From positions 1 through 64,000 of the forward strand of contig CAMARK010000009.1 of NCBI GenBank assembly GCA_945860205.1: DNA of 64,000 nt. The letters are read 5' to 3'. This DNA is from Reyranella massiliensis 521. Lineage in GTDB: Bacteria; Pseudomonadota; Alphaproteobacteria; Reyranellales; Reyranellaceae. The translations under genes were made by a program, and so were the position numbers. The notes under the pieces were generated by a model. The model had not been told where the DNA came from. It saw only the letters and a program-made list of their open reading frames with translations, and made no database searches. Every line of letters begins with the position of its first letter. Position 1 is the stretch's first letter. Shown here one piece after another: positions 1 to 64,000 of this stretch.

Positions 1-2289
1 TTCCTCGCGTGCCTTCAGCATGTTGCGCACGCGCTGCAGTTCCAGCGACTTGCCCCGGAGACTGAGTTCGACGCCGCCCGGACCTCGCTTCCAGTCGACG
101 GCGATGTCGGTCTGCCCGATCTTGACCTGCTGCAAGGTGACCTGCTGCACGGCGTTGTCGCCGGAGAACCGCATCTGCCCCTTGGCCTGCAGGCCGTTGC
201 CGCGACCCTCGAAGTCGGCGGTCGTGAGCTTGCCTCCGGCCGCCAGCTTCAGCGCCATCGTGAGCTGGCCGTCGGCGCCCGCGTCCTTCGTCCAGAACAG
301 GTGCTGGACCGCGAGCTTGGCCGCCTTGAGGTCGAAACGGCCGGTCACCTCGCCGGTGCCGTTCGTCGCCACCTGATACTGCAATGCGATGCCGACCGGC
401 CCCGTCACGTAAGGTTCCGGCGAGGGGAAGCCCGCCTTGGCGACAAGAGCGGCGGGCAGCGTGCCCTTCAACTCGTAGCGGCGGCGAAACGGCGCCTTGG
501 TGCCATACAGTTCACGCCATCCGATCTCGACGGCATTACCGTCGAGTTTGCCCGTCCCCGAGATGCTCAACTCCGAGCCGCCGTATTTCACGCGTGCAAC
601 AGCGTCGCTGAGATCGACATCGCCCAGCGCATCCCTGAGCGAGAAGCCCCGCAGCTCCGCGTCGACCCTGATCTCGATATCCGCCACCGCCAGCGCTTCG
701 ATGAGAGGAAAGGCCAGACCGATATCGACGGCCACTTCCCCACCGACCCGCCTGTAGTCGTAGACGACATCCTTCGGCAGCCCGAGCTGGCGTCTTGCCA
801 GGAACTGGGCGACCCGGGGCGCGGGGCCGGCAACGAGAAGCTGAATGCTGGCGTGAGGCACCGGCTGATCGAGACCGGTCAGGTCGATGGTCCCCTTGGT
901 CAGGCGCAAACCCACGGTGTTACCGCTGGCCACGTCGAAATGCAGCGTCTGGCCTTCGAAGCGGGCCTTACCCGACACGTCCTGCAATTCCGGCATGTGC
1001 GGCATGTAACGGACCATCATGCCGCGGTAGTCGAGAAGACCGACTAGGCGATCGACCTTGAGCTGAGAAATCTCATTGCCCGGCGCACTGAGCGCAAACT
1101 CGGCAGCCGCATCGGCCTCACCTTTGCTCAAGTTGGCGAGCGCCCACTGCCGCCCACCCGGCGCAAATTCCAGCGGCCAATAGTCACCGAGACGGCTGAC
1201 GGGAATCTTGCGGACGTCGACTCGTCCCGTAAAGGTCTGCCCTTCCGGCTTCCTGATGCCGACGCCGGTCATCGACACCGTTGTGGCACCGATGTCGAGT
1301 TCGATCTTTTCGACCTTGGCGGTATGCGACGCGGCGTCCACCAGGATCCGGGCATTGACCGTCCGTACCTGGTGGGTTGCCGGCAATACACCCGGAAGCG
1401 TCACCTTGCCGTTGCCACCATGGATGTCGATCTCGACGCTGCGGATGTCGCCCCCACCACTCGCCTCAACGCGCAACCGGCCGGATAGGGAGATGTCGAT
1501 GCCACGCAACAGGGCGGCGTCGGGTGACAGGTCGGCGAACATCAGCGGCTTCAGCCCGTCGATATTGGCCTCGACGAAAATCCTGCTGCGGTCGCGCGCG
1601 TAGACACCCGACAGCGAAACGTCGATCGGCTCGCCGCCACTGCTGAATTTGGCGCTGGCGACGATGACGACACCACTGGCATCGCGCGTGAGGCGGGCTG
1701 TCGCGTTCGGCGCCGTCCAGGCCACGCCGCTCTCCACGTCGCGCAGCGTGACGCGCGCGCGCTGGACCAACACCGTATCGAGCTGGCCGAGCAGCGACGT
1801 CTGGTTGGGCTCGGCCATCAACTGATCGACCAGCAGGTCGACGATCTCGCCTTGGGATTTCGTGTCCGGACTGGCAAGGACACGGCGCAGCATGCCGCCT
1901 TCGCGTGCGACATCGGCATCGAGGGTGGGCTGGTCGACGACGATCGACGTCGGCAGGAACCTGCCGCGGATGACGCTGCGAGGCTCGAAGGAGAGCGCCA
2001 CGCTGGGCGCCGTGGCAATCGCCTCGCCTGCAGTATTGCTGATCTTGAGGCCGCTCAGCACGAGACGAACGGGTTGGTTGAGCCCACTCCATTCGACATA
2101 GATGCGCTCGGCGTGGATCTTGACCTTGGCGTCGGGTACGTCGAAGTGCTCCGTGACCCGCGACTTGAGAAAGTCGAGATCGATCGGTCCGGCCATCAGA
2201 CGAAGCGCCGCGACGGCCACAAGCACCCCGACGCCGATGACGAAACCGGCGGTGACACGCAGAGCGACGCGATAGGCTCTTCTGACCAA
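1..2289 (-). CDS. AsmA/YhdP-like DUF3971 envelope protein, N-terminal 763 codons (partial)
   Basis: The minus-strand frame is open from about 2289 to the window edge, so the C-terminal part is missing. It begins with a basic stretch (RRAYRVALRVTAG) and one membrane helix (FVIGVGVLVAVAALRL), followed by GPIDLDFLKSRV. This is the usual opening of the alphaproteobacterial YhdP/DUF3971 family: an inner-membrane anchor followed by a long periplasmic beta-rich region. AsmA-like proteins of this type are linked to lipid transport to the outer membrane. No ATG lies in frame near the start. A TTG at 2289 (KYRPLVRRAY context) is the best candidate, so the start is uncertain. It is divergent from glnE with about 90 bp between starts. 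Family assignment is by recognition of the N-terminal pattern; function is inferred. Confidence 0.75.
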   Translation of the reverse strand, partial: MVRRAYRVALRVTAGFVIGVGVLVAVAALRLMAGPIDLDFLKSRVTEHFDVPDAKVKIHAERIYVEWSGLNQPVRLVLSGLKISNTAGEAIATAPSVALSFEPRSVIRGRFLPTSIVVDQPTLDADVAREGGMLRRVLASPDTKSQGEIVDLLVDQLMAEPNQTSLLGQLDTVLVQRARVTLRDVESGVAWTAPNATARLTRDASGVVIVASAKFSSGGEPIDVSLSGVYARDRSRIFVEANIDGLKPLMFADLSPDAALLRGIDISLSGRLRVEASGGGDIRSVEIDIHGGNGKVTLPGVLPATHQVRTVNARILVDAASHTAKVEKIELDIGATTVSMTGVGIRKPEGQTFTGRVDVRKIPVSRLGDYWPLEFAPGGRQWALANLSKGEADAAAEFALSAPGNEISQLKVDRLVGLLDYRGMMVRYMPHMPELQDVSGKARFEGQTLHFDVASGNTVGLRLTKGTIDLTGLDQPVPHASIQLLVAGPAPRVAQFLARRQLGLPKDVVYDYRRVGGEVAVDIGLAFPLIEALAVADIEIRVDAELRGFSLRDALGDVDLSDAVARVKYGGSELSISGTGKLDGNAVEIGWRELYGTKAPFRRRYELKGTLPAALVAKAGFPSPEPYVTGPVGIALQYQVATNGTGEVTGRFDLKAAKLAVQHLFWTKDAGADGQLTMALKLAAGGKLTTADFEGRGNGLQAKGQMRFSGDNAVQQVTLQQVKIGQTDIAVDWKRGPGGVELSLRGKSLELQRVRNMLKAREE

Positions 2290-2377
2290 AGGTCGATACT
2301 TCCAGCTTCTTGACGACAGCAGCGCCCGCAGGCAAGCGTGCCTGGGACACCGACAACTTACCCGACCGCCGCAACGT

Positions 2378-5320
2378 ATGTCTTGGCTTTCGACTGCTCG
2401 CCTGCCGCGCCCGCATGATCAAGAGCGGCAGGCCGTGGCATGGGCCCGGTGGGCCGACAAGGCCCACCGGCCAAGCGACCCTACGGAGGTCGCGCTGCTG
2501 GACGCACTGTTCGGCAACAGCCCATACCTGACGGAAACCGCGCTACAGAACCCGATTTTTATGACCGATCTGTGGCAGCAGGGACCCGAGGCCATCCTGG
2601 CCTCCCTCGCAAGCGAACTTCGTGCCGTGCGGGCGACGGCCCGCGACGGCGCGCTGCCCGAAGCCATTGCAACCACGCTGCGCCGGCTCAAGCGTCGCGT
2701 GGCGTTGGTAGTCGCCGTGGCCGACATTGCCGAGGTCTGGCCGCTCGAGAAGATCACCGGGGCGCTCAGCGACTTCGCCTCGGGTTCGCTCGACGCCCTC
2801 ACCGACTCGATCTTCCTGCAACTCGCGCGCGACGCCCGAATCGAGCTCGGCGGCGATCCCGATGCGGCGGCCCTCACCGTCCTCGGCATGGGCAAGCTCG
2901 GGGCGGGCGAACTCAACTACTCGAGCGACATCGACCTCATCCTGCTCTACGACCGCGACGCGCCTGCAATCGCCGGCAACGACCAGATGCCACGCCACTT
3001 CGTGCGTTGCGCCCGACTGCTGGTGCAATTGCTGTCGGAGACCTCGGCCGACGGCTACATCTTCCGCACCGATCTCCGGCTGCGCCCCGATCCCGGCTCG
3101 ACGCCGCTCGCCATGTCGGTCCAGGCAGCCGAACTTTATTACGAGAGCGTCGGGCAGAACTGGGAACGGGCGGCGATGATCAAGGCCCATCCGGTGGCCG
3201 GCAATCGTGCCGTGGGCGCGGCCTTCCTGGCTGACATGCGGCCCTATATCTGGCGCAAGCACCTCGACTTCGCGGCGATCCACGACATTCACTCGATCAA
3301 GCGGCAGATCGATGCCCATCGCGGCGGCGGCACGGTCAAGGTCTTCGGCCACAACGTGAAGCTGGGACGCGGCGGCATTCGCGAGATCGAATTCTTCGCC
3401 CAGACCCAGCAGCTCATCTTCGGCGGCCGCGATCCGTCGCTCAGGCTGCGCGGCACCTGCGAGACCATCCGGGCCTTGTCGGCGACGGGACACGTCACAC
3501 CAGCGGCGGCGGACGAGCTGATCGAGGCCTACGGCTTCCTGCGCCGGGTCGAGCATCGCCTGCAGATGGTCGACGATCGCCAGACCCACAGTCTGCCGGC
3601 CGATGAGGCCGGGGTGGCAGCGATTGCCACTTTTCTGGGCTATCCTGATTCGGCTTCGTTCCAGCAAGCCCTGCTCGACCGGCTGCGCTGCGTCGAAGGT
3701 CACTATGCCAGGCTGTTCGAGGAGGCACCGAGCCTGGCCGGCCCCGGCGGCAATCTGGTCTTCACGGGCACCGACGACGATCCCGGCACTTTGGAGTCTC
3801 TCAGTGCCATGGGCTTCCGCGATGCGTCTGCAGCGGCCGGCATCGTGCGGCGCTGGCACCATGGCCGCTATCGCGCCACCGCGACCGCGCGGGCCCGCGA
3901 ACTGCTGACCGAATTGATGCCTGGCCTCCTGAAGGCACTGGGCTCGACCGCCGCACCCGACCAGGCGCTGCTCAACTTCGATCTCTTCCTCGCCAATCTG
4001 CCGGCGGGCGTGCAGCTCTTCTCGTTGTTCAAGGCCAATCCGGCACTGCTCGAACTTCTCGCCACCATCATGGGCAGCGCACCGGGCCTTGCCGCTCACC
4101 TCGCGCGCCGCACGCTCCTCCTCGATTCAGTGTTGTCGCCCGACTTCTATCGCCCCCTGCCCTCGGCGGAGGAGATGACGGCGGAACTGTCGGCCGTGCT
4201 GGCAAACGTCGATCATGAGCAGGACATCCTCGACCTGGCGCGGCGCTGGGCCAACGACCGGCGCTTCCAGATCGGCGTGCAGCAGTTGAAGCATATCGTG
4301 CGGCCGGCAGAGGCAGGCCTCGCCTATTCCGATGTCGCCGCCGCCACCATCTCGGCGCTCTGCGACCGGGTCGAGCAGCGCTTCGCCGACGTTCATGGCG
4401 GCTTCCGCGGCCAGCGCCTGGCCGTGCTGGGGCTGGGCAAGCTCGGCAGCCGGGAGATGTCGGCCACTTCCGACCTCGACCTGATCTTCGTCTACGACAT
4501 CCCCTCGGACCTCGAGACCTCGGACGGCGCGCAGCCGCTGTCGCCGATCCAGTATTACACGCGGCTCAGCCAGAAGATCGTGACGGCGCTCACCGCCCAT
4601 ACCAATGAAGGTGCGCTCTACGAAGTCGACATGCGGCTGCGCCCGTCGGGCCGCGCCGGGCCGCTCGCCAACTCGCTGGAAGGCTTCGAGGCCTATCACG
4701 CGCAGTCGGCCTGGACCTGGGAACAGATGGCACTGACCCGCGCCCGCGTGATCCACGGGCCGGCAGCGCTGATCGATCGGCTCGCAGATATCGTGAAGAC
4801 GACGCTCTGCCGGCCGCGCGACGCCGGCGCGCTGGTGCGCGATGTGGCCGACATGCGCGACCGCATCGCCCAGCATGCACCGGCCAAGAGCGCGTGGGAC
4901 TTCAAGCACTTGCCGGGCGGGCTGTTCGACATCGACTTCGTGGCGCAATATCTGGCGCTCTTCCACGCTGCGGCTCGGCCCGACCTGCTCGCCCCCCATC
5001 CCGCCGAAATGTTGCGCCGGATGGCCGAGGCCGGCCTGATCGAGCGCGCCGATGCCGAGCGCCTGCAGGCCACGCGCACGCTGCTCTCCGACGTGCAGAG
5101 CCTGCTCCGCCTCACCCTGAACGGCGACGAAGCGGCCTTCGACGAGACCAGCGCGCCTGAGGGCCAGCGCCGGTTGATCGCGGCCACCGAGGATGCGGCC
5201 GATCTCGCCAGCCTCAAAGCGCGGATTGCGACCGAGGCAGCAGCCGCGCGTGCTATATACGAGCGCATCGTCGAGGCGCCGGCGCGCGCCGCCGGCTGGC
5301 AGGCAAGGAGAGACAAATGA
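2378..5320 (+). CDS. glnE: Bifunctional glutamine synthetase adenylyltransferase/adenylyl-removing enzyme
   Basis: At 980 residues it has the normal length for GlnE, which adenylylates and de-adenylylates glutamine synthetase in response to PII proteins. Two nucleotidyltransferase signatures are visible. GMGKLGAGELNYSSDIDLI near residue 168 belongs to the adenylyl-removing half, and GLGKLGSREMSATSDLDLI near residue 682 to the adenylyl-transferase half. Each carries the metal-binding DxD (SDIDLI and SDLDLI). The start at 2378 gives MSWLSTARLP and leaves room for a promoter shared with the divergent AsmA-like gene. The stop overlaps the bcp start by 4 bp (ATGA at 5317-5320), so the two are probably translationally coupled. 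The long antisense frames across this gene are shadows of its GC-rich codon use. Confidence 0.97.
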   Translation: MSWLSTARLPRPHDQERQAVAWARWADKAHRPSDPTEVALLDALFGNSPYLTETALQNPIFMTDLWQQGPEAILASLASELRAVRATARDGALPEAIATTLRRLKRRVALVVAVADIAEVWPLEKITGALSDFASGSLDALTDSIFLQLARDARIELGGDPDAAALTVLGMGKLGAGELNYSSDIDLILLYDRDAPAIAGNDQMPRHFVRCARLLVQLLSETSADGYIFRTDLRLRPDPGSTPLAMSVQAAELYYESVGQNWERAAMIKAHPVAGNRAVGAAFLADMRPYIWRKHLDFAAIHDIHSIKRQIDAHRGGGTVKVFGHNVKLGRGGIREIEFFAQTQQLIFGGRDPSLRLRGTCETIRALSATGHVTPAAADELIEAYGFLRRVEHRLQMVDDRQTHSLPADEAGVAAIATFLGYPDSASFQQALLDRLRCVEGHYARLFEEAPSLAGPGGNLVFTGTDDDPGTLESLSAMGFRDASAAAGIVRRWHHGRYRATATARARELLTELMPGLLKALGSTAAPDQALLNFDLFLANLPAGVQLFSLFKANPALLELLATIMGSAPGLAAHLARRTLLLDSVLSPDFYRPLPSAEEMTAELSAVLANVDHEQDILDLARRWANDRRFQIGVQQLKHIVRPAEAGLAYSDVAAATISALCDRVEQRFADVHGGFRGQRLAVLGLGKLGSREMSATSDLDLIFVYDIPSDLETSDGAQPLSPIQYYTRLSQKIVTALTAHTNEGALYEVDMRLRPSGRAGPLANSLEGFEAYHAQSAWTWEQMALTRARVIHGPAALIDRLADIVKTTLCRPRDAGALVRDVADMRDRIAQHAPAKSAWDFKHLPGGLFDIDFVAQYLALFHAAARPDLLAPHPAEMLRRMAEAGLIERADAERLQATRTLLSDVQSLLRLTLNGDEAAFDETSAPEGQRRLIAATEDAADLASLKARIATEAAAARAIYERIVEAPARAAGWQARRDK

Positions 5321-5781
5321 GTGTCGAGGAAGGCAAGAAGGCGCCGGATTTCACCGCCGCCACCGACGGAGCCAAGAAACTCAAGCTCTCGGATCTGCGC
5401 GGCAAGCCTGTCGTGCTCTACTTCTATCCCAAGGACGACACACCGGGCTGCACCACCGAGGCCTGCGGCTTCCGCGACGCGGCACCTGATTTCAAAAAAC
5501 TGAAGGCCCAGGTCGTCGGCGTCTCCAAGGACAGCGTCGCCCGCCACGACAAGTTCAAGGCCAAGTACGAACTCAACTTCCCGCTTGTGTCCGACGAGGA
5601 TGGCAAAATCTGCGAGAAGTACGGCACCTGGATCGAGAAGAGTCTTTACGGTCGCAAGTACATGGGCATCGACCGCGCAACCTTCCTGATCGACAAGGAC
5701 GGCGTGATCCGAAAAATCTGGCGCAAGGTCAAGGTCGCGGCCCATGTCGACGACGTGCAGGCGGCGCTGAAGGCCCTGTAG
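5317..5781 (+). CDS. bcp: Peroxiredoxin of the BCP/PrxQ type (thioredoxin-dependent thiol peroxidase)
   Basis: This 154-residue protein reduces hydrogen and alkyl peroxides in the cytoplasm, using thioredoxin for recycling. The active-site segment YFYPKDDTPGCTTEACGFRD places the peroxidatic cysteine at Cys45 and the resolving cysteine at Cys50. That is the atypical two-cysteine arrangement of E. coli BCP. PKDDTPGC also contains the conserved Pro/Thr of the peroxiredoxin active site. It starts inside the glnE stop codon (ATGA overlap). The sequence GGAGAGAC just upstream of the ATG can serve as ribosome binding site. The pairing with glnE is common in alphaproteobacteria and does not by itself imply a functional link. 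Confidence 0.97.
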   Translation: MSVEEGKKAPDFTAATDGAKKLKLSDLRGKPVVLYFYPKDDTPGCTTEACGFRDAAPDFKKLKAQVVGVSKDSVARHDKFKAKYELNFPLVSDEDGKICEKYGTWIEKSLYGRKYMGIDRATFLIDKDGVIRKIWRKVKVAAHVDDVQAALKAL

Positions 5782-5875
5782 CCTGGCAACGGGCCGGCCT
5801 GGATCGCCTTGCCGCCGACCCGTGCCCTGCCCTACGCTACAATCTGAATTTCACCCGCCCGGACAGGAACACCCC

Positions 5876-8134
5876 ATGACCAACGACAATCCCGACAACA
5901 AGTGGATCGGCAAGCGCACCCCCCGGCCGGACGGCGCGGACAAGGTCACCGGACGCGCCGCCTACGCCGCCGACACCAACATGCCCGGCATGATCTGGGG
6001 CAAGGTGCTGCGCAGCCCGCACGCCCACGCCCGCATCAAGTCGATCGACACCTCGAAGGCCGAAGCCTTCCCGGGGGTCAAGGCGGTCATGACCTCGAAG
6101 GACATCGTCGACTTCCCGATCGACAAGGGCCCGGTCATGTTGGGCATCCAGGACATCCGCTGGATGTGCCGCAACGTGATGGCGCGCGACAAGGCGCTGT
6201 TCCATGGCCATCCCGTCGCCGCCGTCGCCGCGACCTCGCAGGAGATCGCCGCCGAAGCCCTCAAGCTGATCAAGGTCGACTACGAGGTGCTGCCCCATGC
6301 CATCGACGTCGAGGACGCGATGAAGCCGGGTGCCACCCCTCTGCATGACCACATCAAGTTCGAAGGCAAACCCTCCAACATCGCGGGCACGCTCGAGCAC
6401 AAGAAGGGCGATATCGAAGCCGGCTTCAAGCAAGCCGACGTGATCGTCGAGCGCAGCTTCAAGACCGAGGCGGTGCACCAGGGCTACATCGAGCCGCACG
6501 CCTGCCTCGTCAGCGTCACCGACGGCAAGGCCACGATCTGGAGTTCGAGCCAGGGCCAGTTCATGGTCCGCGCCATGACCGCGCTGCTGACCGGCGTGAC
6601 GCAGAGCGACATTCGCGCCATTCCGGCCGAGATCGGCGGCGGCTTCGGCGGCAAGACCATCATCTATCTGGAGCCGCTGGCGCTGGTGCTGGCGCGCAAG
6701 TCGGGCAAGCCCGTTAAGATGGTGATGAGCCGCGAGGAAGTGTTCCGCGCCTCCGGTCCGACCTCGGGCTCGATGAGCAAGGTCAAGATCGGCGCCAAGA
6801 AGGACGGCACCATCACGGCCGCCCAGGGTACCTACTGGCTGCAGGCCGGCGCCTTCCCCGGCTCGCCGATCCGCGGCGCCGCCGGCTGCGCCTTCGGCCC
6901 CTACGACATCGAGAATGCCTACACCCAGGGCTTCGACGTCGTCTCCAATCGCTCGAAGGTCGCGGCCTACCGCGCCCCGGGCGCACCGATCGGCGCCTAT
7001 GCGGTGGAGTGCGTGCTGGATGAGCTCGCCCAGAAGCTCAAGATGGATCCGCTCGAACTCCGCCTGAAGAATTCGGCCAAGCAGGGCACCAAGGCCGTCC
7101 ACGGTCCGGTCTATCCGGTCATGGGCTACCAGGAGTCGCTGAAGCAGGCGCTTGCCCATCCGCACTACAAGGCGCCGCTGAAACCCAACCAGGGCCGCGG
7201 CGTGGCCTCGGGCTACTGGTTCAATGCCGGCGGCGAATCGAGCGCCCAGATGAGCATCAACGAGGACGGCACCGTCGTGGTCATGACGGGCCATCCCGAC
7301 ATCGGCGGCAGCCGCGCCTCCACCGCCAACATCGCGGCCGAGCTGCTCGGCATCGCACACAGCAAGGTGCAGGTGCTGATCGGCGACACCAGCAGCATCG
7401 GCTTCTCGAACCTGACCGGCGGCAGCCGCGTCACCTTCGCCTCGGCGATGGTCGTGACCGATGCCGCGGGGAAAGTCATCGCCGACCTCAAGCGCCGCGC
7501 CGCCAAGATCTGGAAGATCGACCCCGAGGCGGTCACCTGGGATAACGGCGAGGCCAAGCCTGCCGGCGACAATGCCGGCAAGTTCGATCCCCTGTCGCTG
7601 GCCCAGCTCGCCGCCCGCGCCACCGAGACCGGCGGCCCGATCGGCGCCGGCGCCTCAACCAACACGACTGGTGCCGAGGGTGGCTTCAGCACGCACATCT
7701 GCGACGTCGAAGTCGACCGCGACACCGGCCGCGTCTGGGTGACGCGCTACACGGCCTTCCAGGACGTCGGCCGCGCGATCCATCCCGACTATTGCGAGGG
7801 CCAGATCCAGGGCGGCGTCGCCCAGGGCATCGGCTGGGCGCTGAGCGAAGAGTACATCTACGACAAGAACGGCCGCCTCGATAACGCCGGCTTCCTCGAC
7901 TATCGCATGCCCGTCACCTCGGACCTGCCGATGCTCGACGCCGTCATGATCGAGATCCCGAACCCGAAGCATCCGCAGGGCGTGCGCGGCGTCGGCGAGG
8001 TGCCGCTGGTCCCCGTGATGGCCGCCGTCGCCAACGCGCTGCACGGCGCACTCGGCGAGCGCTTCTACAGCCTGCCCATGTCGCCGCCCAAGGTGCTGGA
8101 CGTGCTGGAGCCCCAGGCAAAGGCCGCCGACTAG
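5876..8134 (+). CDS. Xanthine/aldehyde dehydrogenase family, molybdenum-cofactor large subunit
   Basis: This 752-residue protein belongs to the molybdenum hydroxylase family (xanthine dehydrogenase, CO dehydrogenase, isoquinoline oxidoreductase relatives). The N-terminal hammerhead domain (IGKRTPRPDGADKVTGRAAY) is followed by the cofactor-binding motif GGGFGGK at residues 254-260. YRAPGAP is near residue 365, and the catalytic glutamate lies in GVGEVPLVP at about residue 708. An in-frame start 54 bp upstream exists, but 5876 sits behind GGACAGGAACA and begins at the expected MTNDNPDNKW. No FAD-binding medium subunit or 2Fe-2S small subunit gene is adjacent, which is unusual because these enzymes work as multisubunit complexes. 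The substrate cannot be read from the sequence. Confidence 0.9.
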   Translation: MTNDNPDNKWIGKRTPRPDGADKVTGRAAYAADTNMPGMIWGKVLRSPHAHARIKSIDTSKAEAFPGVKAVMTSKDIVDFPIDKGPVMLGIQDIRWMCRNVMARDKALFHGHPVAAVAATSQEIAAEALKLIKVDYEVLPHAIDVEDAMKPGATPLHDHIKFEGKPSNIAGTLEHKKGDIEAGFKQADVIVERSFKTEAVHQGYIEPHACLVSVTDGKATIWSSSQGQFMVRAMTALLTGVTQSDIRAIPAEIGGGFGGKTIIYLEPLALVLARKSGKPVKMVMSREEVFRASGPTSGSMSKVKIGAKKDGTITAAQGTYWLQAGAFPGSPIRGAAGCAFGPYDIENAYTQGFDVVSNRSKVAAYRAPGAPIGAYAVECVLDELAQKLKMDPLELRLKNSAKQGTKAVHGPVYPVMGYQESLKQALAHPHYKAPLKPNQGRGVASGYWFNAGGESSAQMSINEDGTVVVMTGHPDIGGSRASTANIAAELLGIAHSKVQVLIGDTSSIGFSNLTGGSRVTFASAMVVTDAAGKVIADLKRRAAKIWKIDPEAVTWDNGEAKPAGDNAGKFDPLSLAQLAARATETGGPIGAGASTNTTGAEGGFSTHICDVEVDRDTGRVWVTRYTAFQDVGRAIHPDYCEGQIQGGVAQGIGWALSEEYIYDKNGRLDNAGFLDYRMPVTSDLPMLDAVMIEIPNPKHPQGVRGVGEVPLVPVMAAVANALHGALGERFYSLPMSPPKVLDVLEPQAKAAD

Positions 8135-8201
8135 GCCTCTTCCACCGTCTCTCCCGGTTGGCCCAATTTTTCAAAGTTGGCCCAACTCGAGGTGCAGATA
8201 T

Positions 8202-8228
8202 TTGGCTTTCAAACCGCCTGAAAGCCAA
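8202..8228. repeat. Perfect 10-bp inverted repeat downstream of the Mo-hydroxylase gene
   Basis: TTGGCTTTCA at 8202-8211 pairs with TGAAAGCCAA at 8219-8228 across a 7-nt loop. It begins 67 bp past the stop at 8134. There is no T-run after it, so it is not a textbook intrinsic terminator, but it may stabilise the transcript end. Confidence 0.6.
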
Positions 8229-8432
8229 TAGATCCGGGATTTTTCCCAGCCCAGCGGGCCCACCTGAAACGTCGGTGTGTTGGGCCCGAAAGCGTGCCCG
8301 GAGTCCGTTCCGACCCGGCGCACGATAACGTCCACGATTCGAGGCGTGGCTCTTTTCCAAGATTGGCGCTGGCATCGCCAGCACGAGGCCTTTTAGGCGA
8401 TTGGCCCTTTGGGCGATTGGATTGTGTGTCAC

Positions 8433-8452
8433 CCCTGGGTCAGGACCCAGGG
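8433..8452. repeat. Perfect 9-bp inverted repeat with 2-nt centre
   Basis: CCCTGGGTC and GACCCAGGG flank the dinucleotide AG at 8442-8443. The tight spacing suits a DNA cruciform or protein site better than an RNA hairpin. No function is evident. Confidence 0.55.
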
Positions 8453-8601
8453 CGGCTGCACCAAGCGCTTTGCGCGGGCCCGCGGATGGTCGCGGACAGG
8501 TCGTGCCGGAAACAAACAAAAAGGCTGGCGCAATCTCACCAACCTATCGAAATATTAGGCAGAAACCTGCTGAAGTGTCAACTTTCAGATTGATCAATGT
8601 A

Positions 8602-9453
8602 TCAGCTTACTAACTGCTTCTTCAGTTCGTACCAGCGGTCGAGGATGGGGAGGATCTTGTCCTCCTTCTCGGCCGGCAGCGAGAAGACGATACGGTCGAT
8701 GCCGATCTTCTCGCAGAGCCTTAGACGCTCGATATTGTCGGGAACGCGAAAGACACTGATCGGCAGGCTGGCGGGATCACGGCCGGCCTCCGTCGCCATC
8801 TGGTGGAACTGGTCGATGACGCCCATGCCGTCCTTCTCCAGCCAGTCGTCGCGCGGAATCCAGCCGTCGCCGTAGCGGATGGCGCGCCGGGCGGCATGCG
8901 GGAAGCCGCCGCCGACGATGATCGGCGGATGCGGCGTCTGTCGGGGCTTCGGCCACTGTTTCATCTTGTCGAAGTTCACGAACTCGCCGTGATACTCCGG
9001 CTCCTCGTTCGCCCAGATCGCCTTCATCGCCTCGATGCGCTCGCGCGCCAGCTTGTGGCGCGTCTTGAACGCCGTGCCGTGGTTCTCGATCTCGGGCTGG
9101 TTCCAGCCGTTGCCGACGCCGAACAGGAAGCGGCCGTTGCTGAGTTGGTCGATCGAGGACACCATCTTGGCCGTGACGATCGGGTCGCGCTGGATGACGA
9201 GCGCGATGCCGGTGCCGACCTTGAGCTTCGTCGTGGCCGTGGCGGCGGTGTTGAGCGCCAGAAAAGGATCCATGATCTCGTAGTAGGCGCGGATCAGGCC
9301 GCCGGTGGCCGGATAGCGCGAGTTGCCGGCCGACGGGATGTGCGTGTGCTCCGGCACCCAGAGCGATTCGAAGCCCCGGTCCTCCAGCGCCCGGCCGAGC
9401 GGCGCCGGCTGCATGGAGTCCGTCGTGAAGAACATCACCGCGCCGATTTTCAT
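8602..9453 (-). CDS. LLM-class (luciferase-like, F420/FMN-type) oxidoreductase
   Basis: This 283-residue bacterial luciferase-like monooxygenase family protein has a single TIM-barrel domain. The N-terminus MKIGAVMFFTTDSMQPAPLG, the segment LWVPEHTHIP and the motif LSNGRFLFGVGNGWNQPEIE match the subgroup often named probable F420-dependent oxidoreductases of the Rv2161c type. Whether the cofactor is F420 or reduced FMN cannot be told from sequence. IIVGGGFPHAARRAIRYGDGW is the conserved C-terminal phosphate-binding region. It stands alone: downstream lies the convergent spacer, upstream a kinase gene on the same strand 22 bp away. The substrate is unknown. Confidence 0.88.
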   Translation of the reverse strand: MKIGAVMFFTTDSMQPAPLGRALEDRGFESLWVPEHTHIPSAGNSRYPATGGLIRAYYEIMDPFLALNTAATATTKLKVGTGIALVIQRDPIVTAKMVSSIDQLSNGRFLFGVGNGWNQPEIENHGTAFKTRHKLARERIEAMKAIWANEEPEYHGEFVNFDKMKQWPKPRQTPHPPIIVGGGFPHAARRAIRYGDGWIPRDDWLEKDGMGVIDQFHQMATEAGRDPASLPISVFRVPDNIERLRLCEKIGIDRIVFSLPAEKEDKILPILDRWYELKKQLVS

Positions 9454-9474
9454 GACGTCAAGTTCTCCTGCAGC

Positions 9475-11202
9475 CTATTCCCACGGCCACTTGAAACCGC
9501 GCTTCGCCGGCGGCGGAGGTGGCGGCGGGGCTTGCTGCTGCTGTTGCTGCCGCCGCTGCTCCTCGGCATAGGCACGCCGCTGCGCGTCTTCCCACTTGGC
9601 AATGGCGGGCGCACCTTCCGTGAGCAGCGACGCCTTCTGTGCCGCCGTAAAGAAGCCGGTCGAGACGTCGCCGTTTTTGCTCTGCCAGGCCGCGATCGTC
9701 TGGCGCGAGCGCGGGCCGAAGGTGCCGTCGATACCGCCGACATCGAAGCCCAGCGACAACAACGCCACCTGGAGTTTCTGACGGTCGCGGTTCGTCATCT
9801 TGAGCGCGACTTCCCCCGGTTCGGCGTTGGCTCTCGCCTCTTCCTCAGCAGCCTTTGCCGCCGCCTGCTCGGCCTGTAGTCGCTCACGCTCGCGGGTGGC
9901 CGCCTCGTCGGCGAGACGCTGTTCCTCGGCGAGGCGACGCGCCTCGGCTGCCTGGCGGCTGGCCTCCTCATTGGCGCGCGCCGCCACCTGAATCGCAGCC
10001 GGTGCCACCGCCGGTGGTGAGGCCGCTGTATCGGGAGATTTCGGCGCGAAGACCGCATAGCCGGCGCCGCCCCCCAGAACGAGCAAAGCCACGGCCGCCG
10101 CCGCCAGGACCATCGGCTTGTGTTGCCTGACATTCGCCGGCGGAGTCTGGGCAGGTGTCTGCGTCTGGATTGGTGTCTGCGTCTGGACGGGTACCTGGAC
10201 TGGCACTTGGGCAGGTTCCGTCTTTGCCTCCGACTGCCTAGGCATGACGATTGTCTGCTGGGTCTGCCGGGAAGCGCTGTCGGCCACCTTCCACACGCCG
10301 GTCGCCAGGACGTCCCGCCATTCGTCGATCGTCTGCGGTCGCGCATTGGCTTGCAGCAACATGCCGACATCGATCGCCGTCAGGAGGATCGGCGAATAAT
10401 CGGCGCCAATCGTCTCGGCGGAAACGGCCGAATCGCCTTCCAGCAGACGTTCCAGGGCACTGGGCGGCGGCTTGCCGGCGACACAGGCATAGAGCGTCGC
10501 CGCCAGCCCGTAGATGTCCGTCCACGGTCCCTGCTTGCCGGCGCTCGACTGCTCCGGGGCCGCGAAGCCCGGCGTGAAGATGGCGGTCATCGCCTGTGTG
10601 CGGCCGGCAATGTCCGCCCGGGACGCTCCGAAATCGATCAGCGTTGGCCAGCCGTCGGGCCCCAGCATGATGTTGGCCGGCTTGACGTCGCGGTGCAGGA
10701 AACCGACATCGTGGATCTGTTCGAGGCCGTCGAGCAGCGGCGGCAGGATCTGATCGATCAAGGCTTGCGGCAGGCGCGTCTCGCGCAACAGGCGCTGGGC
10801 GAGCGTCTCGCCCTCGAGAAGCTGCATGACGACATAGGCAGTCCCGTGCGCCTCGAGGAAATCGTGAACCCTGACGACTGCCGGAACATCGCTCAGCTTC
10901 GCCATGGTCCGCGCCTCGTCGAGGAAGCGGCTGCGGCCCCAGACGAAATCCTTCGACACTTCGGTCGATCGCGGCAGCACCTGGGTGTCGCCCTGGCGGA
11001 TCGCGAGGCCGCTCGGCAGGTACTCCTTGATCGCGACATCGCGATGAAGCTGGGTGTCGTGGCAACGATAGGTGATGCCGAAGCCGCCCTCGCCCAGCAC
11101 CGCGAGGATCTTGTAGCGTCCGATCACGAGCCCGTTGGCCAGCGCCGAGTGATACTCGGCCCGGTCGATGCCAGCGGATTTCTCGGTCGTCCCCTCGGTC
11201 AC
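9475..11202 (-). CDS. Membrane serine/threonine protein kinase with C-terminal peptidoglycan-binding domain
   Basis: The protein has 575 residues. An N-terminal Hanks-type kinase domain shows the glycine loop GEGGFG (37-42), the ATP lysine in VAIKEYLP (Lys59), catalytic HRDVKPAN (Asp172) and DFG (Asp190), so it should be active. One helix near residues 364-385 (VLAAAAVALLVLGGGAGYAVF) crosses the membrane. It is preceded by a P/Q/T-rich linker with repeated PVQTQTPIQTQT-like units. Outside the membrane an Ala/Glu/Arg-rich probable coiled coil is followed by a PG_binding_1-like repeat (LQVALLSLGFDVGGIDGTFG) from about residue 471. The tail has Gln and Pro runs. The layout suggests a receptor kinase sensing the cell wall. 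It is divergent from the hicB-like gene. The ligand and the phosphorylated target are unknown. Confidence 0.9.
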   Translation of the reverse strand: MTEGTTEKSAGIDRAEYHSALANGLVIGRYKILAVLGEGGFGITYRCHDTQLHRDVAIKEYLPSGLAIRQGDTQVLPRSTEVSKDFVWGRSRFLDEARTMAKLSDVPAVVRVHDFLEAHGTAYVVMQLLEGETLAQRLLRETRLPQALIDQILPPLLDGLEQIHDVGFLHRDVKPANIMLGPDGWPTLIDFGASRADIAGRTQAMTAIFTPGFAAPEQSSAGKQGPWTDIYGLAATLYACVAGKPPPSALERLLEGDSAVSAETIGADYSPILLTAIDVGMLLQANARPQTIDEWRDVLATGVWKVADSASRQTQQTIVMPRQSEAKTEPAQVPVQVPVQTQTPIQTQTPAQTPPANVRQHKPMVLAAAAVALLVLGGGAGYAVFAPKSPDTAASPPAVAPAAIQVAARANEEASRQAAEARRLAEEQRLADEAATRERERLQAEQAAAKAAEEEARANAEPGEVALKMTNRDRQKLQVALLSLGFDVGGIDGTFGPRSRQTIAAWQSKNGDVSTGFFTAAQKASLLTEGAPAIAKWEDAQRRAYAEEQRRQQQQQQAPPPPPPPAKRGFKWPWE

Positions 11203-11368
11203 CTGCGGCCCTCCGAGCCCCGCAGGAAGGTACCGCCTAAATCGCCGTTCGTCACCGCCCGGCCTCGGTTATTGTGCGCCGGGAGGCGGTTTGATGAGCG
11301 GAGTAAGGTCGCCGTCGGCAATGAAAGAGCTTTGGATTTCTGCCAAGCTGCGTCGAGGAGAAGCAAAG

Positions 11369-11575
11369 ATGAAACTTTCGATCGAATGCGAGCGCGAAAC
11401 AGATGGTCGTTGGATCACCGAGATCGTCGAGATTCCCGGCGCGATGGCCTATGGCGTCACGCGCGATGAAGCCATGGGCCGCGCCGAAGTCGTTGCGCTA
11501 CGTGCCATCGCCGACCGCATCGAGCATGGCGAAGCCAAACCCCTCGACATTTCGATATCCCTCGCCGCTGCATGA
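11369..11575 (+). CDS. HicB-like antitoxin-family protein (UPF0150), solitary
   Basis: The 68-residue sequence MKLSIECERETDGRWITEIV...PGAMAYGVTRDEAM matches the HicB partial RNase-H-like fold that neutralises HicA mRNA interferases. The start at 11369 follows GAGGAG at 11355-11360 with good spacing; upstream in-frame ATGs lack such a site. An ATG overlaps the stop (ATGA at 11572-11575), as in hicBA pairs. However, the frame behind it does not give a clear HicA before the convergent amidohydrolase gene ends at 11663. The protein may therefore be an orphan antitoxin or a small domain with another role. No DNA-binding tail is visible. Confidence 0.75.
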   Translation: MKLSIECERETDGRWITEIVEIPGAMAYGVTRDEAMGRAEVVALRAIADRIEHGEAKPLDISISLAAA

Positions 11576-11662
11576 ACACTGGCCGTCGACCCATCAGGCC
11601 GGCCGGCTCAGGATCCTGCGCGCTCTTCGTCGTGCACGGCGCCTACCGTTGGACTCGATCCA

Positions 11663-12505
11663 TTAGGACTTCTTCGGCGACCAGCCGTAGATCTTCTGCA
11701 GTGATCCCCCCATCAACGTCGCGCGGTCGCCATCGGAAAGGCGATCGGTGACGCGGAACGAATCGACGCCCTCCTTGTAGGTCAGCAGCGCCACGGCGCG
11801 GGTCCAGTCGGTGCCCCACATGCAGCGGTTGAGCGTGAAGGCATCGAAGATGCGGCCAAGCGGATCCCAGATGTCCTTGTAGGGAAACTTCTCATGGCTG
11901 AGCGTGCAGGCGCCGGTGATCTTGACCACCACGTTGGGGTTCGAGGCCAGCGCCAGCAGCTTGGGCAGCTCATGCCACGGCTCTTTCGGCGCCGGCGGCG
12001 CCATCGGCTGTTCCAGCCCGAGGTGATCGATCACCAACGTCGTATTGGGGTTGCGCTTGGCGAGCAGGCCCACCTGTTCCAGCCGGCCGCGCGCCATCAG
12101 GTTGACCGGCAGGCCGTGCCTAGCGGCGGCGGCCAGCACGCGGTTGATGCCGGGATCGGCCGCATCGGTCGAAATCTCAGGCGTGAACATGATGCGAATG
12201 GCGACGGTGCCATCCATCGCCGCCCACGCCGCGATCGTGTCCTCGACCTTGGGATCGTTGGCGTTGACCGGCTTGATGACGCCGAAGCGGCCGGGATGCG
12301 CCTTCTGGACCCCAACGGCATAGCTCTCGTCCCACCGGTACATCGTATAAACCGAGACCAGCAGCGCGCCGTCGACGCCGACGGAGTCCATCGCCTTGAT
12401 CATGTCGGCGGCCGTCACTTCCGGCGGACCGGCGAGCACCGCGGCCCATGGGCGGCCGGGATGGTTGCGCTCGTAGCAATGAACCTGCGCGTCGATTGTC
12501 GGCAT
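11663..12505 (-). CDS. Amidohydrolase family protein (amidohydrolase_2, PDC-hydrolase-like TIM barrel)
   Basis: This 280-residue metal-dependent hydrolase is of the 2-pyrone-4,6-dicarboxylate lactonase/amidohydrolase_2 type. The first strand has DAQVHCYE, a variant of the DxHxH metal motif. LVIDHLGLEQP supplies a conserved histidine, and MWGTDWTR near the C-terminus carries the conserved aspartate. Members act on lactones or decarboxylate aromatic-derived acids; the actual substrate is unknown. It ends convergently 88 bp from the hicB-like gene and starts 62 bp downstream of the MFS gene stop on the same strand. The two may therefore be transcribed together, with the MFS protein a possible importer of its substrate (inference). 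Confidence 0.85.
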   Translation of the reverse strand: MPTIDAQVHCYERNHPGRPWAAVLAGPPEVTAADMIKAMDSVGVDGALLVSVYTMYRWDESYAVGVQKAHPGRFGVIKPVNANDPKVEDTIAAWAAMDGTVAIRIMFTPEISTDAADPGINRVLAAAARHGLPVNLMARGRLEQVGLLAKRNPNTTLVIDHLGLEQPMAPPAPKEPWHELPKLLALASNPNVVVKITGACTLSHEKFPYKDIWDPLGRIFDAFTLNRCMWGTDWTRAVALLTYKEGVDSFRVTDRLSDGDRATLMGGSLQKIYGWSPKKS

Positions 12506-12567
12506 GCGAAACGGCCTCCCACGGAATTTGCGTGAACCTACTATGAGCTATTCAAATCTGCGAATGA

Positions 12568-13803
12568 CTAGGTCTCACGGTTGATCCGGCGCCATAGGCC
12601 CGCGATCCCCACTCCCAGGGCCAGCGCCCCGCCGATCAAAAACCCACTGCCGTAGCCGCCGGTGATCGACAGCGCCGCGCTGAACAGCAGCGGCAGGACC
12701 AGCGAGCCCGCGTCGCCGAACGCCAGCACCGCGCCGGTCGTGGCGCCGATGCGGCCCGAGGGCGAGAGCCGCGCCACCTCGGCCAGCAGCACGCCGTGCC
12801 AGCTCACGGCGGTGACGCTGAAGGCGATGGCGATCCCCGTGGCCGCCCAGGTCGGCCAGGCAGGATCGATCAGCGCCGTGAGGACCGCGGCACCCGCCAT
12901 GGCGATGCCGAGAAGCGCCAGCAGGGTCGCGGGCTTCACCAGGCGCGAGGCGAGCCAGCCCCATCCGATGCGGGCCGGCACGGCGACCGCGACGGCGATG
13001 GCGAACACGATGCCGGCGCGTTCGAGGTCGTAGCCCAGGCCACGCACGAGATAGAGCACGAAGAAGCCGGTGAAGAGCGACTGCAGACCGACGAAACTGA
13101 ACATGGCGACGCAGAGCGTACGCAGCGCCGGGTCGCGCAGGACACTCGCGACATTGGTGCGGATGTCGGCGGGCGACAGCGGTTGGGCGGGGTTGCGGTC
13201 GGTGTCGAAGCGCGCGCGGAGCGGCTGCAGCGCCACCACCGTGGCGAGGCAGAGGCCGGCCACGACGAGCAACGCCGTGCGCCAGCCGGACTCGACGGCC
13301 AGCACCGGCGCCACCACGCCCGCCAGCATCAGTCCCGCCGGCACGCCGGTCTGCTTGATCGAGAAGATTAGCGGCGCGAGGTGCCGCGGCGAGAGCCGGC
13401 CGAGCAGGTGCGAGCTGGAGGGCGTCGAGAGTGCCTGGCCGAGGCCACCGACGAAGGCGCCCAGCGCAAACAGCGGTAGCCAGCCCGCGGTGGTGACAGC
13501 CAGGCCGACGGCCAGCGCCAGCATGCCGACCTGGGTCATGCGGAGCGCGCCGTAGCGGACGATGAACCCACCGCAGCCCATGGTCGTGATGAAGCCCGCG
13601 ACCGCGCCGATGGCGAGATAGACGCCGACCAGCGCCGGATCGACGCCGAGGTCGAGCACGATGGCGGCGGCGATCAACGGCACCGTCGAGCGGCCCAGCG
13701 TCGCGAAGGACTGCTGCACCGTCATGGCGCCGAGCGCTAGGTAGAGATTGAAGATTTTCAGGCTCCGGCGGGTATCGACCGAGAGTGACAGAATTCGGCG
13801 CAC
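12568..13803 (-). CDS. MFS transporter
   Basis: About 411 residues with roughly twelve hydrophobic helices make this a major facilitator superfamily permease. Recognisable parts are the first helix NLYLALGAMTVQQSF, the RYGALRMTQVG loop after helix 2, and the central loop around residues 190-215. No ATG precedes helix 1. A GTG at 13803 gives MRRILSLSVDTRRSLKIFN, a sensible positively charged N-terminus; the ATG at 13725 would remove half of helix 1. The reading frame stays open further upstream through the next gene, but that extension is antisense to the aldo/keto reductase region and is spurious. The substrate is unknown. Confidence 0.85.
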   Translation of the reverse strand: MRRILSLSVDTRRSLKIFNLYLALGAMTVQQSFATLGRSTVPLIAAAIVLDLGVDPALVGVYLAIGAVAGFITTMGCGGFIVRYGALRMTQVGMLALAVGLAVTTAGWLPLFALGAFVGGLGQALSTPSSSHLLGRLSPRHLAPLIFSIKQTGVPAGLMLAGVVAPVLAVESGWRTALLVVAGLCLATVVALQPLRARFDTDRNPAQPLSPADIRTNVASVLRDPALRTLCVAMFSFVGLQSLFTGFFVLYLVRGLGYDLERAGIVFAIAVAVAVPARIGWGWLASRLVKPATLLALLGIAMAGAAVLTALIDPAWPTWAATGIAIAFSVTAVSWHGVLLAEVARLSPSGRIGATTGAVLAFGDAGSLVLPLLFSAALSITGGYGSGFLIGGALALGVGIAGLWRRINRET

Positions 13804-13815
13804 GGCGCTAAGCTG

Positions 13816-14001
13816 ATGCGCATGCGCTTCAAATGGCTCGATGCCCTGTTTGCCGCCCCTTCTGTGCCGAACAACCGGCCGCTGCGCGATCTTTCGCGGT
13901 TCGAGATGGGCGTCTGCCCGGGGTGCCGGGGATTGCGCGTGGCGGCGAGCGAGCGCTGCAGCCACTGCGGCAGCACCAAGCCCGCCACCGCCGACGTTTG
14001 A
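13816..14001 (+). CDS. Small zinc-ribbon protein, function unknown
   Basis: The 61-residue protein has two CxxC knuckles (CPGC and CSHC) about 18 residues apart, consistent with one structural zinc site. It contains no other recognisable domain. Its start (MRMRFKWLDAL) lies only 12 bp from the divergent GTG proposed for the MFS gene, so the two must share or overlap promoter elements. Ribosome binding site support is weak (AAGCTGATGCGC). The regular spacing of cysteines argues that it is real. Role unknown; it could bind nucleic acid or protein. Confidence 0.6.
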   Translation: MRMRFKWLDALFAAPSVPNNRPLRDLSRFEMGVCPGCRGLRVAASERCSHCGSTKPATADV

Positions 14002-14039
14002 CTGCGCTACAAATCCGCCGCGTTGCGGCGGCCCTCCCT

Positions 14040-15014
14040 CTAGCCCTTCGCGGCCTTCTGCTCTTCCAGCCGGTCGGTGGCGGGCGGCGGCGTGGGTGAC
14101 AGCGCGGAGATCTCGGCGCGCAGTTCGGGCGTCATGTCGATCTTCACTGAGGCGAGCGAATCCTTGAGCTGATCGAGATTGCGGGCACCGATGATCGGCG
14201 CGGTGATGGCTGGATGCGACCCCACCCAGGCGATGGCTGCGCTGACCGGGTGCATGTCCTTCTGCTTGCAGAAGGCGACGAACTTCTCGGCGACATCGAA
14301 GGTCCAGGCTTCGCCGTAGCGCACTTCGTACATCTTGTTCGTCTTCAGACGGCCAGTTGCCTGGCCGAGATACTTGCCCGAAAGGATACCCGCCGCGCCG
14401 GGGCTGTAGGGAATGACGCCGATGCCGTTGGCCTGGGCCATCGGCAGCAGCTCGACCTCGGCCTGGCGCTTCACCAGATTGTACATCGGCTGGATGACCT
14501 GCAGCCGCGCCCAGTTGTGGCGCTCCTGGAGATCGACGGCGCGCTGCGTCTGCCACGCCGCCCAGTTGCTGACGGCGGGATAGAGAACCTTGCCCGAACG
14601 CACCACGTCCTCCAGCCCGCGCATCATCTCCTCGATCGGCGTCAAAGGATCGAACTTGTGCAGGAACAGCACATCGATGCGGTCGGTCTGCAGGTGGCGC
14701 AAGCTGCGCTCGACGGCACGCACCACGTGGCGGCGCGAGCTGCCGCGCGCGTTGATGTCGTCGCTGTGCGGGCTGAAGCATTTGGTGGTCAGCACGAGAT
14801 CGTCGCGATGGCCTTTCGCCAGGCGGCCGAGGATCTGTTCCGACACGCCCTTGTTGTACTCGTCGGCGCAGTCGAAGAAGTTGATGCCGGCATTGCGGAC
14901 CGCCTTGTACATGGCGGCCGAGGTGGCTTCGTCGGCATCGCCGCCGAAGGACATGGTGCCGAAGCAGAGTTCGGAGACGGAAACGCCGGTGCGGCCGAGG
15001 AGCTTGGTTTTCAT
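14040..15014 (-). CDS. Aldo/keto reductase
   Basis: This 324-residue NADPH-dependent (alpha/beta)8-barrel reductase carries the full catalytic tetrad: Asp48 and Tyr53 in [11 protein letters not shown], Lys78 in LTTKCF and His119 in LFLHKFD. The C-terminal segment [14 protein letters not shown] is the conserved NADP-binding part. The sequence resembles the YajO/IolS-like branch that acts on sugars and small carbonyls; the substrate is not predictable. It is divergent from the GMC oxidoreductase gene with 69 bp between starts, so co-regulation is possible. Confidence 0.93.
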
Positions 15015-15083
15015 GCGCGATTTCTAGCACGCCAGGGCAAATCGCTCTACGCTCGGGAAAATAGCAAAAGCAACGAGGGCGGA

Positions 15084-16706
15084 ATGCAGGACGAGGGTTC
15101 GTACGATTTCATCGTCACCGGCGCGGGCTCGGCCGGCTGCGCCGTCGCGGGCCGCCTGAGCGAGGACGGCCGCTTCCGCGTGCTGCTGCTCGAGGCCGGG
15201 CCGAAGGACTCCTATCCGTGGATCCACGTGCCGCTCGGCTATCACAAGACGTTCAACAATCCGAAAGTGAACTGGATGTTCGATTCGGAGCCCGAGCCGG
15301 AGCTCAACGGCCGCATCATGTATCAGCCGCGCGGCAAGGTGCTGGGCGGCACCAGCTCGATCAACGGCATGGTTTATATGCGTGGCAATGCCGCCGATTA
15401 CGACGAGTGGCGCCAGCGCGGCTGCGAGGGCTGGGACTACGAATCGGTGCTGCCCTACTTCAGGCGCGCCGAAGACAATCAGCGCGGCAGCAACGACTTC
15501 CACGGCACCGGCGGGCCGCTGAAAGTGCAGGACCATGCGTGGAAGCCGACGCTCGCCAAGGCAATGCACGATGCCGCGCTCGAAGCCGGCATCCCGGAAA
15601 ATCCCGACTTCAACGGCGCCAACCAGGAAGGCGTGGGCTACTACCAGACCACGATCAACAACTCGCGCCGCTGGTCGAGCGCGCGTGCCTATCTCAAGGA
15701 CGCCAAGCAGCGCAAGAACCTCACGATCGCCACGTCGGCGCACGCCACCCGCGTGCTGATCGAGAACGGCCGCGCCGTCGGTGTCGAATACCGCACGCCG
15801 GCCGGCCTGCAGGTCGCCAAGGCCAGGCGCGAGGTCATCGTCTCGGGCGGCGTCTACGGCTCGCCGCAGCTCCTGATGCTGTCCGGCCTTGGCCCGGCGG
15901 CACACCTGCAGCAGCACGGCATCGCGGTCGTGAAGGACATGCCGGGCGTCGGCAGCCACCTGCACGATCACTTCAACACCTACATCGCCTACAAATGCAG
16001 CCAGCCCGTGACCATGAACGACCTGGCGAACAGCCTGCCGCGGCGCATCCTGGCCGGCATGATGTACGCCTTCGGCCGCACCGGACCCCTCGCCTCGATG
16101 GGCCTCTTCGTCGGCGCCATGGTGCGCAGCGACAAACGCTTCGAGCGGCCCGACCTGCAGATCAACATGTTCGCCTGGGCGATCAAGGAACGTAACCGCC
16201 ACGGCGTGGTCGCCCAGCCCTTCTCGGCCTTCGGCCTCTCGCCGGTGCATCTCCGCCCCGACGGCCGTGGCACGGTGCGGCTGAAGTCGGCCGATCCTCT
16301 GGCGGCGCCCGAGATCCGCTTCAACTTCCTGAAAACCGCCAACGACTGGGACGCCATGCTGAAAGGCATGGCGATCTGCCGCGAAATCGGCAGGCAACCG
16401 GCCCTGAAGCCGTTCGTGGTCGAGGAAATCATGCCCGGCGCCTCGGTGACCGAGGAAAGCGCGCTGCGCGACTACCTGCGCGCCACCGGCGTCTCCAACC
16501 TGCATCCGGTAGGGACTTGCCGCATGGGCCACGAGCCCGACGCCGTGGTCGACCCGCAGCTCCGGGTCAATGGCATCGCTGGCCTCCGCGTTGCCGATGC
16601 CTCGATCATGCCATCCATCGTCGCCGGCAACACCAACGCGCCCTCGATCATGATCGGCGAGAAGTGCGCCGACATGGTGCGCGCGGCGGCCGCACAGCCT
16701 GGTTAG
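15084..16706 (+). CDS. GMC-family FAD-dependent oxidoreductase (choline dehydrogenase-like)
   Basis: The 540-residue protein has the N-terminal FAD fingerprint GAGSAG (13-18) ending in LLLEAG, the GMC signature [19 protein letters not shown], and the second signature [14 protein letters not shown]. The catalytic histidine is His474 in [12 protein letters not shown], with the partner asparagine in AGNTNAPS (about 516-518). The start at 15084 follows GAGGGCGG; the reading frame continues upstream only as antisense of the aldo/keto reductase gene. Members oxidise alcohols such as choline, polyethylene glycol or aliphatic alcohols; there are no betaine genes nearby, so choline is not indicated. 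It ends 12 bp from the convergent DUF2141 gene. Confidence 0.92.
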
Positions 16707-16718
16707 GAAGCGGGCAGC

Positions 16719-17162
16719 CTAGGGATAGGTGATCGTCACCGGCCAGCTGGTGGTGCCGCCCGCATAGGTGTAGGCGGCGGCGTTGAAGGCCGGCGGGCCC
16801 ATGCTGCCCTTGGCGTCGCGCGAGAAGCCGTAGCCTTCCTCGGGCTGGCCGAAGAAGCCGGTCCGTAGCTTGGTCTCGCCCTTCTCGGCATGGAAGAAGG
16901 CCACGGCGTAAACGCCGGGGGCCACGTCGGTGAAGGTGCAGGTGGCATGCTGGCCGGAGATCGGCGCCACCACGCCCTTGAATTCCTGGCCGCTCTTGGG
17001 GAAGGTCGCGGCCGAGTTGTAGAGGCCGCAGCGCACGTCGCCGTTGTTGTTGCGAAGGCCGCTCACCTGAACGGAGATGGAATTGCCCTGCTGGGCCTGA
17101 GCCGCCGCAAGGCCGAAGCCTGCCGCCAGAACGAGCGCACATCCGAATTTCGTGAACATCAT
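16719..17162 (-). CDS. DUF2141 family exported protein
   Basis: The 147-residue protein has a clear signal peptide (FGCALVLAAGFGLAAAQAQ) followed by one compact beta-sandwich domain. ISVQVSGLRNNNGDVRCGLY and DVAPGVYAVAFFHAE are typical of DUF2141 proteins, which resemble carboxypeptidase regulatory (prealbumin-like) domains. It should be periplasmic. Two cysteines (in VRCGLY and ATCTF) could form a disulfide. The ribosome binding site GGGGGAGA precedes ATGATG, so the first or second methionine may be used. No function is established. Confidence 0.8.
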   Translation of the reverse strand: MMFTKFGCALVLAAGFGLAAAQAQQGNSISVQVSGLRNNNGDVRCGLYNSAATFPKSGQEFKGVVAPISGQHATCTFTDVAPGVYAVAFFHAEKGETKLRTGFFGQPEEGYGFSRDAKGSMGPPAFNAAAYTYAGGTTSWPVTITYP

Positions 17163-17191
17163 TTGATCTCCCCCTTCATGCTGCTCCTAAA

Positions 17192-17452
17192 TCACGAGCG
17201 AGGCCCCAGCAGCTTGAGGCCTTCGACGGTGAGCGTGACCGAGGTGGCCGGATCGCCATCGGAGCGCAACCAGCCCTTGCCGACCGCAAGCCGGATCGCG
17301 GCATCGACGGCATCGGTGTTCGCAGTCGCCAGCTTGCGCTGAAGCTTTTCCACGTGCGTCCAGGTGGGCGGCGGTCTCTTGCCCGTGAGTTCGTGCACGG
17401 CGGTCAACAGGGCGGACATGAACTGGGCGGCGTTAAGCGGCTTTGCGACCAT
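17192..17452 (-). CDS. Small hypothetical protein, winged-helix-like
   Basis: This 86-residue cytoplasmic protein has no recognisable family. Its composition suggests a mostly helical fold: MSALLTAVHELTGKRPPPTW, then VDAAIRLAVGKGWLRSD and a possible short beta hairpin ATSVTLTVEGLKLL. That pattern resembles the recognition helix and wing of a winged-helix domain, but this is only a shape argument. It sits between a lipoprotein gene (22 bp upstream) and the DUF2141 gene on the same strand. An alternative is that it is spurious, but the amino-acid composition is protein-like. Confidence 0.55.
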   Translation of the reverse strand: MVAKPLNAAQFMSALLTAVHELTGKRPPPTWTHVEKLQRKLATANTDAVDAAIRLAVGKGWLRSDGDPATSVTLTVEGLKLLGPRS

Positions 17453-17474
17453 GCCGGAAGTATAGGCCTCAGCC

Positions 17475-18011
17475 TTACTGGCAGGGAAACACCTTCATCT
17501 CGGGACCGAAGTCGTAGGGCGACGGCACCTGCGCGAGTGACGTGACCTGGGTCGTCAACGACCAGGCAAAGGCGCGCTCGTGTCGGGAACAGAACTCGGC
17601 ATCCTGGGTGGGACGGCCCGCCGTCCGGTTGGCGATTTCGGTCACCAGGACGTCGATGTTGAGGCGCTTGCGGCCGGCCAGGCTCTTCAGTTCGGCAGCG
17701 TTGGTGGTGAGGTCCGGCGTGAACTTGGTGATGAAGGCCTGGTACTGCTCGGTGAGGCGACGGGAGCCATCGGCCGACTTGCAGGAAAGGACCCCGACGG
17801 CCAGCTGCTGCTGAACGCTGCGGACGCGATAGGTGCCGAGATCGGCGGCGTCGTAGCAGACGGCCCGGAGGTTGGCCGGCGCTGCGGCCGCGGGCGTGGC
17901 GGCCTGATAATTCGGGGCTGGGACGCTGGTCGCGGGTGGCCGAACGGCGCAGCCAGCGAGCGCAATTCCCAATCCGACGACGATTGATGCGTAGACTGAC
18001 TGTTTGACCAT
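17475..18011 (-). CDS. Putative lipoprotein of unknown function
   Basis: The 178-residue product begins MVKQSVYASIVVGLGIALAG followed by Cys, a good lipobox (ALAGC), so it should be a lipid-anchored envelope protein. AGGAGCAC lies just upstream of the ATG at 18011; an upstream in-frame start (18032) has no such support. The mature part has an Ala/Pro linker, then an alpha-rich domain with several cysteines (VCYDAADLG, VLSCKSAD, EFCSRHE, KVFPCQ) that could form disulfides. I do not recognise the family. It lies in the same-strand run behind prfB. Confidence 0.7.
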   Translation of the reverse strand: MVKQSVYASIVVGLGIALAGCAVRPPATSVPAPNYQAATPAAAAPANLRAVCYDAADLGTYRVRSVQQQLAVGVLSCKSADGSRRLTEQYQAFITKFTPDLTTNAAELKSLAGRKRLNIDVLVTEIANRTAGRPTQDAEFCSRHERAFAWSLTTQVTSLAQVPSPYDFGPEMKVFPCQ

Positions 18012-18077
18012 TGAAGTGCTCCTGACGGCCACGCAACGCCGGTCGGAGCCCTTCGTTCCAAGGCTGTACAGCGGCGG

Positions 18078-18782
18078 TCAGTTCCCCCGAATGGCGGGTT
18101 TGATCGCGAACGACTCGCCTGCTTCGCCGCCGGCGTCGTAGGCCATCGGCGACACCATCCGGCTGGCGCGGGACACGGTCCGGAGCTTGAGGTCGAGTTT
18201 CTCGAGTTCGGTGTCGACGACTGCCGCCTTGAGGACGACGAGGCCGCGGCCGGTGCTGTTGTTCACCTGGTCGCGCCCCGCCTTCATCGCCATGAGCTTG
18301 TCCGCGATGGAGGCGACCATGCCCAAGGCGAAGGAAGCATTGGCCAGGTGCCGCTCCTGGTGCCGGAAGCGCTGATAGTCCGCGCTGGTCTTGTAGCGGC
18401 CGAGTTCGGAGCGGACGGCGGCGTCGATCACCTCGGTCAGATAGTGGGCCACTTCGACGTCGGCGCGCAGGCCGAAGAAGACGTAGCGCCCCTCGCCTGC
18501 GGCATCCTTCTCGCGCCAGACGCGGCAATCGCAGAACTCGGCGATGGCGCCCACGCAATCGTCGAGCGGGATGCGCTTCTTGCGATGGGTCTCGTATTCG
18601 CGCCGCTCGCAGGGCGCCTCGCGGATCTCGATGTCGGTCAGTGACAGGTCGTGGCGATCGAGCAGCTCCGCGACCTTCTCGGCCGCCGCCAGCGCCTCGC
18701 CTTCGGTGCAGCCATTGTCGATGGTCTTGGCGCGAAGACCCTGGATGCGCGTCCGAAGCTTGTCGAACGCGTCGGCAGTCAC
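18078..18782 (-). CDS. DUF2786-like protein, translationally coupled
   Basis: The 234-residue soluble protein has an N-terminal segment LRAKTIDNGCTEGEALAAAE resembling the DUF2786 helical domain, often found in phage or mobile-element proteins of unknown role. The C-terminal part (YVFFGLRADVEVAHYLTEVI) matches the DUF7168-type region that commonly follows it. It starts with GTG at 18782, overlapping the TGA of the upstream membrane-protein gene (GTGA, 18779-18782), so it is probably translated by re-initiation. The gene ends in an alpha-helical Arg-rich region. Function unknown. Confidence 0.75.
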   Translation of the reverse strand: MTADAFDKLRTRIQGLRAKTIDNGCTEGEALAAAEKVAELLDRHDLSLTDIEIREAPCERREYETHRKKRIPLDDCVGAIAEFCDCRVWREKDAAGEGRYVFFGLRADVEVAHYLTEVIDAAVRSELGRYKTSADYQRFRHQERHLANASFALGMVASIADKLMAMKAGRDQVNNSTGRGLVVLKAAVVDTELEKLDLKLRTVSRASRMVSPMAYDAGGEAGESFAIKPAIRGN

Positions 18783-19021
18783 TTGACCCGGTTCCTGTAA
18801 CCCTGGATGAGGGCGAACGCGACGCCGATGGCCAGTCCCGGGAGCATCGAGAAAATGGCGATACCCGCCGCTCCCATCTCGCACCCGCCCGAATCGCCCG
18901 GCGTGCCGCAACGGGGATCGAGCAGATGGGCGGCGGTCAGGACGATGAAGAACATCGCCACCGGCACCACGATCATGCCGGCCAATCCGAAAGCGAATGA
19001 TCTGACAAAGAGCCGGAGCAT
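18779..19021 (-). CDS. Small two-helix membrane protein coupled to prfB
   Basis: This 80-residue protein has two hydrophobic helices (FAFGLAGMIVVPVAMFFIVL and GIAIFSMLPGLAIGVAFAL) separated by a short loop with three cysteines or glycine-rich turns (DPRCGTPGDSGGCEMG). Its ATG shares one base with the prfB stop (TGATG at 19023-19019), and its own stop overlaps the next gene. The overlap pattern supports a real gene. I do not recognise the family. The two cysteines in the loop would face the periplasm if the N-terminus is cytoplasmic. Confidence 0.7.
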   Translation of the reverse strand: MLRLFVRSFAFGLAGMIVVPVAMFFIVLTAAHLLDPRCGTPGDSGGCEMGAAGIAIFSMLPGLAIGVAFALIQGYRNRVK

Positions 19022-20143
19022 CAGGCCGCTTCCTTGTCGTTGCCTTCTCCCACGCGCGCCGCCAGCGACGCCGCCATGAACTCGTCGAGGTCGCCGTCCA
19101 GCACCTTCTGCGGGTCGGAACGCTCCACGTTGGTCCGCAGGTCCTTCACCATCTGGTAGGGCTGCAGCACGTAGGAGCGGATCTGGTGGCCCCAGCCGAT
19201 GTCGGTCTTGTTGGCCTCGATCTCCATCCGCTCGGCCTCGCGCTTCTGCAACTCGACCTCGTAGAGGCGCGCCTTCAGCATCTGCAGCGCCTTGGCGCGG
19301 TTCTGGTGCTGCGAGCGTTCCTGCTGCACGGCAACCGCGATGCCCGAGGGAAGGTGCGTGATGCGGACGGCCGAATCGGTCTTGTTGACGTGCTGGCCGC
19401 CCGAACCCGAGGCGCGGTAGGTGTCGACGCGCAGGTCCTTGTCCAAAAGCTCGATCTCGATGTCGTCGTCGACCTCGGGATAGACCCAGACCGAGGCGAA
19501 GCTGGTCTGGCGGCGCGCATTGCCGTCGAACGGCGAGATGCGCACGAGACGATGCACGCCCGACTCGGTTTTCAGCCAGCCGTAGGCGTTCGGCCCCTCG
19601 ACCTTGTAGGCGCATGACTTGATGCCGGCCTCTTCACCGGCGCTCTCTTCGAGCCAGCTCACCTTGAAGCCGCGGCGCTCGGCCCAACGCGTGTACATGC
19701 GCGCCAGCATCTCGGCCCAATCCTGGGCTTCGGTGCCGCCGGCGCCGGCATTGATCTCGATATAGGCGTTGTTGCCGTCGGCCTCGCCCGACAGCAGCGT
19801 TTCGAGCCGGGCCTTGGCGGCCTCGTTGCGTGCTTCGCCCAGCGCCCGCTCGGCATCGGCGATCATGGCCTCGTCCTTCTCGGACTCGGCCATCTCGATC
19901 AGCCCGACATTGTCGTCGATGGCGGCCCGCAGGCGCTTGATGGTGGCGATCGCGGTTTCGAGCCGCGTGCGCTCCTTCATCACGGCCTGGGCCTGCTTGG
20001 GATCGTTCCACAGCGCCGGATCCTCGGCGCGCGCGTTCAGCTCGTCTAGACGTACGACCGCCTGGCCGTAGTCAAAGACGCCTCCTCAGGAGCTCGAGCG
20101 ACTCCTCGATCTCCTTAACCATCGACTGGGCTTCAGCGCGCAT
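19021..20143 (-). CDS. prfB: Peptide chain release factor 2 (RF2), with programmed +1 frameshift
   Basis: RF2 releases finished proteins at UGA and UAA. The gene is read in two parts. An initial 23 codons (20143-20075, MRAEAQSMVKEIEE...) end at an in-frame UGA, and after a +1 shift the frame continues 20073-19021 with DYGQAVVRLDELN. The total is 373 residues, the normal RF2 length. The domain-2 tripeptide SPF (VRISPFDG) reads UGA/UAA, and GGQ lies at about 248-250 (SGSGGQHVNK). Reading only the downstream frame from its first ATG would give a 320-residue product lacking the N-terminus. Two small genes follow with overlapping stop and start codons. Confidence 0.97.
20071..20086 (-). promoter_or_regulatory. 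prfB programmed +1 frameshift site
   Basis: On the minus strand the order is AGGAGG (20086-20081), spacer CGT, slippery CTT (20077-20075), stop TGA (20074-20072), then C. This is the classic prfB geometry (internal Shine-Dalgarno, 3-nt spacer, CUU UGA C). Low RF2 lets the ribosome slip and make more RF2, an autoregulatory loop known from E. coli. Confidence 0.95.
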
Positions 20144-20165
20144 CACTCTGTTCCATGTTTTCGTG

Positions 20166-20234
20166 TGTCATCCCGAGCGAAGCGAGGGATCCTTCCTGTG
20201 GCCCTAAAGGCCCCTCGCTACGCTCGGGGTGACA
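20166..20234. repeat. Extragenic palindromic repeat between prfB and mrcA
   Basis: TGTCATCCCGAGCGAAGCGA (20166-20185) pairs with the matching arm at 20211-20234 (CCCCTCGCTACGCTCGGGGT plus GACA) with few mismatches. The loop holds a smaller hairpin (GGCCCTAAAGGCCC). The CCGAGCGAAGCGAGG core is typical of dispersed palindromic repeats in GC-rich proteobacteria. It lies immediately after the mrcA stop on that strand and may also act as its 3' stabiliser or terminator. Confidence 0.7.
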
Positions 20235-20238
20235 ACCT

Positions 20239-22725
20239 TCAATACGTCTCGCCGGTCCCCGAGAGGCCGGGGCGGCGGGTGCCGCCCGCCTGAAGCGGGC
20301 CGCCGGCGGGGTCTATACCGGAATATGGGGCGGAGCCGTCAAGCGGAGTCACCATGAAGCCGTCGGAGCCGGGCTCGGTGCCGGGCTTGAAGACCTCATC
20401 GATCGTGCCGCCCTCATAGGTGAAGCGCACCATGCGCAGGCCCGGGGGAATGCGGAACGGCGTCGGCGCCTTGCCCTTGAAGATCTCCTTGGCGATCTGC
20501 TCGAAGATGGGCGCGGCGTTGCCGCCACCGGTCTCCTGGGCGCCCAGGTTCCGCGGTTCGTCGAAGCCGATGAAGACGCCGATGGTGATGTCCGGCGTCG
20601 AGCCCAGGAACCAGTTGTCGCGCGCATCGTTGGTCGTGCCGGTCTTGCCGGCAATCGGCCGGCCGAGTGATGCGAGCCGGCCGGCGGTGCCACGCACTGT
20701 CACGCCCTGCATCATGCTCACGACCTGGTAGACCGCCGCCGGATCGTGGAAGGGCTTGCGCGAATCGATCAGCTCGGGTGGCGCCGGCTTAGCCCCGGCG
20801 GCTGCCTCTCCGCAGCCCTTGCAGGCGCGCGGTTCGTGGCGATAGACGGTCTTGCCGTTGCGGTCCTGCACGCGGTCGACGAGGCTCGGCGTGATCTCGA
20901 GGGCGCCATTGGCCAGCATGGCGTAGGCCATGGTCATGCGCAGCAGAGTCGTCTCGCCAGCACCCAGCGACATCGGCAGGTAGGCGCCCATGCCGTCGGT
21001 GACACCGAACTCCTTGGCGACGTCGACGACGCGCTTCATGCCGATCTGCTGCGCCATGCGCACCGTCATCAGGTTGCGCGACATCTCCAGGCCGCGGCGG
21101 ACGGTGGTCGGCCCGAGGAAGTCGCCGCCGTAGTTCTTCGGCGTCCAGATCGGCTGGCCGTGGCCGGGGTCGTAGCTGAACGGCGCGTCGAGCACGACGC
21201 TGGCCGGGCTAAAACCCGCGTCCATTGCCGCCAGATAGACGAACGGCTTGAAGGCTGAGCCCGGCTGGCGCGCGGCCTGGACGGCGCGGTTGAACTGGCT
21301 GCGGCCGTAGGCCCAGCCGCCCGACATGGCGAGCACGCGCCCGGTCTGGGTGTCCATGATCACCACGCCGCCCTCGACGTTGGGCACCTGGCGCAGCGCG
21401 TAGGTCCTCGGCGGGTAGGGCTTGGTGTTGGCCGGCGCGCCCGGCGCACCGGCTGGCTTCTCGATCTTCTCGACCACGATGACGTCGCCCACGCTCACCA
21501 CGTCCTTGGGAGCGCGCGGCGGATTGCCAACGCGCTGGTCGGCCAGCGTCGGCCGGGCCCAGCTCATCTCGGCGAACGGGATCGTGCCCTCGTTGTTGCC
21601 TTCGCCGCCGGGCAGTCCGACGATCTGCACCGACTGGGCGTCGACCTTGTTGACGACCGCGAGCTGCCACGCCGGCGGCCCGAACAGCGGACGGCGCTGG
21701 GCGATGCGGGCGAACTCCTCCTCCCACACGCTCATGTCGGGGATCTTGGCATAGGGCCCGCGCCAGCCGTGGCGGCGGTCATAGGCGATCAGCCCGTCGC
21801 GCAAAGCCGTATCGGCGGCCAACTGATAGGCCGGATCGAGCGTCGTGCTGACGGTAAGACCGCCCTCGTAGAGGCCCTTTTCGCCATAGGCCGCCATCAG
21901 GTTGCGCCGCACTTCCTCGGCGAAGAAGTCGGCCGTCGTCGTCTCAGTGGCGCTGCGACGTCGGAGCTGCAGCTTCTCGCCGCGCGCCTTCTGGGCTTCG
22001 GCGGCGGTGATGTAGCCGTCCTCCTGCATGCGGGTCAGCACATACTCGCGCCTTGCGTAGGCTTCTTTTTCGTTGCGCACGATGTGATAGCGGTTGGGCG
22101 CCTTGGGCAGCGCCGCCAGATAGGCGATCTCGGACAGGGTGAGTTCATCCAACGATTTGTCGAAGTAGTTGATCGCCGCCTGGGCCACGCCGTAGTTGCC
22201 CGAGCCGAGGTAGATCTCGTTGAGATAGAGCTCGAGGATGCGCTCCTTGGAGTAGGTCTCCTCGATGCGGAAGGCGAGGATCGCCTCGCGGATCTTGCGC
22301 GCCAGCGTCGCCTGGTTGGTCAGCAGGAAGTTCTTGGCGACCTGCTGGGTCAGGCCCGAGGCGCCCTCCGGCCGCTTGCCGGGATTGGTGATGTTGGAAA
22401 TCATGGCGCGCACGACACCGATGAAATCGATGCCGGGGTGCGTGAAGAAGCGCTGGTCCTCGGCCGCGACGAAGGCCTCGACCACGCGCTTGGGCATGGC
22501 CGCGACTGGCACGAACACCCGCTTCTCGCGAGCATACTCCGCCAGCAGCCGGCCATCGGCGGCATAGAGGCGCGACACGGTCGCCGGCTGGTAATCGGCC
22601 AGCTGCTTATGGTCGGGCAGCCCGTGGCTGAAATGCCAGAACAGGCCCGCCACGGTTCCCGTCCCCACGATCAGGGCGGCCGTGGTGAAGGCCAACAAGA
22701 TTTTGAACAGATTGAGCACGGTCAT
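20239..22725 (-). CDS. mrcA: Penicillin-binding protein 1A (transglycosylase/transpeptidase)
   Basis: This 828-residue class A PBP polymerises glycan strands and cross-links peptides at the inner membrane. After a short cytoplasmic tail and one helix, the family-51 transglycosylase domain shows the catalytic glutamate Glu89 in VAAEDQRFFTHPGID and the motif GASGLTQQVAKNFLL. The transpeptidase domain has SxxK in PGSAFKPF (about residue 490), SxN in SRNLM, and KTGTTND near 691. An OB-like insert lies between the domains, as in other PBP1A proteins. The C-terminus ends in a Gly/Pro/Thr-rich tail. The neighbour upstream on the same strand is an N-acetylmuramoyl-L-alanine amidase, so the pair joins cell-wall synthesis and cleavage. 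Confidence 0.96.
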   Translation of the reverse strand: MTVLNLFKILLAFTTAALIVGTGTVAGLFWHFSHGLPDHKQLADYQPATVSRLYAADGRLLAEYAREKRVFVPVAAMPKRVVEAFVAAEDQRFFTHPGIDFIGVVRAMISNITNPGKRPEGASGLTQQVAKNFLLTNQATLARKIREAILAFRIEETYSKERILELYLNEIYLGSGNYGVAQAAINYFDKSLDELTLSEIAYLAALPKAPNRYHIVRNEKEAYARREYVLTRMQEDGYITAAEAQKARGEKLQLRRRSATETTTADFFAEEVRRNLMAAYGEKGLYEGGLTVSTTLDPAYQLAADTALRDGLIAYDRRHGWRGPYAKIPDMSVWEEEFARIAQRRPLFGPPAWQLAVVNKVDAQSVQIVGLPGGEGNNEGTIPFAEMSWARPTLADQRVGNPPRAPKDVVSVGDVIVVEKIEKPAGAPGAPANTKPYPPRTYALRQVPNVEGGVVIMDTQTGRVLAMSGGWAYGRSQFNRAVQAARQPGSAFKPFVYLAAMDAGFSPASVVLDAPFSYDPGHGQPIWTPKNYGGDFLGPTTVRRGLEMSRNLMTVRMAQQIGMKRVVDVAKEFGVTDGMGAYLPMSLGAGETTLLRMTMAYAMLANGALEITPSLVDRVQDRNGKTVYRHEPRACKGCGEAAAGAKPAPPELIDSRKPFHDPAAVYQVVSMMQGVTVRGTAGRLASLGRPIAGKTGTTNDARDNWFLGSTPDITIGVFIGFDEPRNLGAQETGGGNAAPIFEQIAKEIFKGKAPTPFRIPPGLRMVRFTYEGGTIDEVFKPGTEPGSDGFMVTPLDGSAPYSGIDPAGGPLQAGGTRRPGLSGTGETY

Positions 22726-22773
22726 CTTCTACGCGGCGCCTTTCACGGCAGCAACGGCGAGAATGGCCGCGAC

Positions 22774-23604
22774 TTATGCCTTTCTTGTGGCGCCGGCCGC
22801 CGCAAAATGGGCATCAACCGAGCCCCGGAGCGCCCGTGCCAGCGCGATCTGGTGCTGCCGAACGGTCAGGAGCTTCTCGTCCTGGGGATTGGAGAGATAG
22901 CCCAGTTCGACCAGCGCCGCCGGGATGTCAGGCGAGGTCAGCACGGCAAAACCCGCCTGCCGGTGGGTGCGCGGCAGCAGGCGGACGCCGTTGCCCCTGA
23001 AACTCTGCACGATGGTGTCGGCGAGCCGGCGAGAATCATTCACCGTCCCACGCTGGCTCATGGCGACAAGGGTGCGCGCGACATTGTCGTCCTTGTCCGA
23101 GAGCTTCATGCCCGCGACCACGGTGTCGGCGCGGTTCTCGCGCGCAGCCAGCGCCGCCGTCTCACGGTCGGTCGCCTGCTCCGACAGGGTGTAGACCGAA
23201 GCGCCGCGGACATCGGAGTTGTCGCAGGAATCAGCGTGCAGGGAGAGAAACAGGTCGGCCTTGGCTTCCTGGGCCCGTGCCACCCGCTCGCGCAGGGCCA
23301 CATAGTTGTCGGTGCTGCGCGTCAGCAGCACGCGATAGCGGCCGCCCGCCAGCAATTCACGCTGGAGCTCGCGGGCGATGGCCATGACGACGGCCTTCTC
23401 CTGCGTGCCACGAATGCCCTGAGCCCCGGGGTCCCTGCCGCCGTGGCCGGGATCGAGGAAGATCAGCTTCGGTCGCGGCAGCGGCGTAGGCTTCTTGACC
23501 GATTTGGGGGCCGGCGCATTGGCCCACGCGTCGACGCCAGCCAGGCCAAGGGTGGTCAGACCGGACAGCGCGGCAAGCAGATGGCGGCGATGAAGGGCAG
23601 ACAT
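22774..23604 (-). CDS. N-acetylmuramoyl-L-alanine amidase (Amidase_3)
   Basis: This 276-residue zinc amidase cleaves the bond between MurNAc and the stem peptide, typically during daughter-cell separation. Zinc ligands and catalytic residues are visible in IFLDPGHGGRDPGA (His), EKAVVMAIARELQ (Glu), LFLSLHADSCDN (His), and the final VELGYLSNPQDE (catalytic Glu). The N-terminus MSALHRRHLLAALSGLTTLG looks like a Tat signal (RRHLL). An in-frame GTG at 23616 would add four residues; neither start has a strong ribosome site. No AMIN domain precedes the catalytic part, unlike E. coli AmiC. It is 48 bp upstream of mrcA on the same strand. Confidence 0.93.
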   Translation of the reverse strand: MSALHRRHLLAALSGLTTLGLAGVDAWANAPAPKSVKKPTPLPRPKLIFLDPGHGGRDPGAQGIRGTQEKAVVMAIARELQRELLAGGRYRVLLTRSTDNYVALRERVARAQEAKADLFLSLHADSCDNSDVRGASVYTLSEQATDRETAALAARENRADTVVAGMKLSDKDDNVARTLVAMSQRGTVNDSRRLADTIVQSFRGNGVRLLPRTHRQAGFAVLTSPDIPAALVELGYLSNPQDEKLLTVRQHQIALARALRGSVDAHFAAAGATRKA

Positions 23605-24096
23605 GGCGAACGCCACTTTAATGTCAGAGGGAGTTTATTATTTTTACGATATCTTAATCGGAATACAGAAGTTCATGGATAATTTCAAGTCTTATCAACA
23701 AGTTAAAGAACATTATTCATCTCTCTCAATCTTTTGATTGTCGGCCCCTGGGGAACCCCGTATGTTGCGTCTCGCGAGCAGTCGCCGTCGTTCGAAGCGC
23801 CCCCTGTGGGACAGCGCTCCGACGGCAATCCCCAGCCGGACCAGCGCTGGCGCCCCTTTTTGCAGTGCAAGAACGGGCGCGGCGGGTTCGCCAAAGGATT
23901 GTTAGACAGGCGGTGACTATCAGGAACACCGAGGTTGGCAGGACCCAGTTGTGGTCCGGCGGCGCGATGCTTCCCCGTCTTGGCCCTGTTTGGCCGTTCG
24001 ACGGGTCGATGGCGCTCCGTCCCCCTCGCGCCAGAGAGGCGGCTTGGCCGCTGGTCGCTCGCGCCGGCTGGGACCGAACGCCTCGGGAGCGAGCCC
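23605..24096. other. Divergent intergenic region and long rne leader
   Basis: About 490 bp separate the amidase and rne starts. The first part (23630-23740) is strikingly AT-rich for this genome and is where promoters for both genes are most likely, though I cannot fix individual boxes. The remaining 350 bp lead into rne and contain no supported gene. The in-frame extension from 23935 gives a Pro/Arg-rich sequence unlike RNase E. A long rne 5' untranslated region would fit known autoregulation of rne in enterobacteria, but that is inference here. Confidence 0.5.
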
Positions 24097-27018
24097 ATGG
24101 CTAGGCGCATGCTCATTGATGCGAGCCACCCCGAAGAAACTCGGGTGGTCGTCGTCGATGGAACACGACTTGAAGAGTTCGATTTCGAAACCGCGTCACG
24201 CAAGCCCCTCAAGGGCAACATCTACCTTGCGAAGGTCATTCGCATCGAACCGTCGCTGCAGGCGGCGTTCGTGGAGTATGGCGGCAACCGCCATGGCTTC
24301 CTGGCCTTCTCCGAAATCCACCCCGATTACTATCAAATCCCGGTCGCCGACCGCGAACGGCTGATCGCCGAACAGCAGCGGCTTCACGCCGAGGCCGACG
24401 ACGATCACGAGCCGCGCCGCCGCCGTCGCGTCGACCGCTCCGACATCGAAGACGCCCGCGCAGCGCGTCGCGAGGAACCGGCCGCCGAGATTGGCGCCGA
24501 CGAAGCCGCCGCGCCCGAAGAGAACGGCCACGTCGCCCAGGCGACGAGCGACGTCCTCTCGGAGACCAGCCCGGAAGTCACCGCGGAAGCCCACGCCCCT
24601 GACGCCCACCCGCCCGAAGCCATCGCCGCCGAAGCAACCCCGGTTGAAGCGGCGAGCGAGCCGATCGCAGAGGCCCCTGCCCCCGAGCCGCAGGCGCAGG
24701 CCGCAGAAATTCCCAGCGAACGCCTCGACGGTCCCGTCCTCGACGCCGCCGAAAGTGGCGAGGCACCTGTCGTCACCGACATCTCGGGCGAAGTGTCCGA
24801 GGGCGAGCTGCCGTCCGGCGATCCGTCGGAAGTGCCGCAACCCGAGGTCACCGTGGAAATCCTGGGCGGCGACGATGCCGTCGAGGAGCGCGAGACGCGC
24901 GAGCGCCGCCGCCGCAACCCGATCCGCCACTACAAGATCCAGGAAGTGATCAAGCGCCGGCAGATCCTGCTGGTCCAGGTCGTCAAGGAAGAGCGCGGCA
25001 ACAAGGGCGCCGCCCTCACGACCTATTTGTCGCTCGCCGGCCGCTATTGCGTGCTGATGCCCAACGCCGGTCGTGGCGGCGGCATTTCGCGCAAGATCTC
25101 CAATCCCGCCGACCGCAAGCGGATGAAGGAGATGCTGGGCGAACTCGACGTGCCGCAAGGCATGGGCGTAATTCTGCGCACCGCAGGGCTCGAACGCAGC
25201 AACATCGATATCAAGCGCGACTACGAATACCTGTCGCGCCTGTGGGACAGCATCCGTGAACTCACGATGCGGTCGACGGCGCCGGCGCTGATCTACGAGG
25301 AAGGCGACCTCATCAAGCGCTCGCTGCGCGATGTCTACGACACCGACATCGCCCAGGTCCTGGTCGAGGGCGAAGCCGGCTTCGAGGCCGCCAGCGGCTT
25401 CATGCGCCAGCTCGTGCCGCACCAGGCCAGCAAGGTCGAGCTCTACAAGGAGCAGATCCCACTCTTCCACCGTTACCAGGTGGAAGCGCAGTTCGATGCC
25501 ATGCACTCGCCGACCGTTCAGCTCCGCAGCGGCGGCTACATCGTCATCAATCCGACCGAGGCGCTGGTCGCCATCGACGTCAACTCGGGCCGCTCGACCA
25601 AGGAGCGTAACATCGAGGAGACGGCGGTCAGGACCAACATCGAGGCGGCCGAGGAGATCGCGCGCCAGGTCCGCCTGCGCGACCTCGCCGGCCTGATCGT
25701 GATCGACTTCATCGACATGGAGGAGACGCGGCACCAGCGTCAGGTCGAGCACAAGGTCAAGGATGCAATGCGCACCGATCGCGCCCGCATCCAGATCGGC
25801 CGCATCAGCGCATTCGGTCTTCTGGAAATGTCGCGCCAGCGCCTGCGGCCCAGCCTGCTCGAGCACTCGACCGAGCTCTGCCCGCATTGCGCCGGCATCG
25901 GCCGCATCCGCTCCATCGAATCGGCGGCGTTGCATGCGCTGCGGGCCATCGAGGAGGAAGGCGTCCGCCGCCGGGCGACCGAGATCCTGGTCAGCGTGCC
26001 GCCGAAGGTGGCCTCCTACCTGCTCAACCAGAAGCGCCACACCCTCTCCGAGATCGAGAAGCGCTACAGCTTCATGGTGTCAGTCGAGTCCGACGACGAG
26101 CTGAACGCGGCCGACTGCGAGATCGAGCGCGTCCGCACGCGCCGCGAGGATCGCGATCGGCCCGCCCAGGAACTGGCCCGCGCCAACTACGATGAAGTCG
26201 CGCGCGAGCTGCCCCTCGGCGACGAACCCGACGATGTCGAGGATCGTGAAGTCGGCGAAGCCGGCGAACCGGCCGAGCGTGGCGAACGCCGTCCGGAGGG
26301 CGAAGAAGGTGATGGCCGTGGCCGTCGTCGGCGCCGGCGACGCCGTCGGGGCGACCGCCCCGAAGGCGAAGGTGCTGACCGGCCTCCCCGGGCTGCCGGC
26401 GAGGAATATCCGGCCGATGAGCGGGCTCCGAATGGTTCGGCCGAAAACGGCCACGACCATGCGCCCCGTGATCGACAGGTGGGCGATGAACAAGACGGCG
26501 AATCTGTCGAAGGCGAAGGCGTGCAAGCCGATGGCGAGCGGCGCCCTGCCGGAGACCGTCCCGCCGGCGATCGTGGTGGTGAAGCCGACGGCGATCGACG
26601 CCGCCGCCGTGGACGCCGCGGCGGCCGCCGCCGGCGTCGTGAGCCTGGCGAGGGCGAGCCCAACGGCGAGCACGCGCCGCGCGAACGCGACTACACGTCG
26701 GAGGAGTTCGCCTCCGATGCGCCGGCACGGCAGGAGCCCACGGGTTCGGAAGAGCGCTATACCGCGACCGCTTCCATGCCCGACGCAATGGCCGCGCCCC
26801 GCGAGCACACACCCCGCGAGCATGCGCCCTACGATCCCGGCCCACCGGTGAACGTGGAAGCGGCCCCGCCTCCGCCTGCCCCGGCCTACGTCCCGGTGCC
26901 GGCTCCCGAGCCAGTCGTGACGCAAGCGCCCGAGCCCCCGCCGGCTCCCGCCATTCCGGTGATCCCGGTGGCCGACGTTCCGCCGGAGAAGCCCAAGCGT
27001 GGCTGGTGGCGCCGCTGA
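24097..27018 (+). CDS. rne: Ribonuclease E
   Basis: The 973-residue endoribonuclease, core of the RNA degradosome, starts MARRMLIDASHPEETRVVVV at 24097 behind GGGAGCGAG. The S1 RNA-binding region begins with KGNIYLAKVIRIEPSLQAAF. It is interrupted by a long acidic, Ala/Pro/Glu-rich insert (roughly residues 95-275), a feature of alphaproteobacterial RNase E. The catalytic DNase-I-like domain has AIDVNSGRSTKERNIEETAV and GLIVIDFIDME with the Mg-binding aspartates. The zinc link is CPHC at 595-598. The C-terminal half is disordered, with Arg runs near residue 750 and a Pro-rich tail ending KPKRGWWRR. Such tails bind RNA and degradosome partners. Confidence 0.96.
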   Translation: MARRMLIDASHPEETRVVVVDGTRLEEFDFETASRKPLKGNIYLAKVIRIEPSLQAAFVEYGGNRHGFLAFSEIHPDYYQIPVADRERLIAEQQRLHAEADDDHEPRRRRRVDRSDIEDARAARREEPAAEIGADEAAAPEENGHVAQATSDVLSETSPEVTAEAHAPDAHPPEAIAAEATPVEAASEPIAEAPAPEPQAQAAEIPSERLDGPVLDAAESGEAPVVTDISGEVSEGELPSGDPSEVPQPEVTVEILGGDDAVEERETRERRRRNPIRHYKIQEVIKRRQILLVQVVKEERGNKGAALTTYLSLAGRYCVLMPNAGRGGGISRKISNPADRKRMKEMLGELDVPQGMGVILRTAGLERSNIDIKRDYEYLSRLWDSIRELTMRSTAPALIYEEGDLIKRSLRDVYDTDIAQVLVEGEAGFEAASGFMRQLVPHQASKVELYKEQIPLFHRYQVEAQFDAMHSPTVQLRSGGYIVINPTEALVAIDVNSGRSTKERNIEETAVRTNIEAAEEIARQVRLRDLAGLIVIDFIDMEETRHQRQVEHKVKDAMRTDRARIQIGRISAFGLLEMSRQRLRPSLLEHSTELCPHCAGIGRIRSIESAALHALRAIEEEGVRRRATEILVSVPPKVASYLLNQKRHTLSEIEKRYSFMVSVESDDELNAADCEIERVRTRREDRDRPAQELARANYDEVARELPLGDEPDDVEDREVGEAGEPAERGERRPEGEEGDGRGRRRRRRRRRGDRPEGEGADRPPRAAGEEYPADERAPNGSAENGHDHAPRDRQVGDEQDGESVEGEGVQADGERRPAGDRPAGDRGGEADGDRRRRRGRRGGRRRRREPGEGEPNGEHAPRERDYTSEEFASDAPARQEPTGSEERYTATASMPDAMAAPREHTPREHAPYDPGPPVNVEAAPPPPAPAYVPVPAPEPVVTQAPEPPPAPAIPVIPVADVPPEKPKRGWWRR

Positions 27019-27043
27019 CTAGGGACTTGAGCCCTTGAATTGG

Positions 27044-27077
27044 AAAGAGCGCCTCCGCGGAGGCGCTCTTTTCGTTT
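27044..27077 (+). terminator. Rho-independent terminator of rne
   Basis: A perfect 28-nt palindrome (27044-27071, arms AAAGAGCGCCTCCG and complement) ends in TTT and continues TTCGTTT. It begins 26 bp after the rne stop. Because it is symmetric with A-runs at the other end, it could also terminate transcription arriving from the right. Confidence 0.9.
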
Positions 27078-27091
27078 CAGTGCCCGCTTCT

Positions 27092-27260
27092 CCTCCCCAG
27101 CGCGGACTCAGCGCTGGGGAGGTGCCCCCGTAATCGGGGGCGGAGGGGTCATAAGCCATAGTAGTGCCTTGGCCGATGACCCCTCCGTCGGCGTAAGACG
27201 CCGACACCTCAGGTGCTAGGTCGCTAGCGACCTAGCACCGACTTCGCGGGATCCGCGAAG
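27092..27260. repeat. Cluster of six adjacent perfect inverted repeats
   Basis: In order: 12-bp arms 27092-27103/27111-27122; 7-bp arms 27124-27130/27135-27141; 12-bp arms 27141-27152/27176-27187; 7-bp arms 27188-27194/27198-27204; a perfect 28-nt palindrome 27212-27239; 8-bp arms 27242-27249/27253-27260. All are perfect and nearly contiguous, filling the gap between rne and the class V aminotransferase gene (both 3' ends). They look like a mosaic of extragenic palindromic repeats. Confidence 0.85.
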
Positions 27261-27278
27261 AGGAGGAGATTAAAGACT

Positions 27279-28463
27279 CTATGCCTTCACCTGCTCGCCC
27301 AGCCAGTCGATCGCGGCCTGCGCGCCGCCCTTGCCGTGCGGCACGCCGAGCGCATTGAGGCTCATCTCGATCACGCTCAAAGTGCCCAGCACCATCGGTG
27401 CGTTGACGTGGCCCATGTGCGCCACCCGGAAGGCCTTGCCGGCAAGATCGCCGATACCGTGGCCCAGGATCACGCCGCACTGCTTGTTGCAATAGGCGCG
27501 CAGCGCCTCGGGGTCGTGGCCGTTGGTCAACACACAGGTCACCGAGTCGGAACGCTCCTCGGGCTCGATGATGTTGAAGCCGATCGCCTGGCCTTCCGAC
27601 CAGACGCCGACGGCGCGGCGCACCGCCTCGGCCAGCAGCCGGTGGCGGCGGTGCACATTGTCGAGACCCTCCTCGAACAGCATGTCGAGCGCCTGGCGCA
27701 GGCCGAACAGCAGGTGCTCGGGCGGCGTGCCGGCATATTTCTGGTAGTGCTGCGCGCCTTCCCGCTCGGTCCAGTCCCAGTAGGGCGTGCGCAGCTCCGC
27801 CTTCTTGTGCACTTCGCGCGCGCGGTCGTTGGCCACGACGAAACCAAGTCCCGGCGGGGTCATCATGCCCTTCTGCGAGCCCGACATCGCCACGTCGACG
27901 CCCCAGGCATCCATCTCGAACGGCACGCAGCCGAGCGAAGCCACCGCGTCGACCATCAGCAGCGCGTCGTGCTTGGCCCCGCGCATCGCCTTGCCGATGG
28001 CGGCGATGTCGTTCACCACGCCCGAGGCGGTGTCTATCTGGGCCACCAGCACGGCCTTGATGGTGCCTTCCTTGTCGGCCTTGAGGCGCGCCTCGACCTC
28101 GGACGGCCGCACAGCGCGGCGCATGTCGCCCTTCAGCACTTCGACCTCGACGCCCATGCGGCGGGCATTGTCGCCCCAGCCGATCGCGAAGCGGCCGCTC
28201 TCCAGCACGAGTACCTTGTCGCCCTTGCTGAGCACGTTGGTGAGCGTGGCCTCCCAGGCGCCGTGGCCGTTGGCGATGTAGATGTAGGCGTGGCCCTTGG
28301 TGTTGAACACGCGGGCGACGTCGCGCAGCAGACTGTCGGTCAGCGCCAGCAGCGGGCCGGAATAGATATCCACCGCCGGGCGATGCATCGCCCGCAGCAC
28401 TTCGTCCGGCACTGTCGTCGGCCCCGGAATTGCCAGGAACTCACGTCCCGCACGCACGCTCAT
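27279..28463 (-). CDS. Class V aminotransferase (serine-glyoxylate/alanine-glyoxylate type)
   Basis: The 394-residue PLP enzyme starts MSVRAGREFLAIPGPTTVPD at 28463 behind GGAGGGCAGTG. IANGHGAWEATLTNVLSKGD binds the PLP phosphate, LLMVDAVASLG holds the PLP-interacting aspartate, and SGSQKGMMTPPG contains the Schiff-base lysine. This is the pattern of serine-glyoxylate and alanine-glyoxylate aminotransferases used in photorespiration-like, serine-cycle or purine-degradation metabolism. No serine-cycle genes lie near, so the amino donor is not fixed. It is convergent with rne across the palindrome cluster. Confidence 0.88.
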   Translation of the reverse strand: MSVRAGREFLAIPGPTTVPDEVLRAMHRPAVDIYSGPLLALTDSLLRDVARVFNTKGHAYIYIANGHGAWEATLTNVLSKGDKVLVLESGRFAIGWGDNARRMGVEVEVLKGDMRRAVRPSEVEARLKADKEGTIKAVLVAQIDTASGVVNDIAAIGKAMRGAKHDALLMVDAVASLGCVPFEMDAWGVDVAMSGSQKGMMTPPGLGFVVANDRAREVHKKAELRTPYWDWTEREGAQHYQKYAGTPPEHLLFGLRQALDMLFEEGLDNVHRRHRLLAEAVRRAVGVWSEGQAIGFNIIEPEERSDSVTCVLTNGHDPEALRAYCNKQCGVILGHGIGDLAGKAFRVAHMGHVNAPMVLGTLSVIEMSLNALGVPHGKGGAQAAIDWLGEQVKA

Positions 28464-28846
28464 CTGCCACTGCCCTCCGAAATTGTTGGCGCGCACACTA
28501 GCATGTCGGCGGCGGGCGAGAACCGGCGACGACCCCCTACCCCATGTCGGGCGCACCGGCAGTTTCCCTAATGGCCCGCGCCATTGCCGGGCACAAAGAC
28601 GTGCAAGTTCAGCAGGTTTAAGGCTATATTCCTGATATCGTCGCTACGATGTGCGTCTACTGCGCGGGTCGCCCGGTCACTTGCCCGGAGCGGCCTTTTT
28701 CGTGGCCGATGGCCGCCCGAATTTTCAGACAAGCCTGACAAATCGAGCGGCGTTGAGAAGAATCGTCCGGTTCAAGTCGGCCAGCGCTTTGCGAATTTTC
28801 AGACAGACACATTCTGGACAACTCGTGTCCGAAAAAGGGGCCCTCC
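28464..28846. other. Intergenic region without a supported gene
   Basis: This 383-bp gap lies upstream of the class V aminotransferase and downstream of the MscS-type gene (both minus strand). It should hold the aminotransferase promoter. Apart from the 14-bp direct repeat listed separately I see no convincing gene, RNA or terminator with a clear T-run. Confidence 0.5.
28718..28805. repeat. 14-bp direct repeat, 74-bp period
   Basis: CGAATTTTCAGACA occurs at 28718-28731 and again at 28792-28805. The AT-rich word is unusual in this GC-rich DNA and could be a repeated protein-binding site or the trace of a small duplication. Confidence 0.5.
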
Positions 28847-31102
28847 CTACTCCGCAGCCGCCTTGGCCGGTGCGGCCGGCGGCGGCGCGGGTTCGGTCTG
28901 GGCGGCGGCTGCGGAGGCCGGTTCCATCGTCGTTCCGCCGGTATGCACCACCACGGCCGCGCCCTCCTTTGCGAACTCGATGCCGAGGCCGGGGAAGGTA
29001 TTGAACATGCGCTTCACCGCCTCGCGCTGGATGGCGGCGGGGTTGCCAGGCCGGGCGGTGAACTTGAAGCGAACGAGCAGCGCGTTCTCGGCGACGTCGG
29101 CCACACCCTGCATCTTGAAGGGCGCCAGGAGGTCGGCCTTGAAGGCCGGCATCTCGGCAATGTCGGTGCCGATCTTCTTGGCGGCCTTGCGCAGCTTCTC
29201 GATGTCGGTGCCGCCGGCGAAGCGCATGTTGAACTTCACCGTGATCCAGTCGCGGCTGAAGTTGGTGATCTGGCCAAGCTGCCCGAACGGGATGGTGTGC
29301 ACCTGGCCGTTCTGGTGGCGCAGCTTGATCGACCGCAGCGTGAAGCCCTCGACCGTGCCCTTGGCCTTGCCGCAGTCGATGTACTCGCCGACGCGGAAGG
29401 CGTCGTCGGACAGGTAGAAGATGCCCGAGACGATGTCCTTCACCAGGGTCTGGCTGCCGAACGAGATGGCGATGCCGAAGACCGAGGCGCCGGCGATCAG
29501 TGGCGTGATGTTCACGCCGAAGGATTCCAGCGCCACCATGACGGCCACAACGCCGATCAGGACGGCGGCGGTCATGCGCATCAGCGGCATCATGGTGCTG
29601 ATGCGCGAGGCCGGGGGGCCGGCGGCGTCGCCGTCGGCGATCGAGGCCGCCGCGTCCTTGTTCTTGCGCGCCATGTACGGGTCCGTCGAGTACTTGAAGA
29701 GCTCCCACAGCACGAAGGCCAGGAACAGGGTGAAGCCCGCGGTGCGCGAGGAGCGCGTGATCGTGTCCCACTGGTCCTCGTCGGCCAGCGCCAGGACCTG
29801 GACGACCCAGCTCTCGGCGATGGTGACGGCGACGCCGATCAGCACGGCCACTCGGATACAGCGCGCCACCACGTCGGGCAGCTTGGGCCTGTCGCTGGCC
29901 GGGGTGCCGCCCTCGAGCTGGGAGTCGAGCCGTCGCACGAAGGCCTGCATGAAGGTCTCGAACAGCAGAACGCCGACCACGAGCACCACGGTCAGCAGCA
30001 TGGCGTTGCCGACATGGGTGAGGCCCGAGACCGCGCCGTAGATCAGGGTGAGGCCGAGCGCCGCAAAGAAGGTGACGCCGACCGGCACCCAATTGCGGCC
30101 CAACGCGCCGACCAGGGGCGCCGCCTTGCCGAGACCGCCGAACCACTGGGCGGCGGCGTCGCGCGAGCCACGCACCAGCCAGATGAAGGCCGCGACGTAG
30201 ATCACGGCGCCGATCACCTGGTAGGCAGCGATGGCGGTCTTCGGCGTGCCGATGGCCATCAACACCTGGCCCAGGATGCGGGCGAGGATGATCAGCAGCA
30301 TCACCGCCTCGATGCGCACATACATGGCGCGCGCATCGCGGTCGGTGGCGTCGCAGAGCCTGGCCTGCGGCAGCGCGGGCCGCAGCACGATCAGGAACAG
30401 GAAGACATAGAGACGCCAATGGAAGATGCCGTCGAGGACCGCGGCGGCAAGCTTGTCCTGGCCGATCGGACCGGTAAACCAGGCGCCGATCGCGGCATTG
30501 CAGATCACCCAGACGGCGAAGACGCCCAACCCGTCGAGCAGCGCCAGCAGGCCGAGATGCGTGAGCGAGCGCAGGCCCTGCTCGGGGCGGGCGCCACCGG
30601 CGAGGCGATGGCGCAGGCCGGTCATGAGGGCGCGCAGGACCGCTTCGGCCGCGACCGCCGCCACGGCGACGAGGCCCAGCAGGAGAAGGAAGCCAGATGT
30701 GCCGCGGCCGCCCCCCGGATGTCCTGGGGCACTCTGGTCGAGCAACCGGGGAATGGAGGCGAGATGGGTGCCGAGCACGGGAATGGCGCGCACGACCTTG
30801 CCGGCGCGCTCGAAGAAGACGGCGAAGGGCCCCGGCCCTTCGGCGATCGGCGTGCGCACGATGGCAGGCGCGGGCGCCTTGGCCTTGGAACTCGCGGGAG
30901 CGGCGGCGGCGGGCGCCGGTGCTGAGGTGGCTCCCTCGGCCCTGAGTTTCTCAGTGACCGAGTTGCTGATGGCGTCGACCAGGGAGTTGAACTGCTCCTG
31001 CGTCATGCCCGGAGGCAGCGTGACCGGCGCCTGGGCGCCTGCCGTGGCCATCGCCGCACACACAAGGCCAACCGCCAGGACGATCGAGCGCAGTGCAAAC
31101 AT
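28847..31102 (-). CDS. Large MscS-family mechanosensitive channel with N-terminal extension
   Basis: The 751-residue protein begins with a signal peptide (MFALRSIVLAVGLVCAAMAT). A periplasmic segment and about ten membrane helices precede the MscS core. The pore helix and beta domain are seen in MVALESFGVNITPLIAGASV, FGIAISFGSQTLVKDIVSGI and FYLSDDAFRVGEYIDCGKAK, followed by TVEGFTLRSIKLRHQNGQVH. This size suits the MscK/YbdG-like channels that open on osmotic downshock. The ATG at 31102 follows GGGGGAAAA; a GTG 15 bp upstream is a less likely start. The tail is Ala/Pro-rich. Confidence 0.9.
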   Translation of the reverse strand: MFALRSIVLAVGLVCAAMATAGAQAPVTLPPGMTQEQFNSLVDAISNSVTEKLRAEGATSAPAPAAAAPASSKAKAPAPAIVRTPIAEGPGPFAVFFERAGKVVRAIPVLGTHLASIPRLLDQSAPGHPGGGRGTSGFLLLLGLVAVAAVAAEAVLRALMTGLRHRLAGGARPEQGLRSLTHLGLLALLDGLGVFAVWVICNAAIGAWFTGPIGQDKLAAAVLDGIFHWRLYVFLFLIVLRPALPQARLCDATDRDARAMYVRIEAVMLLIILARILGQVLMAIGTPKTAIAAYQVIGAVIYVAAFIWLVRGSRDAAAQWFGGLGKAAPLVGALGRNWVPVGVTFFAALGLTLIYGAVSGLTHVGNAMLLTVVLVVGVLLFETFMQAFVRRLDSQLEGGTPASDRPKLPDVVARCIRVAVLIGVAVTIAESWVVQVLALADEDQWDTITRSSRTAGFTLFLAFVLWELFKYSTDPYMARKNKDAAASIADGDAAGPPASRISTMMPLMRMTAAVLIGVVAVMVALESFGVNITPLIAGASVFGIAISFGSQTLVKDIVSGIFYLSDDAFRVGEYIDCGKAKGTVEGFTLRSIKLRHQNGQVHTIPFGQLGQITNFSRDWITVKFNMRFAGGTDIEKLRKAAKKIGTDIAEMPAFKADLLAPFKMQGVADVAENALLVRFKFTARPGNPAAIQREAVKRMFNTFPGLGIEFAKEGAAVVVHTGGTTMEPASAAAAQTEPAPPPAAPAKAAAE

Positions 31103-31181
31103 CGGCTTTTCCCCCACGGCAAGGCATTACCTGCCAAGGCGTCTCTAGCCGGTTTTGCCGCAACCGTGAAGGCGGGCGCCG

Positions 31182-32237
31182 CTAGGTCGCGTACTTACTC
31201 GACGTCAGCGACGGCCACAGGGCCTGAGGACCGGCTTTGGCGACAGCGGCGCCGATCTTCTCGCCCCAGAAGCTCTCGCTGCCGAAATCGCGCCGCCACA
31301 CCCAGAGCCTGCGTGTGTAGTGATGCAGGATGTGCTCGTGGGTGAAGCCCATCGCGCCCATCGACTGGTGGGAGATCGCGGCGATGCGCTGGGCGAAGTC
31401 GGAGGCTTGCGTTTTGGCCGCGGCAATCGAGAAGCTGCCGCCATCGGCCAATCCGCCCTCGTCGGCATCGCGCGACGCCGCTTCGGCCGACGCGATGGTG
31501 GCGGCCACGCAGCTCGCCAACTCGGCCAGCATGTGCTGGATCGCCTGGAAGGTCGAGATCGAGCGGCCGAACTGCACACGCTGCTTGGAATATTCGACGG
31601 TCGTGGCCAGCACCTTGTCGGCCGCTCCTGCCATCTGCATTGCCCGCGCGAGGGCCGCCAGTTCGAGAGCGCGATCGGCGCTCACGGCCGAGTCGCCGGA
31701 GAATTCGCAAGCAGCCTTGTCGAAGACCACTGATCCATAGGGCTCACCGGCGTGGCTGGGCGCCGCCGTCACCTTGGCGTTGCCCTTGGCGACCACAACC
31801 ACGACGGGCTTGCCGCCGGCATTGGCCACGCCGACGAAACGCTCGGCGACGCCGGCGAAGGGCACGCGATCGACCCTGCCGGTGACGCGCCCGTTATTGA
31901 ATGCCAAACCGCCCAGCACGACTGTGGCCGGACCCGGCACCGGCGTGCCGCCGGCGGCGGACACCAGCAGATGCGCAAGCGCGGTCTCGGCGAGCGGCAC
32001 GGGCACGGCGTTCTCGCCAGCGAGCCGCAGCACGGCCATCAGATCGGCCAGATTGCCGCCGACACCGCCCTTGTCCTCGGGCACGGCCGTGAGCGGCAGG
32101 CCCATCTCTTCGATTTCCTTCCAGAAGTCGGCGGGCCAAACGCCCTTCTCTACTCCGTTCACGATGTCCTTGCCGCAGCGCTCGGCGAAAAAGCGGCCGG
32201 CGGTGTCGAGCAGCATCTCGCGCGTGTCGTGATCCAT
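31182..32237 (-). CDS. Acyl-CoA dehydrogenase family protein (shorter partner)
   Basis: The 351-residue protein has the acyl-CoA dehydrogenase fold: N-terminal helices (TREMLLDTAGRFFAERCGKD), a shortened and divergent beta domain, and the C-terminal helical FAD domain (YSKQRVQFGRSISTFQAIQH, GFTHEHILHHYTRRLW). The middle domain lacks the usual FAD-binding TEPxAGSD motif. Such short members often pair with a full-length partner as heteromeric dehydrogenases in sterol-type catabolism. Here the partner is the upstream gene, whose stop lies 11 bp before this start. ATG at 32237 follows GAGGAGA. The substrate is unknown. Confidence 0.88.
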   Translation of the reverse strand: MDHDTREMLLDTAGRFFAERCGKDIVNGVEKGVWPADFWKEIEEMGLPLTAVPEDKGGVGGNLADLMAVLRLAGENAVPVPLAETALAHLLVSAAGGTPVPGPATVVLGGLAFNNGRVTGRVDRVPFAGVAERFVGVANAGGKPVVVVVAKGNAKVTAAPSHAGEPYGSVVFDKAACEFSGDSAVSADRALELAALARAMQMAGAADKVLATTVEYSKQRVQFGRSISTFQAIQHMLAELASCVAATIASAEAASRDADEGGLADGGSFSIAAAKTQASDFAQRIAAISHQSMGAMGFTHEHILHHYTRRLWVWRRDFGSESFWGEKIGAAVAKAGPQALWPSLTSSKYAT

Positions 32238-32248
32238 CGTCGGTCTCC

Positions 32249-33406
32249 TCAACGCAGGCCGAGGCCGCGGGCGACGATGCCGCGCAGGACCTGGGTGGTG
32301 CCGCCCTGGATCGTGTACGAGGGCGCCATCATGGTGGCGTACTGGGCGACGTCGAGGAAATCAGCCATGTCGTCTTCGGTGGTCGCATCGGATTCGGCCA
32401 GCACGCGGGCGATTTCCGGCAGGTCCTGCTGGTAGATCGTGCCGAGGTCCTTCACCAGCGCCGCCTCGATGGCGGGCGACTTGCCGCCCTGCATCATGCC
32501 GGCCACCGCGACCGACATCTGGCGTAGCGTCCATAGCCGGGCGACGATGCGACCGAGGATGGCCCCTGCCCGCTTGGCCGGTTGCCGGCCCAGCACGCGC
32601 ACCAGCTCGCGCAGGACATGGAAGTTCTGCATGAAGCGTTCGGGACCGCTGCGCTCGAAAGCGAGCTCGCTGGTCACCTGCAGCCAGCCATCGCCCTCGT
32701 TGCCGATCAGACACTCCTCGGGGATGAAGCAGTCGTTGAAGGTCACCTCGTTCCAGTCGTGCCGGCCAGCGAGATTGATGATCGGCCGGATGGTGACACC
32801 CGGAGTCTTGAGATCGACCAGGAGCTGGCTCAGGCCCTTGTGACGATCGCCATGCTGGCCGGACGTGCGCACGAGCGTGATGCAGTAGTGATTGTGATGC
32901 GCGCCCGAGGTCCAGACCTTGGTGCCGTTGACACGGAAACCGCCCTGTACCGGTTCGGCGCGGGTGCGCACCGAGGCGAGGTCGGAACCGGAATCGGGCT
33001 CGCTCATGCCGATCGAGAAATAGCATTCGCCGGCGGTGATCTTCGGAAGGATCGCCTGGCGTTGCTCCTCGCTGCCAAAGCGCAGCAGCAATGGGCCGGA
33101 CTGGCGGTCGGCCACCCAATGTGCGCCGGCGGGCGCGCCGTTGCCCAGCAATTCCTCGGTGACGACGTAACGATCGAGGAAGCTGCGCTCGCTGCCGCCA
33201 TATTGCTTGGGCCAGGTGATGCCGATCCAGCCGCGCTTGCCCAGCGCCTTGCTGAACTCCGACGACCGCGTGTTCCAGCTCGAGAAGCGATCCTCGGTCT
33301 TGAGCGAGGGCAACGTCTCCTTCAAGAACTGCCGCACCTCGACGCGCAATGCCTCGGCTTCGGGTGGCAGGTGGAACGGCGGAAATTCGAGCTTGGGAAT
33401 GGACAT
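32249..33406 (-). CDS. Acyl-CoA dehydrogenase
   Basis: The 385-residue flavoenzyme has the middle-domain FAD motif FSIGMSEPDSGSDLASVRTR and VNGTKVWTSGAHHNHYC. The C-terminal signature region is YTIQGGTTQVLRGIVARGLG. It is the full-length member of a two-gene acyl-CoA dehydrogenase operon with the gene at 31182-32237. The start at 33406 gives MSIPKLEFPPFHLPPEAEAL. Paired FadE26/27-like enzymes form alpha2beta2 dehydrogenases for branched or steroid side-chain acyl-CoAs; the pairing here suggests the same, but no thiolase or hydratase genes are adjacent. Confidence 0.92.
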   Translation of the reverse strand: MSIPKLEFPPFHLPPEAEALRVEVRQFLKETLPSLKTEDRFSSWNTRSSEFSKALGKRGWIGITWPKQYGGSERSFLDRYVVTEELLGNGAPAGAHWVADRQSGPLLLRFGSEEQRQAILPKITAGECYFSIGMSEPDSGSDLASVRTRAEPVQGGFRVNGTKVWTSGAHHNHYCITLVRTSGQHGDRHKGLSQLLVDLKTPGVTIRPIINLAGRHDWNEVTFNDCFIPEECLIGNEGDGWLQVTSELAFERSGPERFMQNFHVLRELVRVLGRQPAKRAGAILGRIVARLWTLRQMSVAVAGMMQGGKSPAIEAALVKDLGTIYQQDLPEIARVLAESDATTEDDMADFLDVAQYATMMAPSYTIQGGTTQVLRGIVARGLGLR

Positions 33407-33483
33407 CGTCGTTCTCTGCTGTTGGATGCCTCTTCTGTGTCGGCTAATCCTAGGCTGCGCAACCAGGGAGTTTCGAGGGTCGA

Positions 33484-33960
33484 ATGCCGCGCCGTCCACC
33501 CCGCCTGCCGCCACTCCTGGCGGAATTCGACGATGAGGAACGCGAGTCCGTGCTGGCGGCCAACCGTGCGTTCTATCGCGCCTTCAACGATCGTGACGCC
33601 ACCGCGATGGACGTGCTCTGGGCGCCGACCGGATCGCTCGTCTGTCTCCATCCCGGCCAGGCCGCCCTGCACGAGCGATCGGAGATCATGGCGAGCTGGC
33701 GGGCCATCATGCGCCACCCCGAAGCGCCGCGCGTACGCTGCGCCGAGGAATGGGTGGTGGGACGCCCCGGCCTCGCCGTCGTCGTCTGTCGCGAGATCCT
33801 GGCCGACGTGCAGCTCATGGCGACCAACAGTTTTATCCGGCTGAACGACGGCTGGCACATCATCGGCCACCATGCCGGCCCGGTGCCCTCGGTCGAGACG
33901 CAGCAGACGACGTCCACCACCTCATCCACGCCGACGCGCGACCGGCGCCGGCTGCACTAA
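33484..33960 (+). CDS. SnoaL-like (NTF2-fold) protein
   Basis: The 158-residue protein contains one cone-shaped NTF2/SnoaL_3-like domain. It has an N-terminal helix (ESVLAANRAFYRAFNDRDAT), the DVLWAPTGSLVCLHPGQAAL core, and the closing strands LMATNSFIRLNDGWHIIGHH. Proteins of this family are small ligand-binding or isomerase-like enzymes and are often found near fatty-acid genes. It is divergent from the acyl-CoA dehydrogenase operon (78 bp between starts). A Thr/Ser/Arg-rich tail follows the domain. Activity unknown. Confidence 0.82.
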   Translation: MPRRPPRLPPLLAEFDDEERESVLAANRAFYRAFNDRDATAMDVLWAPTGSLVCLHPGQAALHERSEIMASWRAIMRHPEAPRVRCAEEWVVGRPGLAVVVCREILADVQLMATNSFIRLNDGWHIIGHHAGPVPSVETQQTTSTTSSTPTRDRRRLH

Positions 33961-34011
33961 CGGCCGAGCGGTCCGTCAGCGCGGAAAAGCGGTCGCAGGC
34001 GGCTGTTCAGC

Positions 34012-34343
34012 TCAAACCGGTCGGTGCCCAGCGGTAATGGCTCGGATCCCGCAGCCGATCACATCGGCATCGGCATCAGCAACGCAGGCACGATTGCGAT
34101 TGCCGAACCAGCGCACCTGATCCTTGGCCATATGATCCTTCGCCGGGCCATTGAGCTTGGCCGCCAGCGCGGAATAGACCGCCGTCATCTCGCGGTCGTC
34201 CTTGGCGAATTCGGAAGTCTTGCAGATCGTCCGCTCGACGGCGTTCGATGCCTTGGCGCAGTCGACGCTCGGCCCGTCCTGCGCCACCGCCGGCGCCGCG
34301 GCCATCAGGTAGGAAGCGCGGTCGTTGCCAGCAGCCTGTTCAT
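34012..34343 (-). pseudogene. LprI-like (DUF1311) exported protein with apparent frameshift in the signal peptide
   Basis: The mature domain (34012 to about 34305) reads VDCAKASNAVERTICKTSEF...DREMTAVYSALAAKL...RWFGNRNRACV, the pattern of the lysozyme-inhibitor LprI/DUF1311 domain with paired cysteines. A good signal-peptide start, MNRLLATTALP at 34343, is in another frame and hits a stop at about 34307. One extra base would join it to LMAAAPAVAQDG. The ATG at 34343 overlaps the TGA of the upstream aminotransferase gene (ATGA), supporting it as the original start. Either the gene is broken, the true start is the ATG at 34305 with no signal peptide, or the base call is wrong. Confidence 0.7.
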
Positions 34344-35491
34344 GTCCGGCGCCATGCCTTGAGACGACGCACCGCCTCCTCCATCTCCGCGGTCGATCCC
34401 GCGAAGGAGATGCGCAAGGTGCCGGTGCCGCGCGCCCGGTCGAAGTCCACGCCCGGCGTCGTCGCAACACCCGTCTCGCGCAGCATGCGGCTGCAGAATT
34501 CACGGCTGTCGTTGGTCAGATGCGAGACGTCGGCATAGATGTAGAAGGCACCCTGCGCCGGTGTCAGGCGATCGAAGCCAGCCGTCGGCAGGCCGGCCAT
34601 CAACAGGTCACGGTTGGTGCGATAGCGCCTGACGTGGCCGTCGAGCTCGTCGCGGCACTCGAAGGCGGCAAGTGCGGCATGCTGGGAAAGCGTCGGCACC
34701 GAGATGAAGAAATTCTGCGTCAGCCGCTCGATAGGCCGCACCAGGTCGAGCGGCACGACGAGCCAGCCGACCCGCCAGCCGGTCATCGAGAAGTATTTCG
34801 AGAAGCTGTTGACCACGATCGCGCTGTCCGACACCTCGACCGCCGAGTGCGTTTCGCCTTCGTATACGATGCCGTGATAGATCTCGTCGGAGATCAACCG
34901 CACGCCGTTCCCGGTACACCAGTCCGCCAGTGCTTTCAGTTCAGCGCGATTGACCATCGTGCCCGTGGGATTGGACGGGCTGGCCAGGATCAGGCCATCG
35001 ATCTTTCCGGCCTTCTCCAGCGCCGCCACCGTCGGCTGGAAGCGGTCGGCGGCCGACGTCGGCAGGTCGACGGCCTCGAGATTGAGCGCCGCCAGGATGT
35101 TGCGGTAGGCGGGATAGCCCGGCGCCGCCAGCGCCACCCGGTCGCCCGGATCGAAGCTCGCCAGAAAGACCAGGGGGAAGCCACCCGACGATCCGGTCGT
35201 CACGATCACCCGCTCCGCTGGTACGTCGACGCCATAGACCTCGCGATAATGACGCGCGATGCGTTCGCGCAACGCCGGTATCCCAAGTGCCGCGACATAG
35301 CCGATGCGATCCGAGTCCAGCGCGGCGCGTGCGGCCTGCAATGCACCCTTGGGCGCAGGTGTGCTGGGTTGGCCCACTTCAAGATGGACGACCGTCTCGC
35401 CGGCAGCTTCCTTTTCCGCCGCCGACGCCATGACGTCCATCACGATGAACGGATCGACGGCGCCGGAGCGCCGCGACAGCTTTCCCGACAT
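34340..35491 (-). CDS. PLP-dependent aminotransferase (class I/II fold)
   Basis: The 383-residue fold-type I aminotransferase resembles aspartate/aromatic aminotransferases of subgroup I-gamma. The phosphate-site motif TTGSSGGFPLVFLASFDPGD, the segment LASPSNPTGTMV with the conserved Asn-Pro-Thr-Gly, the aspartate in LISDEIYHGIVY, and the Schiff-base lysine in NSFSKYFSMTGWRVGWLV are all present. C-terminal LRISFAGSTAEMEEAV holds the carboxylate-binding arginine. Substrate pair not predictable. Its stop overlaps the start of the LprI-like gene; the GGT-like gene ends 10 bp upstream of its start on the same strand. Confidence 0.92.
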   Translation of the reverse strand: MSGKLSRRSGAVDPFIVMDVMASAAEKEAAGETVVHLEVGQPSTPAPKGALQAARAALDSDRIGYVAALGIPALRERIARHYREVYGVDVPAERVIVTTGSSGGFPLVFLASFDPGDRVALAAPGYPAYRNILAALNLEAVDLPTSAADRFQPTVAALEKAGKIDGLILASPSNPTGTMVNRAELKALADWCTGNGVRLISDEIYHGIVYEGETHSAVEVSDSAIVVNSFSKYFSMTGWRVGWLVVPLDLVRPIERLTQNFFISVPTLSQHAALAAFECRDELDGHVRRYRTNRDLLMAGLPTAGFDRLTPAQGAFYIYADVSHLTNDSREFCSRMLRETGVATTPGVDFDRARGTGTLRISFAGSTAEMEEAVRRLKAWRRT

Positions 35492-35501
35492 GATGCCGGT
35501 C

Positions 35502-36893
35502 CTAGCGGGGAACGGCGATCAGCGCGAGCCCCGCACCGGCGGGATCGATGGCGCCTTGGCACGTGCCCGCACTGCCACGCAACCCGCTCGGACAGGCAAT
35601 GGCATTGACGTAACCGCCCTGTCCGCGCCGCGCAGCCAGCACCTGGGCAATGTTTTGTCCGGCCTCGATCGTCGTACGCGCCACCGCACCGGTCGCTTGC
35701 GCCGCTGTCGGCGCACCACCGCCGGCACCGGCGAAAATGAATTCGCCACTGCTGGGGTAGGCGATGATCATCGGGCTGACGGACGTGGCCTCAGGCGTCG
35801 GCGCGCCGAGCAGGATGCCGGTACCCGGCACGACCATGCGGGCTCCGAACAATTGCCCCATCGACAGGCTGCAGGCAGCGGCGCCGCCCCTGCTGTCGAC
35901 CGCCACCAGACTGGAAAAGCCGCCCGAGTCGGCCGGCGCCCCGCCGCCGGGCGCCTGGCCACGCCAACCTGCCAAGGCGGCGGCGCCCGCCATCGGCGAC
36001 GGCGCCACATAAATGCGCTGGCGCCCGAAGGTTCCGTAGTTCTCGCCGGCCGGCGGACCCGCCTGCGGTGCCGCGTTGCGCAGTGCCTCGAGAGGCATGC
36101 TGCCGCCCATCTGCGAGATCTGATCGGACAGGGTGCGGGCGAAGGTTCCCTGGAAGAAGTCGACGCCGCCACGCGAGCGGATCACTGCCAAAGTCCCGGC
36201 AAGTTCGGGTTGCACCAGATTGCTGCCCTCCGACAATCCTGAGCCAAAGATGCGCTGGGCCTCGCGATCGCTCCCGAGGAGCGCCCCGCCGGCCTGGAGA
36301 TCCCGCGCCAGGGCCCGTGACACCGGGACGCCAAACCGGGCCATCCGCTCGGCGGCCGACACGGATTGCTCCCAGCGGCCCTCGCCGTGGCGAACGTGCA
36401 TCAGCGTCATGGCCCGAACGCCGGTCGGTATCGAGAACGACACGCCTTTGACCGCGCCGGGCGCGGCGACCGGCGCGAATACGAACGCTTCGGCCGCCAT
36501 GGTCTTGCTGTTGTGCACAATGCAGACGCCCGAGGCGCCGAGCCCGCCCGCCGACGGCAAGGTGACCGCCATCGCGAAATACATGGCGACTGCAGCGTCT
36601 ACGGCGTTGCCGCCATTCAACAGGACGTCGCGGCCGACCTCGGCCGCGCGGCTCTCGTCGGCCGAAACGGCAGCGAACGAAGCCCCGCGCAAAATGCCTG
36701 ACAGGCCGCTCTGCCCGGCTGCCTTGCCGGCCGGGTTGGCGGCGTTCGCGGCTCGCTCGGAGGACACTTCCGTCTCACTTCTGCCACAAGCCGACAGCAA
36801 AAGAACGCCCACCAACGCCAAGCTGCGCGATTGACGTGGCCGCCGCGCGTTCCTAGCCTGCTCGCAACCCGTGCCGCCCGTGTTCAGACGCAT
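35502..36893 (-). CDS. Gamma-glutamyltransferase-like lipoprotein (Ntn-hydrolase fold), possibly inactive
   Basis: The protein has about 464 residues. A lipobox (VGVLLLSACG) is followed by the GGT-type N-terminal region VSADESRAAEVGRDVLLNGG and NAVDAAVAMYFAMAVTLPSA, then a short C-terminal part. In classical GGTs the second subunit starts at a Thr in TTHYSVVD; here the matching place reads GGFSSLVAVD, so the nucleophile would have to be Ser or is lost. MVVPGTGILLGAP matches the later oxyanion region. All ATG starts (36893, 36899, 36905) overlap the divergent M48 gene by more than 10 bp; a TTG at 36821 would avoid that. The start is unresolved. Confidence 0.75.
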   Translation of the reverse strand: MRLNTGGTGCEQARNARRPRQSRSLALVGVLLLSACGRSETEVSSERAANAANPAGKAAGQSGLSGILRGASFAAVSADESRAAEVGRDVLLNGGNAVDAAVAMYFAMAVTLPSAGGLGASGVCIVHNSKTMAAEAFVFAPVAAPGAVKGVSFSIPTGVRAMTLMHVRHGEGRWEQSVSAAERMARFGVPVSRALARDLQAGGALLGSDREAQRIFGSGLSEGSNLVQPELAGTLAVIRSRGGVDFFQGTFARTLSDQISQMGGSMPLEALRNAAPQAGPPAGENYGTFGRQRIYVAPSPMAGAAALAGWRGQAPGGGAPADSGGFSSLVAVDSRGGAAACSLSMGQLFGARMVVPGTGILLGAPTPEATSVSPMIIAYPSSGEFIFAGAGGGAPTAAQATGAVARTTIEAGQNIAQVLAARRGQGGYVNAIACPSGLRGSAGTCQGAIDPAGAGLALIAVPR

Positions 36894-38235
36894 CACCATC
36901 CTCATTTGCTTCTCGCTGCTCGCGCTGGCGCCGGTTCATGCCGCCTACGCCCAACGGCTCAACCTCATACGCGACGCCGAGATCGAAAACACCATCCGAA
37001 CCTTCACCATTCCGATCTGGAAGGCGGCTGGCCTGGACCCCAATGCGGTCGAGATCATGATCGTTCAGGACAATTCCCTCAACGCCTTCGTGGCGGGTGG
37101 ACAGCGGATATTCATCAACACCGGCCTGATCATGCGGACCGAGACGCCCAATCAGCTCATCGGCGTCCTGGCGCACGAAAGCGGCCATATCGCCGGCGGA
37201 CATCTGGCCCGCATGCACGAAGAGTTGCGGGCGCTGTCGACGATGCAGATTCTGGAGACGCTCCTGGCCGGCGGCGCGGTCGCGGGCGGCGCTGCGTCGG
37301 GTGCCGGCGCCGGTCGGGGTGGCCCGACCGGCGGCGTCACCAAGGCACCGGGATCGATCATGTCTTTCCTCAAATACTCGCAGACGCAGGAGTTCGCCGC
37401 CGACCAGGCCGCCATCGGCTATCTTCAGAAGACCGGCCAGTCGCCCAAGGGCACGATCGAATTTCTCCGCGTCCTGCAGAAGGAAGAGCGCCTGGCGATC
37501 AACCAGCGCGACCCTTATCTGTCCACCCATCCTCTCACGCCCGACCGTATCGCCGCGTTCGAGGAAGCAGCGGCGCGCTCGCCCTACGCCAACACGCCCG
37601 ACTCGCCGCAATTCCTCAGCATGCATCACCGCATGGTCGCCAAGCTCTACGGCTTCATCATGCCCGATGTCGCCCTGCAGCGCTTCAGCGAGGCCGATCG
37701 CTCGATACCGGCGCGCTATGCCCGCGCCATCGCGCTCTATCGCAAGGGCAACCTCGGCTCGGCCCTGCTCACCATCGACGGCCTGCTGAAGGAGTATCCC
37801 AACGACCCCTACTTCAACGAAGTGAAAGGGCAGATGCTCTACGAGAACGGCCGCGCCGCCGAATCCGTCGCCTTCTACCGCCGCGCCGTCCAGTTGTTGC
37901 CGGCGGCCGCCATCCTGAAGATCGACCTGGGGCGCGCGCTTCTCGACACCAACAATGCCGAGAACGATCGCGAGGCCATCCGCAACCTCGAACTCGCGGC
38001 ACAACAGGAATCCGGCTCGTTCGAACTGTGGCGGCTGCTGGCCTCCGCCTATTCCAAGCAGAACAACGCCGGCATGACGTCGCTCGCCCGTGCCGAGATG
38101 GCGATCCTGCGCGGTCAGCGTGCCGAGGCGCAGTCGCACGCGGCGACCGCCGAACGCAGCCTCCAACCCGGAACGCCGGCCTGGCAACGCGCCCAGGACA
38201 TCAAAGCCTATATCAGCGCGCGTCCGCGCCGCTGA
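36871..38235 (+). CDS. M48 family metallopeptidase with TPR region (BepA-like)
   Basis: The protein has about 454 residues. A signal peptide (ILICFSLLALAPVHAAYAQ) is followed by an M48 peptidase domain with the zinc motif HESGHIAGGH and the downstream glutamate-containing helix EFAADQAAIGYL. A Gly/Ala-rich loop lies between them. The C-terminal half (from about residue 240) is built of TPR-like helices, for example FYRRAVQLLPAAAILKIDLG. This layout matches BepA/YfgC proteases that monitor outer-membrane protein assembly in the periplasm. Only GTG starts are available (36871 or 36880). A DsbA-like gene follows in the same direction. Confidence 0.9.
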   Translation: MPPVFRRITILICFSLLALAPVHAAYAQRLNLIRDAEIENTIRTFTIPIWKAAGLDPNAVEIMIVQDNSLNAFVAGGQRIFINTGLIMRTETPNQLIGVLAHESGHIAGGHLARMHEELRALSTMQILETLLAGGAVAGGAASGAGAGRGGPTGGVTKAPGSIMSFLKYSQTQEFAADQAAIGYLQKTGQSPKGTIEFLRVLQKEERLAINQRDPYLSTHPLTPDRIAAFEEAAARSPYANTPDSPQFLSMHHRMVAKLYGFIMPDVALQRFSEADRSIPARYARAIALYRKGNLGSALLTIDGLLKEYPNDPYFNEVKGQMLYENGRAAESVAFYRRAVQLLPAAAILKIDLGRALLDTNNAENDREAIRNLELAAQQESGSFELWRLLASAYSKQNNAGMTSLARAEMAILRGQRAEAQSHAATAERSLQPGTPAWQRAQDIKAYISARPRR

Positions 38236-38290
38236 CGATCGCTCCGGTTACGCCGCCGGTCCTACAATTCGCCCTCCGGAGTTCACGACA

Positions 38291-39058
38291 ATGCGTTCAG
38301 TCCTTCTCGCTCTCTGTGCTGCCCTGATCGGCGGGGGCGCACTTCTCGCCGCAGCCGCCACCTCGCCGTCGCGCATCGCGGCACCAGGCACTGCCACGGC
38401 GACCGGCGACCAAAGGATCGTGGGCAAGCAGATCCGGGAATACCTGATCGCCAACCCGGAAGTGCTGGTCGAGGCCATGCAGGAACTGGAGCGCAAGCAG
38501 GACACCCAGCGCGACGCGGTCGCCCAGAAGGCGATCGGTCAGCACAAGGCCGAGCTGCTGTCCGATCCCGACGCCCCGTTCAGTGGTAACGCCAACGGCG
38601 ACGTCGTCATCGTCGATTTCAACGACTACCAGTGCCCCTACTGCAAGCGCGCGCACCAGGCCGTGAAGCAGGTCGTTGGCGCCGACAGCAAGGTCAAGGT
38701 GGTCTACAAGGACCTGCCGATCCTGGGCGAGCCGTCGCGCATTGCAGCCCTCGCCGCCCTGGCTGCGGGCAAGCAGGGCAAGCATGCGGCGATGCATGAC
38801 GCCCTGATGGAGTTCGGCGGCAAGCTCGATCGCGCCCGCATCCTCGAGCTTGCGGCCTCGGTCGGCCTCGACATGGCCCTGCTCGAAAAGGACATGGAAG
38901 ATCCCAAGTTCAAGCAGCTCATCGACCGCAACATGGCGCTGGCCGGCGCGCTGGGCGTTCGCGGGACACCCGCCTTCGTGATCGGCGACCAATTCGTTCC
39001 AGGCGCGGTCGACGCTGCTGCGCTAAAACAGCTGATCGCCGACGCCCGCAGGCGCTGA
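38291..39058 (+). CDS. DsbA-family thiol:disulfide oxidoreductase (Com1/ScsC-like)
   Basis: The 255-residue periplasmic protein has a signal peptide (VLLALCAALIGGGALLAAAA). An N-terminal helical segment (IREYLIANPEVLVEAMQELE) resembles the oligomerisation arm of ScsC/Com1-type DsbA proteins. The thioredoxin-fold domain has the active site CPYC in FNDYQCPYCKRAHQ and the cis-proline loop GTPAFVIGDQF. The start at 38291 follows CGGAG. It lies 55 bp after the M48 protease gene; together they point to envelope protein quality control. Whether it oxidises or isomerises disulfides cannot be read from sequence. Confidence 0.93.
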   Translation: MRSVLLALCAALIGGGALLAAAATSPSRIAAPGTATATGDQRIVGKQIREYLIANPEVLVEAMQELERKQDTQRDAVAQKAIGQHKAELLSDPDAPFSGNANGDVVIVDFNDYQCPYCKRAHQAVKQVVGADSKVKVVYKDLPILGEPSRIAALAALAAGKQGKHAAMHDALMEFGGKLDRARILELAASVGLDMALLEKDMEDPKFKQLIDRNMALAGALGVRGTPAFVIGDQFVPGAVDAAALKQLIADARRR

Positions 39059-39133
39059 AGGCCGACCCGCAGGCATGGTTGCCCGCGGCCGGCGGGAAGA
39101 TCATGATCGCTGCTCGCCGAACGGGAGGGCATC

Positions 39134-39487
39134 ATGCCTGCCAAATCCATCGTCATGGCGTTCGTTCTCAGCGGCTGGCTCATCGCCGCGGTGCTGGCGG
39201 CCCTGATCTTGGCCTACACGAGCTTCTTCGGCATCGCCGTGATCGGCGTCTTCATCTTGGCTGTCAGCGTGACCCTGGACCGGGAACGCGACGGTGCCGT
39301 GGGTGCGGGCATCACACCAGGCTTCCTTGCCCAGCAGCACAGGACCAGGCAGGAATTGTCGGACGCCCACCGGCAGTCACTCCGTGACCAGCATGAGCGG
39401 GAGGCGCGATCGACGCGCTATGTCCGGTACCTCGGCGTCACCATGATGCTCATCGGCCTGGGCGGCTTCTGGCTCTATCAACTTTAG
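39134..39487 (+). CDS. Small membrane protein, function unknown
   Basis: The 117-residue protein has two N-terminal hydrophobic helices (MAFVLSGWLIAAVLAALILA and FGIAVIGVFILAVSVTL), a basic/acidic middle (QQHRTRQELSDAHRQSLRDQ) that may form a helix in the cytoplasm, and a C-terminal helix (VTMMLIGLGGFWLYQL). GAACGGGAGGGC lies before the ATG. Its stop overlaps the convergent 492-residue gene by 4 bp. I do not recognise the family. Confidence 0.65.
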   Translation: MPAKSIVMAFVLSGWLIAAVLAALILAYTSFFGIAVIGVFILAVSVTLDRERDGAVGAGITPGFLAQQHRTRQELSDAHRQSLRDQHEREARSTRYVRYLGVTMMLIGLGGFWLYQL

Positions 39488-40962
39488 CGCGACAGGGTGG
39501 CCTTCAACCCAAGCGCCTCCACGAGATCGGCACCCGGGCTCATCAGATAGTCGATCCTGTCGATCGCCAGCGGCGGCTCGGGCCGCGCATCGAGAGTCAG
39601 CGTACCCCCCTGCTCGACGAACCGCGCGACGGTGTCGAGAAGCTGCGTCAGCGTCGGGGTGATCAGCACGCCCGCCGGCTGGAAGCGCCTGATGTCGCGC
39701 GCCAGATTAGCCCTGGTGGTCGACACCGGCTGTCCCGTCGTCGCCGACAGCGCTTTTAGCCCGCGTTCCAATAGGCTCGCATCGGCCAGCACCAGACGTG
39801 CCGAAGCGAGGACTGCCTTCGAATCGTAGAAAGCCGCCACATCGCCGTCGTCGATGGCCTGCCAGAACGCCTCGTCGGCGCCGACGATCCGGCCGGTGAA
39901 ATTGATCTCCGCAAGACTGGGGCCCGAGAGGGCGCATCGATCGACCGTGATCTCGCCGCGCGCCCGATCCTCCACGCCCGTGCAATCGAAGCTCAATTTG
40001 ACTTCGCGCAGCCCCATCGCCTGAAGAGCCAGGCGCAACTTCAGGCCTTCCATGCTGCGGAGCGGCGGCGCCAGGACGAAGCCATCGATGCGGGCCCTGG
40101 AGCGGCTGACCGTGTCGCTTTCGCGCATCGTCTCGAGGGTGAGTGATCCGAGCGACACGCCATAGCGAGCCAGCGTATCGCCACTGAAACCGGTGGCGCT
40201 GGCGTGTTCGACTCTGACCTGCCCGATCGAGATGCCGGGACGCCAGTCCGCCGACGAAAAGGCCTCGATGCTGCGACCGACATCGAGGCCTTTGATCGTG
40301 ATGTCCGCCACCTTGAACAGCGGTGTCCGGCCCTCGCGCGGCGTGGCCTCGATGTCGCCGACGACAATCGCGGCCATGTACCCACCCCCGTAACGTTCGA
40401 CGACGATCGTCGCCACGCTGAAAGTGTCGCCGCTGCCGGGCATGACAAAGACCATGCCGCGCTGCTCCAGGCGGCGCACCTGGAGCGCGCCCAGCGCCCG
40501 GGCAACAAGAACCAGGGGACCGTAGGGACCAACGTCGCCGGCATCGAAACGCGCAAGGTCGAGCCCTTCGAGGACGAGTGACTCAATCTTCCAGGTGCCG
40601 CCGGCTTCGCGGTTGCCGATGCTGAGATCGCGCAATTCGAGTCGGTCGGCCTGCAGCGGGTCGCCCCATTTGAGGCCCGCCAGCGGCGTGCGCCCCTGCA
40701 TCAGTTCGGCCAGCGGCCAGCCCAGGCCCAAGGCTTGCCAACGGCCGACGGATACGTCGGCCTCACGGCTGGATTTGAGATCGGTGAGTGTAATGCTGCG
40801 CTTGAGGAGCCCGACCTCGACCCCACCTACCGTGCTAGCGCCGTCGCGCTCGATTTCCGCCTTGATCCGTCCTGCCGCATAGCGCTCGACGACCGGCACT
40901 GCCATAGCACCGGTGGCAATCAGGCCGATGGCCACGGTACCGGCAATGACGCCCTTGTTCAC
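39484..40962 (-). CDS. Exported protein of unknown function, last gene of the tyrosine-degradation operon
   Basis: The 492-residue product starts with GTG at 40962, overlapping the maiA stop (GTGA). An N-terminal hydrophobic segment (IAGTVAIGLIATGAMAVPVV) is a signal peptide or membrane anchor. The rest has alternating short strands such as LKSSREADVSVGRWQAL and ADITIKGLDVGRSIEAF, reminiscent of AsmA-like beta-rich proteins, but I cannot assign a family. One pair of cysteines (FDCTGVEDRARGEITVDRCA) may form a disulfide. The overlap suggests shared expression with a catabolic operon, which is surprising for an envelope protein. Confidence 0.75.
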   Translation of the reverse strand: MNKGVIAGTVAIGLIATGAMAVPVVERYAAGRIKAEIERDGASTVGGVEVGLLKRSITLTDLKSSREADVSVGRWQALGLGWPLAELMQGRTPLAGLKWGDPLQADRLELRDLSIGNREAGGTWKIESLVLEGLDLARFDAGDVGPYGPLVLVARALGALQVRRLEQRGMVFVMPGSGDTFSVATIVVERYGGGYMAAIVVGDIEATPREGRTPLFKVADITIKGLDVGRSIEAFSSADWRPGISIGQVRVEHASATGFSGDTLARYGVSLGSLTLETMRESDTVSRSRARIDGFVLAPPLRSMEGLKLRLALQAMGLREVKLSFDCTGVEDRARGEITVDRCALSGPSLAEINFTGRIVGADEAFWQAIDDGDVAAFYDSKAVLASARLVLADASLLERGLKALSATTGQPVSTTRANLARDIRRFQPAGVLITPTLTQLLDTVARFVEQGGTLTLDARPEPPLAIDRIDYLMSPGADLVEALGLKATLSR

Positions 40963-41603
40963 GCCTCGGCGTCCGGTTGCTTGGACGGCTGGGCGGCATC
41001 GAAGGCCGGAAGCCGCATGCAGGAATCGTAGATGCGCTGAATGGTCGGATATCTCTTCATCTCGACCTTGAAGCGCGCCGCATTGAAGACCTGCGGAATA
41101 AGACAGAGATCGGCCATGGTGGGCGAGTTGCCGTGGCTGAAGGTGCCGGTCGTGGGATCGTTCGCGATCGACGCCTCGTAGGCATCAAAGCCCGTTTCGA
41201 TCCAGTGGCGCGACCAGCCGAAGGCGCTCTCCTCGGTCTGGCCGAATTTCTCGCGCAGATAGCCCATCACGCGCAGGTTCTGGATGGGATGAATGTCGGC
41301 CGTCGGGATCAGCGCCAGTGCCCGGACGCGGGCGCGCCCGACCGGATCCTTGGGCAGCAACGGCGGGTGGGGATGGGTTTCCTCCAGGTATTCGAGGATA
41401 GCCAGCGACTGGGTCAGCACCTCGCCCGTATCGAGCACCAGCGCCGGCACCAGCTTCTGCGGGTTGATCGCAGCATAGTCGGGCGCCCGCTGCTCGCCCT
41501 TGCGCAGATGGCGCGAGGCATGCTCGACCGTGATGCCCTTGAGGTTGAGCGCGATCCGCACGCGATACGCCGCTGACGAACGAAAATAGCCGATGAGCTT
41601 CAT
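40959..41603 (-). CDS. maiA: Maleylacetoacetate isomerase (zeta-class glutathione transferase)
   Basis: The 214-residue protein is a zeta GST that turns maleylacetoacetate into fumarylacetoacetate using glutathione. The N-terminal thioredoxin fold has the zeta-class motif FRSSAAYRVRIALNLKG with the active-site serines. NPQKLVPALVLDTGEVLTQS carries the cis-proline and the glutathione-binding QS. DIHPIQNLRVMGYL near residue 105 is the zeta-class helix. Start at 41603 follows GGAGGC. It follows the fumarylacetoacetase gene by 29 bp and is fourth in the operon hppD-hmgA-fah-maiA. Confidence 0.95.
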   Translation of the reverse strand: MKLIGYFRSSAAYRVRIALNLKGITVEHASRHLRKGEQRAPDYAAINPQKLVPALVLDTGEVLTQSLAILEYLEETHPHPPLLPKDPVGRARVRALALIPTADIHPIQNLRVMGYLREKFGQTEESAFGWSRHWIETGFDAYEASIANDPTTGTFSHGNSPTMADLCLIPQVFNAARFKVEMKRYPTIQRIYDSCMRLPAFDAAQPSKQPDAEA

Positions 41604-41632
41604 GACCGCCTCCGGCTTCACCCTAGCACGGC

Positions 41633-42625
41633 TCAGGCCGGTGGCGTGTAACGCACGACCTTCTGGTCGATGGCGCCGAAGATCGTCCGCCCACCGCGGT
41701 CGAACATTTCGATGCGGATGCGGTCACCGAACTTCATGAAGGGGGTCACGGGCTTGCCCCCGTCCAGCGTCTCGCGCACGCGGCGCTCGGCGATGCAGGA
41801 GCACCCGGCCGCGGCATCTCGATTGGCGACCGTCCCCGAGCCGATGACGGTGCCGGCCTCGAGATGGCGGGTCTTGGCAGCATGGGCGATGAGCTGGCCG
41901 AAGTCGAAGGTGAGATCGGTGGCGGCGTTGGGATGGCCAAACTCCTTGCCGTTTAGTGTCGAGATCAGCGGCAGGTTGAGCTTGGCGCCTTCCCAGGCAT
42001 CGCCCAGCTCGTCCGGCGTCACGGCCACAGGGGCGAAGGCCGTGGCGGGCTTGCCATGGAGGAAGCCGAAGCCCTTGTTGAGCTCGGCCGGGATCAGGTT
42101 GCGCAGCGACACGTCGTTCAGGATCGTGACCAGCTTGATATGCTTTCGTGCGGCGGCGGCCGGGGTTCCCATCGGCACGTCGTCGACGAACACGGCAATC
42201 TCGCCCTCGAAGTCGATGCCCCAGGCCTCGTCTATGGCTTCGATCTCGTCGGTCGAGCCGATGAAGGAGTCGGAGCCGCCCTGATACATCAGCGGGTCGG
42301 TCCAGAAGGACGGTGGCATCTCGACGCCGCGGGCCTTGCGCACCAGCTCGACGTGAACGACGTACGCCGAGCCGTCGGCCCATTGGTAGGCGCGCGGCAG
42401 CGGGGCGGCGAGCGCCGTGCTGTCGAGTTCGAACGATCCCGGCGCCTTGTCGTCGGCAAGCTGCTCGGCCAGCGCGCGCAGGCGCGGCACGATTTCCGCC
42501 CAATCGTCGAGCGCCCGTTGCAGTGTCGGCACCACGTTGGTGGCCCGCACCGCCCGCGTCAGCTCGCGGTTGACCACGATCAGCGTGCCGTCGCGGCCGC
42601 CTTCCTTCAGCGTTCCCAGTTTCAT
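41633..42625 (-). CDS. Fumarylacetoacetase/fumarylacetoacetate hydrolase family protein
   Basis: The 330-residue enzyme should hydrolyse fumarylacetoacetate to fumarate and acetoacetate, the last step of tyrosine breakdown. MKLGTLKEGGRDGTLIVVNR is the usual N-terminus in bacterial operons of this kind. The metal-binding acid pair of the FAH fold is in DFEGEIAVFVDDV, and VIGSGTVANRDAAAGCSCIA near the C-terminus has the conserved GTV motif. A longer in-frame start (42673) lies inside the hmgA coding region and is unlikely. It is 11 bp after the hmgA stop. Operon position strongly supports the role. Confidence 0.93.
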   Translation of the reverse strand: MKLGTLKEGGRDGTLIVVNRELTRAVRATNVVPTLQRALDDWAEIVPRLRALAEQLADDKAPGSFELDSTALAAPLPRAYQWADGSAYVVHVELVRKARGVEMPPSFWTDPLMYQGGSDSFIGSTDEIEAIDEAWGIDFEGEIAVFVDDVPMGTPAAAARKHIKLVTILNDVSLRNLIPAELNKGFGFLHGKPATAFAPVAVTPDELGDAWEGAKLNLPLISTLNGKEFGHPNAATDLTFDFGQLIAHAAKTRHLEAGTVIGSGTVANRDAAAGCSCIAERRVRETLDGGKPVTPFMKFGDRIRIEMFDRGGRTIFGAIDQKVVRYTPPA

Positions 42626-42636
42626 TACCGTCTTCC

Positions 42637-43785
42637 CTACTCTGCCGCCTGCTTCAGGGCGGGCGGCCGCCACGACTTCACATAGCCCTCGAACTCCACG
42701 CCGGCCGGCATGTCGGCGACGTCGATCGCGTCGCGCGTGTCGATCATCACCGCGACCTCGTCGGTCTCGGTTTTGCCGCCTTTTGTCGCCGCCTCGAAAG
42801 CCTTTGGATGCGGTCCATGGGTGAAGCCGGTCGGATGCACCGTCATCATGCCGGGATGGATGTTGTCGCGGCTGAAGAAGCTGCCCTTGTGATAGAAGAT
42901 CACTTCCTCAAAATCGTCGTTGTTGTGGAAGAACGGCAGGCGCAGCGCCTCCGGATCGCTTTCCAGCGGCCGTGGCACGAAGGTGCAGACCACGAAGCGG
43001 CCGGCCACCCAGGTCGTGTGCGCCGACGGCGGCAGATGAGCGCGATGGCTCATCAACGGCCGCAGATCGCGCCAATTGATGCGCACGACGCTGAGATCGC
43101 CATGCCAACCCACCGCATCCAGCGGGTTGAATGGGAAGGTCACCGTCGAGAGCTGGTTGCGTCGCTTCACCGACACCTTCCAGGTGCGCTCGTCCTGCTG
43201 TGCCTTGAAGGCCTCGTCGATCCTGGGCGTGTCGAGGATCGCCGGATCGAAGATCGCGTGACGGCCGACCAGCCCCTTCTCCGGCAGGGTGAAGTGGTCG
43301 TTGGTCGCCTCGACCATCAGCGACACGGTGGGAGTCTTGGGTTCCAGCCGCCACATCGTGCCCCGCGGGATCACCAGATAGTCGCCGTCGACATAATCGA
43401 GATGGCCGTAGTCGCAGAAGAGCGCACCGCTGCCCTCGTGGATGAACAAGAGTTGGTCGCCGTCGCTGTTGCGCGCCAGGTCGGGCATCGCCTTGTCGAG
43501 GCGCCAGATCCGCATCTGCACGTGGGCATTGCCCATCACCTTCTCGGCCATCCACGGATTGGCCTTGGCCGTGACCAACTTGTTGAGGTCGAGCGCGCGC
43601 GGGCGGATCGGCCCGTCGAACTCGACCCAGTCGGTCGGCTTGTGCTTGTGGTGGAATTGCGCGGATGGGCCGAAGAAGCCCTCCTTGCTGATCTCGCGCT
43701 CGAACGTACCCTCGGGCAGACGGACATGGGCCTGGCGCGAAGCATTGCCTTCGACCTGGCGCAACGGGATCCAGTTCCTGGCCAT
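42637..43785 (-). CDS. hmgA: Homogentisate 1,2-dioxygenase
   Basis: The 382-residue enzyme opens the ring of homogentisate to maleylacetoacetate using iron(II). It belongs to the shorter bacterial form of the cupin-fold family (about 380 residues rather than 430). The C-terminal cupin has FFHNNDDFEEVIFYHKGSFF and MMTVHPTGFTHGPHPKAFEA, containing the iron ligands (His, Glu, His) and the second-sphere histidine. It is second in the operon, 9 bp after the hppD stop. The operon order makes the assignment firm. Confidence 0.95.
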   Translation of the reverse strand: MARNWIPLRQVEGNASRQAHVRLPEGTFEREISKEGFFGPSAQFHHKHKPTDWVEFDGPIRPRALDLNKLVTAKANPWMAEKVMGNAHVQMRIWRLDKAMPDLARNSDGDQLLFIHEGSGALFCDYGHLDYVDGDYLVIPRGTMWRLEPKTPTVSLMVEATNDHFTLPEKGLVGRHAIFDPAILDTPRIDEAFKAQQDERTWKVSVKRRNQLSTVTFPFNPLDAVGWHGDLSVVRINWRDLRPLMSHRAHLPPSAHTTWVAGRFVVCTFVPRPLESDPEALRLPFFHNNDDFEEVIFYHKGSFFSRDNIHPGMMTVHPTGFTHGPHPKAFEAATKGGKTETDEVAVMIDTRDAIDVADMPAGVEFEGYVKSWRPPALKQAAE

Positions 43786-43794
43786 GGTGCCCTC

Positions 43795-44886
43795 CTATGC
43801 TTTCAGTACGCCGCGACGGATCTGGTCGAGTTCGATCGACTCGAACAGAGCGCGGAAGTTGCCCTCGCCGAAGCCTTCGTTGCCGCGGCGCTGGATGATC
43901 TCGAAAAAGATGGGGCCGATCACCGTCTGGGTGAAGATCTGCAGTAGCAGCCCGCCGCCTTCGGTGGGCGCGCCGTCGATCAGGATGCGGTCGGCCGCCA
44001 GCCGCGCCAGGTCCTCGCCATGGCCCGGCAGGCGCTTGTCGATCTGCTCATAATAGGTGTCGGGCACGGTCTGGAACGGCACACCCCTCGTCCTGAGCGT
44101 TTCCACCGTCTCGTAGATGTCGCCGGTGCCGAGCGCGATGTGTTGGATGCCCTCGCCGTGATAGGCGGCGAGATATTCCTGGATCTGCGACTTGTCGTCG
44201 GTGCTCTCGTTGATCGGGATACGGATCTTGCCGCACGGGCTGGTCATCGCCTTCGACTTCAACCCGGTCAACTTGCCTTCGATGTCGAAGTAGCGGATCT
44301 CGCGGAAATTGAAGAGACGCTCGTAGAACGACGACCATTCGTCCATCCGCCCGCGATGCACGTTGTGGGTCAGATGGTCGATATAGGTGAGGCCCACGCC
44401 CTTCGGATTGTGCTCCACCCCGGACAGGAACTCGAAATCGACGTCGTAGATGCTGCCGCGCTCGCCGTAACGGTCGACCAGGTAGATCAGCGAATCGCCA
44501 ATGCCCTTGATCGCCGGGATGTTGAGCTCCATCGGCCCGACCTTGTTCTCGACGCCCCAGGCGCCAAGCGAGAGCGCCCGCTTGTAGGCACGCGCCGCGT
44601 TCCTCACCCGGAAGGCGATGGCACAGACGCTGGGCCCGTGCACGCGGGCGAAGCCCTGGGCGAAGCTCTCCGCCTCGCCGTTCACGATGAAATTCACGTC
44701 GCCCTGACGATAGAGCGAGACATCCTTGGATCGATGCCGGGCAACGCGCACGAAGCCCATGCTCTCGAACAGGGCGCCCAGCGCCGCCGGGTCGGGCGCG
44801 GTGTATTCGACGAACTCGAAACCGTCGGTGCCCATCGGGTTCACCGCATCGACCTCGAGGACCGTACGCTCGCTGATGCTGGCCAT
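43795..44886 (-). CDS. hppD: 4-hydroxyphenylpyruvate dioxygenase
   Basis: The 363-residue iron(II) enzyme turns 4-hydroxyphenylpyruvate into homogentisate. The two vicinal-oxygen-chelate halves are visible. The iron ligands lie in [16 protein letters not shown] (His), [18 protein letters not shown] (His) and [20 protein letters not shown] (Glu), followed by the C-terminal helix [20 protein letters not shown]. It is first in the operon that continues hmgA, fah, maiA and an exported protein. The promoter must lie in the 40 bp before the divergent MarR gene, which carries a near-palindromic operator. Confidence 0.96.
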
Positions 44887-44904
44887 ATTTGACCTCCCGG
44901 CTGA

Positions 44905-44926
44905 ATTAGTTTCATATGTAACTATT
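44905..44926. promoter_or_regulatory. Probable MarR operator in the hppD/marR divergent spacer
   Basis: A 22-bp near-palindrome (18 of 22 positions symmetric) is centred on CATATG, with arms AGTT and AACT (core AGTTTCATATGTAACT at 44908-44923). It fills most of the 40-bp spacer and abuts the regulator start at 44927. Binding would block both promoters, the common layout for MarR autoregulation. Confidence 0.75.
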
Positions 44927-45388
44927 ATGCCGAACGCTTTGCAAGCCCTCGAACTGGAGAAATTCCTCCCCTACCGGCTCTCGGTCCTGGCCCAGCGCGT
45001 GAGCGAATCGCTGCACGATCTCTACGCCCAGCCGCATGGCCTTTCCGTGACGCAATGGCGGGTGATGGCCGCTCTGGGGCGGTTCGCGCCGCTTACCGCC
45101 TCGGATGTGGGGCAGCGCATCGTGATGGACAAGGTGGCCGTCAGCCGGGCCGTCGCTGGCCTGATGAAACGCGGCCTGGTCGAGCGCGCTACCGACCGCA
45201 GCGACCGCCGCCGCGCCTCGCTGAAGCTGAGCGCCCGCGGCCGCGCCATGCACGCGCGCATCGTGCCCCTGGCCCTCGACTACGAGGCACGCCTCTATAA
45301 GGCACTCAGTCCCGATGAAAGACGCAGCTTCGATGCGCTGTCCGACAGGCTGTTTGCGCACGCCCAAGCACTCCGGGAAGCCCCTTAG
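44927..45388 (+). CDS. MarR-family transcriptional regulator of the tyrosine-degradation operon
   Basis: The 153-residue winged-helix regulator shows the MarR pattern: helix 1-2 region [23 protein letters not shown]-reading helix [20 protein letters not shown], and the wing [20 protein letters not shown]. The start at 44927 gives [20 protein letters not shown]; the longer in-frame reading runs antisense over hppD. Its divergent position and the operator between the genes suggest it represses hppD-hmgA-fah-maiA and itself, with a pathway intermediate as likely inducer (inference). Confidence 0.9.
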
Positions 45389-45407
45389 CGGCTGGCTTGT
45401 CCCTGCC

Positions 45408-45435
45408 TTGTGACCCCGACTCGCCATGCTATAAC
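45408..45435 (+). promoter_or_regulatory. Candidate sigma-70-type promoter for aroQ-accB-accC
   Basis: TTGTGA (45408-45413) and TATAAC (45430-45435) are separated by 16 bp and lie just upstream of the aroQ start at 45480. This is the best match to the consensus in the gap after the MarR gene. No experimental support. Confidence 0.5.
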
Positions 45436-45479
45436 GCCCGCGACGTGTGAATTGCGCACCTAATCTCAGGGAGGCAGGC

Positions 45480-45950
45480 TTGGCCGCTAAGGCCGCCCGG
45501 CGCCCATCGGCAAGTAAGCCGGTGCTGGTGCTCAACGGGCCCAATCTCAATATGCTGGGCAAGCGGCAGCCGGAGATCTACGGCCGCGAAACCCTGGCGG
45601 ACGTCGAAAAGGCGTGCCGCGCCGAGGCTTTGCGCCTGGGCCTCCCGGTCGAATTCGCCCAGAGCAACCATGAGGGCGTGCTGGTCGACCTTATTCAGGC
45701 GGCACGCGAGAAGAATGCCGGCATCGTCATCAACGCCGGCGCCTACACCCACACCTCGGTCGCCCTGCTCGATGCGCTGAATGCCGCCGAACTGCCGGCG
45801 GTCGAGGTTCACCTGTCCAACATTTATAAGCGCGAGCGGTTCCGGCATCATTCCTATATCAGCCCGGCGGCGATCGGCGTGATCGCGGGCCTCGGCACCC
45901 AAGGCTACCTTCTGGCCCTCCAGGCGCTGGCCCGCCTGCTGGGTCGCTGA
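45480..45950 (+). CDS. aroQ: 3-dehydroquinate dehydratase, type II
   Basis: The 156-residue enzyme of the shikimate pathway dehydrates 3-dehydroquinate. The type II signatures are [19 protein letters not shown] (with the catalytic tyrosine), [34 protein letters not shown], and [20 protein letters not shown] with the catalytic histidine region. The start is decided by the ribosome binding site AGGGAGG (45468-45474), which sits at ideal distance from a TTG at 45480; a GTG at 45447 in frame has no such site. It precedes accB by 22 bp; the aroQ-accB-accC order is common in proteobacteria. Confidence 0.95.
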
Positions 45951-45972
45951 CTTTCATCCGGAGCGTTTCTCC

Positions 45973-46434
45973 ATGGCAAAATTCGAGATGGATACCGAGT
46001 TCGTCCGCAAGCTGGCGGAGATACTGGAGGAGAAAGATCTCGGTGAAATCGAGCTGGCCGATGGCGACCGCAAGATCCGGATCGCCCGACCAACGGTGAC
46101 CTATGCCGCGGCACCGATGGCCGCTCCCTCGGCTTCCGCGCCCGGCGCCGGAATAGTCGCAGCCGCGGCACCGGCTGGCGCCGCCGATCTCGCCAAGCAC
46201 CCCGGCGCGGTGAAGTCGCCCATGGTGGGCACCGCCTATCTCGCGCCCGAACCCGGCAAGCCCAACTTCGTCAGCATCGGCGACAAGGTGACGGCCGGCC
46301 AGACGCTGCTCATCATCGAGGCGATGAAGACCTTCAATCCCATCAAGGCGCCGAAGTCCGGCTTGCTGATGCAGATCCTCATCGAGAACGCCCAACCGGT
46401 GGAGTTCGGTGAAGCGCTGATGATCGTCGAATAG
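45973..46434 (+). CDS. accB: Biotin carboxyl carrier protein of acetyl-CoA carboxylase
   Basis: The 153-residue carrier of the acetyl-CoA carboxylase complex has an N-terminal segment, an Ala/Pro-rich linker (about residues 45-70) and the C-terminal biotinyl domain. The biotin is attached to Lys119 in LIIEAMKTFNPI; the family usually reads EAMKMMN, so the residues after the lysine differ. The thumb of AccB is present (LAPEPGKPNFVSIGDKV). It is followed by accC 15 bp downstream, so the two subunits are made together for the first step of fatty-acid synthesis. Confidence 0.97.
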   Translation: MAKFEMDTEFVRKLAEILEEKDLGEIELADGDRKIRIARPTVTYAAAPMAAPSASAPGAGIVAAAAPAGAADLAKHPGAVKSPMVGTAYLAPEPGKPNFVSIGDKVTAGQTLLIIEAMKTFNPIKAPKSGLLMQILIENAQPVEFGEALMIVE

Positions 46435-46449
46435 GGGCGGTCCGGCACA

Positions 46450-47793
46450 ATGTTCGACAAGGTCCTGATCGCCAACCGGGGCGAGATCGCGCTCCGCATC
46501 CATCGCGCCTGCCGCGAGATGGGGATCCAGACGGTGGCAGTCCATTCGACGGCCGACAGCGACGCCATGCATGTCCGCCTGGCCGACGAGTCGGTCTGCA
46601 TCGGCCCGCCGCCAGCGCGCGACAGCTACCTCAACATCCCGGCAATTCTTTCAGCGGCGACCATCGCCGGCGTCGACGCCATCCATCCCGGCTACGGCTT
46701 CCTGTCGGAGAACGCGCGCTTTGCCGAAGCGGTCGAGGCGCATGGCTTCACCTTCATCGGCCCGACGCCGCAGCATATCTCGATGATGGGCGACAAGATC
46801 GTGGCCAAGCAGACGGCCAAGGAGCTTGGCCTGCCGCTGGTGCCGGGCTCGCCCGGGCCGGTCGACACGATCGAGGAGATCGTGGCGCTCGGCACCAAGA
46901 TCGGCTGGCCGATCCTGATCAAGGCGGTGGCCGGCGGCGGTGGACGCGGCATGAAGGTGGTCGAAGATGCCGAGGGTGCGGCCGAAGCGTTTTCGCTCGC
47001 CCGCACCGAGGCCAAGGCCGCCTTCAGCAACGACTCGGTCTACCTCGAGAAGTACCTGCCGCGGCCACGCCACATCGAGATCCAGGTGCTGGGCGATGGG
47101 CTGGGCGCCGGCGTGCATCTCGGCGAGCGCGACTGCTCGCTGCAGCGCCGCCATCAGAAGGTGCTGGAAGAAGCACCCTCGCCCGCCCTCAACGCCGAGC
47201 AGCGCAACCGCATCGGCGAATTGGCCGCCGACGCCGTGCGTAAGCTCAAGTACCGCGGCGCCGGCACGATGGAATTCCTGTTCCAGGACGGTGAATTCTA
47301 CTTCATCGAGATGAACACCCGCCTCCAGGTCGAGCACCCGATCACCGAGGCGGTGACCGGCATCGACCTGGTCCGCGAGCAGATCCGCATCGCCTCCGGC
47401 GCCCCACTCACGCTCACGCAGAAAGACATCGTGATCCAGGGCCATGCGATCGAATGCCGGATCAATGCCGAGAACTCCGAGACTTTCGTGCCCTGCCCCG
47501 GCCTCGTCACCGACTATCACGCGCCGGGCGGGCTGGGCGTGCGCGTCGACTCCGGGCTCTACGCCGGCTACTCCATCCCGCCCTACTACGATTCGATGGT
47601 GGCCAAGCTGATCGTGAACGGCGGCAGCCGCAACGAGTGCCTGATGCGCCTCCGCCGCTCGCTGGAAGAATTCGTGATCGGCGGCATAGACACGACCATC
47701 CCCCTGCATCGGCGGATCATCGGCGAGCAGGCGTTCATCGACGGCGACTACGACATTCACTGGTTGGAGAAGCTGGTCGGCCTCAAGAAGTAA
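46450..47793 (+). CDS. accC: Biotin carboxylase subunit of acetyl-CoA carboxylase
   Basis: The 447-residue ATP-grasp enzyme carboxylates the biotin on AccB. It begins [20 protein letters not shown]. The ATP-binding glycine loop is [26 protein letters not shown] is the conserved biotin-carboxylase signature, and [14 protein letters not shown] holds the metal and bicarbonate site (Arg/Glu). Length and motifs match E. coli AccC throughout. It ends 2-8 bp before aat, so aat is probably in the same transcript. Confidence 0.98.
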
Positions 47794-47801
47794 TCGTGAC
47801 G

Positions 47802-48452
47802 ATGCTGGAGATCACGCCCGACGTCCTCCTGAAGGCCTACCGCATCGGCGTCTTTCCCATGGGCGAGCGCCGCGACGACCCCAAGCTCCATTGGCTCGAT
47901 CCCAGGCTGCGCGCGGTGTTGCCGCTCGACGGCTTCCACCTCCCCAACCGCCTCGCCCGCACCGTCCGCTCGGAACGATTCACCGTCAGCGCCGATACCT
48001 CTTTCGTCGAGGTCATGCGTGCCTGTGCCGAACCGCGTCCGGGCCATCCGGAAAGCTGGATCAACGACCCGATCATCGACCTTTATTCGGAGCTGCACGA
48101 CCGAGGCCACGCCCACAGCATCGAATGCCGGGTCGACGACCAGCTCGTGGGTGGACTCTACGGCGTCTCGGTGGGCGCGGTCTTCTTCGGCGAGAGCATG
48201 TTCAGCCGTGAGCGCGACGCCTCGAAGGTGGCGCTGGTCCATCTCGTGGCCCGCCTCATCCAGGGAGGCTTCCGCCTGCTCGACTGCCAGTTCATGACCG
48301 AGCATCTCAGGAGTTTCGGCGCCATCGAAGTGCCTCGCGAGACATTTCACGTCTTGTTGGCCGATGCGATCGACCGGCCCGCGGTGTTTCAGCGCGAACT
48401 GGGCGGCGCCGATCCCTGCGCCATCGTGCAGGCGAGCACGCGCACGTCGTAG
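47802..48452 (+). CDS. aat: Leucyl/phenylalanyl-tRNA-protein transferase
   Basis: The 216-residue enzyme adds Leu or Phe to proteins with N-terminal Lys or Arg, marking them for ClpS-ClpAP (clpS and clpA also lie in this window). Characteristic segments are [52 protein letters not shown] and [19 protein letters not shown] at 47802 is used here; a GTG at 47796 would add two residues. Its 3' end overlaps the convergent DUF2155 gene by 64 bp, an unusually large tail-to-tail overlap. Confidence 0.95.
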
Positions 48453-48838
48453 ACGCCGTGGTCGAGCGCCGAGAGCGACGGCGTCGAAGCGAACATCCAG
48501 CCGGCGAACAATTTCTCCGGCGCTTGGCCCGGCTTGTTGTCGACGATGGTGAGATAGGCCACCGATTCAGGCGGCGCCTCGGGCACGTTCACCAGGCAAT
48601 CGGCGACCGCGATTTCCAGTGTGCCGAAGCGCGTCGACTGGCCGACCGGGGCATAGAAGCGCTGGGTGCGCGCCGTCACCTTGTCGAGCCCCTGCAGTTC
48701 GGCCACGCGCTTGCCGGGCGCATCGGGGATCGGCCGAAGATTGATGCCGGGGTTGACGTTGGCCGGCGGTCGCGGCGTTTGTGCGGCGGCCACGCCCACG
48801 CCGGCGGCCAGCACCGCGATGACGACCAGGCCGCGCAT
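48389..48838 (-). CDS. DUF2155 family exported protein
   Basis: The 149-residue protein has a signal peptide ([20 protein letters not shown]) and the DUF2155 domain: [40 protein letters not shown] and [20 protein letters not shown]. It should be periplasmic; function unknown. In many alphaproteobacteria this gene stands between aat and an NDUFA12-like gene, and the same order occurs here. The start at 48838 is used; an upstream extension overlaps another gene. Its last 21 codons are antisense to the end of aat. The unrelated C-terminal tail after LACTMAQ may exist because of that overlap. Confidence 0.85.
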
Positions 48839-48840
48839 GC

Positions 48841-49068
48841 TCAGTCCTTGGCGCCGGGCAGCTTCAGCCCATCGATCAGCGCATGCAGGGCCGCCTTGAT
48901 CTGATCGACGTCGCATCCCATCAGGACTCCGTCCTCCAGCGCATCGGCGCAGAGGGTTTCGATTTCCTGCACATTCTGATTCATGACTTTGATCTTTTCG
49001 AGGCACGACACCGGCTTGCCGTCGGGTTGCCGCCACACCGGCGGGCCCTTGGGCACCTCCGCGCTCAT
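48841..49068 (-). CDS. Small conserved-looking protein, function unknown
   Basis: The 75-residue soluble protein begins MSAEVPKGPPVWRQPDGKPV and then has a helical core, SCLEKIKVMNQNVQEIETLC followed by ADALEDGVLMGCDVDQIKAA. Three cysteines are spaced through it. The ATG shares one base with the mlaD stop (TGATG), and its own stop is followed after 2 bp by the DUF2155 start, so it sits inside a tight operon. I do not recognise the family. Confidence 0.7.
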   Translation of the reverse strand: MSAEVPKGPPVWRQPDGKPVSCLEKIKVMNQNVQEIETLCADALEDGVLMGCDVDQIKAALHALIDGLKLPGAKD

Positions 49069-49517
49069 CACTTGGACCCGGTCCCGCCGAACATGAACTT
49101 GGCGATCAGTTCGGTGAGGGGGATGGAGTCCTGCGTGTTCTGGATCTCGCCGCTGGCGCGGATCAAGTTCTTCTCGTTGCCGGGCTCCAGGGAAACGACC
49201 GTGCCGCCCAGGAGCGATTCGCTCACGATCTTGGCGTTGGTGTCGGCCGGCAGGTTGACGTTCGACGACACCGTCATGCGCACGATGGCCTGATAGGTCT
49301 TGCTGTCGAGAGAGACGCCGGTAACGGTGCCGACCTTCACACCGCTCAGCGTCACGTCGGCGCCGCGCTTCAGCCCGTCGATCCGGCCGAAGCGCGCGAC
49401 GACTTCATAGCCGTCAGGGCCGGTACGGTCGGATTTGGCGAAGGCATAAAAGACAAAGGCTCCCGCCACCAGCAGGACCAATGCGCCAACGATGGTCTCG
49501 ACGATATTACGGCCCAC
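49068..49517 (-). CDS. mlaD: MlaD-like outer-membrane lipid asymmetry protein
   Basis: The 149-residue protein has one N-terminal membrane helix (ETIVGALVLLVAGAFVFYAF) and a single MCE domain: YEVVARFGRIDGLKRGADV, LSGVKVGTVTGVSLDSKTYQ, NAKIVSESLLGGTVVSLEPG. MlaD forms a hexameric ring that carries phospholipids between the membranes with MlaFEB. None of those partners is in the window; in alphaproteobacteria the mlaD gene can lie apart from them. It follows the NDUFA12-like gene by 28 bp and overlaps the next gene by one base. Confidence 0.92.
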   Translation of the reverse strand: MGRNIVETIVGALVLLVAGAFVFYAFAKSDRTGPDGYEVVARFGRIDGLKRGADVTLSGVKVGTVTGVSLDSKTYQAIVRMTVSSNVNLPADTNAKIVSESLLGGTVVSLEPGNEKNLIRASGEIQNTQDSIPLTELIAKFMFGGTGSK

Positions 49518-49545
49518 GCCACTTCTCCCTTGCTGCCGGCGCCAC

Positions 49546-49896
49546 TCAGCCCGGGCGCCACGCCTCGTAATGGGGCTTGGGCTTGTCGCCGCTGCTCAGC
49601 GTATGGCCCGGCGGGCGATAGGCATGGCTGGTGCCGGTGTGGTTGGGTTCGTGATCCTTCTGCCACGCTTTGCGCGGAACGCCGCCTGCGGGCGGGGTCG
49701 CATCGGTCGTGTAGTGCAGCCAGCCGTGCCAATCGGGCGGCACGCGCGAGGCTTCGGCGACACCGTTATAGATGACCCAGCGCTTGCGGCGGCGGCCGGC
49801 GATCACGCGCTTGTCCTGGAAGTATCGGTTGCCTTCGGCATCGCTGCCGACGAGTGCGCCATGCATTTTCGTGAAGAGCCAAGTGCCGATCGTCAT
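49546..49896 (-). CDS. NDUFA12-like NADH:ubiquinone oxidoreductase accessory subunit
   Basis: The 116-residue protein is the bacterial counterpart of the complex I accessory subunit NDUFA12 (B17.2), retained in alphaproteobacteria. Typical segments are LVGSDAEGNRYFQDKRV, RRKRWVIYNGVAEASRVPPD, WHGWLHYTTDATPP and HEPNHTGTSHAYRPPGHTLS. The start at 49896 gives MTIGTWLFTKMHGALVG; longer upstream readings are unsupported. It heads the minus-strand operon with mlaD, a small gene and DUF2155. Confidence 0.92.
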   Translation of the reverse strand: MTIGTWLFTKMHGALVGSDAEGNRYFQDKRVIAGRRRKRWVIYNGVAEASRVPPDWHGWLHYTTDATPPAGGVPRKAWQKDHEPNHTGTSHAYRPPGHTLSSGDKPKPHYEAWRPG

Positions 49897-50197
49897 GAGC
49901 GAACCACGCCTCGAAGAGTGACCGCGCCGCTTGTACGCGCGCGGTCGTTGGCGCGCAACGCGACGCCGTCGAGCACCCCGTTCAACTCGTTCGATGACAT
50001 GCGATTCGCTCGTTCCGATGACCTGTGGCGCGATTGCATCATCTAGTACCATCAACACCATGGTCTACAAAATGTAGTTGCGCACACAAGATTTTGTAAT
50101 TTAGTATCCTCCTGTGCCTATTAGTGCGTGCTCGATTCCAATTCGAGCACACCCCGCAAGGGAACAAATGACGGGAACGGGGCACGGGGGATCGTCG
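49897..50197. other. Divergent intergenic region between NDUFA12-like gene and nrdJ
   Basis: This 301-bp region must hold the promoters of two divergent operons. It contains a hairpin with 8-bp arms (GACCGCGC 49920-49927, GCGCGGTC 49939-49946) near the NDUFA12-like start, and the nrdJ control elements listed separately (50066-50107). It is AT-rich from about 50040 to 50110. I see no gene in it. Confidence 0.6.
50066..50107 (+). promoter_or_regulatory. Candidate nrdJ promoter with flanking inverted repeat
   Basis: TTGCGC (50078-50083) and TAGTAT (50102-50107) are 18 bp apart and fit a sigma-70-like promoter. Overlapping it, TACAAAAT (50066-50073) and ATTTTGTA (50091-50098) form a perfect 8-bp inverted repeat, a plausible regulator site. 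The stretch 50084-50099 partly resembles an NrdR box (about 11 of 16 positions), too weak to assert. Confidence 0.4.
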
Positions 50198-53893
<3,696 letters not shown>

Positions 53894-53971
53894 CGCGTGT
53901 GACGAAGCGTACCCCGCGTAAGGCGAGGAACCCGCGGTTGGGAACCTCAAAGCTAACCATAGGAGACAGTT

Positions 53972-54028
53972 ATGGCTGCTAAGAAAAAGGCTGCTAAGAA
54001 GAAGGCTGCTAAGAAGAAGAAGCAGTAG
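53972..54028 (+). CDS. 18-residue Lys/Ala-rich peptide (AAKKK repeat)
   Basis: ATG at 53972 follows AGGAGACAGTT, an excellent ribosome binding site. It encodes MAAKKKAAKKKAAKKKKQ, three and a bit copies of the unit AAKKK resembling histone H1-type tails. The peptide would be strongly basic and could bind DNA or RNA. It lies between nrdJ and a structured 3' region, probably on the same transcript. The strong ribosome site and clean repeat argue that it is translated; function unknown. Alternatively it is a leader-type peptide whose translation, not product, matters. Confidence 0.65.
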   Translation: MAAKKKAAKKKAAKKKKQ

Positions 54029-54032
54029 ACAG

Positions 54033-54085
54033 GAAAGGGCGTAGGCCAAAGTTTACTTTGGCCCCTCTAACCAAACGCCTTTCGG
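54033..54085 (+). ncRNA. Structured 3' region after the Lys/Ala peptide gene
   Basis: GGCCAAAG (54044-54051) and CTTTGGCC (54056-54063) form a perfect 8-bp stem with loop TTTA. Around it, GAAAGGGCGT and ACGCCTTTC can pair with one bulge. This compact double-layer hairpin has no T-run, so it is not an intrinsic terminator; it may protect the mRNA end or be part of a processed small RNA. Confidence 0.4.
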
Positions 54086-54197
54086 CTTCCGCGTGGGCGC
54101 CCTCACGGGCCCCACCGGAAGCCACCTTCAGAAGACGAGCATCAATTGCCAACGCGACATCTCCGCTTGCGGGGATGGAAAGGCGAAACTGAATAGC

Positions 54198-54231
54198 GTC
54201 CGGCGACCTCGGTCTGCCGGACTCTTTTTTT
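54198..54231 (+). terminator. Rho-independent terminator of the nrdJ transcript
   Basis: GTCCGGC and GCCGGAC (54198-54222) form the stem, with GACC/GGTC extending pairing inside, followed by CTCTTTTTTT. It lies 170 bp after the peptide gene stop, leaving room for an untranslated or small-RNA segment between the two. Confidence 0.85.
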
Positions 54232-54249
54232 GTCCGCCTTGAAGGCGGC

Positions 54250-54294
54250 CATATTCCCCTCTACATAGCGGAATATGGATACTGACCAGTCAGT
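54250..54294. promoter_or_regulatory. Overlapping palindromes at the tetR start: probable operator
   Basis: CATATTCC (54250-54257) and GGAATATG (54270-54277, including the start codon) form an 8-bp inverted repeat. ACTGACCAGTCAGT (54281-54294) is a near-perfect palindrome of the kind bound by TetR-type efflux regulators, placed in the first codons. Both sites would let the regulator repress its own operon. Confidence 0.6.
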
Positions 54295-54922
54295 CAATAC
54301 CAACGAGACGACGCTCCGGACCCGCCGGCCGGAGGATCGCGCGCCCGAAATCGCCCGGGCAGCGCTGGAACTGTTCGTTACCCGGGGCTTTGCCGCCACC
54401 AAGCTCGAGGATGTGGCCAAGGCGGCGTCGGTCAGCAAAGGCCTCCCCTACCTTTACTTCAAGAACAAGGAAGAGCTCTTCAAAGCGGTGATCACCGAGG
54501 CGATCGGCGGCCCGCTCGCCGAAGCTACCGATATGATCGGCCGCTTCGACGGAACGAGCGAGGACTTGTTGCGTGAACTCGTCGCCGGCTTCCGCGCCTT
54601 CGAGGAAAGTCCCGCCGGTGGCGTCATCAAACTGATCCTGGCCGAGGCCGGCAACTTCCCCGACGTCGCACGCTTCTTCTGCACGCACTTCGACCTCCGG
54701 GGCCGCGAACTCTTCGCCCATGCGCTCCGACGCGGCGTGCAACGCAAGGAGTTCGGGCCGATCGCAGATATCGAGACCACCGCGGTCATCCTCGTGCAGC
54801 CGCTCGCCATGTTCTCCGTCTGGAAACGCTCGCTCGCGCCGTTCGACACGACCAACCGGCTGAGCAGCGACCAGTTCTACGCAGCCTACCTCGACTTCAT
54901 TTTCAAAGGGCTTCGGCCATGA
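54275..54922 (+). CDS. TetR-family repressor of the RND efflux operon
   Basis: The 215-residue protein has an N-terminal helix-turn-helix: RAPEIARAALELFVTRGFAA, then TKLEDVAKAASVSKGLPYLY and FKNKEELFKAVI. The C-terminal half is helical (FRAFEESPAGGVIKLILAEA and VARFFCTHFDLRGRELFAHA), resembling the AcrR/TetR_C_33-like dimer domain. It is first in the operon with the adaptor and pump genes; its stop overlaps the adaptor start (ATGA). It probably represses the pump until a ligand binds. Ligand unknown. Confidence 0.93.
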   Translation: MDTDQSVNTNETTLRTRRPEDRAPEIARAALELFVTRGFAATKLEDVAKAASVSKGLPYLYFKNKEELFKAVITEAIGGPLAEATDMIGRFDGTSEDLLRELVAGFRAFEESPAGGVIKLILAEAGNFPDVARFFCTHFDLRGRELFAHALRRGVQRKEFGPIADIETTAVILVQPLAMFSVWKRSLAPFDTTNRLSSDQFYAAYLDFIFKGLRP

Positions 54923-56055
54923 CAACTCGCCGCACCATCATTATCGTCGCCGCCGTCGCGACCGTCGCCCTGGCGGCCGGCGGCATTGCCTGGAAGAGCG
55001 GCCGCGGCGTGTCGGCCCAAGTCGCAGGAGCCACTCAAACCGGCAAGCCGGCCGGGCAAGTCATTGAGCTGATCCCGGTCGAGCTTCATACGATCAGCCC
55101 GCGGGGCCTCGTCGATACCGTGCGTTTCACCGGCACGACGCAGCCGGTCGACCAGACGATCGTGAAGGCTCGCGTCCCCGGCCGCCTCGCCGAAGTCCTG
55201 GTCCGCGAAGGCGACAAGGTGACCAAGGGGCAGGTGCTGGCCCGTTTTGAAGAGGCCGAGCTTCAGTCCAAGGTCAACGAGCGCCGCTCGGCCCTCGATG
55301 CCGCCCGCGCCGACGCCCGCTGGACCTCGCGCGACCGCTCGGACAAGGAGTCGCTCGCCTCGCGCAACATCGTCTCGCAGTCCGCCGCCGATCTGGCGCG
55401 CGCGACGGCCGAGAACAGGTCTTCCATGGTCGCCGTCGCCGAGGCTCAGCTCGAAGTCGCCATGAGGAACCTGGGCGACGCCCAGGTGGTGGCGCCGTTC
55501 GACGGCGTAGTCGGCGAACGCCTGGCCAACCAGGGCGAGTCGCTGCCGGTCGACGGCAAGATCCTGGCGCTGCTCGACACCAGCCACGTCGAGATCGCGG
55601 CCCAGATGCCCGCAGCCGATGTCGTGCGCCTGCGCGTCGACCAGCCCGCCACCGTCACGCTCGAAGGTTTCGGTGACCGCTCCTTCAATGGACGCATCAC
55701 ACGCATCAGCCCGACGACCCAGGCAGGCTCGCGTTCGATCCCGGTCTATGTCGTGATCGTCGACCGGCACGAGGCGCTGCGTGGCGGCCTGTTTGCCATG
55801 GGCATCGTCAACGTCCAGGAAAAGAGCCATGCGCTGGCGGTGCCGGCATCGGCGATGCGCAAGGACGACCAGGGCGACTTCGTCCTTACCATCGAGAACG
55901 GCGTCCTGGTGCGCAAGCCCGTGGGCGCGGTGCGCACCTGGTCGCGCGGCGAGCTGGTCGAGGTGAAGGGCCTCGAAACGGGCATGCAGATCGTCTCCGC
56001 TCCCCTGCCCGGCCTCAAGGCGGGACAGAGGGTCAAGGTCATCGAGACCAAGTAG
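54919..56055 (+). CDS. RND efflux periplasmic adaptor (membrane fusion protein)
   Basis: The 378-residue adaptor has an N-terminal membrane anchor (IIIVAAVATVALAAGGIAW), a lipoyl half-motif (KARVPGRLAEVLVREGDKVT), a helical hairpin (EAELQSKVNERRSALDAARA), the second lipoyl half (VVAPFDGVVGERLANQGESL), and a beta-barrel domain ending GLETGMQIVSAPLPGLKAGQ. It links the inner-membrane pump to an outer-membrane channel, which is not encoded nearby, so a shared TolC-like protein is likely. It overlaps tetR by 4 bp and precedes the pump gene by 10 bp. Confidence 0.94.
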   Translation: MTTRRTIIIVAAVATVALAAGGIAWKSGRGVSAQVAGATQTGKPAGQVIELIPVELHTISPRGLVDTVRFTGTTQPVDQTIVKARVPGRLAEVLVREGDKVTKGQVLARFEEAELQSKVNERRSALDAARADARWTSRDRSDKESLASRNIVSQSAADLARATAENRSSMVAVAEAQLEVAMRNLGDAQVVAPFDGVVGERLANQGESLPVDGKILALLDTSHVEIAAQMPAADVVRLRVDQPATVTLEGFGDRSFNGRITRISPTTQAGSRSIPVYVVIVDRHEALRGGLFAMGIVNVQEKSHALAVPASAMRKDDQGDFVLTIENGVLVRKPVGAVRTWSRGELVEVKGLETGMQIVSAPLPGLKAGQRVKVIETK

Positions 56056-56065
56056 GCGCCCGGCG

Positions 56066-59000
56066 ATGAAGCTCACCCAGATCGCCGTCGACAATCCGGT
56101 CTTCGCCACCATGATGATGGTGGCGTTGCTGGTGATGGGCCTGTTCTCCTACCGCCAGCTCGGCGTCGACCAGTTCCCCAACGTCGACTTCCCGATCGTC
56201 GTGGTCACCACGGAATATCCCGGCGCTTCGCCCGAGACCGTCGAGACCGAGATCAGCCGCAAGATCGAGGAATCGGTCAACGCCATCGCCGGCCTCAAGA
56301 CGCTGACCTCGCGCTCGCTGGAAGGCCGCTCGATCGTCGTCGCCGAGTTCGATCTCTCGGTGCAGTCGTCGTACGCCCTGCAGGACGTGCGTGAGAAGGT
56401 CCAGCAGGTCCGCGCCGCCTTCCGGCCGGAGATCAAGGAGCCGCTGATCCAGCGCTTCAATCCCGACGACCAGCCGATCGTATCGATCGCCGTGCGCTCC
56501 GACATCCGCTCGGTGCGCGACCTGACGACGCTCGCCGACCAGCTCATCGTCAAGCGCCTGCAGACCGTGCGCGACGTCGGCCGCGCCACCATCGCCGGCG
56601 GCGTCAAGCGCCAGATCAACATCCAGCTCGATCCCGGCCGCATGCATTCGCTGCGGGTCGGCGTCAACGACATCATGCGGGCGATCCGCGACGAAAATCA
56701 GAACTTCCCGGCCGGCAACGTCGCCCGCGGCAACGACGACCGCATCATCGAGGTCACCGGCCGTGTCACAGAGCCCGGCAACTTCGCCGACCTGATCGTG
56801 GCTCGCCGCGGCCTCGCCCCCGTCTACCTGCGCCAGGTCGCGACCGTGGTCGACGGCCAGCAGGAGCTGGAGAGCATCGCCACCCAGAATGGCGAGCGGG
56901 CGTTGGCCATCGACGTGGTCAAGACGCAGGGGGCGAACACCATCGAGGTCGCTCGCGGCGTGCGCCATGCCGTGGCCGAGCTTCAGGCCGCCGTTCCGCC
57001 CGACGTGAAGCTCGAGATCGTGCGCGACAGCTCGCGCGGCATTCAGAATTCCGTCAGCAACGTCCAGCAGACTATGGTGGAGGGCGGCTTGCTCACCATC
57101 GCCATCGTGTTCCTGTTCCTGCATTCCTGGCGCAGCACGGTGATCACCGGCCTGGCGCTGCCCATTTCGGTGTTCGGCGCCTTCATGGTGATGGCGGCGT
57201 TCGGCTTCACGCTGAACGTGCTCACCCTGATGGCGCTCAGCCTCGCCATCGGCATCCTGATCGACGACGCCATCGTGGTGCGCGAGAACATCATGCGCCA
57301 TATCGGCTTCGGCAAGACACATCGCCAGGCTGCCATCGACGGCACCAACGAAATCGGGCTGGCAGTGCTGGCGACCACCTTCTGCATCGTAGCCGTGTTC
57401 CTGCCCGTGGCCTTCATGGGTGGCATCATCGGCCGCTTCTTCTTCCAGTTCGGCGTCATGGTCTCGGCAGCGGTGCTGATCTCGCTGTTCGTGTCCTTCA
57501 CGCTCGACCCGATGCTGTCGGCCATCTGGTACGACCCGCAGGCGCACGGCAACGGCCGCTTCGCCCGCATCGTGAACGGGGCCCAGGACCGCGCCAACGG
57601 CGTCTACAGGGCAGTTCTTGGATGGTCGCTGCACTGGCCCAAGCTCACCCTGCTGATCGCGCTCGGCACCTTCCTCGGCAGCTTCGCCCTGCCGAAATAC
57701 ATCGGCTTCGAGTTCGTGCCCCAGGCAGACCTCGGCGAGCAGGTCGTGAGCATAGAAACCCCGATCGGCTCGTCGCTCGAATATACGACGGCCAAGCTCA
57801 ACCAGGTCGACGCCGCGGTGCGGGAGTTTCCCGAGGTCGCCTACACCTACGGCACGGTCAACACCGGCTACGCCAACGGCAAGAACCAGGCGAGCCTCTA
57901 TCTCCGCCTGAAACCCATCAAGGAGCGCAAGCGCTCGCCCGAGCAGCTCGCCCAGCCGATCCGCGAACGGCTGGCCGGCATTCCCGGCGTCCTGGTGTCG
58001 ATCAACATTCCCGGCGGGCCTGGCGGCGGCGTGCAGAAGCAGCTCCAGCTCTCGCTGCAGGGGCCCGACACCGCCGTCCTCGACACGCTGTCGCAGGAAG
58101 TCATGCGCCGCGCCGCGGCCATTCCCGGCATGGTCGATCTCGACCGCAACCTGAAGGGCGCCAAGCCGGTCTTGTCGGTGCGGCTCCGCCGCGACGCCGC
58201 CTCCGATCTTGGCCTCGGCTCCGCCCAGGTCGCGCAGTCGCTGCGGCCGCTGTTCGCCGGCGACGAGACCAGCCTGTGGCGGGCGCCGGACGGCGAGAAC
58301 TACCTCGTCATGGTTCGCCTGCCGGTCGACGAGCGCACCGGCGTGGCCGATTTGCAGCGCATCTGGTTCACGGCCGGCATCGAGCCGAACGGCCTGCCGC
58401 GCATGGTGCACATCGCCCAGATCGCCGACATCATCGACGACGTCGGCGCCTCGCAGATCAATCGCCGTGACCTCAACCGCGAGGTCCAGATCACTGCCAA
58501 CGTCTCGGGACGGTCCTCGGGCGAGGTCAGCAGCGACCTGCAGAAAATCCTGGCCGAGACCAAGCTGCCGCCCGGTTACCGCTTCGTCTTCGGCGGCTCG
58601 ACCAAGGACATGGCCGAAAGCGCGGCCTATGCCGGCCAGGCGTTGCTGCTCGCGGTCATCCTGATCTACCTGATCTTGGCCTCGCAGTTCGGCAGCTTCC
58701 TGCAGCCCGTGGCCATCATGATGTCGCTGCCGATGTCGCTGATCGGCGTTTTCCTGGGACTGCTGATCGCCGGCACGACGCTCAACATCTTCAGCGCGAT
58801 CGGCTTCATCATGCTGATGGGCCTGGTCACCAAGAACGCCATCCTGTTGGTCGATTTCTTCAACCAGGCGCGGGCCCGCGGCACCCCGGTCAACGAGGCC
58901 CTGCTCGAGGCGGGCACGATCCGGCTCAGGCCCATCCTGATGACCACGCTCGCCATGGTGTTCGGCATGATGCCGCTGGCGCTTGGCCTCGGCGAAGGCG

Positions 59001-59179
59001 CCAGCCAGCGCGCGCCGATGGCCCACGCGGTGATCGGCGGCCTGATCAGCTCGACCCTCCTCACCCTGGTCGTGGTGCCGGTCATGCTCATCTATATCGA
59101 GCGGGTCGGCGCCTGGACTAAAAAGCATTTCAGCCGCTCCGCCGACGACGTCGCTCGCACACACAAACCCGCCGAGTAA
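56066..59179 (+). CDS. RND family efflux permease (AcrB/MdtB type)
   Basis: The 1037-residue proton-driven pump begins MKLTQIAVDNPVFATMMMVA and has the usual twelve helices with two large periplasmic loops after TM1 and TM7. LPISVFGAFMVMAAFGFTLN, AIGILIDDAIVVRENIMRHI (with the proton-relay Asp-Asp) and the TM10-12 region LILASQFGSFLQPVAIMMSL and FIMLMGLVTKNAILLVDFFN (with the key lysine) are all present. It is the third gene of the tetR-adaptor-pump operon. Substrate range (drugs, metals, solvents) cannot be read; the HAE-1/HAE-2-like sequence suggests organic compounds. Confidence 0.96.
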   Translation: MKLTQIAVDNPVFATMMMVALLVMGLFSYRQLGVDQFPNVDFPIVVVTTEYPGASPETVETEISRKIEESVNAIAGLKTLTSRSLEGRSIVVAEFDLSVQSSYALQDVREKVQQVRAAFRPEIKEPLIQRFNPDDQPIVSIAVRSDIRSVRDLTTLADQLIVKRLQTVRDVGRATIAGGVKRQINIQLDPGRMHSLRVGVNDIMRAIRDENQNFPAGNVARGNDDRIIEVTGRVTEPGNFADLIVARRGLAPVYLRQVATVVDGQQELESIATQNGERALAIDVVKTQGANTIEVARGVRHAVAELQAAVPPDVKLEIVRDSSRGIQNSVSNVQQTMVEGGLLTIAIVFLFLHSWRSTVITGLALPISVFGAFMVMAAFGFTLNVLTLMALSLAIGILIDDAIVVRENIMRHIGFGKTHRQAAIDGTNEIGLAVLATTFCIVAVFLPVAFMGGIIGRFFFQFGVMVSAAVLISLFVSFTLDPMLSAIWYDPQAHGNGRFARIVNGAQDRANGVYRAVLGWSLHWPKLTLLIALGTFLGSFALPKYIGFEFVPQADLGEQVVSIETPIGSSLEYTTAKLNQVDAAVREFPEVAYTYGTVNTGYANGKNQASLYLRLKPIKERKRSPEQLAQPIRERLAGIPGVLVSINIPGGPGGGVQKQLQLSLQGPDTAVLDTLSQEVMRRAAAIPGMVDLDRNLKGAKPVLSVRLRRDAASDLGLGSAQVAQSLRPLFAGDETSLWRAPDGENYLVMVRLPVDERTGVADLQRIWFTAGIEPNGLPRMVHIAQIADIIDDVGASQINRRDLNREVQITANVSGRSSGEVSSDLQKILAETKLPPGYRFVFGGSTKDMAESAAYAGQALLLAVILIYLILASQFGSFLQPVAIMMSLPMSLIGVFLGLLIAGTTLNIFSAIGFIMLMGLVTKNAILLVDFFNQARARGTPVNEALLEAGTIRLRPILMTTLAMVFGMMPLALGLGEGASQRAPMAHAVIGGLISSTLLTLVVVPVMLIYIERVGAWTKKHFSRSADDVARTHKPAE

Positions 59180-59233
59180 ACGCGTGGGGCGGTTTTCGGT
59201 CCGTCCTGGCACGAATCGCGCTATGCTCGGGTC

Positions 59234-60409
59234 ATGCCCGATGACTCCCCCACGATCGGCCTGCGTGTCGTCGACACGCTTGGCGCGGTCGATCCCCTGC
59301 AATGGGACGCCTGCGCGCTGGCGCCAGGCTCGGGCGGCAATCCGTTCCTGAGCTACCGTTTCCTGAAGGCGTTGGAGGATTCGAAATCGGTCGGCCGGCG
59401 CACCGGCTGGCAGCCGCAGTATCTGCTGGCGGAGGATGGCGGCGGCGGGCTGCTGGGCGCGGTGCCGCTCTACGTCAAGAGCCACTCGCAGGGCGAGTAC
59501 ATCTTCGATCACGGATGGGCACAGGCTTTCGAACGCGCCGGCGGCCGCTATTACCCCAAGCTCCAGGCCGCGATCCCCTTCACCCCGGTGCCCGGGCCGC
59601 GCCTGTTTGCCCGGCCGGGGCCCCTCGCCGAGGGTGTGCGCGATGCGATGATCGAGATGCTGGCCAAGATCGCCGGCGACAACGGCATCAGCTCGGTCCA
59701 CGTCACCTTCTGCACCGAAGACGAGTGGAAGCGCTTCGGCGAGTACGGCTGGCTACTGCGGCTGGGGCAGCAGTTCCATTGGCGCAACGAAGGCTACAAG
59801 AGCTTCGACGATTTCCTCGGCGCCCTCTCCTCACGCAAGCGCAAGTCGATCCGCAAGGAACGCGAAGCGGTGCGCCGCGAGAGCCTCACCATCCGGGCCT
59901 TGAGCGGCGACGACATCAAACCCGAGCACTGGGACGCCTTCTTCGCCTTCTACATGGACACCGGTGGACGCAAGTGGGGCACGCCCTACCTGACGCGCGC
60001 CTTCTTCGACATCCTGGGAAGCACCATGGCCGACAAGGTGGTGCTGGTCATGGCCGAGGCCGACGGCCGGCCGGTCGGCGGCGCGCTCAATCTCAAGGGC
60101 GATGACACGCTCTACGGTCGCTACTGGGGCTGCCTGGAAAGCCACGCCTTCCTGCATTTCGAGGCCTGCTACTACCAGGCGATCGATTATGCCATCGCAC
60201 ACGGGATGCAGCGGGTCGAAGCCGGCGCGCAGGGCGACCACAAGATCCAGCGCGGCTATCTGCCGGTGCCGACCTACTCGGCGCACTGGATTCCCGACGC
60301 CGCCTTCCGTCGTGCGGTCGACGACTACCTCAGCCGCGAGCGGCCGGCGGTCGAGCAGGAGATCGAAGGCTTGATGCAGTTCTCGCCGTTCAAGAAAGAG
60401 AACGATTAG
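59234..60409 (+). CDS. GNAT/FemAB-like N-acetyltransferase (COG3146, DUF482)
   Basis: The 391-residue protein has the Acetyltransf fold of the family annotated as peptidogalycan biosynthesis/recognition (DUF482). LSYRFLKALEDSKSVGRRTG, VPLYVKSHSQGEYIFDHGWA, the basic run LSSRKRKSIRKEREAVRRES and LHFEACYYQAIDYAIAHGMQ, VEAGAQGDHKIQRGYLP are typical. Members are thought to transfer an acyl group, perhaps to amino sugars or tRNA-linked peptides; no specific reaction is established. The start at 59234 follows CGGGTC only weakly. It is convergent with the clpA operon, ending 3 bp from it. Confidence 0.9.
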   Translation: MPDDSPTIGLRVVDTLGAVDPLQWDACALAPGSGGNPFLSYRFLKALEDSKSVGRRTGWQPQYLLAEDGGGGLLGAVPLYVKSHSQGEYIFDHGWAQAFERAGGRYYPKLQAAIPFTPVPGPRLFARPGPLAEGVRDAMIEMLAKIAGDNGISSVHVTFCTEDEWKRFGEYGWLLRLGQQFHWRNEGYKSFDDFLGALSSRKRKSIRKEREAVRRESLTIRALSGDDIKPEHWDAFFAFYMDTGGRKWGTPYLTRAFFDILGSTMADKVVLVMAEADGRPVGGALNLKGDDTLYGRYWGCLESHAFLHFEACYYQAIDYAIAHGMQRVEAGAQGDHKIQRGYLPVPTYSAHWIPDAAFRRAVDDYLSRERPAVEQEIEGLMQFSPFKKEND

Positions 60410-60412
60410 CCG

Positions 60413-60592
60413 TCACTTCTTGTCGACCATGAGGACGCCGAGGAAAAAGATCACGAAGAAGATCAACTGCTCCGTCATCCCCAACGGCGCCTGCCAACCG
60501 ATCTTGTCGACGATAAAGAGGGCGACCCAGAATACCGCGGTGGCGAGCACCGCGGCGCGAAGGGCCACCCAGAGCGGCCGGAAAGCGCTCAC
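60413..60592 (-). CDS. Small two-helix membrane protein overlapping clpA
   Basis: A 59-residue frame starts with GTG at 60592, overlapping the clpA stop (GTGA, 60589-60592), and ends at 60413. It has two hydrophobic helices (VLATAVFWVALFIVDKIGW and EQLIFFVIFFLGVLMVDKK) joined by QAPLGMT. The short N-terminal part [13 protein letters not shown] is basic and should stay in the cytoplasm. The overlap, the protein-like sequence and its fit exactly between clpA and the convergent gene (3 bp away) argue that it is real. I do not recognise the family. Translation probably depends on ribosomes finishing clpA. Confidence 0.65.
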   Translation of the reverse strand: MSAFRPLWVALRAAVLATAVFWVALFIVDKIGWQAPLGMTEQLIFFVIFFLGVLMVDKK

Positions 60593-62910
60593 TCAGCCAG
60601 CACCGGCTCTTGGCTGGCCGGCGGCAACTCCCCACGCTCTGGCGGCAGGAACTCGAAGGCAAGCTTGGCGGCATCGCCCTCGCCTTCGATGTCGACCAGC
60701 ACGGTGCCGCCCTTCGACAGCTTGCCGAACAGAACCTCCTCGGCCAGCGGCTTCTTGATGTGCTCCTGGATGAAGCGGCCGAGCGGCCGGGCGCCGAACG
60801 TCCGGTCGTAGCCCTTCTCGGCCAGCCAGCGGCGGGCACCGTCGCTCAGTTCGATGAAGACCTTGCGATCGGCAAGCTGGACCTCGAGCTCGGCCACGAA
60901 CTTGTCGACGACACGGCCCATCGATTCGGGACCAAGGCTCGCGAACTTGATGATGGCGTCGAGCCGGTTGCGGAACTCCGGCGCGAACATCCGGTTGATG
61001 GCTTCGTCGTCCTCGTCGTGCCGCTGCTCGCGACCGAAGCCCAACGCCGGCTTGGCGATGTCGGCGGCGCCGGCATTGGTCGTCATGCACAGGATGACGT
61101 TGCGGAAATCCACCGTCCGGCCGTTATGGTCGGTGAGCTTGCCGTAGTCCATCACCTGCAGCAGGACGTTGAACACATCAGGATGCGCCTTCTCGATCTC
61201 GTCGAACAACACGACGCAGTGCGGATGCTGGTTGACCTTGTCGGTCAGCAAGCCGCCCTGGTCGAAGCCGACATAGCCCGGCGGCGCACCGATCAGGCGG
61301 GAGACGCTGTGGCGCTCCATGTACTCCGACATGTCGAAGCGGATCAGCTCGAGGCCGAGCAGTCGCGCGAGCTGGCGGGTGACTTCGGTCTTGCCGACGC
61401 CGGTCGGACCGGCCAGCAGATAGCTGCCGATCGGCTTCTCCGGTGCCCTGAGGCCGGCGCGCGCCAGCTTGATCGAAGCGGCAAGATGCTCGATCGCCCG
61501 ATCCTGGCCGAACACGACGGTCTTGAGGTCGCGGTCGATGTTGCGCAGCAGCTCGGCATCGTTCTTGGAGACGCTCTTGGGCGGGATGCGCGCGATCTTG
61601 GCGACGATCTCCTCAATATCCGTCACCTCGATCGTCTTCTTGCGCTTATCGGGCGCAACCAGCATCTGGGCGGCGCCGACCTCGTCGATCACGTCGATCG
61701 CCTTGTCAGGCAGCTTGCGGTCGTGGATGTAGCGTGCCGACAGCTCGACAGACGCCTTGATGGCGTCGTCGGTGTAGGCAACGTTGTGATGCTTCTCGTA
61801 GACCGGCTTCAGCCCCCGCATGATATCGATGGCATCCGAGACAGAAGGTTCGGCAACGTCGATCTTCTGAAAGCGGCGGACCAGGGCGCGGTCCTTCTCG
61901 AAGTGGTTGCGGTATTCCTTGTAGGTCGTCGAGCCGATGCAGCGCAGTTCACCCGACTGCAGCGACGGCTTCAGCAGGTTCGAGGCATCCATCGAGCCGC
62001 CCGACGTGGCGCCGGCGCCGATAATGGTATGGATCTCGTCGATAAACAGCACCGAGTTGGGCTTCTTCTTGAGCTCGCCCAGCACCGCCTTCAGCCGCTC
62101 CTCGAAGTCACCGCGATAGCGCGTGCCGGCCAGCAAGGCGCCCATGTCGAGCGAATAGATGACCGACTCGCGCAGAACTTCCGGCACTTCGCCGTCGACG
62201 ATCTTGCGCGCCAGCCCTTCGGCGATGGCGGTCTTGCCGACGCCGGGCTCGCCGACATAGAGCGGATTGTTCTTGGTGCGGCGGCACAGCACCTGGATGG
62301 TGCGCTCGACCTCGTACTCGCGCCCGATCAGCGGATCGACGCGGCCGTCGCGCGCCTTCTGATTGAGATCGACGCAATAGGCGGCCAGGGCCTCGTTGCC
62401 CTGCTTGGCGGCGGCCTCGCCGCCGCCCTCCTCCTCGGAGCCGCTGACGCGGCGGGTGCGGGCGCGGCCCGGAACCTTGGCCTTGCCATGGCTGATGTAG
62501 TCAACCGCGTCGAGCCGGGTCATGCCCTGGTTCTCGAGGAACGACACGGCGTGGCTGTCACGCTCCGAGAACAGCGCGACCAGGACGTTGGCGCCCGTCA
62601 CCTCGTTGCGGCCCGACGACTGGACGTGGACGGCGGCGCGCTGAACCACGCGCTGGAAGCCGGCGGTCGGCAGCGGCTCGCTCGGCGACTGGGTGACGAT
62701 GCCCTTGAGGCGGTTGTCGACGAAGGTCTCGAGATCGTGCCGCAGGCGGTCGATGTCGACGCCGCACGACTTGAGGACGGGCATCGCGTCCTCATCCTCC
62801 GTCATCGACAGGAGCAAGTGCTCCAGCGTCGCGTATTCGTGCCTGCGCTCGCCGGCGAGGCCGAACGCGCGATGGAGTGACTTCTCGAGGTTCTTGGACA
62901 GCATGGACAT
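60589..62910 (-). CDS. clpA: ATP-dependent Clp protease, ATPase subunit ClpA
   Basis: The 773-residue AAA+ unfoldase feeds proteins into ClpP. The N-domain ([20 protein letters not shown]) binds the adaptor ClpS. Two AAA modules follow with Walker A motifs GEPGVGKT near residue 220 and GPTGVGKT near residue 498. The Walker B LFIDEIH and VLFDEIE match ClpA rather than ClpB, because the middle coiled coil of ClpB is absent. The [14 protein letters not shown] pore segment is present. The clpP gene is elsewhere. clpS lies just upstream on the same strand, and aat in the window supplies N-end-rule substrates. Confidence 0.97.
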
Positions 62911-62950
62911 CGGACCACCTCGACGGAAAAACGAACTACTCTTCTTCGAA

Positions 62951-63388
62951 CTACTCTTTCTCCAAGGTGCACTGGAGAGGGTGCTGGTTTTTGCGGGCGT
63001 AATCCACCGTTTGCGTCACCTTCGTCTCGGCGATCTCGTAGGTGTAGACGCCGCAGATGCCGACGCCCTTCTGATGGACGTGCAGCATGACCTGGGTCGC
63101 CTCGTCGCGCGTCTTCTGAAAGATGTGCTGCAGCACGTCGACAACGAATTCCATCGGGGTGTAGTCGTCGTTCAGCATCAGCACCTTGTACATCGACGGC
63201 TTCTTGGTCCGCGTCCGGGTGAGCGTGAGCGCGCCGGTTCGCCCGTCCCCGGTGCGTCCGTCATTGTCGCCGTTCCCGTCGTCGCGCCGCGGCGGGCCAC
63301 CCGGCGGATCCCCGCCCGGCGGTTCCTTGGGACCGCCCAGCCGGTCGTCCTCGAGGCGCCATTCGCATGCGGTACGCGCAGAGACCAT
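62951..63388 (-). CDS. clpS: ATP-dependent Clp protease adaptor ClpS
   Basis: The 145-residue adaptor delivers proteins with destabilising N-terminal residues to ClpAP. The core domain from about residue 65 has [20 protein letters not shown] (with the Asn-Asp binding pocket) and [20 protein letters not shown], where the histidine contacts the substrate. The N-terminal 60 residues are Gly/Pro/Asp-rich ([20 protein letters not shown]) and longer than in E. coli ClpS; they may regulate entry into ClpA. ATG at 63388 is used; a TTG 36 bp upstream is unsupported. It precedes clpA by 40 bp. Confidence 0.95.
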
Positions 63389-63450
63389 CGTCGGGTTCGA
63401 ACTCCTGGTGAAGACGCCTTCCAATTATATAGGGAGCGCAAACGCTTTCG

Positions 63451-64000
63451 CTACCTCGGCCTCAGCCCATCCTTCCCCACCACCAGGATCCAGCGGTTGG
63501 CGCTGCCGGCGTGATACATCGGCGCGTTCCAGTCGCGGCGGAGTTCCGAGGGTTCCAGCTTGCGCGGCCGGTTGACCGGCACCGGCACGGCATCCCAGGC
63601 AAAAAGCCGTTCCGCGAACTTCACGTTGGCGAATCCGTCGGTCGGGTAGTGATAGGCTTGGAATCCCCAGACGCCGTTGCGGCACGAGGCGACGGTCCAC
63701 CAGAAATCGTTGTCGGGCAACTTCAGCCCGTCGCGCGGCGGGCCGAAGGCCGCACTTGCCTCCAACAACCCCAGCAATTCCCGGGTTTCGTCGACATTTA
63801 GGAGGCGCTCGCCGCGCTTCATGGTCCACGGGCTCAGCACGTCGCCGGCTTTGCCGATCGTCAGACTGCTGACGCTGCCCTGGTCAGCCAGCACGCCGAT
63901 GTTCATGCCGGCGAAGCCGTCCGGCTGCAGGAAGATCTCATAGGTCCGGACCTGCTCCTCGTAGAGGGCATTGTAGATCAGGCGGAGGCGGTTCCGGCCG
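63451..64000 (-). CDS. Unrecognised protein, partial at the window end
   Basis: The minus-strand frame is open from the stop at 63451 to the window edge, so the N-terminus is missing. Residues visible upstream of the first ATG (63906) read NRLRLIYNALYEEQVRTYEI and FLQPDGFAGMNIGVLADQGS, protein-like and continuous, so 63906 is not the true start. The rest has WWTVASCRNGVWGFQAYHYP and PVNRPRKLEPSELRRDWNAP. I do not recognise the family, and no membrane segment is seen in the visible part. Confidence 0.7.
   Translation of the reverse strand, partial: GRNRLRLIYNALYEEQVRTYEIFLQPDGFAGMNIGVLADQGSVSSLTIGKAGDVLSPWTMKRGERLLNVDETRELLGLLEASAAFGPPRDGLKLPDNDFWWTVASCRNGVWGFQAYHYPTDGFANVKFAERLFAWDAVPVPVNRPRKLEPSELRRDWNAPMYHAGSANRWILVVGKDGLRPR

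Follow-up and report, generated by a model that had tools for sequence, protein, structure and literature searches.

Behind the ribonucleotide reductase gene nrdJ of Reyranella massiliensis 521, the sequence is best read, with moderate confidence, as an nrdJ unit that ends with a tiny cistron for a polybasic, probably nucleic-acid-binding peptide and with a structured 3' UTR. This arrangement of nrdJ, a lysine micro-gene and a folded RNA tail is an operon ending that has apparently not been described; in the literature library searched, no paper joined nrdJ, a small RNA and the alphaproteobacteria, none dealt with ribonucleotide reductase together with a UTR-derived small RNA, and among the titles and starts of abstracts retrieved none concerned this element. 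The window (the whole stretch of 64,000 nucleotides that was analyzed) belongs to a species placed by NCBI in the Reyranellaceae, and the first cistron of the unit lies at 50198-53893 on the forward strand. Pfam identifies PF02867, PF08471 and TSCPD domains in its product, and the NCBIfam model PRK07562 (score 2106.5 bits, cut-off 1737) identifies it as class II, B12-dependent NrdJ. The PRK07562 match spans residues 3-1233 of the ORF 50192-53893, so that the nrdJ start is set at about 50198. GCGTA repeats (53907-53920, forward strand) follow the nrdJ stop and likewise occur in loci of other genera and in G037, the single sampled genome of the second family of the order.

An earlier note on this DNA had described an 18-codon gene with a strong ribosome binding site 78 bp behind a class II nrdJ, and its coordinates were confirmed on the sequence. 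The micro-ORF, MAAKKKAAKKKAAKKKKQ, runs from an ATG at 53972 to a TAG stop at 54026-54028 on the forward strand, starts 78 nt after the nrdJ stop (53893) and devotes 10 of its 18 codons to lysine; its identification draws on sequence, conservation, selection and codon use. The ribosome binding site AGGAG (53961-53965, forward strand) falls within the loop of what may be a short stem, CCATA/TATGG (53957-53975), enclosing the start codon; 255 of 260 alignment cells are paired in this stem, which is almost invariant and therefore shows no covariation. The sequence AGGAGACAG is also found before rplL in the same genome. On the 5' side of the ribosome binding site, the P0 hairpin (GAGG..CCC-GCGGTT-GGG..CCTC; 53925-53948, forward strand) has 350 of 364 cells paired across 52 sequences. 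A long-range pairing of the P0 loop (GGUUGGG) with CUCUAACC was considered and set aside: 348 of 355 cells are pairable, but with no two-sided changes seen this is no evidence for the pairing.

The substitution record indicates that the micro-ORF is a peptide under purifying selection. Parsimony on the nrdJ-end tree, which covered 48 of the 52 sequences whose ORF has 18 codons, counted 32 synonymous changes (four of them between TAA and TAG stops) and 7 non-synonymous changes where a synonymous share of 23% was expected; the binomial P of about 1e-14 marks a strong result and is no exact value, since what parsimony counts varies with the tree. Per-site changes at the first, second and third codon positions were 0.12, 0.41 and 1.76 in the micro-ORF and 1.59, 1.39 and 5.06 in the nrdJ end. 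The 32 synonymous changes against 7 amino-acid changes mark this as a selected peptide and no accident of composition, and they support the earlier claim that a basic peptide is encoded. Depending on the genus the ORF has 18, 20, 21 or 22 codons, with the frame and the Ala/Lys make-up kept; nearly all residues are Ala or Lys, the last is Q, S, I or M, and a single V, D, T or P occurs in some. A search with the 22-residue form (g29), used since the 18-residue form of the window is too short for the tool, drew no match at E<=1 from either Pfam or NCBIfam, the form being short and of low complexity. Clear purifying selection on an ORF of 18 residues is unusual, and ordinary gene callers likely miss such genes.

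Selection on the peptide is only part of what the ORF records. Alanine is encoded by GCT in 272 of 298 cases in 52 micro-ORFs but in only 94 of 1439 in 51 nrdJ ends, which shows constraint on the nucleotides too. A preference for GCT as a high-expression codon is unsupported by ribosomal-type genes of the window's genome (part of rplA, rplJ, rplL and part of rpoB), where it makes up 17 of 126 alanine codons. On this sequence record, the peptide alone does not explain either the GCT bias or the near-invariant region around the ribosome binding site.

The micro-ORF is held throughout the sampled order, where it accompanies nrdJ in both families and all six sampled genera, though this sample is dominated by the Reyranella genus and the other genera contribute 11 genomes. 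With one mismatch allowed, the pattern of ribosome binding site and ORF start occurs in 66 of 76 order genomes, G032 among them with a site elsewhere in the genome and none at this locus, and its reversed form in 0 of 76. Within the genus the block GGAGACAGTY-ATGGC is present in 62 of 65 genomes; the three that lack it are G074 (74% complete) and G085 (71% complete), in which the nrdJ end was likewise not found, and G032. In G032 (L038, L069) the nrdJ end joins the RNA arm M described below directly and the micro-ORF is absent, through either a deletion or an assembly fault. In the four other genera of the family the pattern matches 2 of 10 genomes, and reading of the nrdJ locus shows the ORF in 10 of 10; in the second family it stands behind nrdJ in G037. 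The regular expression used for nrdJ loci left L069, L084 and L086 unplaced and put L075 in the wrong place, so that G052 and G040 went unjudged by it, and the assignment of G063 (L075) comes from separate locus readings and not from that expression.

The spacing from nrdJ is similarly constrained. After exclusion of identical stretches and of loci too short on either side, the nrdJ stop lies 76-115 nt upstream of the micro-ORF in all 62 distinct loci, and exactly 78 nt upstream in 45. The region 53860-54240 was matched in 40 of 61 genomes (the window's own included), among them all 37 of the genus; G026 and G032 match in part, and three genomes from outside the genus have short matches to the lysine-codon part only. 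A scan of GTDB contigs for TTGGCCCCTCTAAC-N1-6-GCCWWTC returned 43 stretches, of which 42 have the micro-ORF just 5' of the motif; the remaining one, from Pelagimonas, lacks the ORF and looks like chance. The script found the nrdJ stop in 39 of the 42, the nrdJ end is visible in the sequence of L163 and L167, and in L170 the end of the contig cuts the locus. Named carriers are R. massiliensis 521, R. soli, Enhydrobacter aerosaccus, many Reyranella MAGs and less precisely named alphaproteobacteria. A Reyranella-type block of nrdJ and micro-ORF is also present in two MAGs labelled Rhizobium sp. Q54 and Asaia bogorensis (L161, L190), whose names may therefore be wrong. Across the class, the nrdJ end was matched in 190 of 288 genomes, or 186 without four of the order, with some of the matches weak. 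At the cut-offs of the script, no lysine-rich ORF was found in the stretch downstream of nrdJ in 90 alphaproteobacteria outside the order (5, 25 and 60 genomes, one of the last set offering only 45 nt). The earlier note had named a lack of conservation of the ORF or hairpins next to nrdJ in relatives, together with missing ribosome footprints, as grounds for rejecting it; the relatives searched here retain them.

The RNA behind the ORF is also conserved and structured. Only 1 of 100 shuffles of 53894-54240 folded as stably (z -4.16). All of its elements lie on the forward strand, beginning with arm U (GAAAGGGCG, 54033-54041), which is the 5' arm of an outer hairpin layer and pairs with arm M (CGCCTTTC, 54076-54083) in 404 of 416 cells. 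Between these arms lie the P2 hairpin (GGCCAAAG/CTTTGGCC, 54044-54063, arms 54044-54051 with 54056-54063), in which 5 of the 8 pairs changed on both sides with pairing preserved, and the conserved linker CCTCTAACC (54064-54072), of which the family's other genera have close variants. Arm M can pair with either U or a second arm, D (GAAAGGCG, 54178-54185), its perfect complement, which pairs with it in 400 of 408 cells. The earlier note had seen a double-layer hairpin here and then about 110 nt without a gene. Both layers are indeed present on the sequence and P2 covaries, but the outer layer competes with the M:D pairing, and the stretch behind it holds, besides the conserved GAAAGGCG, two hairpins that had been missed: the strongly conserved H2 (GGCTTCCG..CGGAAGCC, 54084-54123), with two-sided changes at 5 of 17 pairs, and the smaller H3 (54158-54177), of variable sequence. 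The intrinsic terminator at 54198-54231 was correctly called; it has a 7-bp stem, a bulged inner stem and a seven-T run, forms in the predicted fold and has 355 of 362 outer-stem cells paired, and it was unlisted by a strict consensus scanner that allows loops of 3-8. Taken together, four helices have two-sided changes that keep pairing at 10 of 34 pairs, whereas shuffles average 3.0 and slid controls reach no more than 5. Alignment A1 contains 42 of 44 sequences, 39 of them distinct, with L005 and L007 excluded and H2 misaligned in L036 and L058. An H2-like hairpin occurs in nine loci of g26, g27 and g29.

Which partner arm M takes is a matter of prediction. None of U, M and D covaries; U:M is nearly invariant, with one bulged G and no two-sided changes, and so covariation speaks neither for nor against it. 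When the RNA 3' of the stop codon was folded, the mean probability was 0.90 for M:D and 0.08 for M:U in 49 of 52 sequences; the other three were set aside, L028 since the pattern used did not locate arm D there, and L035 and L189 since they have no D. M:D exceeded M:U in 46 of the 49, the exceptions being L016, L023 and L033. With the ORF RNA included, the values were 0.59 and 0.37 (48 of 52 sequences), and the minimum-energy fold of 53894-54240 forms U:M, which means that the outcome varies with the piece chosen for folding. For the 3' piece of the window itself, the prediction pairs U with the terminator's T run, perhaps only because a completed RNA was folded.

A model of this RNA matches 67 of 76 order genomes, at a single place in each except G086, which has two on two contigs. 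Among the 288 genomes of the class it matches 3, each belonging to the genus, in a search with strict filters and few candidates scored per genome that missed the family member G095. No Rfam family reached its gathering score in the whole window, and four sub-threshold matches fall over 53880-54250, with E up to 5. A phage origin was considered and rejected: the motif pattern has 0 matches in viral contigs, and the RNA model hits one place per genome apart from G086. In G037 the hairpins differ in sequence and are not this RNA form, suggesting that the peptide is older than the RNA form seen here.

These observations fit a unit in which the micro-ORF would be transcribed together with nrdJ, a scan for sigma-70-like sites having found no such promoter between the two genes, and would be translated strongly. 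Its product would be a polycation of 18-22 residues binding DNA or RNA in the manner of the lysine/alanine tails of bacterial histone H1-like proteins, and its production would keep pace with that of the dNTP-supplying enzyme; nucleic-acid binding is the plainest guess for a polycation. Bacterial histone H1-like proteins are Lys/Ala-rich and built of Ala/Lys repeats. They share this make-up with the micro-ORF product, but the latter is far shorter, is fixed beside nrdJ and, in its short and low-complexity 22-residue form, gave no domain match. The RNA most likely folds as P2, the conserved linker and an M:D-closed junction around H2, a fold that would give a stable and possibly regulated 3' end. 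Because the unit stays with nrdJ and not with the next gene, it is taken as the last nrdJ cistron and its 3' UTR, and the fixed link between a class II reductase and a polybasic peptide suggests some connection of dNTP supply with nucleic-acid packing or RNA handling. The RNA may do no more than protect the 3' end, may be excised as a small RNA or may sense ribosomes; the fold predictions and target searches lower the likelihood of the last two roles.

The strongest competitor, though a distinctly less probable one, makes the RNA the chief product: a small RNA, 3' UTR-derived or dual-function, that would be cut from the nrdJ transcript and end at the terminator, with CCUCUAACC as its pairing seed and the ORF secondary or serving maturation. 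Its hairpins are conserved and covary, it has its own terminator, nucleotides inside the micro-ORF are constrained, and a CCUCUAAC-type motif is conserved across the genera of the family. In the nine g26, g27 and g29 loci a CCCUCUAAC-type motif lies between GAUUGGC and GCCAAUC, and predicted folds close this loop in five and place a hairpin at the P2 position in the other four. Against this, GGTTAGAGG-N3-10-ATG occurs at 31 sites in 22 genomes against 28 for the reversed control (37 genomes, 23 of the genus), a single spacer string is shared, by two genomes, and the 31 sites include the element's own antisense strand. The motif is only about half unpaired in predicted ensembles (0.49-0.56), and the second-family genome retains the ORF without this RNA. 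No conserved ribosome-binding-site target of the motif emerged from the one strict seed pattern applied to 37 genomes, a negative that is weak because only this strict pattern was used. The earlier suggestion of a small RNA from the 3' end is borne out in that the structure is conserved; processing and action in trans would be conjecture, and the strict search for conserved targets came back empty. Pairing of CCCCUCU with the nrdJ leader was also considered, and inspection of 11 leaders by eye gave nothing convincing.

Small-RNA loci of alphaproteobacteria offer a partial precedent. Cuckoo RNAs, of the ccaF1-CcsR type, carry an anti-Shine-Dalgarno CCUCC motif in their loops; the conserved motif here, CCCCUCUAAC, is without CCUCC, and the peptide, with 18-22 residues and no Pfam match at E<=1 for its 22-residue form, does not fit a DUF1127 protein, so that the locus falls outside this type on both counts. 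In Rhodobacter sphaeroides, the ccaF1-CcsR1-4 locus joins a gene for a DUF1127 small protein to 3' UTR-derived sRNAs, and ccaF1 acts in maturation of the CcsR RNAs, which lends the small-RNA explanation some support (PMC10253847, PMC8625941). The likeness is that, in an alphaproteobacterium, a small gene is followed on the transcript by RNA elements and then by a Rho-independent terminator (PMC10253847, PMC8625941). The differences are that CcaF1 has 71 residues and a DUF1127 domain, compared with 18-22 residues of nearly all Ala/Lys here, that four CcsR units stand against one RNA element, and that the Rhodobacter operon has its own RpoHI/RpoHII promoter, with no link to nrdJ mentioned in the parts of the sources consulted (PMC10253847, PMC8625941). 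Pos19 of R. sphaeroides, a 219 nt RpoE-dependent RNA with a 150-nt sORF, likewise combines a translated sORF and a regulatory RNA in a short transcript; reports of it come from R. sphaeroides strains alone, whereas the nrdJ tail is kept across an order (PMC5036791).

It is rather improbable that the tail works as a ribosome-operated switch, in which ribosomes on the lysine codons or the stop would cover U, so that M is left to D instead of U, with an effect on how stable the nrdJ 3' end is or how it is processed. Arm U begins 4 nt after the micro-ORF stop in the window, AGGGC lies 7-8 nt past the stop in 46 of 49 sequences, and M has a conserved complement in U (404 of 416 cells) as well as in D (400 of 408). 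Such a switch has little room, however, when M:D is already favored without a ribosome in the 3' piece (0.90 against 0.08), and somewhat more when the ORF RNA is included (0.59 against 0.37). Further, U, M and D are without covariation, L035 and L189 are without D, and no such arrangement of the three arms was seen in the g26, g27 and g29 loci. We give similarly low credence to a bifunctional nrdJ tail that would combine a tiny nucleic-acid-binding peptide, made in step with dNTP supply, with an RNA that acts in trans and takes its fold from translation of that peptide.

A lysine-rich leader peptide attenuating the next gene, here that of a TetR regulator, is very unlikely, even though 10 of 18 codons are for lysine and a terminator stands behind them. 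The window's TetR protein was matched downstream in 33 of 62 loci (searched over stretches of 360-1500 nt, with 3 of the 33 matches more than 1 kb away) against an nrdJ stop upstream in 62 of 62; the downstream neighbor is not constant, which disfavors attenuation, and the same comparison bears out the earlier claim that the peptide gene is tied to nrdJ. The three next genes, for the TetR regulator, an HlyD-type adaptor and an AcrB-type RND pump (a cassette at 54275-59179), are not lysine genes. The terminator stem overlaps none of U, M and D, and no antiterminator overlapping that stem was found; one predicted fold pairs U with the terminator T run. Least credible of all is a chance ORF or decaying remnant of an H1-like gene: low-complexity repeats may easily arise and shrink and longer AAKK-rich ORFs exist elsewhere in some genomes, but selection contradicts it and the spacing and ribosome binding site are constant in the genus.

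Several observations concern neighboring sequence. In G061 (L081) a longer AAKK-rich ORF, open to the end of the available stretch, lies directly behind the micro-ORF, again after GCGTA repeats and AGGAG. Three Reyranella genomes (loci L045, L060 and L062) have an H1-like ORF of 44-45 codons (MAAKKK...RKRR) before the same downstream gene. Upstream of nrdJ, at 50034-50097 of the window, TTGCATCATCTAGTA, CTACAAAATGTAG (50065-50077) and ACAAGATTTTGT (50086-50097) are near-invariant in the 11 leaders inspected, and the last two resemble what we take to be a pair of NrdR-type boxes.
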